A stretch of 20,065 nt of DNA from a virus, in the IMG/VR virus record IMGVR_UViG_3300022905_000086, positions 1-20,065 of that record. One strand, 5' to 3'. This document shows positions 1 through 20,065 of the stretch, piece after piece. How positions within the stretch are numbered: position 1 is the first letter of the stretch; the number at the start of each line of letters is the position of its first letter. A model generated the notes under the pieces. That model was not told where the DNA came from, did no database searches, and was given only the letters and a program-made list of their open reading frames with translations. A program made the position numbers and the translations under genes.

Positions 1-231
1 GCAGCATCTGGATCAGCAGGCGCATCAGGCGGTACTAATGCGGGTTCAGGCGGTACTGGCGGTACTGGCGGGGCATTTGGTGCGACAGGTTCTACTGGGG
101 CATCGGGTGCTAACGGTAACGTGTCTAATGGTTCTGCTGGATCAGCAGGAGGTTTGGCAGGATACTATGTCAATGGTATAGGTAACGTAACATTCAGCGT
201 GACAGGTACTGTCGGAGGACGTACAACATGA
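1..231 (+). CDS. Glycine-rich tail adhesin / fibre protein, C-terminal end (partial)
   Basis: The reading frame is open from base 1 and stops at TGA 229-231, so only the last 76 residues are visible and the start lies left of the window. Residues 1-55 are almost entirely Gly, Ser, Ala, Thr and Asn in short G-G-T/G-A-S runs. The tail then changes to a compact ending, A-G-Y-Y-V..G-N-V-T-F....G-T..G-R. From memory, this ending recurs at the C-terminus of glycine-rich phage tail proteins (host-specificity and fibre proteins), and polyglycine-loop tips are known receptor-binding surfaces in T4-type adhesins. I infer a receptor-binding tail protein exposed on the virion. The next gene's ATG (228) overlaps the stop, so the two are coupled. 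The domain call is moderately sure; the exact role is not. Confidence 0.6.
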   Translation, partial: AASGSAGASGGTNAGSGGTGGTGGAFGATGSTGASGANGNVSNGSAGSAGGLAGYYVNGIGNVTFSVTGTVGGRTT

Positions 232-368
232 CATCTGAAGAACGCTACAACATCTGTAAAGAATGTCCTTTCTTTTACAACGTCCTTAAAACTTGTAAGA
301 AATGTGGGTGTTTTATGCCCGCAAAAACCAAACTTAACTTTGCAAAATGTCCCATGAGGAAATGGTAA
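228..368 (+). CDS. Small cysteine-rich (putative zinc-binding) phage protein
   Basis: A 46-residue protein starts at the ATG that overlaps the previous stop (ATGA). It has six cysteines: C10-x2-C13, then C23-x2-C26-x-C28, and C41 close to the end. The spacing suggests a small zinc-ribbon-like fold, and the ending K-C-P-x-x-K-W resembles short proteins I recall from many phages next to tail genes. No catalytic motif is seen. Its place between an adhesin and a tail-chaperone-like gene suggests a late-region role, but this is only context. The reading frame is supported by the dense Cys pattern and the overlaps at both ends. Confidence 0.6.
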   Translation: MTSEERYNICKECPFFYNVLKTCKKCGCFMPAKTKLNFAKCPMRKW

Positions 369-370
369 TC

Positions 371-742
371 ATGCAATATACAGTAGATAAAATAGACAAC
401 GGGATTGCTACCGTCACATTTGCTGACGGGTCATGGGCCGAAGTTGTCTTAACAGCAGATATGACTGAGCAGGACTTTGATGATCTTGTGTTTCAATTTG
501 CTCCCAAAACTGGAGTAGCTCCTGCGTTCATTCAGGCAGGGCAGTCAAGAACAGCGCAAGAAAAGGTGGTAGAAGAAGTTGTCATTCCAGAGGTAGAAGA
601 AGTCGTAGAGCCTCAATGGTTGCAAGACAGGAAATTAGCATACGGTACATCACTAACTCAATTGGAATACATTACTGAAAACGGTCTAGAGGCTTGGCAA
701 ACACACGTTGCTGAAATTAAAGAAATGTTTCCAAAAGTGTAA
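371..742 (+). CDS. Tail fibre assembly chaperone-like protein
   Basis: A 123-residue protein. The ATG at 371 is preferred over upstream in-frame ATGs at 347 and 362 because it follows the stop of the previous gene (366-368) and has GAGGAAA about 8 bases upstream. The N-terminus (1-60) looks like a beta-rich domain (I-A-T-V-T-F-A-D-G-S-W). Residues 64-80 are an acidic Glu/Val linker. The C-terminus (88-122) has the pattern L-A-Y-G-x-x-x-x-Q-L-E-Y-I-x-x-x-G-L-x-A-W....I-K...P-K. I recall this pattern from phage tail-fibre-associated and assembly-chaperone proteins. I infer a role in folding or attaching the adjacent adhesin. It could instead be a minor structural protein. Confidence 0.5.
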   Translation: MQYTVDKIDNGIATVTFADGSWAEVVLTADMTEQDFDDLVFQFAPKTGVAPAFIQAGQSRTAQEKVVEEVVIPEVEEVVEPQWLQDRKLAYGTSLTQLEYITENGLEAWQTHVAEIKEMFPKV

Positions 743-760
743 GGACGGAGTGTGAAAGAG

Positions 761-943
761 ATGGCAACAGAAAGCACTAAAACTTTAGTAGACGGTTTAA
801 GTGTAGTCACTGTAGTAGGAACGATAGGTGAACTGTTGCCTCCGATGGCGGCGTTGTTTACATTAGTATGGACAGCAATAAGGATCTACGAGACAAAGAC
901 AGTACAGAGGTTATTGGGCAAGGATAGCCCCGATGATAGCTGA
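761..943 (+). CDS. Holin-like small membrane protein
   Basis: A 60-residue protein from ATG 761; an in-frame GTG at 752 would add three residues and has AAGGA at a suitable distance, so the start is ambiguous. Residues 12-42 form one long hydrophobic stretch with a Pro-Pro kink (S-V-V-T-V-V-G-T-I-G-E-L-L-P-P-M-A-A-L-F-T-L-V-W-T), followed by a charged tail I-R-I-Y-E-T-K-T-V-Q-R-L-L-G-K. Small size, a membrane segment and a charged C-terminus fit class II/III phage holins, and near-identical layouts occur in marine phages from memory. It begins a run of three more membrane or secreted proteins, so a lysis role is the best guess. No endolysin is visible in this window. Confidence 0.5.
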   Translation: MATESTKTLVDGLSVVTVVGTIGELLPPMAALFTLVWTAIRIYETKTVQRLLGKDSPDDS

Positions 944-1373
944 ACTCGCCGCCGCTAATGCGGCCTTTGGCGTTATTAAAGAAACTATCGCCAATGGTAA
1001 AGAACTGTATGAAGCAGGACAGGCACTAGCAGACTACTTTGGCCTTAAGGCTGAGATACAAAAGAAAGCACATGAACACGGATATAAGTCTGACCTTGAA
1101 GCGTTCATGGCTACAGAGCAACTTAAAGAATATGAGGATGCTCTGAAACAAATGATGATCTGGCAAGGGCGAGCCGGGTTATGGACAGATTGGTTAGACT
1201 ACCAGAGTAAGATGAAAGAAAGCCGTGAAGCCGCAGAGAAAGCTGAGAAAGCCAAGAAAGCTAAACGTAAAAAACAAATTGTTGATATTTGTATTAGCAT
1301 CGGTTTGGGCGTTAGCGTTCTCTCAGCCATTGGCTTGGTAATATACATCTTCTACTGGCTCAGTAAACAGTAG
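933..1373 (+). CDS. Tail-anchored coiled-coil membrane protein of unknown function
   Basis: A 146-residue protein whose ATG overlaps the end of the preceding gene by 11 bases. The N-terminal part (1-90) is helical and ends in a conserved-looking aromatic block (W-Q-G-R-A-G-L-W-T-D-W). Residues 90-115 are a highly charged Glu/Lys/Ala coiled coil. Residues 116-142 are a single membrane segment followed by only a few residues, so it is probably anchored by its C-terminus with the bulk in the cytoplasm. Similar proteins are common in marine phages and have no assigned function. The position between holin-like genes suggests an envelope or lysis-control role. A spanin is possible but the topology is opposite to a typical i-spanin. 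Confidence 0.6.
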   Translation: MIAELAAANAAFGVIKETIANGKELYEAGQALADYFGLKAEIQKKAHEHGYKSDLEAFMATEQLKEYEDALKQMMIWQGRAGLWTDWLDYQSKMKESREAAEKAEKAKKAKRKKQIVDICISIGLGVSVLSAIGLVIYIFYWLSKQ

Positions 1374-1380
1374 GTCACCT

Positions 1381-1563
1381 ATGTGGTTATTATTTGCAAT
1401 CCTAATTCAGTCTGATGGCTATGCTGTCTATCCTCAAGGCCCGTTTGCAACAATGGGTGAGTGCTTTGAAGCCCGTGAGTATTTCATGGCAACAGCACCA
1501 CAGCCTAAGATGAACTATGAAGCAGTGTGTGTACAGACGGACGTAACAGGAAATGCCACATGA
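1381..1563 (+). CDS. Small secreted or membrane-anchored protein with two cysteines
   Basis: A 60-residue protein with a short hydrophobic N-terminus (M-W-L-L-F-A-I-L-I) that may be a signal or anchor, then a small polar domain with C28 and C50 that could form a disulfide outside the cytoplasm. It has no lipobox, so an outer-membrane lipoprotein spanin is not supported. It begins seven bases after the preceding stop with only a weak upstream GGT, and its stop overlaps the next ATG (ATGA at 1560-1563). From context it belongs to the envelope/lysis cluster. The function is unknown. Confidence 0.5.
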   Translation: MWLLFAILIQSDGYAVYPQGPFATMGECFEAREYFMATAPQPKMNYEAVCVQTDVTGNAT

Positions 1564-1928
1564 TTGGATTAGTCACAGCTATCACGGACTTGGCCGGTAC
1601 ATGGGTCAGTGCCAAGGCGGAATCAACCAAGGCCACCGCAGAGGCCAAAGCCACCGCACTGAAAACAGCGGCACAGTCTTCAGCGGACTGGGAACGCATC
1701 ATGGCAGAGGCTTCGAAGAACTCGTGGAAAGACGAGTGGTTAACGATAGTGTTCAGCATACCCCTGATACTTGTCTTTATACCAAGCATGGTAGAACATA
1801 TCCAGGCGGGGTTCAACGCATTGGCAACTTTGCCGATTTGGTATCATGAGATATTAATGGTTATCGTGCTCGCCTCATTTGGCGTTAAGGCCGGTAAGGG
1901 AATTGTAGAAATGATAGGAAAGAAGTAA
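1560..1928 (+). CDS. Holin-like membrane protein with two membrane segments
   Basis: A 122-residue protein. I take ATG 1560, which forms an ATGA overlap with the previous stop, rather than the upstream in-frame ATG at 1527 that lies inside the previous gene. Residues 15-50 are an Ala/Lys/Glu-rich helix. Then S-W-K-D-E-W introduces a first membrane segment (60-77), a short amphipathic loop (Q-A-G-F-N-A-L) and a second membrane segment (96-112). This layout resembles the family of three-segment holins described for gene-transfer-agent release and their phage relatives. I infer a holin or an envelope partner of the neighbouring membrane proteins. Two holin-like genes in one cluster may be a holin/antiholin pair, which the sequence alone cannot settle. 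Confidence 0.5.
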   Translation: MIGLVTAITDLAGTWVSAKAESTKATAEAKATALKTAAQSSADWERIMAEASKNSWKDEWLTIVFSIPLILVFIPSMVEHIQAGFNALATLPIWYHEILMVIVLASFGVKAGKGIVEMIGKK

Positions 1929-2041
1929 TGGCAGCTACAAAGAAAAGAACAGCACCTAAGCAGTTTAAGACCTGTGCAGGTTGTAAAAGCAAGGCTAAGT
2001 GTAAAGCCGCTAAGAAGTGTTTAGGTAAGAAGGGTTATTAA
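1928..2041 (+). CDS. Lys/Cys-rich micro-protein (37 aa)
   Basis: The ATG is part of a TAATG overlap with the previous stop. The protein has 37 residues, about a third of them Lys or Arg, with four cysteines in the pattern C16-x2-C19-x5-C25-x5-C31. This suggests a zinc-knuckle-like micro-domain on a very basic chain, possibly nucleic-acid binding. Short basic Cys proteins of this kind recur in marine phage late regions from memory. The regular Cys spacing and exact coupling at the 5' end support it as a real gene despite its size. Confidence 0.5.
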   Translation: MAATKKRTAPKQFKTCAGCKSKAKCKAAKKCLGKKGY

Positions 2042-2042
2042 G

Positions 2043-2204
2043 ATGAGCAAGTATGTAGATCCAGTAGAAGCATTCGACGAAGGTCGTTTACTCGAAGGTG
2101 ACAAAGACCTTCCAAAGGCTGACAAGCCTAAGAAGAAAGAGAAGAAGAAAGAGTGTTCTCCTTGTGGTCAGAAGTCTCTAACTGGCTCTACTTACAACGG
2201 TTAA
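2043..2204 (+). CDS. Small Lys-rich protein with a CxxC motif (53 aa)
   Basis: A 53-residue protein starting one base after the previous stop. The N-terminal half is acidic (D-P-V-E-A-F-D-E-G). Residues 24-37 are a Lys/Glu-rich stretch, and a C-S-P-C-G motif (38-42) is followed by a Ser/Thr-rich end. A possible ribosome site (GGTAAGAAGGG, 2023-2034) lies inside the end of the previous gene. No family is recognised with confidence. With its two neighbours it forms a micro-gene run between the lysis-like and structural genes. Confidence 0.45.
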   Translation: MSKYVDPVEAFDEGRLLEGDKDLPKADKPKKKEKKKECSPCGQKSLTGSTYNG

Positions 2205-2207
2205 GCT

Positions 2208-2351
2208 ATGCCCCTTATTCAAGGATACTCTAAAGCCTCTATTAGCAAAAACATTAGTACGCTAGTTAAAGAAGGTAAAAGTCAAAAACAAGCAACGGCT
2301 ATTGCGATGGATATTGCAAAGAAGGCTAAGAAGAGAACAGGTAAAGCATAA
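2208..2351 (+). CDS. Small basic phage protein (47 aa)
   Basis: A 47-residue protein beginning M-P-L-I-Q-G-Y-S-K-A-S-I-S-K-N-I and continuing with E-G-K-S-Q-K-Q-A-T-A-I-A-M-D-I-A-K. This pattern (a Ser/Lys-rich head, N-I, G-K-x-x-K-Q-A-x-A-I-A and a basic tail) recurs as a tiny stand-alone gene in a great many phages and has no known function; the recognition is from memory. Its stop overlaps the next start (TAATG at 2349-2353). Confidence 0.6.
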   Translation: MPLIQGYSKASISKNISTLVKEGKSQKQATAIAMDIAKKAKKRTGKA

Positions 2352-3544
2352 TGGCAACCCAGTCAGAATTCATGGAAGCAAACAATCCATACTCTTCGCT
2401 ACCTACTCGTGCAAGAGGTGAAAGTCTCTACGATTACCTAATCAGGCTTTCTCAAGCCCGTGGTGGTATGATGCTAGGTGAAGCTAGTCCAACAGTTGAC
2501 GATGTGGTCGCTGAAGAGATCACTACACAGCCTCTGGGTGTGCTTATTAAGCAAGATACAGGCGATGACGGCGGTGATAACAATAACCGCGATACACGAA
2601 CACCTGAACAGCGCAAGACAGACATGATGGAACGCGCTGTTGGGCTTTTAACAGGCGAGGCAGCATCAGCAGTTGGTTTAGGCTCTATAGCTGGCCCAGC
2701 TGGAATGTTGTTAGGCGGTTTTGCCGACTACGATACCATTAGCCAGTTTGAGAATCAGCTAGCGTCAAAAGGGTACACACCAGAACAGATTGAAGCAATC
2801 AAAGAAAACCCAAATATGCTTCAACAAGGGCTTACAAGTGGACAGTTTGGCGTAGTCTCTGAAGGCTACAAACCTACTATTGTAGATAAGTTTAGTATTA
2901 CAGGACTGTTTAGCGATATCTTTGGTGAGGACAAACCAGCATCCGAAGGAGCTAACGTACCCGGCATTACCGGTTTAGGAAATGTTGGAGCTAGAACGCA
3001 AACCTATCCAGGCGCTGTAGACTTTAGTCGCCCTTCGCGAACGTACGGCTTAATGACAGGTCAACAGCCCTTTAATATCACTCCAGGCTACGGAAGTGTA
3101 TTAGCTCCCGGCTATACTCCTGCAACAGCGGCTACAGGCGTTAGAGCTACCTCGCCTTATGGATGGGGTATGATGACTCAGCCGACTGTCTCTACAGTAA
3201 GCAATACTACTAACACTGCACCGACCTCTCCAATCGGTCAACAAGCTTACGGTGGAACCGTTGTAGGTGTCGATGCTGCTGGTAATTTAAATATTGACCG
3301 TACTGGTAACGGAATTGCCGATGTTCGGACGGGTGTAAGCCCTAACACAGGACTAGTCAATACTTATAACTTTAACCTTGAGCCGAGTAATGATAACGGT
3401 AGTGGCGGTACGGGAACAGATTACCAAGGGCCATCTCCTGTTGACGGAGGGTCTGGATCAGACTTTGGAGGCTATGGCTATGGATCAGAGGACAATGCAT
3501 CTAATGACTGGGGTGGGTTTGGATCAGAGGAAGGGTACGATTAA
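2351..3544 (+). CDS. Large low-complexity late protein, putative virion-associated
   Basis: A 397-residue protein, coupled at both ends by TAATG overlaps. Residues 20-45 are a helix (S-L-Y-D-Y-L-I-R-L). Residues 66-90 are Asp/Asn-rich. Residues 92-130 contain a glycine/alanine-rich hydrophobic segment (G-L-G-S-I-A-G-P-A-G-M-L-L-G-G-F) that could insert in a membrane. The region around 210-330 is Thr/Pro/Gly/Tyr-rich and likely beta or disordered. The last 40 residues are Gly/Ser/Asp with Tyr and Trp (G-G-Y-G-Y-G-S, W-G-G-F-G-S). I do not recognise the family. Its size and position just before the tail genes suggest a structural or ejected protein. That is inference only. Confidence 0.5.
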   Translation: MATQSEFMEANNPYSSLPTRARGESLYDYLIRLSQARGGMMLGEASPTVDDVVAEEITTQPLGVLIKQDTGDDGGDNNNRDTRTPEQRKTDMMERAVGLLTGEAASAVGLGSIAGPAGMLLGGFADYDTISQFENQLASKGYTPEQIEAIKENPNMLQQGLTSGQFGVVSEGYKPTIVDKFSITGLFSDIFGEDKPASEGANVPGITGLGNVGARTQTYPGAVDFSRPSRTYGLMTGQQPFNITPGYGSVLAPGYTPATAATGVRATSPYGWGMMTQPTVSTVSNTTNTAPTSPIGQQAYGGTVVGVDAAGNLNIDRTGNGIADVRTGVSPNTGLVNTYNFNLEPSNDNGSGGTGTDYQGPSPVDGGSGSDFGGYGYGSEDNASNDWGGFGSEEGYD

Positions 3545-3816
3545 TGTCTATTACATATCGTGGTGAAACCTTTAGCGGTTACAACAAACCTAAGCGTACG
3601 CCTAATCATCCTAAGAAGTCACACGCTGTGTTGGCTAAAGAGGGCGACACAATCAAACTAATCCGCTTTGGTCAACAAGGCGTGTCTGGGGCGGGTAAGA
3701 ACCCTAGAACTCCGGCTGAGAAAGCCCGTAGACGTAGCTTTAAAGCCCGTCATGCTAAGAATATCAGCAAGGGAAAACTTTCTGCGGCATATTGGGCTAA
3801 TAAAGTCAAGTGGTAG
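3544..3816 (+). CDS. Conserved basic phage protein of unknown function (90 aa)
   Basis: A 90-residue basic protein from the ATG in a TAATG overlap. It has a highly characteristic pattern: F-x-G-Y-N-K-P-K-R-T-P near the start, K-S-H-A-V-L-A-K-E-G-D with L-I-R-F-G-Q-Q-G-V at 38-47, F-K-A-R-H-A-K-N-I at 66-74, and A-A-Y-W-A-N-K-V-K-W at the end. I recall this as a widespread uncharacterised phage family, often near head or tail genes. The conserved Arg/His/Lys and Trp residues suggest nucleic-acid contact, but no catalytic site can be assigned. It is the last gene before the internal promoter at 3819. Confidence 0.65.
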   Translation: MSITYRGETFSGYNKPKRTPNHPKKSHAVLAKEGDTIKLIRFGQQGVSGAGKNPRTPAEKARRRSFKARHAKNISKGKLSAAYWANKVKW

Positions 3817-3818
3817 TA

Positions 3819-3847
3819 TTGACTTTTTATAACTTTTGTGCTATAAT
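3819..3847 (+). promoter_or_regulatory. Sigma70-type promoter for the tail gene block
   Basis: TTGACT (3819-3824), a spacer of exactly 17 bases, then TATAAT (3842-3847). This is one mismatch from the ideal housekeeping promoter and lies in the 51-base gap between two genes. Transcription would start near 3854, giving a leader of about 14 bases before ATG 3868. It is the clearest host-type promoter on the + strand and would drive the tail and ejection genes. It is predicted from sequence only. Confidence 0.75.
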
Positions 3848-3867
3848 ATTCTGATTAGAGAAAACAC

Positions 3868-4515
3868 ATGACATACTTAGAAGCAGTCAACAAAGTCCTA
3901 CGTCGCTTACGAGAGCGTGAAGTATCTTCGGTTACTGAATCCACATACTCTAAACTCATTGGTGAATTCGTCAACGAAGCGAAGACAGAGGTGGAGAACT
4001 CTTGGAACTGGTCAGGTCTTCGTGTAACCCTTTCGGCTACAACAACCCCTGATGTCTTTAACTATGAATTGAACGGTGCTGGTAACCGTGCGACGATTCT
4101 CAATGTTATTAACGACACCAGTAACAACTTCTTGGAATACAAACCGTCTACATGGTTCGACGAGAAGTTTACCTTAGAGACTCCGACAACTGGTTCGCCT
4201 ATGTACTATACGTTCAACGGGCTATCACTTGATGATGATTCTCAGATTGACGTATTCCCTATTCCCGATGCAGCCTACACCATTCGCTTTAACTGTGTGC
4301 TTAGAACAGCAGATATGGTGAATGATATTGATCCGATCTATGTACCTTCACTGCCTGTCGTGCTGTTAGCCTACGCTAAAGCTGTCGAAGAGCGTGGTGA
4401 AGACAACGGAGCCTCAGCATCATCAGCGCTGTCTAATGCAGTACGCAACTGGAATGACGCTATAGCCTTAGATCAATCTAAGCATCCGTATGAACAGGAC
4501 TTTGTAACTGTATGA
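3868..4515 (+). CDS. Tail tubular protein A-like head-tail adaptor (T7 gp11-like)
   Basis: A 215-residue protein, close to T7 gp11 (196 residues). The N-terminus is typical: M-T-Y-L-E-A-V-N-K-V-L-R-R-L-R-E, then an internal W-N-W after a helical segment (A-K-T-E-V-E-N-S-W-N-W), an N-Y-E-L-N-G beta strand, and D-V-F-P-I-P-D in the middle. The C-terminal helix holds A-Y-A-K-A-V-E-E-R-G-E-D. These features match the adaptor ring that joins portal to nozzle in short-tailed phages. It is the first gene after the promoter at 3819 and overlaps the nozzle gene by four bases (ATGA), the conserved pairing in T7-like phages. The ribosome site is weak (AGAGAAAA). Confidence 0.8.
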   Translation: MTYLEAVNKVLRRLREREVSSVTESTYSKLIGEFVNEAKTEVENSWNWSGLRVTLSATTTPDVFNYELNGAGNRATILNVINDTSNNFLEYKPSTWFDEKFTLETPTTGSPMYYTFNGLSLDDDSQIDVFPIPDAAYTIRFNCVLRTADMVNDIDPIYVPSLPVVLLAYAKAVEERGEDNGASASSALSNAVRNWNDAIALDQSKHPYEQDFVTV

Positions 4516-6035
4516 CAAAGCAACTATCAAGTGCATCGATTGCAGCGCCTGGGTTCTTCGGACTCAACACGCAGGAGTCTTCGATTACTCTTGCAACTGG
4601 ATATGCACTACAGGCTGACAACTGCGTCATTGACAAGTATGGTCGATTAGGTGCGCGGAAAGGTTGGTCGTATGTTGCAGAACAGGCTTCTGTTGATCTC
4701 AAGGGCGGATATCGCTTTGTAGACATCGATGGGACTGAGTACTTCGGAGTCTGGTCAGACACCAACTTTTATCTCTATACAGGTGGAACTCTATCTCCTG
4801 TTACCTACAACGGCACACAAACGATTACAGAAGGTAACTGGCAGTTTGTAACCTTGAATGACCATGCGTATGGCTTTCAAGCCGGTTACGAGCCGATTTA
4901 CTTTAACCCTACAGCGGGTGACCTAGACGACATGACTAACTCGCCTAGTGCGTCTGGTGTGCCTCCACAGGCTAATGTAGCCTCTGGTGCATACGGACGA
5001 GTCTGGGCAGCTAACACAGCCACTAACAAGACTACGCTGTACTGGTCTAACCTTTTAGACGGTGCATCGTGGAACAGTGGTGACGCAGGCTCGTTAGACA
5101 TCTCAAGTATACTAGTTGCAGGTAACGATGAGATTACAGCCATCGGTGCTCAGAATGGTCGTTTGATTATCTTCTGTTCTGACAACATCATTATCTTCGA
5201 TGATCCGTCTAGCTCCACTTCGTTTAGTCCTGCAAACATGCAGATGGTCGAAGTTATTAAGGGCATTGGCTGTATAGCCCGTGACAGCGTACAAAACACG
5301 GGTACGGATATCTTGTTTCTATCGTCTACAGGACTTCAGTCACTAGGACGGGTTATTCAAGAGAAGTCACAGCCTATGCGTGATATCTCTAAGAATGTTC
5401 GAGATGATATTGTAGGAGCGATCTCTGCTTCGACGAACTCAGCAATCCGTGCAGTGTATCATGCTGAAGAGGCTTTCTACCTACTGTACTTTCCAGCCAT
5501 TCGTCGGATCTACTGTTTTGATATGCGTACACCCTTACAAGACGGTTCAGCCCGTGTAACGGTGTGGGATAATCAGACACACACAAACATGATTGCTAAC
5601 GGTGAGCTGTTCTTTACAAACATTGACGGATTAGCCCAGTACCGTGGCTACACAGACAACGGTAACGCATACCGTCTAAAGTACTATACAACCTACTTTG
5701 ACTTCGGTAACGCAACACAGTTTAAGATACTGAAGCGGATAGCTGTCACAGTCATTGGTGGTTCTAGTCAAGACTTTGTACTCAAGGCTGGCTTTGACTA
5801 CACAGACTCATATCAGTCGTTTGCGGCTCAGCTGTCTACTAAGGCTATCTCTGAATATGGAGAGGCTGAGTACAACATCGCAGAGTATGAGTCAGGAACA
5901 CTTGCAGAAACACAACGTGCCTCTATCGGAGGTTCTGGTGAAGTATTGCAGGTAGGCTTCGAAGCCACTGTAGACGGTTCAGCATTATCAATTCAGAAGA
6001 TGGACATCTTTGTTAAACAAGGCAGGATTTTCTAA
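4512..6035 (+). CDS. Tail nozzle / tail tubular protein B-like (T7 gp12 / P22 gp10 type)
   Basis: A 507-residue protein. Its N-terminus carries the hallmark of nozzle proteins: G-L-N-T-Q-E-S-S-I followed by A-D-N-C-V-I-D-K-Y-G-R-L-G-A-R-K-G-W (35-52). The rest is rich in beta strands with repeated aromatic and Gly turns, as expected of a beta-propeller. The length is nearer P22 gp10 (about 470) than T7 gp12 (794), so the extra T7 domains are absent. The protein would form the hexameric end of the short tail. It is coupled to the adaptor upstream and to the fibre gene downstream by a TAATG overlap. Confidence 0.75.
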   Translation: MTKQLSSASIAAPGFFGLNTQESSITLATGYALQADNCVIDKYGRLGARKGWSYVAEQASVDLKGGYRFVDIDGTEYFGVWSDTNFYLYTGGTLSPVTYNGTQTITEGNWQFVTLNDHAYGFQAGYEPIYFNPTAGDLDDMTNSPSASGVPPQANVASGAYGRVWAANTATNKTTLYWSNLLDGASWNSGDAGSLDISSILVAGNDEITAIGAQNGRLIIFCSDNIIIFDDPSSSTSFSPANMQMVEVIKGIGCIARDSVQNTGTDILFLSSTGLQSLGRVIQEKSQPMRDISKNVRDDIVGAISASTNSAIRAVYHAEEAFYLLYFPAIRRIYCFDMRTPLQDGSARVTVWDNQTHTNMIANGELFFTNIDGLAQYRGYTDNGNAYRLKYYTTYFDFGNATQFKILKRIAVTVIGGSSQDFVLKAGFDYTDSYQSFAAQLSTKAISEYGEAEYNIAEYESGTLAETQRASIGGSGEVLQVGFEATVDGSALSIQKMDIFVKQGRIF

Positions 6036-6526
6036 TGTCTAACTACACTAAACTTACAGACTTTGCATCAAAGGATTCTCTGCCTACCGGTAACGCGGCA
6101 AAGATTGTCAAAGGTACAGAGATTGACGATGAGCTTGAGGCTATCGAGCAAGCAATTGCTACGAAGGCTGATACGAACTCTCCTACGCTCACAGGTACGC
6201 CTTTAGCGCCTACAGCAGGGTCAGGTACTACAACCACCCAGATCGCTACTACAGCGTTCGTACAGACAGCTTTACGGCAAAGCTATCCAGTTGGCTCAGT
6301 CTATATCAATGCAGCTAGTGGTACTAACCCATCTTCACTGCTTGGGTTCGGTACTTGGGAAGCCTTTGGAGCCGGTCAAGTCATGGTTGGACTAGACTCA
6401 ACAGACACTGAGTTTGACACCGTATTAGAAACAGGTGGCGAGAAAGGTGTCGCATCACTTGCAGAAGCAGGTGCTACAAACTTGATGCCATTCATAACAG
6501 TATACATGTGGAAGAGGACAGCATAA
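6035..6526 (+). CDS. Short tail fibre / tail tip with collar domain
   Basis: A 163-residue protein with three parts. Residues 1-45 (N-Y-T-K-L-T-D-F-A, G-N-A-A-K-I-V-K-G-T-E-I-D) look like the virion-attachment part and short coiled coil of marine tail fibres. Residues 49-78 are one copy of the fibre repeat S-P-T-L-T-G-T-P...P-T-A....T-T-Q-I-A-T-T-A-F-V-Q. Residues 83-163 form a collar-like tip (Y-P-V-G-S-V-Y-I-N, L-L-G-F-G-T-W, V-Y-M-W-K-R-T). Full fibres of this type have many repeats; here there is a single copy, so the fibre is very short. It may work with the glycine-rich adhesin at the left edge. TAATG overlaps join it to both neighbours. Confidence 0.75.
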   Translation: MSNYTKLTDFASKDSLPTGNAAKIVKGTEIDDELEAIEQAIATKADTNSPTLTGTPLAPTAGSGTTTTQIATTAFVQTALRQSYPVGSVYINAASGTNPSSLLGFGTWEAFGAGQVMVGLDSTDTEFDTVLETGGEKGVASLAEAGATNLMPFITVYMWKRTA

Positions 6527-7308
6527 TGGCTAGTTGGTTAACCCCTACAGTTGCATCGATTGGACTTGGGTTACTAGGTAACTACCAAGCTCGTTCGGCT
6601 GCACAGGATGCGGCAGAGGCTCAACAGCGTACCGCTGAAGCTGCGGCTGCAATGTCAGAATTCAAGCCCTATACCGTTACCACTGGGTTTGGTACAGGTT
6701 TCTTCGATGAAGAAGCACAGAAAGCAGGATACGTTTTAGATCCTACACTACAGGCTTATCGAGATGCTTTATTGGGCTTAGGTGCTCAAGCTCTCCCTGA
6801 AGGTGTAGACCCTCGTGCCGCCACTCAACAGTACTATGATGAGATGAAGGCTGTACAAGCTCCAGGGCAAGCCGCTGAAGACATCGCCATGCGTAACCGT
6901 ATGTTTGGCACAGGTCGTTTAGGTATGCGTCTAGCGGGCGAAGGAGCAGGTGCTGGTGTAGGCACAGGCATGTATCAGCCAGACGTACTTGGTGTCAGTC
7001 AATCACGCGCTATGGCAGATCAAGCACTGGCTATGCAGGCTAGACAGCAGGCGCAGAATGAGATGGATGCGGCTATCGCTCGTGGTACAGGACTGTTCCA
7101 GCAAGGTTTTGGTGTCGAACAGCTTGGTATGTCTCCATTGACAATGGGTGCAGAGTTTGGTGGCCGTGCTTCGACAGCCGGTGCTAACGCAGCATCAGCA
7201 CTCTTGCAGGGCGGTTTAGGAGCTGCACAGGCCAACCTAGCCGCAGGGTTGAATACTTCGAACACACTTTCAGGATTAGGCTTAGGTCTCCTGAAGTACA
7301 ACTCATAA
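6526..7308 (+). CDS. Putative internal virion (DNA ejection) protein, small
   Basis: A 260-residue protein; ATG 6526 in a TAATG overlap is preferred to the upstream in-frame ATG at 6508 inside the fibre gene. Residues 4-19 are a hydrophobic Gly/Leu segment. Residues 20-43 are an Ala/Gln/Glu helix. Then comes F-K-P-Y-T-V-T-T-G-F-G, a pattern I recall from marine phage structural proteins. The rest is Ala/Gly/Gln/Met-rich helix, ending in Gly/Leu-rich hydrophobic sequence. Small, Ala-rich, with a membrane-active start and placed first in a trio after the tail genes, it occupies the slot of T7 gp14 or P22 gp7. Function is by position and composition, not by detectable homology. Confidence 0.5.
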   Translation: MASWLTPTVASIGLGLLGNYQARSAAQDAAEAQQRTAEAAAAMSEFKPYTVTTGFGTGFFDEEAQKAGYVLDPTLQAYRDALLGLGAQALPEGVDPRAATQQYYDEMKAVQAPGQAAEDIAMRNRMFGTGRLGMRLAGEGAGAGVGTGMYQPDVLGVSQSRAMADQALAMQARQQAQNEMDAAIARGTGLFQQGFGVEQLGMSPLTMGAEFGGRASTAGANAASALLQGGLGAAQANLAAGLNTSNTLSGLGLGLLKYNS

Positions 7309-7317
7309 GGAAGTAAC

Positions 7318-8643
7318 ATGGCAATGGATTACTCTGGATTGTTTAAGAATCCTGCTGATATTAGAGCCGGTCGTGTACAAGACCTTATGAAACAACAGCA
7401 AGCCCTGAGTATGGGTGGTGGCTCGATGTCTCAATTACTAGGTCAAGTCGCAGGTGGCGGAAATGTCTTAGGAGGTTTACTCGCGGAAGGTATTGCACAA
7501 AGAGCTGGGTTAAAAACAGAAGAAGAGAAACAAGCTGAGAATGCTCAAGAGATCTTTAAAAATATTGACCAGACTGATCCGCAATCTTACTATGCCGCAT
7601 CAGAAGCGTTAAGCAAGTCAGGACTGACAAAGGCGTCAATGGCTATGTTTGAACGTGGTAAAGCTCTTGAGACTGAATCTAGTCAAGAAGCTAGAGCTGT
7701 TGCTGCAGATCGCCGTGAAAAAGTACGGTTCTTGTGGGAAAGCGAGACAAACGCAAAGACCAAAGAAGACTCTGAATCAATTCGTGCTATTACTATGGCT
7801 GTTAAGTTCGATCCAACTAAACCTTTTGAGTATTACAACAATCTCGGGAAGGCTTTAATGGAAGAAGGACACTTCGAAGCCGGTAATACTGCTTTAGAGA
7901 ACGCAAGGGACTATATTTCATCGGCGGATGATCCCAAAGCTGTTGCAGAGTGGAAGTACTATTCTAAATTGCCACAAGCGGAGCAAGGTCGATACTTAGC
8001 ACTGAAGAGAGCTAGTAAGATAATTAATGATGGTAAGGCAATTTACGAAGTTCAGCCAGATGGCAGTACTGTGAAGGTTGCGGATGTTAAGTTAAAGCCA
8101 GGCGAAGAACCTGATGTGATTAAAGCTCAAGAAGCCGCTAAAGCCGAAGGTAAGATTATTGGCGAAACCGCCGCAGAACTTGAAGCTAATGCTATGACGT
8201 CTGAAGCATCAGTGGATAAACAATTAAACACACTCGCGAGTCTTGAAGCCCACCCAGGATATTCAAAAGCCGTAGGATGGCAAGGTAATTTTCCTACTGT
8301 TGGTGGTACAGATGCTTCTGACTTTGAAAGTGAACTTGAGCAGTCTAAAGCTCAAACATTCTTGGTAGAAATTAAAAACCTACAAGGGATGGGCGCTCTA
8401 TCTGACAAAGAAGGTGAAACAGCAACGAAAGCAGCAAATGCTTTGTCAACTAATATTAGTGAAGCTCAGTTTAAGAAACACGTTGCAACCATTCGAAAGT
8501 ATTTACTGCTTGCAAAGCTTCGTAGTAAGAAAGCTAAACAAGAAGCGAAAAAACGGTTTGCAGAAGTTCAAGAGCAAGGTCAGAAAGCAACGCAAACTTC
8601 TACAACCCTTGAGTGGGACGTCGAAACGCAATCTTGGAGATAA
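7318..8643 (+). CDS. Putative internal virion (DNA ejection) protein, middle
   Basis: A 441-residue, almost wholly helical, Ala/Glu/Lys-rich protein. AAGGAAG lies just upstream of ATG 7318. The N-terminus (M-D-Y-S-G-L-F-K-N-P) is followed by a Gly-rich stretch (30-60), then helical repeats with Y-Y-A-A-S-E-A-L-S-K-S-G near 90 and a Glu/Lys-rich C-terminal third containing a likely coiled coil (about 395-430). It sits where T7 gp15 lies, between a small and a large ejection-like protein. No enzyme motif is seen. Structural role is inferred from position. Confidence 0.5.
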   Translation: MAMDYSGLFKNPADIRAGRVQDLMKQQQALSMGGGSMSQLLGQVAGGGNVLGGLLAEGIAQRAGLKTEEEKQAENAQEIFKNIDQTDPQSYYAASEALSKSGLTKASMAMFERGKALETESSQEARAVAADRREKVRFLWESETNAKTKEDSESIRAITMAVKFDPTKPFEYYNNLGKALMEEGHFEAGNTALENARDYISSADDPKAVAEWKYYSKLPQAEQGRYLALKRASKIINDGKAIYEVQPDGSTVKVADVKLKPGEEPDVIKAQEAAKAEGKIIGETAAELEANAMTSEASVDKQLNTLASLEAHPGYSKAVGWQGNFPTVGGTDASDFESELEQSKAQTFLVEIKNLQGMGALSDKEGETATKAANALSTNISEAQFKKHVATIRKYLLLAKLRSKKAKQEAKKRFAEVQEQGQKATQTSTTLEWDVETQSWR

Positions 8644-8645
8644 CA

Positions 8646-10901
8646 ATGGCAGAAATGCAAGAAGTCAAAGTAGGTAATCAAATTTTAAAGTTTCCTGCTT
8701 CCATGTCTAAAGATGAGATTGCAGATGTACTTCGAAAGTCTCCTCCTCCGACGCAAACACCTCAAGAGACTGTAGCCCGTCCTACAACTGAACAGGCTTT
8801 AGTAGAGCCTCCCGCGCCTACTACTCCTACAGCAGCTCCAGAGCCTACAGAGACTGTACCGACCCCGCAACCTGCTTCGCCAAGTATTGACACCGAAGCG
8901 TTGAATGCAGCTACTCAGGGAGAAACAATCTCATACGATCAGCCCCAAGAGTTAGGATACGGTGACTTAGACTACTGGACAAATTTACAGCGGTGGAAGT
9001 CTTCCTTTGTAGACTTGCTTCCAACTCTAGGGACTCTTGCAGTCGCTTCGAATCCTGCAACAGCAACTGTGTCAACTGGTTTAAACATGGTTGCAATGGG
9101 TACACTCGGGGCTCAGCTACGCGATACTATTAAGTCTGTTGAAAACAGTTTGTTTGGTGAAGATCTGTCTAACGCTGAAGATCGGAGTACTGAAGATATT
9201 ACGTCTATGGTGTTCAATCAAGCGTTAGATGTAGTGACTGATGGGGCATACGAAACTGTTGTCGCTGTCGGAGGCGGTAAAGTCCTCAATAAAATTGTAG
9301 AAACGACTGCACCGCTAGTTAAGTCAGGTGGTGGAGCTATTAAAAACGCTGTCGATGATAAGCGTCTAGGTATTACGCAGTTTATCAAAGAATCTGCGTT
9401 GGATGCAGAAGAAGTTGCTTTATACACTAGGATTCAAGATGGGTTGCAGAAGGTCAAGTCGACTATGATGCCTTCACAAATTGATCCAACGAATACAGTA
9501 GCAGCTTCAATCGAGAACGTAGCGGCAGCTTCCTTGAAAGGTAACTCTATGATGGAGGCTAACGCTGCAGGCATTGCAACGTACCTGAGAGGACGTATCG
9601 GAGAGGCTGTACAGGGCTTCGGTAAGATGGGGCGTGAAGGGTTTGGTAAGGCTATTCAAGAAACTTTGAAGACTGCACGAACCGCATCATCTTTGAACTT
9701 CTCCATGCGATATGCAGAACTTGACAAGCTAGGTAAGAACGTACCTATTAGTTTCCGTCGCTTACAGGCACTTACCCGTCAAGCTGGGAACAGTGAAGTA
9801 TCTGCTACGATTATTTCAAAAGCTGCTCAAGAGCGAGGCGTCACGCGCTTAAAGTTTTTAGGTGACGCAAGTTTAAAGTCGTTGCGTGAAGATATCTTAA
9901 ACATGTCTCCACAGCCAACATTTGCACAAGCTCACGCGGTTCTTAAACAGATCAATCGGAAGATCGATGATTTGTTTGATGCGGCCAATCCTAAGAAGCC
10001 TATTATTAAAGATCTGTTGGAGCTAAAGCGAGAAGTACAAACTGCAATGCGAGCAGGCGCTTCGAATGCTGACAATCCAAGACTCTTCAAAGAGTACCAG
10101 AAGATTACATCAGACTATCACAAGAGTGCTAATATACTTTACTCAGAGACTGCAAACACGCTAGCAGCTCTAAACAAGCCTGAGATGGCCGGTGAGTTTC
10201 TTGCTAAAGTTGGTAATGTCACTGAGCCTAAGATGTTCAAGGCGTTGGTTAACCAGATCAAGGCAATGGGCGTCAAAGGATCTGACAAAGACTTTATGGG
10301 CTCTTTGAAGTCTGGTTTCTTAGCGCAACATTTAAGAGCCCCATTTGGAGGCTTTAATAAGAACTTCGATCCGTTTGCTCATATTAATAACTTCTCTGAA
10401 GCATTAACCGACCCTAAGATGCACGATACATTGAAGGTGTTGTTTTCGAAGTCAGAGATTGACGATTTGATGATGCTTTCGAAGGAAGCTGAGGTTCTGT
10501 CTCGCGGTGCGTCAGGTCAGTTGGCGCTAGCTGTCGCGGCTGGGCAGGTTGGTGCAGCTAAGTCAGTCTTTGATATTAATCGGTCGCTCACACGAAGAGC
10601 CACAGATATCTTAACTTTCATTACTCCGAACTACTTAGCTAAAGTGGTCACAGATCCTAAGTTGGCTAATAAGATGCTAGGGCGTATGAAGGCTTTGAAC
10701 TCTGCTGTTGTGCGTGGAAACGACAAGCAAGTAGAGACACTAACAAGTGAAATTGTAGGAATGTTTTCAGCTATAAGTGTTGCGAAAGCTTCTGAGGCCG
10801 ATGCACAGCAATCTCAGTATGCAGCGGATCAAGCAGTCGATCAGACTAACGCAGAGATTGCAGACATCGAACGTCAACTCGCAGAGCTAGAAAACCAGTA
10901 G
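8646..10901 (+). CDS. Putative internal virion (DNA ejection) protein, large
   Basis: A 751-residue protein from ATG 8646, two bases after the previous stop; an upstream in-frame ATG at 8613 lies inside the preceding gene. The N-terminus has a small module (V-G-N-Q-I-L-K-F-P-A-S-M-S-K-D-E-I-A) that I recall from the start of several phage virion proteins. Residues 33-80 are a Pro/Thr/Glu linker. Residues about 115-160 are hydrophobic Ala/Thr/Gly (L-L-P-T-L-G-T-L-A-V-A-S) and could enter a membrane. The rest is long helix, ending in a coiled coil (A-E-I-A-D-I-E-R-Q-L-A-E-L). T7 gp16 is far longer and carries a transglycosylase; I see none here. The gene ends four bases before the terminator A-tract. 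Confidence 0.5.
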   Translation: MAEMQEVKVGNQILKFPASMSKDEIADVLRKSPPPTQTPQETVARPTTEQALVEPPAPTTPTAAPEPTETVPTPQPASPSIDTEALNAATQGETISYDQPQELGYGDLDYWTNLQRWKSSFVDLLPTLGTLAVASNPATATVSTGLNMVAMGTLGAQLRDTIKSVENSLFGEDLSNAEDRSTEDITSMVFNQALDVVTDGAYETVVAVGGGKVLNKIVETTAPLVKSGGGAIKNAVDDKRLGITQFIKESALDAEEVALYTRIQDGLQKVKSTMMPSQIDPTNTVAASIENVAAASLKGNSMMEANAAGIATYLRGRIGEAVQGFGKMGREGFGKAIQETLKTARTASSLNFSMRYAELDKLGKNVPISFRRLQALTRQAGNSEVSATIISKAAQERGVTRLKFLGDASLKSLREDILNMSPQPTFAQAHAVLKQINRKIDDLFDAANPKKPIIKDLLELKREVQTAMRAGASNADNPRLFKEYQKITSDYHKSANILYSETANTLAALNKPEMAGEFLAKVGNVTEPKMFKALVNQIKAMGVKGSDKDFMGSLKSGFLAQHLRAPFGGFNKNFDPFAHINNFSEALTDPKMHDTLKVLFSKSEIDDLMMLSKEAEVLSRGASGQLALAVAAGQVGAAKSVFDINRSLTRRATDILTFITPNYLAKVVTDPKLANKMLGRMKALNSAVVRGNDKQVETLTSEIVGMFSAISVAKASEADAQQSQYAADQAVDQTNAEIADIERQLAELENQ

Positions 10902-10904
10902 CAT

Positions 10905-10926
10905 AAAAAAGCCCCCTGACGGGGGC
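10905..10926 (-). terminator. Intrinsic terminator of the leftward (replication) operon
   Basis: The hairpin is GCCCCC (10911-10916), loop TGAC, GGGGGC (10921-10926), with AAAAAA at 10905-10910. Read on the - strand this is a perfect six-pair G/C stem followed by six U, the textbook intrinsic terminator, 24 bases beyond the last - strand gene. On the + strand the stem is followed by AACACAG, not U, so it should not stop rightward transcription well. Confidence 0.9.
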
Positions 10927-10949
10927 AACACAGCCACTGGAGAGGCTAT

Positions 10950-11132
10950 TCAGTCTTCAAAGATGCCATAGACATCCCCAATCATAATTTTAAAGAAGGG
11001 GATGTTGATGACGTAGCCATCGAAGAAATATACATCCGCTTCATCTATATCTTCCCTAAAGCCTAATACAGGCTGTCCTTCAACTGTTTCGGCTGATAAG
11101 CCAAACACATGATGGAATCGCATAGTTACCAT
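10950..11132 (-). CDS. Small protein downstream of nrdB, unknown function
   Basis: A 60-residue protein from ATG 11132, which overlaps the nrdB stop (TAA 11126-11128). An in-frame TTG (11138) and a second ATG (11123) are alternatives. It is mainly hydrophobic-aromatic and acidic: F-R-E-D-I-D-E-A-D-V-Y-F-F-D-G-Y, then V-I-N-I-P-F-F-K-I-M-I-G-D. The pattern suggests a compact beta fold. It has no recognisable family. It is the last gene of the leftward operon before the terminator and is coupled to nrdB, so it may be a small accessory of the RNR module. That is inference from position. Confidence 0.5.
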   Translation of the reverse strand: MVTMRFHHVFGLSAETVEGQPVLGFREDIDEADVYFFDGYVINIPFFKIMIGDVYGIFED

Positions 11133-12079
11133 CCCCAATCATCTCCATCTAGTCCTGATGCGTTGTACTCAGTTACAACAGTCTCAAAGAAGTTATCAAA
11201 GCTACTACTAGCAGTAAGAGGCTCAAGCCACGGTAGAGGGTTCTCTTCAACCTTGTAGTTCGGTTTAAGACCAAGCTGTGTAAGTCTTCGGTCAGCAATG
11301 AATCGGATATACTGTTTAACTTCGGTCGATTCCAAGCCCTCCACAGCTCCCATCTCATACGCCAGATCAATAACCTTATCTTCAAGCTTGACCGCCTGAC
11401 GTACCATCTTATAGATGTCTGATTTGAAGTCGTCGTTGACGATTCGTGGATGTTCATCACAGAAAGTCCTAAAGAGTTTTGTCATACCTTCGCAGTGCAT
11501 CGACTCGTCACGAATAGACCACTGAACAATCTCTGACATGCCTCGCATCTTACCGAAGCGAGAGTAGTTGATGAGCATTACGAAGGCTGAGAAGAGGCTC
11601 ATGCCTTCATTGATTGCAGAGCGCGCTACAGCCAGTGCAGTCCCTGACAAGCTATTCGTGTCAATATCGGACATGAACTCCAGTTTTGCAGCCATTTGCT
11701 TGTATTCTAAGAAGGCTGAGTACTCCTCTTCGGGTAATCCCAGCGTGTCGTTAAGAAGTGCATAGCTACGTTGATGGACGAATTCACGGTTAGCGAACGA
11801 AGTAAGCATCGCACGAATCTCGTTGTTCTTGAACTTCGGAATGTAGGACTCCAGGTAGTTCGTACCGACAGCTACGTCGCTCTGTGTGAACAGACGTAGT
11901 ATCTGAGTGATGTGGTTCTTCTCAACCGATGTCAGCTTATCAGACTTCCACTGAGCTACATCGTCTTGTAGCTTCGCTTCCCACTCTCCCCAGTGTAACT
12001 TCTCATGCGAGACTGCATAGTCTACAGCCCACGGGTACTTAAAAGGCTTGTAAGTTGTGCTCTGTTCAAGAACGCTCAT
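11126..12079 (-). CDS. nrdB: Class I ribonucleoside-diphosphate reductase, small (beta) subunit
   Basis: A 317-residue ferritin-fold subunit that holds the metal-radical site and feeds the radical to the large subunit for dNTP synthesis. ATG 12079 is chosen because GGAGAG lies 8 bases upstream; a GTG at 12088 would add three residues. Visible metal ligands: D68, E99 and H102 (R-E-F-V-H), E158 (N-E-G-M) and E192/H195 (R-D-E-S-M-H). Their spacing (31 from D68 to E99, 34 from E158 to E192) matches E. coli NrdB exactly. Y106 sits seven residues after E99, the position of radical Tyr122, so this is a tyrosyl-radical type. The C-terminus is short and acidic (D-G-D-D-W-G-W), as needed to dock on NrdA. 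No glutaredoxin gene is in the window. Confidence 0.95.
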   Translation of the reverse strand: MSVLEQSTTYKPFKYPWAVDYAVSHEKLHWGEWEAKLQDDVAQWKSDKLTSVEKNHITQILRLFTQSDVAVGTNYLESYIPKFKNNEIRAMLTSFANREFVHQRSYALLNDTLGLPEEEYSAFLEYKQMAAKLEFMSDIDTNSLSGTALAVARSAINEGMSLFSAFVMLINYSRFGKMRGMSEIVQWSIRDESMHCEGMTKLFRTFCDEHPRIVNDDFKSDIYKMVRQAVKLEDKVIDLAYEMGAVEGLESTEVKQYIRFIADRRLTQLGLKPNYKVEENPLPWLEPLTASSSFDNFFETVVTEYNASGLDGDDWGW

Positions 12080-12263
12080 ATTCTCCACTCTCCAGTTGTG
12101 TCACCATTATATTTAATTGTGTGTTCATTTGTTTGAGTCTATCGATCTCTACTCGTAAGAGTTGAATCTCTGTGAAGCAGTCATTCAGTATCCGTCTGTT
12201 AAACGGGTCGCTGTCCTTGATTAGATCAAGACGCTTCAGTAGGTTCGTTGTTTTCTCGTTCAT
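12066..12263 (-). CDS. Small coiled-coil protein between nrdA and nrdB
   Basis: A 65-residue protein from ATG 12263, which has a strong TAAAGGAGA six to seven bases upstream; a longer frame to 12299 lacks such a site. It is helical with heptad-like Leu/Ile (L-L-R-V-E-I-D-R-L-K-Q-M-N-T-Q-L-N-I-M). Its 3' end overlaps the nrdB start by 14 bases and holds the nrdB ribosome site. The function is unknown; oligomerisation is likely. Confidence 0.6.
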   Translation of the reverse strand: MNEKTTNLLKRLDLIKDSDPFNRRILNDCFTEIQLLRVEIDRLKQMNTQLNIMVTQLESGEYERS

Positions 12264-12276
12264 GTGTTCTCCTTTA

Positions 12277-12319
12277 CATAGGAATACTATGATATCCATT
12301 TGTAGCTTAAAAGCTACAA
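12277..12319 (-). repeat. Two adjacent inverted repeats in the nrdA-nrdB gap
   Basis: In the 69-base gap after nrdA lie two inverted repeats. One is a 20-base perfect inverted repeat at 12300-12319 (arms TTGTAGCT and AGCTACAA, loop of four). The other is a five-base-arm repeat at 12277-12291 (CATAG / CTATG, loop GAATA). The second ends just upstream of the ribosome site of the coiled-coil gene. Neither is followed by a U-tract on either strand, so they are not typical terminators. RNA processing, mRNA stabilisation or a protein-binding site are possible. Confidence 0.55.
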
Positions 12320-12332
12320 CTTAGACACTATG

Positions 12333-14090
12333 TTATCCCTGACAGCTTACACAGCCTTCATCGTCTTCAAAGTCCTTCAGCGCATTACGGTCTACTTTAG
12401 TGCCAACCTTCTCTGCTGTAACACCAGCAGTCGTGCGGAGATAGTATAGTCCTTTAAGACCTTCCTTCCATGCCTTGAGATGTACCTGATTGACAACAGC
12501 CTTATCCGTGCCTGAAGCGAAGAACAGGTTAACGGATTGTCCTTGGCAGATGAACTCTTGTCGTTTACTCGCATGTTCCACGACCCATGTTTGGTCAAGT
12601 TCAAACGCTGTCTTAAAAGTATTCCTCTCGTCATCGGATAGGAACTCCAAGTGCTGTACAGAGCCTTCGCTCTCAAGTATGCTTTTCCAAACCTTCTCAT
12701 TATCTTGTCCGTGTCGTTGTAGTACTTGTTCAAGAAACTTGTTTTTAACGACATGAGCCCCTGCTCGTGTACGATGTGTAAAGATGTTTGCTTTTAAAGG
12801 CTCGATGCTAGGAGAGCACCCACATAGAATAGAGCTGTTAGCGTTAGGGGCAATAGCAAGGAGATGAGCGTTGCGAAGACCAGAACCTGCCATATCGGGA
12901 GCTTCGCCTCTCTCCGAAGCCAATTGATAAGATGCTTCAACTGCTTGATCCTTTATCTCTTTGAAGACTTGAAAGTTCAGAGATGCTGCCTGCCAAGACT
13001 CCCATGCTATTCCTTCCCTTTGGAGAAGTCCGTGGAAACCCATTGCTCCAAGACCGATTGAGCGTTCTCGCATAGCTGAGTACACTGCTTTTCTAAGTGC
13101 TTCTGGTGCTCTTCGAATAAAGTCTTCCAAGACGTTATCGAGGAGTCTGATAAGGTCTGATACCATTCCGCTGGATTTCCACTCGTGGTACTTTTCGAGG
13201 TTGACGGAGCTAAGGCAGCAGACTGCTGTACGAGACTCGTCAGTTGCGAGATGGATTTCGTTACAGAGGTTACTGCCCATAATCCTGAGTCCAAGGCGCT
13301 TTTGATGCTCTGGAAGGTTTCGATTGGCAGTGTCGATGAAGTTGACATAAGGCGATCCAGTTCTAAAGCGAGCTTCAAGGATTCGTTGCCATAAGTCGCG
13401 AGCTTTGATTGTACTTCTAACAAGTCCTTCATCTGGGTCGATGAGATTCCATTCTGATCCATTTTTTACAGCCTCCATAAAATCGTCTGTAATGTTTACT
13501 GCGTTGAACAGGTTAAAACACTTTCGATTAGCGTCCCCACCTGTAGGAAGTTTGATTCCGATGAACTCTTCAATGTCTGGGTGAGACACATCTAAGTATG
13601 CGGCGTATGAGCCTTTCCGAGTCTTGCCTTGTTTGTAAGCTGTCATCTGGCTGTCGACCACCTTCATAAAAGGGATCGGCCCAGGTGCCTTCTCTGAAAT
13701 TCCTCGAACGTGCGACCAATGGCCTCCGACACCCCCGCCTTTTACTGACAACCACGCTACTTCAGCATTGTGTTCAATAAGGCTATCAAGGGTATCGCCA
13801 ACGTAAGTAAGGAAACAACTAATAGGAAGACCACTACCTTTTCCGTTCGGTTCTGGGGCATTTGAGAGCACAGGCGACGCAAACATGAACCAACCTTTAC
13901 TAGCGTAGTCATAAATACGTTGTGCAAAGTCAAGGTCACCCTCACAATATGCCACCGAAGCTCGTGCAAAGGCTTGTTGAGGGCTGTCTTCGCTCTCAAG
14001 CATGTAATAGTCCTGCATGAGTTTAAGAGCTTGCTCACTAAGGCGATCATCCCTGTCTTCACTGATCGTTATCCCAAGGTGTGTCTTCAT
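12333..14090 (-). CDS. nrdA: Class I ribonucleoside-diphosphate reductase, large (alpha) subunit, no ATP-cone
   Basis: A 585-residue catalytic subunit that reduces ribonucleoside diphosphates. ATG 14090 is preferred over an in-frame TTG at 14114; GGAG lies about 10 bases upstream. Visible residues: C92 (first redox Cys, P-I-S-C-F-L), N274-x-C276-x-E278 (S-N-L-C-N-E, the thiyl and proton-transfer site), C291 (A-V-C, second redox Cys), A-P-N-A-N-S-S then S-I-E-P (414-431), the radical-relay pair Y549-Y550, and C580-x2-C583 at the C-terminus for thioredoxin or glutaredoxin reduction. E. coli NrdA has 761 residues. Here the barrel begins near residue 15, so the N-terminal ATP-cone (about 90 residues) that gives dATP inhibition is missing, a state described for many phage RNRs. 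Confidence 0.95.
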   Translation of the reverse strand: MKTHLGITISEDRDDRLSEQALKLMQDYYMLESEDSPQQAFARASVAYCEGDLDFAQRIYDYASKGWFMFASPVLSNAPEPNGKGSGLPISCFLTYVGDTLDSLIEHNAEVAWLSVKGGGVGGHWSHVRGISEKAPGPIPFMKVVDSQMTAYKQGKTRKGSYAAYLDVSHPDIEEFIGIKLPTGGDANRKCFNLFNAVNITDDFMEAVKNGSEWNLIDPDEGLVRSTIKARDLWQRILEARFRTGSPYVNFIDTANRNLPEHQKRLGLRIMGSNLCNEIHLATDESRTAVCCLSSVNLEKYHEWKSSGMVSDLIRLLDNVLEDFIRRAPEALRKAVYSAMRERSIGLGAMGFHGLLQREGIAWESWQAASLNFQVFKEIKDQAVEASYQLASERGEAPDMAGSGLRNAHLLAIAPNANSSILCGCSPSIEPLKANIFTHRTRAGAHVVKNKFLEQVLQRHGQDNEKVWKSILESEGSVQHLEFLSDDERNTFKTAFELDQTWVVEHASKRQEFICQGQSVNLFFASGTDKAVVNQVHLKAWKEGLKGLYYLRTTAGVTAEKVGTKVDRNALKDFEDDEGCVSCQG

Positions 14091-14235
14091 CGAATTGTAT
14101 CTCCAGTGCTTCAAATTGTTGTTCGATAAGGTCGCTACAGCGATTAACTATATCTTCAGAAGTCAGCTCTAATGTTTCCACTAGAGTGACCTCATCCAAC
14201 TGCGCTAGCTTCTCTTTGAGTTCGTTTAAAGTCAT
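14059..14235 (-). CDS. Small acidic helical protein upstream of nrdA
   Basis: A 58-residue protein beginning M-T-L-N-E-L-K-E-K-L-A-Q-L-D-E and continuing with L-E-L-T-S-E-D-I-V and an acidic tail (F-D-E-D-T-P-W-D-N-D-Q). It is probably helical. I recall tiny proteins with this opening from other phages, with no function assigned. AGGT lies about seven bases upstream of the start. Its 3' end overlaps the nrdA start by 32 bases, so nrdA translation is probably coupled to it. The two frames differ and both make sense, which supports both starts. Confidence 0.65.
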   Translation of the reverse strand: MTLNELKEKLAQLDEVTLVETLELTSEDIVNRCSDLIEQQFEALEIQFDEDTPWDNDQ

Positions 14236-14253
14236 CAGCGCAACCTATCTATT

Positions 14254-14484
14254 CTACACGACTTCGATGAGCTTGTCAAGATAATGACGAGCCTTTTCGA
14301 GATCCACTTGACCGCCTTTGTCAGGATACCTAGCCAAGTACTTGATGACGTTACCACGAAGGTAACCCTCAAATTGCTCTTCAGACATCACAGACTTCAT
14401 AAAGTCCCAAGGCTGAATAGCTTTATCGACATAATGAGCACCTCCGATCTGGTGCTGTCGAGCCATCTCAGTCAAGTCAGTCAT
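14254..14484 (-). CDS. DUF3310-type small protein (putative nucleotide-metabolism factor)
   Basis: A 76-residue protein with the hallmarks of the DUF3310 family: H-Y (17-18), I-Q-P-W-D-F (23-28), G-N-V-I-K-Y-L-A-R-Y (44-53), K-G-G (56-58), D-L-E-K-A-R-H-Y-L (61-69). The family includes the C-terminal part of T7 gp1.7, which has been described as a nucleotide kinase; whether this short stand-alone form has activity is not known. Its position directly upstream of the RNR block fits nucleotide metabolism. ATG 14484 overlaps the end of the previous gene and has AAGGA at about eight bases. Confidence 0.8.
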   Translation of the reverse strand: MTDLTEMARQHQIGGAHYVDKAIQPWDFMKSVMSEEQFEGYLRGNVIKYLARYPDKGGQVDLEKARHYLDKLIEVV

Positions 14485-14740
14485 CTAACAAGTCCTTAAT
14501 AGTTGTGATCGGTTCGGGCTCACGTTCAGGAACATAGATACCCATGTTGATTTCTGGGTTGTTCCCATGCGGGAGATTGAACGAGTAGCCAAACGAAGCC
14601 TCTAACGCTGCGGTAATGTCACTCAAGACTTCACCCCATGTTGTGTCGTCATCGTAGACGTTCGTCAAACTAATTTCCTTATCATAGTTACTGATACTGA
14701 AGTTAACACGCATCTTGTTTTCTTCGTCGAAGAAGTCCAT
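14477..14740 (-). CDS. Small acidic protein of unknown function (87 aa)
   Basis: An 87-residue acidic protein (M-D-F-F-D-E-E-N-K-M, then V-Y-D-D-D-T-T-W-G-E-V-L). Residues 36-52 are a probable helix ending in F-G-Y-S-F, and residues 70-78 are P-E-R-E-P-E-P-I-T. It starts one base after the previous stop, with AAAGGCGG upstream, and overlaps the DUF3310 gene by eight bases. No family is recognised. It belongs to the replication operon by position and strand. Confidence 0.55.
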   Translation of the reverse strand: MDFFDEENKMRVNFSISNYDKEISLTNVYDDDTTWGEVLSDITAALEASFGYSFNLPHGNNPEINMGIYVPEREPEPITTIKDLLDD

Positions 14741-14741
14741 A

Positions 14742-15029
14742 TCACACCGCCTTTAAAAACTTTTCGTGCTCACCATAGTTTAGTTCTAGCTCTACAGCTA
14801 TCCCAATCAATGTGTGAATTTGTTTAATAGAGAGTGCATCCTCGTCATACATCAGTGCTTCTTTATCAAGGCTAAAGAGCACAGGAACCGTAGACGACTG
14901 TTTTCCTGAGTAGTCGAAACCTACATTACGACCGTCACAACGAACGCCTGTTTGATTTAATCCAAGCTCCGATACAATTGCTGATGTTACTCGAACGATC
15001 TGCATTACTTCGTTTACACTAACACTCAT
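14742..15029 (-). CDS. Small protein of unknown function (95 aa)
   Basis: A 95-residue protein with a helical N-terminus (V-N-E-V-M-Q-I-V-R-V-T-S-A-I-V-S-E-L), a beta-rich middle (V-G-F-D-Y-S-G, V-P-V-L-F-S-L), and a C-terminal helix (I-H-T-L-I-G-I-A-V-E-L-E-L). The start overlaps the nuclease stop (ATGA, 15026-15029) and the ribosome site is AAGGAGAG. The family is unknown. Its position after the junction nuclease suggests a DNA-metabolism accessory. Confidence 0.55.
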   Translation of the reverse strand: MSVSVNEVMQIVRVTSAIVSELGLNQTGVRCDGRNVGFDYSGKQSSTVPVLFSLDKEALMYDEDALSIKQIHTLIGIAVELELNYGEHEKFLKAV

Positions 15030-15364
15030 TGTACTCTCCTTATAAGGTCTAAGAAGTGTTCGAGGTCTACTACTGCGAGAGGCTTCGAACGATTCTGTTT
15101 AATTACTAGCAACGGCTCATAGTCGTTGTGTCCAGTAGCTTGTTCATAGTGTTTGTACACAGCGATGCTCGCCAATGACTTACACTCCACTTGATAAGGA
15201 AAGAGCTGACGGGCTGCAGGACTAAGTTGGACATCCTCGCCTCCTGCACCCATCGATGTGCTCCTAACGTCGTCTGGCTCAAGCGACGGGAATCGCTCTA
15301 GAACGCCATCACGAACAACTTGCTGTAGTTTTCTGCCTTTAGCTTTTGCTGACTGAGTTTTCAT
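15026..15364 (-). CDS. PD-(D/E)XK nuclease, putative Holliday-junction resolvase
   Basis: A 112-residue protein. The start M-K-T-Q-S-A-K-A-K-G-R-K-L-Q-Q is a basic DNA-binding segment. The core is S-M-G-A-G-G-E-D44-V-Q-L-S, then Y-Q-V-E60-C-K62, giving the D...ExK metal-binding signature of PD-(D/E)XK nucleases, and a helix with Y-E-Q75-A. This layout matches small phage and archaeal-type resolvases rather than T7 endonuclease I by sequence, but the role (resolving branched replication intermediates before packaging) is probably the same. GGAGAG precedes ATG 15364. It overlaps the exonuclease gene by 26 bases. A general endonuclease role cannot be ruled out. Confidence 0.7.
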   Translation of the reverse strand: MKTQSAKAKGRKLQQVVRDGVLERFPSLEPDDVRSTSMGAGGEDVQLSPAARQLFPYQVECKSLASIAVYKHYEQATGHNDYEPLLVIKQNRSKPLAVVDLEHFLDLIRRVQ

Positions 15365-16046
15365 CTATTCTCTCCGTTGGTGGAGTAAACTTATCACCCA
15401 GACTGCGAAGCATATACAGCAGATGTCCATTCTCTACAGCGCGTTCGTATCCCAACTTATCAACAATGATGTCCCACATCTCCAACTCTGATTTACCTTC
15501 GAGGAGGGCTGTCGCCTTTTTCTCTCCGATACGCCAAGCGCCTTGAATGTTATCTACAGCATCTCCAGTCAGGAATTGCTTGTAGAAGAGGAACATCGAT
15601 TCCTCTGGTGTGAGGTAGTAAAGCCCACCCTTGACAAAGTTAAAGTGCCATCCTGGAACTTGGTTTAAATCTTTATCAAGTGAGACGATGATTCCGTTCT
15701 CTCCCAACTCTGTAGCCTCAATAGCTACAGCGTCGTCGGCTTCAATACCATCCCAGATTGTTGCATCCCAAGACAGTGCGAGGTACTTACGAATCGCTTC
15801 GTAGTGCGTAGGCTTCTTGTTGCCCTTGCGATTACCTTTGTACGGTCTTGTTACTGCATACTCATGTCGAAAGTTGTTTGTTCCTGTTAAGTGAAGCGAC
15901 CAACTATCACAGTACGGTAGATCAAACATAATCAAGTCTTCGAGGAAGCCAGCGACAGTTCGCATGGCAACCCCTTGATCTTCCGATTCTGTCGCAAAAC
16001 CGATGCGATAGACTAAGATATCTGCGTCGATGATCGCTTTATCCAC
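15339..16046 (-). CDS. 5'-3' exonuclease of the FEN/T7 gp6-like family
   Basis: A 235-residue nuclease with the flap-nuclease pattern of acidic metal ligands: D7 and D9 (I-D-A-D), the substrate-binding Y-K-G-N-R (69-73), E102-A-D104-D105 (I-E-A-D-D-A), D124-K-D126 (S-L-D-K-D), and D162...D165 (G-D-A-V-D-N) leading into a helix-three-turn-helix (I-Q-G-A-W-R-I-G-E-K-K-A). It would remove RNA primers and recess ends, as T7 gp6 does. The start is GTG 16046, overlapping the ssb stop by one base (TAGTG), so translation is coupled to ssb. It is shorter than T7 gp6 (300 residues) but all key residues are present. Confidence 0.9.
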   Translation of the reverse strand: MDKAIIDADILVYRIGFATESEDQGVAMRTVAGFLEDLIMFDLPYCDSWSLHLTGTNNFRHEYAVTRPYKGNRKGNKKPTHYEAIRKYLALSWDATIWDGIEADDAVAIEATELGENGIIVSLDKDLNQVPGWHFNFVKGGLYYLTPEESMFLFYKQFLTGDAVDNIQGAWRIGEKKATALLEGKSELEMWDIIVDKLGYERAVENGHLLYMLRSLGDKFTPPTERIDENSVSKS

Positions 16047-16453
16047 TACAGAATCTCGTCGTCGTCTTCTTGGATGGCGACCTGTTCTACATCGGATTCA
16101 TACTTCTGTAGATCAGTAATGACGAGTTTCTTCAAAGAAGCAGAAACGCCTTCTTTGTTCTTCCAAGTCCATGCGTAAGGCTCAATCAAAGCTACAGCTT
16201 TAGAGCCGTTGCCTACGATCTTACCTTCGATCTCATCACCGTCTGAGCCGTAAGCACGAATCTCGTTCTTAGACTTACAAGTGATGTAGTAACCTTTGCC
16301 TTCCTTCTGGGCAACACGGATACCCATACCTTCGAGTGCTGATACTGCAGCATCTGAGAGGTTACACAGGTCTACCTGATACTTCTGTGACATGTCATTC
16401 ATACGGTCAAGGTAAGCCCACATGATGTCCGCTTTAATCTTTACTCGATCCAT
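16046..16453 (-). CDS. ssb: Single-stranded DNA-binding protein (T7 gp2.5-like role)
   Basis: A 135-residue protein; ATG 16453 is chosen because AAGGAG lies six bases upstream. The N-terminus (V-K-I-K-A-D-I-M-W-A-Y-L) leads to a beta-rich OB-like core (residues about 48-112) with aromatic and basic strands (Y-Y-I-T-C-K-S-K, A-W-T-W-K-N-K). The end is a strongly acidic tail (E-D-D-D-E, 129-133) closing with a hydrophobic pair, the hallmark used by SSBs to bind replisome partners. Its place between polymerase and exonuclease supports the call. Direct sequence similarity to T7 gp2.5 is low by eye, so the call rests on tail, fold pattern and position. It is the first gene after the promoter at 16489. 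Confidence 0.75.
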   Translation of the reverse strand: MDRVKIKADIMWAYLDRMNDMSQKYQVDLCNLSDAAVSALEGMGIRVAQKEGKGYYITCKSKNEIRAYGSDGDEIEGKIVGNGSKAVALIEPYAWTWKNKEGVSASLKKLVITDLQKYESDVEQVAIQEDDDEIL

Positions 16454-16488
16454 CTCATTCTCCTTCTGCTCGTTTATGAGATACAACT

Positions 16489-16497
16489 ATTATACCA
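16489..16497 (-). promoter_or_regulatory. Extended -10 promoter ahead of ssb
   Basis: On the - strand, TGG directly precedes TATAAT (16494 down to 16489), the TGnTATAAT extended -10 element recognised by sigma70. The -35 region is poor (CATTAA at 17 bases), which extended -10 promoters tolerate. It lies in the 58-base gap between polymerase and ssb, giving transcription from about 16482 and a leader of roughly 30 bases. This would boost SSB, nuclease and RNR genes over helicase and polymerase. Confidence 0.6.
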
Positions 16498-16511
16498 GTA
16501 CTTTGTAACGC

Positions 16512-18161
16512 TTAATGCGTCTCGTACCAGTTCAGTCCGATCTTCGCTTCAGCATCCACAGGGACACGGAAGTCGAGGATCTCACCTGCTTCTTTCGCAG
16601 ATGCAACCATGATCTCTGCAACCTGTTCAGCGTACTGTTTAGGCACTTCGATCTGGATTTCGTCGTGTACGATAGCGACCTGCTTAGCAGGGATCTTCGC
16701 ATACCGTAGGTTCTTGTGGGCAGTGACGCACCACTGTTTAGCTATCGTAGCTCCACACCCTTGCAGTAATGTGTTCAATGCTGAGTGCTCAGAGCGTACT
16801 TGAATACGTCCGCCAGTGAGTGATGGGACGTAGCCCTTCGATGCAATGCGTTTAACTTTCTCAAGCAAATCACGAAGTTTCGGTGTGTTCTTATAAAAGT
16901 TATTAAGAACTACTCTGGCTTCTTTGTCGGAACAGTCGAGGATGGTTGCGAGTTTTCCGATGCCACATCCGTAGAGCGTTGCGTATACCATTGTCTTCGC
17001 CTTCGGGCGGTCGATGCCTGCCGCTTCCGCATTCTTCGTATGGATGTCGCCATTGAGTAACTCCTCAGTCCAGTCGTCGTCTTGCATGTAGTGTGCTAAA
17101 CAGCGAAGTTCGATCCCAGAAAGGTCGATTCCGCATAGCACGTTACCGTCTTCGACAATAAACAACTCACGACACTCTTTACCAAACGGTTTGTTAACCG
17201 AAGGCACTTGCCCTAAGTTGGGTCGGTTGTGTGACATACGTCCTGTAATTGTCCCTAGAGTATTGATGCGACCGTGTATACGACCGTCTTCGCCTACCTC
17301 TTTCAGCCAGGATGCAAGGAGTCCTGCACGTTTCTGGAGCATTAGGAACTCTGCGATGACCTTCGCTTCCTTGATGTCTACATCTTCAAGTGTAGTCTCG
17401 TCTACGATGGGCTGACCAGTCTCTGTAAACTTCTCAGGCTTCCATCCAAGAGATTGCAGCCGTTCTGCGATCTGCTTACGACTACCAACATTGAAGTCAG
17501 TTACCTTGTCCTTCAGTCGTTTGCCGGTCTTCTCAGACCAACGCTCTTCGACAATCGGCGGGAAGATTGCTTGCATCTGATCTTCAATAGCCGACATTCG
17601 ATCCATAACAGTAGCGTGTAACACCTGAGCTTTAGGTATATCCAGTTTAAAACCGGATCGCTCTTGTTTATGACATTCAATGGCAACATTATGCTCCAAC
17701 GCAATAGACGTTTCAGCATCTCTCCACCTCGCAAAGTGTTCGTTCAAGTGGTTGTATAGACGCACAGTAAGATGTACGTCCTGCTTACAATAGGTAATCA
17801 TCTCTTCAGTTAGGCCACCATCATAGTCTTCGAAGTCAATCTTGCCCTGACCGCCAAGCCTTACGCCCCAAGCGCGAAGCGAATGTCCTCCTTCGAGCAC
17901 GGGACTCAAAAGGCGTGACATAATCAGCGTATCGACTACTTGTGAGCGCCTGATCCCAACATTCCAGTGCTCTTTCAACTTCGGAGCATCGAAGCCAATG
18001 AGGTTGTGACCGATGATTTTGTCGTACTCTGCGATCAAAGGCTCTAATGAGTGTGGTTCTGTGTGACATATCACCTCTCCTGTATCGACATCTTCAGTTA
18101 CACAACACCAAATGTGATTGGCTTGGCTGTTCGTTTCGATGTCTAAGACTAGCTTCTTCAT
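16512..18161 (-). CDS. Family A DNA polymerase, T7 gp5-like, without thioredoxin-binding domain
   Basis: A 549-residue replicative polymerase. The exonuclease domain (1-150) has D7-x-E9, N53...D58 (G-H-N-L-I-G-F-D) and Y124...D128, so proofreading is intact. The polymerase domain has T-G-R-M-S-H-N-R-P-N-L (306-316), motif A D346-x-S-G-I-E351-L-R, motif B R385...K389...Y393...Y397-G, and motif C H499-D500-E501. The residue equivalent to E. coli position 762 is Tyr393, as in T7. T7 gp5 has 704 residues; here the thumb from F-P-P (200-202) to D-F-N-V-G-S-R (222-228) is about 20 residues where T7 has about 75, so the thioredoxin-binding insert is absent. GAGG about 9 bases before ATG 18161 lies inside the upstream gene. 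Confidence 0.95.
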   Translation of the reverse strand: MKKLVLDIETNSQANHIWCCVTEDVDTGEVICHTEPHSLEPLIAEYDKIIGHNLIGFDAPKLKEHWNVGIRRSQVVDTLIMSRLLSPVLEGGHSLRAWGVRLGGQGKIDFEDYDGGLTEEMITYCKQDVHLTVRLYNHLNEHFARWRDAETSIALEHNVAIECHKQERSGFKLDIPKAQVLHATVMDRMSAIEDQMQAIFPPIVEERWSEKTGKRLKDKVTDFNVGSRKQIAERLQSLGWKPEKFTETGQPIVDETTLEDVDIKEAKVIAEFLMLQKRAGLLASWLKEVGEDGRIHGRINTLGTITGRMSHNRPNLGQVPSVNKPFGKECRELFIVEDGNVLCGIDLSGIELRCLAHYMQDDDWTEELLNGDIHTKNAEAAGIDRPKAKTMVYATLYGCGIGKLATILDCSDKEARVVLNNFYKNTPKLRDLLEKVKRIASKGYVPSLTGGRIQVRSEHSALNTLLQGCGATIAKQWCVTAHKNLRYAKIPAKQVAIVHDEIQIEVPKQYAEQVAEIMVASAKEAGEILDFRVPVDAEAKIGLNWYETH

Positions 18162-18621
18162 TCTGCGTTACCTCTTCAAACAGGTTAAGTATAATGCCTC
18201 TGTCAATTTTGAACCAATCATTACGTCTGTCTTTAGTAGCCGGATGCGTGTCAAGGATACTAATCAGAACGGCTTCGATGTGCTTCGAGTAGTTCGTCTC
18301 GAACTCCCGAAGAAAGTACACAGTTTCTGGCACAGGTGTTGATGAGCGATGAACGCTCAGTCGATTCCGCATCCCAGAAGTAGCCTGTCCAAGGCGATAC
18401 CATCCTGCGTGAGATTCATTAGCTAAAATATAAACTGATCCAACTTTAGATTGATCTTTGTAACCCTCAAATCTTTTGTTGGTCGTCCAATTTGTAGCGA
18501 CAATACTCTTACACACCTTACACGAGGACTGGATACCTTGTTTAGTATGTTGATGCGTTGCAAAGTTGGATACTTCTTTATATTGATGACATGTTACGCA
18601 TTGCTTATATGACTGGCTCAT
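18094..18621 (-). CDS. Zinc-finger plus GIY-YIG (T5orf172-like) putative homing endonuclease
   Basis: A 175-residue protein with two parts. Residues 8-37 hold C8-x2-C11...C34-x2-C37 with an aromatic at F20, the small zinc finger seen in many phage HNH and GIY-YIG endonucleases. Residues 61-140 fit the T5orf172/MUG113 branch of the GIY-YIG fold: G-S-V-Y64-I-L-A-N, W-Y75-R-L-G, R85 or R87, H-I-E116-A, and N-D-W-F-K-I-D at the end. These would be the paired tyrosines, catalytic Arg and metal-binding Glu. The GAGGAGG ribosome site and ATGA overlap couple it to the helicase. Its 3' end overlaps the polymerase by 68 bases. It is probably a free-standing mobile endonuclease; a host-directed nuclease is an alternative. 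Confidence 0.7.
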   Translation of the reverse strand: MSQSYKQCVTCHQYKEVSNFATHQHTKQGIQSSCKVCKSIVATNWTTNKRFEGYKDQSKVGSVYILANESHAGWYRLGQATSGMRNRLSVHRSSTPVPETVYFLREFETNYSKHIEAVLISILDTHPATKDRRNDWFKIDRGIILNLFEEVTQNEEASLRHRNEQPSQSHLVLCN

Positions 18622-20065
18622 AATGCCTCCTCATCTACTTCGGTCATACGACCGGTTGTAAGGCTGTACAGTAACGCACACGCCTTTCCTGTAATACCTG
18701 CGAAACGGTTCTTTAGAACACGGACACGGGTAGTATTTCGTTCAGTTTCGTCGTCCGCCTGGCCATTGCGCTCAAGTCCTAGCACCATATCAGACAACTG
18801 GGCGATAGCTCCAGAGCCTCGTAGTTGAGCAAGGCTTGTTGCTGCCCCTTCCTCGTGACCTTTTGATTCAGGACGTTTGAGGTGAGATACGACGATCAAC
18901 GCAATGCCTGTTTCTTGAACAAGCATACGAAGCTTTGTCATGATCTCGTCAATGGCTCTACGCTCGTCACCATTCGACTGAGCAGATACGATGATCGAGA
19001 TGTGGTCAACGAAGATGTAGTTACAGCCTACAACCTTAGCAAGGTAACGGACACGATTAACAATGTTATCCACATCGGAACTACCGAAGTGGTCAAACAT
19101 GAAGACGCGACCAGTACCAAGGGTATGCTTAAATGCTTCATCTTTCTCCTCCTGTGTTGATGGAGTGTCTGGTAAGTGTAGAGGCTTGTTAGCCGACAGA
19201 GACATGAGAGACAGTCCAGTCTTTCGAGTAGACTCCTCCAAGAACATCAGCCCGACGTTCTCTTTGGTGTTCTGAAGAATGTGCCAGATGATCTCACGAA
19301 GGAACTGAGACTTACCTAGACCGGAACCGGCTGTGACGGTAACCAGTTCGTACTTACGGATACCGTAGGTCAACTTGTTCAGCCCATCAAACGGGTAATC
19401 ACAGTCAGCCTTCTCTAAAGGCTTCATCACCTCATCGTACAACGAGTCGCCTGAGATGATGCCATCGGGAGTCCAACGCTCTGCCCTCCAGAAGATGTTC
19501 ACGAACTCAGCAGTCCGCCCTTCTTCGAGGTACTCACACGCATCCTTCATATTGTTCTGGTGCTTCATGATTCGAGCTTTATGGCTGAACAATTCTGCAC
19601 ACTTCTGCTGTGCTTCTTGTCCGGCTTCATCGTTATCGAAGCAAAACATCACATGCTCGAAGCCGTCTAGCCAGTCGAAGTTTTCTTTACAGTCCTTCAG
19701 AGCCGATTGAGCCCCGTTGCGGACAGACACACATGGAGTCTTGTAAGACAACATCTGGTGACCGGCCATTGCATCCAGTTCACCTTCGAAGACGATGACG
19801 TACTTGTCATTGTTACTGAAGTTCTCTTGACCGAACAAGGTTGTCGCACCTTTCCAGTCGCCTTCAATACGAAACTCCTTCTTACCACCAACTCTGACTT
19901 TTGCTGCCTGACGCTGACCGAACGGGAAGACGATATCTGTACCACGAAAGCCAACGCCATACTTTTCCATCACATTAACGGACAGCTTACGCGCCTTCAG
20001 ATCACGATAGATGATCCCTTCAGAGGCATCGTAGTCCTCGTTCAACACTAATGCACCCATCTGTA
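18618..20065 (-). CDS. Primase-helicase, T7 gp4-like (5' end beyond window)
   Basis: The frame remains open to the window edge (codon CAG precedes ATG 20060), so the ATG may be internal and the primase zinc domain lies outside. Numbering from that Met: the TOPRIM domain has F-E92-G-E-L-D96 and F-D142-N-D144 (about 85-165). The RecA-type helicase has Walker A G245-S-G-L-G-K250-S, E275/E276, Walker B F-V-D352-H, the sensor S-H393-L and R452 (K-N-R-F-A-G) as the likely arginine finger. These match T7 gp4, which unwinds DNA and makes primers. The visible part is 480 residues against 566 for T7. It is the first gene of the visible leftward operon and is coupled to the endonuclease gene by ATGA. 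Confidence 0.9.
   Translation of the reverse strand, partial: QMGALVLNEDYDASEGIIYRDLKARKLSVNVMEKYGVGFRGTDIVFPFGQRQAAKVRVGGKKEFRIEGDWKGATTLFGQENFSNNDKYVIVFEGELDAMAGHQMLSYKTPCVSVRNGAQSALKDCKENFDWLDGFEHVMFCFDNDEAGQEAQQKCAELFSHKARIMKHQNNMKDACEYLEEGRTAEFVNIFWRAERWTPDGIISGDSLYDEVMKPLEKADCDYPFDGLNKLTYGIRKYELVTVTAGSGLGKSQFLREIIWHILQNTKENVGLMFLEESTRKTGLSLMSLSANKPLHLPDTPSTQEEKDEAFKHTLGTGRVFMFDHFGSSDVDNIVNRVRYLAKVVGCNYIFVDHISIIVSAQSNGDERRAIDEIMTKLRMLVQETGIALIVVSHLKRPESKGHEEGAATSLAQLRGSGAIAQLSDMVLGLERNGQADDETERNTTRVRVLKNRFAGITGKACALLYSLTTGRMTEVDEEAL

Follow-up and report, generated by a model that had tools for sequence, protein, structure and literature searches.

Organization of the helicase–polymerase junction

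The stretch of viral DNA analysed here (the window, positions 1–20065; 20,065 nt) consists of two converging gene blocks, a plus-strand block of apparently structural genes up to 10901 and a minus-strand block from 10950 that contains replication and ribonucleotide reductase-like genes. The minus-strand order is primase-helicase, nuclease, polymerase, a 146-aa protein, and then a 5'-3' exonuclease and a RusA-like protein (Table 1). An earlier note, made from the letters of the sequence, had placed a gene at 18094–18621 between the helicase and the polymerase, sharing 4 bases with the helicase stop and 68 with the polymerase start; the reading frame (minus strand, 175 aa) and both overlaps were confirmed, the former being the ATGA at 18618–18621 common to the nuclease start and the primase-helicase stop, and the latter spanning 18094–18161. 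The read-through of the nuclease gene over the polymerase ribosome site and first codons was also seen, but it extends over about 26 codons instead of the last 22, given the GAAGAGG at 18171–18177, which lies about 9 nt from the polymerase ATG.

Table 1. Features of the nuclease gene and its surroundings in the window
Feature	Position	Strand	Basis or remark
Putative nuclease gene (protein P0001)	18094–18621	minus	175 aa, ATG start; ORF and translation
Primase-helicase (Toprim and DnaB_C), upstream flank	18618–20060	minus	
Family A DNA polymerase with 3'-5' exonuclease, downstream flank	16512–18161	minus	
Endonuclease-VII-type CxxC...CxxC finger, residues 8–37	18511–18600	minus	PHROG endonuclease VII matches and alignment
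GIY-YIG catalytic domain, residues 61–159	18145–18441	minus	phrog_15085, invariant residues, AF2 model, VIA-align
Nuclease/polymerase overlap, 68 nt	18094–18161	minus	Nuclease C-terminal tail, other frame of first polymerase codons
Polymerase ribosome-binding-like (Shine-Dalgarno-like) GAAGAGG, within nuclease gene	18171–18177	minus	Sequence
Ribosome-binding-like GAGGAGG, within helicase 3' end	18626–18632	minus	Presently serves nuclease; sequence
Uncharacterised 146-aa protein, after polymerase	16046–16486	minus	SSB-like by reading alone, without profile support
RusA-like resolvase family protein	15026–15364	minus	phrog_244

The polymerase ORF is uninterrupted, and the nuclease gene lies outside introns and inteins, between conserved genes. 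No match to a group I intron or another Rfam family was found in the window, and the neighbouring intron at the cleavage site that marks collaborative homing with a group I intron is not present. A promoter or terminator consensus was not found in 17900–18800, an absence that is uninformative.

Identification of the nuclease

The assignment of P0001 to the GIY-YIG superfamily and its T5orf172 family (PF10544) is supported, with the Pfam membership resting on homologues. PHROG endonuclease VII profiles match residues 3–72, and phrog_15085 matches residues 61–159. Of the profile searches with P0001 alone, Pfam returned no GIY-YIG match and NCBIfam nothing useful, whereas PF10544 recognised a 74% identical homologue (L003) at 33 bits and a 49% identical one (L007) at 46 bits, against a cut-off of 20; the total lack of a GIY-YIG match, which the earlier note named as refuting, was not observed. 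The homologues L008, L011, L023 and L039 also exceed the curated PF10544 score, and some homologues match MUG113 too. In addition, G61, Y64, G78, R87 and E116 are invariant in an eight-sequence alignment.

AlphaFold2 gave a pLDDT of 69.5 with the eight-sequence alignment and 34 with the single sequence, and tail residues 165–175 remained below 50 in the alignment-based model. A Foldseek search of this protein's model against the PDB found no significant match; GIY-YIG structures surfaced only in a second look with VIA-align, in which the best four matches to residues 59–160 were GIY-YIG nucleases (At-HIGLE, Slx1) at moderate strength (Z 5.6–6.5 over 91–94 residues), with UvrC lower. As judged from the model and the alignment, P0001 has the catalytic positions and the predicted fold of a GIY-YIG nuclease. 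The identity suggested earlier is thus borne out by homologues above Pfam gathering scores, the structure model and the conserved residues. The pairing of a finger with a T5orf172-type domain, in the earlier note not the commonest for phage homing enzymes, proved to be common within this clade. A variant of this architecture was seen in L013:436–966, which is without the second finger half present in its close relative L011:966–1547 and has an intact GIY-YIG domain in the alignment.

Occupants of the junction in related viruses

The polymerase, the nuclease alignment and a pattern for the helicase 3' end served as queries against viral contigs and yielded 56 non-redundant junctions in which polymerase identity is 58% or more. 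Of these, 42 contain a known or likely nuclease, two a small ORF, and 12 are empty. GIY-YIG genes are present in 18 junctions (by Pfam for six, by an in-house profile for the rest and by reading of the translation for L200), endonuclease VII (EndoVII) genes in four (L052 by Pfam, the other three, L064, L199 and L202, by motif) and an HNH gene in one (by PHROG). PD-(D/E)XK-like genes are found in another 19, comprising 15 of group a, which rests on weak Pfam matches (PDDEXK_5, UPF0102 and Hjc, with UPF0102 just over the cut-off in L012), and three of group b and one of group c, both assigned by motif reading only. On the polymerase tree, the occupant class has changed at least 17 times.

At their start, most occupants overlap the helicase stop by 4 nt, and some are preceded by an additional small ORF. 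The overlap with the polymerase is 68–77 nt in most occupants, all of these in one same alternative frame, while the group b PD-(D/E)XK and some EndoVII occupants stop 20 nt into the polymerase. Small ORFs of unassigned function between helicase and nuclease (L003:1776–2135, L007:2605–2967, L039:5170–5445, and in L053 and L223) represent differing combinations from one common pool of families. The junction of more distant relatives is occupied by a cytosine-5 DNA methylase (L069:2026–2862), a PAPS reductase-like gene (L085:1391–2155) or an ABC-ATPase/GNAT protein (L106:2862–4004), and it therefore also accepts non-nuclease cargo.

In the empty junctions, the polymerase ATG adjoins or overlaps the helicase stop, and the ribosome site embedded in the helicase serves the polymerase. 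All 12 fall in one sister clade on the polymerase tree, with a polymerase about 60% identical, and the junction of the cultured Pelagibacter phage HTVC104P is empty too. The intact junction that the earlier note proposed to look for by alignment was found in these viruses, but none was found in near-identical relatives, so that simple presence and absence is seen between clades only.

Exchange of the block between close relatives

Several unrelated nucleases alternate in the helicase–polymerase slot, and two clear swaps separate near-identical genomes. In the 1602 bp leading up to the helicase stop, L199 (EndoVII) and L208 (GIY-YIG) share 98.4% identity, and in the 4795 bp that begin at polymerase nt 19 they share 99.3%, with no similarity between these flanks. 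Likewise, L202 (EndoVII) and L233 (GIY-YIG) are 97.5% identical over 3907 bp from polymerase nt 8. The swapped block in both pairs runs from the helicase stop to 7–18 nt within the polymerase ORF and therefore carries the polymerase start codon together with the ribosome site before it and the first few codons after it, which supports and narrows down the earlier proposal that the gene supplies the leader of an essential gene. Polymerase nt 1–20 contain 8 and 7 mismatches in the two pairs, a much higher rate than over the remainder of the gene (P 3e-11 and 1e-6, respectively), while three pairs that keep their nuclease type have 0–1 mismatches there. Across 15 pairs with different nucleases, which are not independent, identity climbs from background to near 1.0 at about polymerase nt 18–21, and the 3' boundary of the exchange lies beside the LDIET exonuclease motif. 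The nuclease-bearing block is thus exchanged as a unit with sharp ends, polymerase start included.

The divergence equal to that of its neighbours, which by the earlier note would speak against a mobile gene, was not observed for the nuclease of the window. Compared with L006, the neighbours are 93–100% identical and the nuclease 74%; compared with L007, 80–100% and 49%; and compared with L039, the polymerase is 95% and the nuclease 31% identical. The nuclease of L003 can be aligned with that of the window end to end and is more diverged (69.6% DNA identity). Allele replacement with conserved flanks was seen in L199/L208, L202/L233, window/L003 and window/L039.

Polymerase start and overlapped tail

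The predicted N-terminus and start codon of the polymerase vary with the resident nuclease, with N-termini such as MKKLVLDIET, MKQLILDIET, MNTATKQLVLDIET, MSQKRKIVLDIET and MLTLDIET, and the ribosome-binding-like sites of the polymerase in relatives differ with the nuclease as well. The idea that the 68-nt open frame is unusual in itself was rejected: when the polymerase N-terminus is recoded synonymously, 24% of the versions have another frame open for 68 nt or more, which makes the overlap length alone unremarkable. What stands above chance is that the arrangement recurs with unrelated nucleases, and that the neighbours are conserved while the nuclease gene diverges.

Protein-level selection on the overlapped tail was also rejected, by comparing synonymous-codon conservation of the overlap with the rest of the polymerase. 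Conservation is not raised over the overlap in GIY/HNH genomes, where 44 of 152 windows are equally high, and it is higher in empty than in occupied junctions. In genomes with empty junctions (L025–L040), polymerase codons 2–22 show unusually high synonymous conservation (0.83 versus 0.66; 7 of 152 windows as high). An ATC/ATA isoleucine codon is associated with junction occupancy, and this association follows phylogeny. The overlapped tail seems to be a side effect of the position at which the block terminates.

Transfer and homologues at other loci

Nuclease identity exceeded polymerase identity in none of 153 GIY pairs and in two of 105 PD-(D/E)XK pairs, and these pairs gave no sign of a nuclease having recently entered a distant polymerase background. 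A search seeded by one motif gave 57 loci in more distant viruses where a GIY-YIG homologue immediately follows the polymerase. In L041 and L134–L190 (polymerase 38–45% identical) a homologue adjoins the 3' side of the polymerase, in some cases overlapping its stop by 23–80 nt. Two cultured Roseobacter phages have the homologue elsewhere: that of CRP-2 is close to genes for ribonucleotide reductase and glutaredoxin, and that of CRP-235 is a few kilobases from the terminase.

Proposed explanation and alternatives

The gene is probably a free-standing homing-type endonuclease, with an N-terminal zinc-binding finger and a T5orf172-type GIY-YIG domain, which resides in a high-turnover nuclease slot and supplies the polymerase start; homing and the target are inferred. 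In such a cycle, the nuclease would cut the corresponding region of a co-infecting relative without that allele, and repair of the break would copy the resident block into the cut genome. The target is probably at or near the conserved 5' end of the polymerase, given that the exchange stops beside the LDIET motif and that homologues in the 57 loci sit downstream of the polymerase. The block would be lost only via precise deletion, or via replacement by another block that brings its own start; it would escape easy loss because the polymerase start lies within it. Chances seem even for the broader proposal that selfish nucleases with several unrelated folds vie for the slot by carrying the polymerase translation start, with the resident setting the N-terminus and the block being replaceable but hardly lost.

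It counts against homing that no near-identical empty relative was found and that there is no long-range transfer signal; local homologous recombination at the conserved flanks would also give the same swaps. The missing Pfam GIY-YIG match of P0001 itself and the lack of a significant match with Foldseek alone weigh against the explanation as well. The main rival is accordingly a passive hypervariable cargo slot, in which any small gene could be exchanged by ordinary recombination at conserved flanks without any drive from the nuclease itself. The methylase, PAPS reductase-like and ABC-ATPase/GNAT genes of more distant viruses, the small ORFs sharing the slot in L003, L007, L039, L053 and L223, and the missing transfer signal all agree with this explanation. 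It is nevertheless considered unlikely, as a nuclease occupies 42 of the 44 occupied clade junctions and at least four catalytic families are represented, which is unexpected for neutral cargo, and GIY-YIG homologues of other viruses also adjoin the polymerase, on the opposite side.

It is highly improbable that the slot houses a needed replication or recombination nuclease, such as a junction resolvase, that has been repeatedly replaced by unrelated nucleases doing the same job. Unrelated nucleases do occur at one place, and the EndoVII and Hjc-like PD-(D/E)XK folds include resolvases; however, the window already has a RusA-like protein and a 5'-3' exonuclease, and the slot is without a gene in 12 relatives and HTVC104P, so the nuclease is not, as a phage junction resolvase should be, the sole resolvase and in all relatives. 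Least probable of all is a single fast-evolving gene under relaxed or diversifying selection in place of replacement. The end-to-end alignment of the window and L003 nucleases would fit it, as would the faster divergence of nucleases than of the polymerase in nearly all pairs, but it is refuted for the slot as a whole by the change of catalytic fold, with sharp boundaries, between the near-identical genomes of L199/L208 and L202/L233.

Comparison with known systems

In ICP1 and other phages, T5orf172 homing endonucleases are often free-standing and adjoin essential genes (Barth et al. 2023, PMC10448857), and introns in the ICP1 tape measure gene show domain shuffling, with different nucleases alternating at one place (PMC10448857). 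P0001 shares the catalytic family with these enzymes; the locus differs in being the helicase–polymerase junction of podovirus-like marine phages, where unrelated nuclease folds alternate intergenically and the block includes the start codon of the downstream gene.

The T4 seg and mob genes are free-standing, promoterless-looking and located between conserved genes, and they overlap the upstream stop, by UAAUGA in mobE and by 20–24 bp in segC and mobA (PMC2988022). The segG gene contains gene 32 promoters, which is said to favour its retention (PMC2988022), and the title of a reference listed in PMC2988022 gives SegH and Hef as replacements for mobC and mobE in relatives. The position between conserved genes, the overlap with the upstream stop and the mutual replacement are common to both systems. 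In contrast, T4 embeds downstream promoters, whereas the block here holds the polymerase start codon, the ribosome site in front of it and the first codons, with a read-through of 68–77 nt into the polymerase in most relatives.

F-CphI, a free-standing homing endonuclease from a cyanophage, has the catalytic motif of EndoVII (PMC6083498). By analogy, the EndoVII occupants of the slot (L199, L202, L052 and L064) may be of the same kind. The target of F-CphI is reportedly an intron insertion site in psbA, while the window contains neither a group I intron nor an Rfam match. In the literature searched, one junction common to at least four nuclease catalytic families, with an exchange that carries the polymerase start, was not found. 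Genes of the T5orf172, seg and mob kind are known already; the multi-family slot and the moving start codon seem to be new.

Biological significance

The retention of free-standing homing endonucleases near essential phage genes has so far been argued mostly from T4 promoters. The junction described here offers natural swaps in which thousands of flanking bases are 97–99% identical and only the nuclease and the polymerase start differ. Two ideas become testable with it, namely competition of different nuclease families for a single target region, and protection of a selfish gene from deletion by its hold on the start codon of a neighbour. For annotation, homology alone is insufficient to place polymerase start codons in these phages, in which the beginning of an essential gene is contributed by a gene that is probably selfish.
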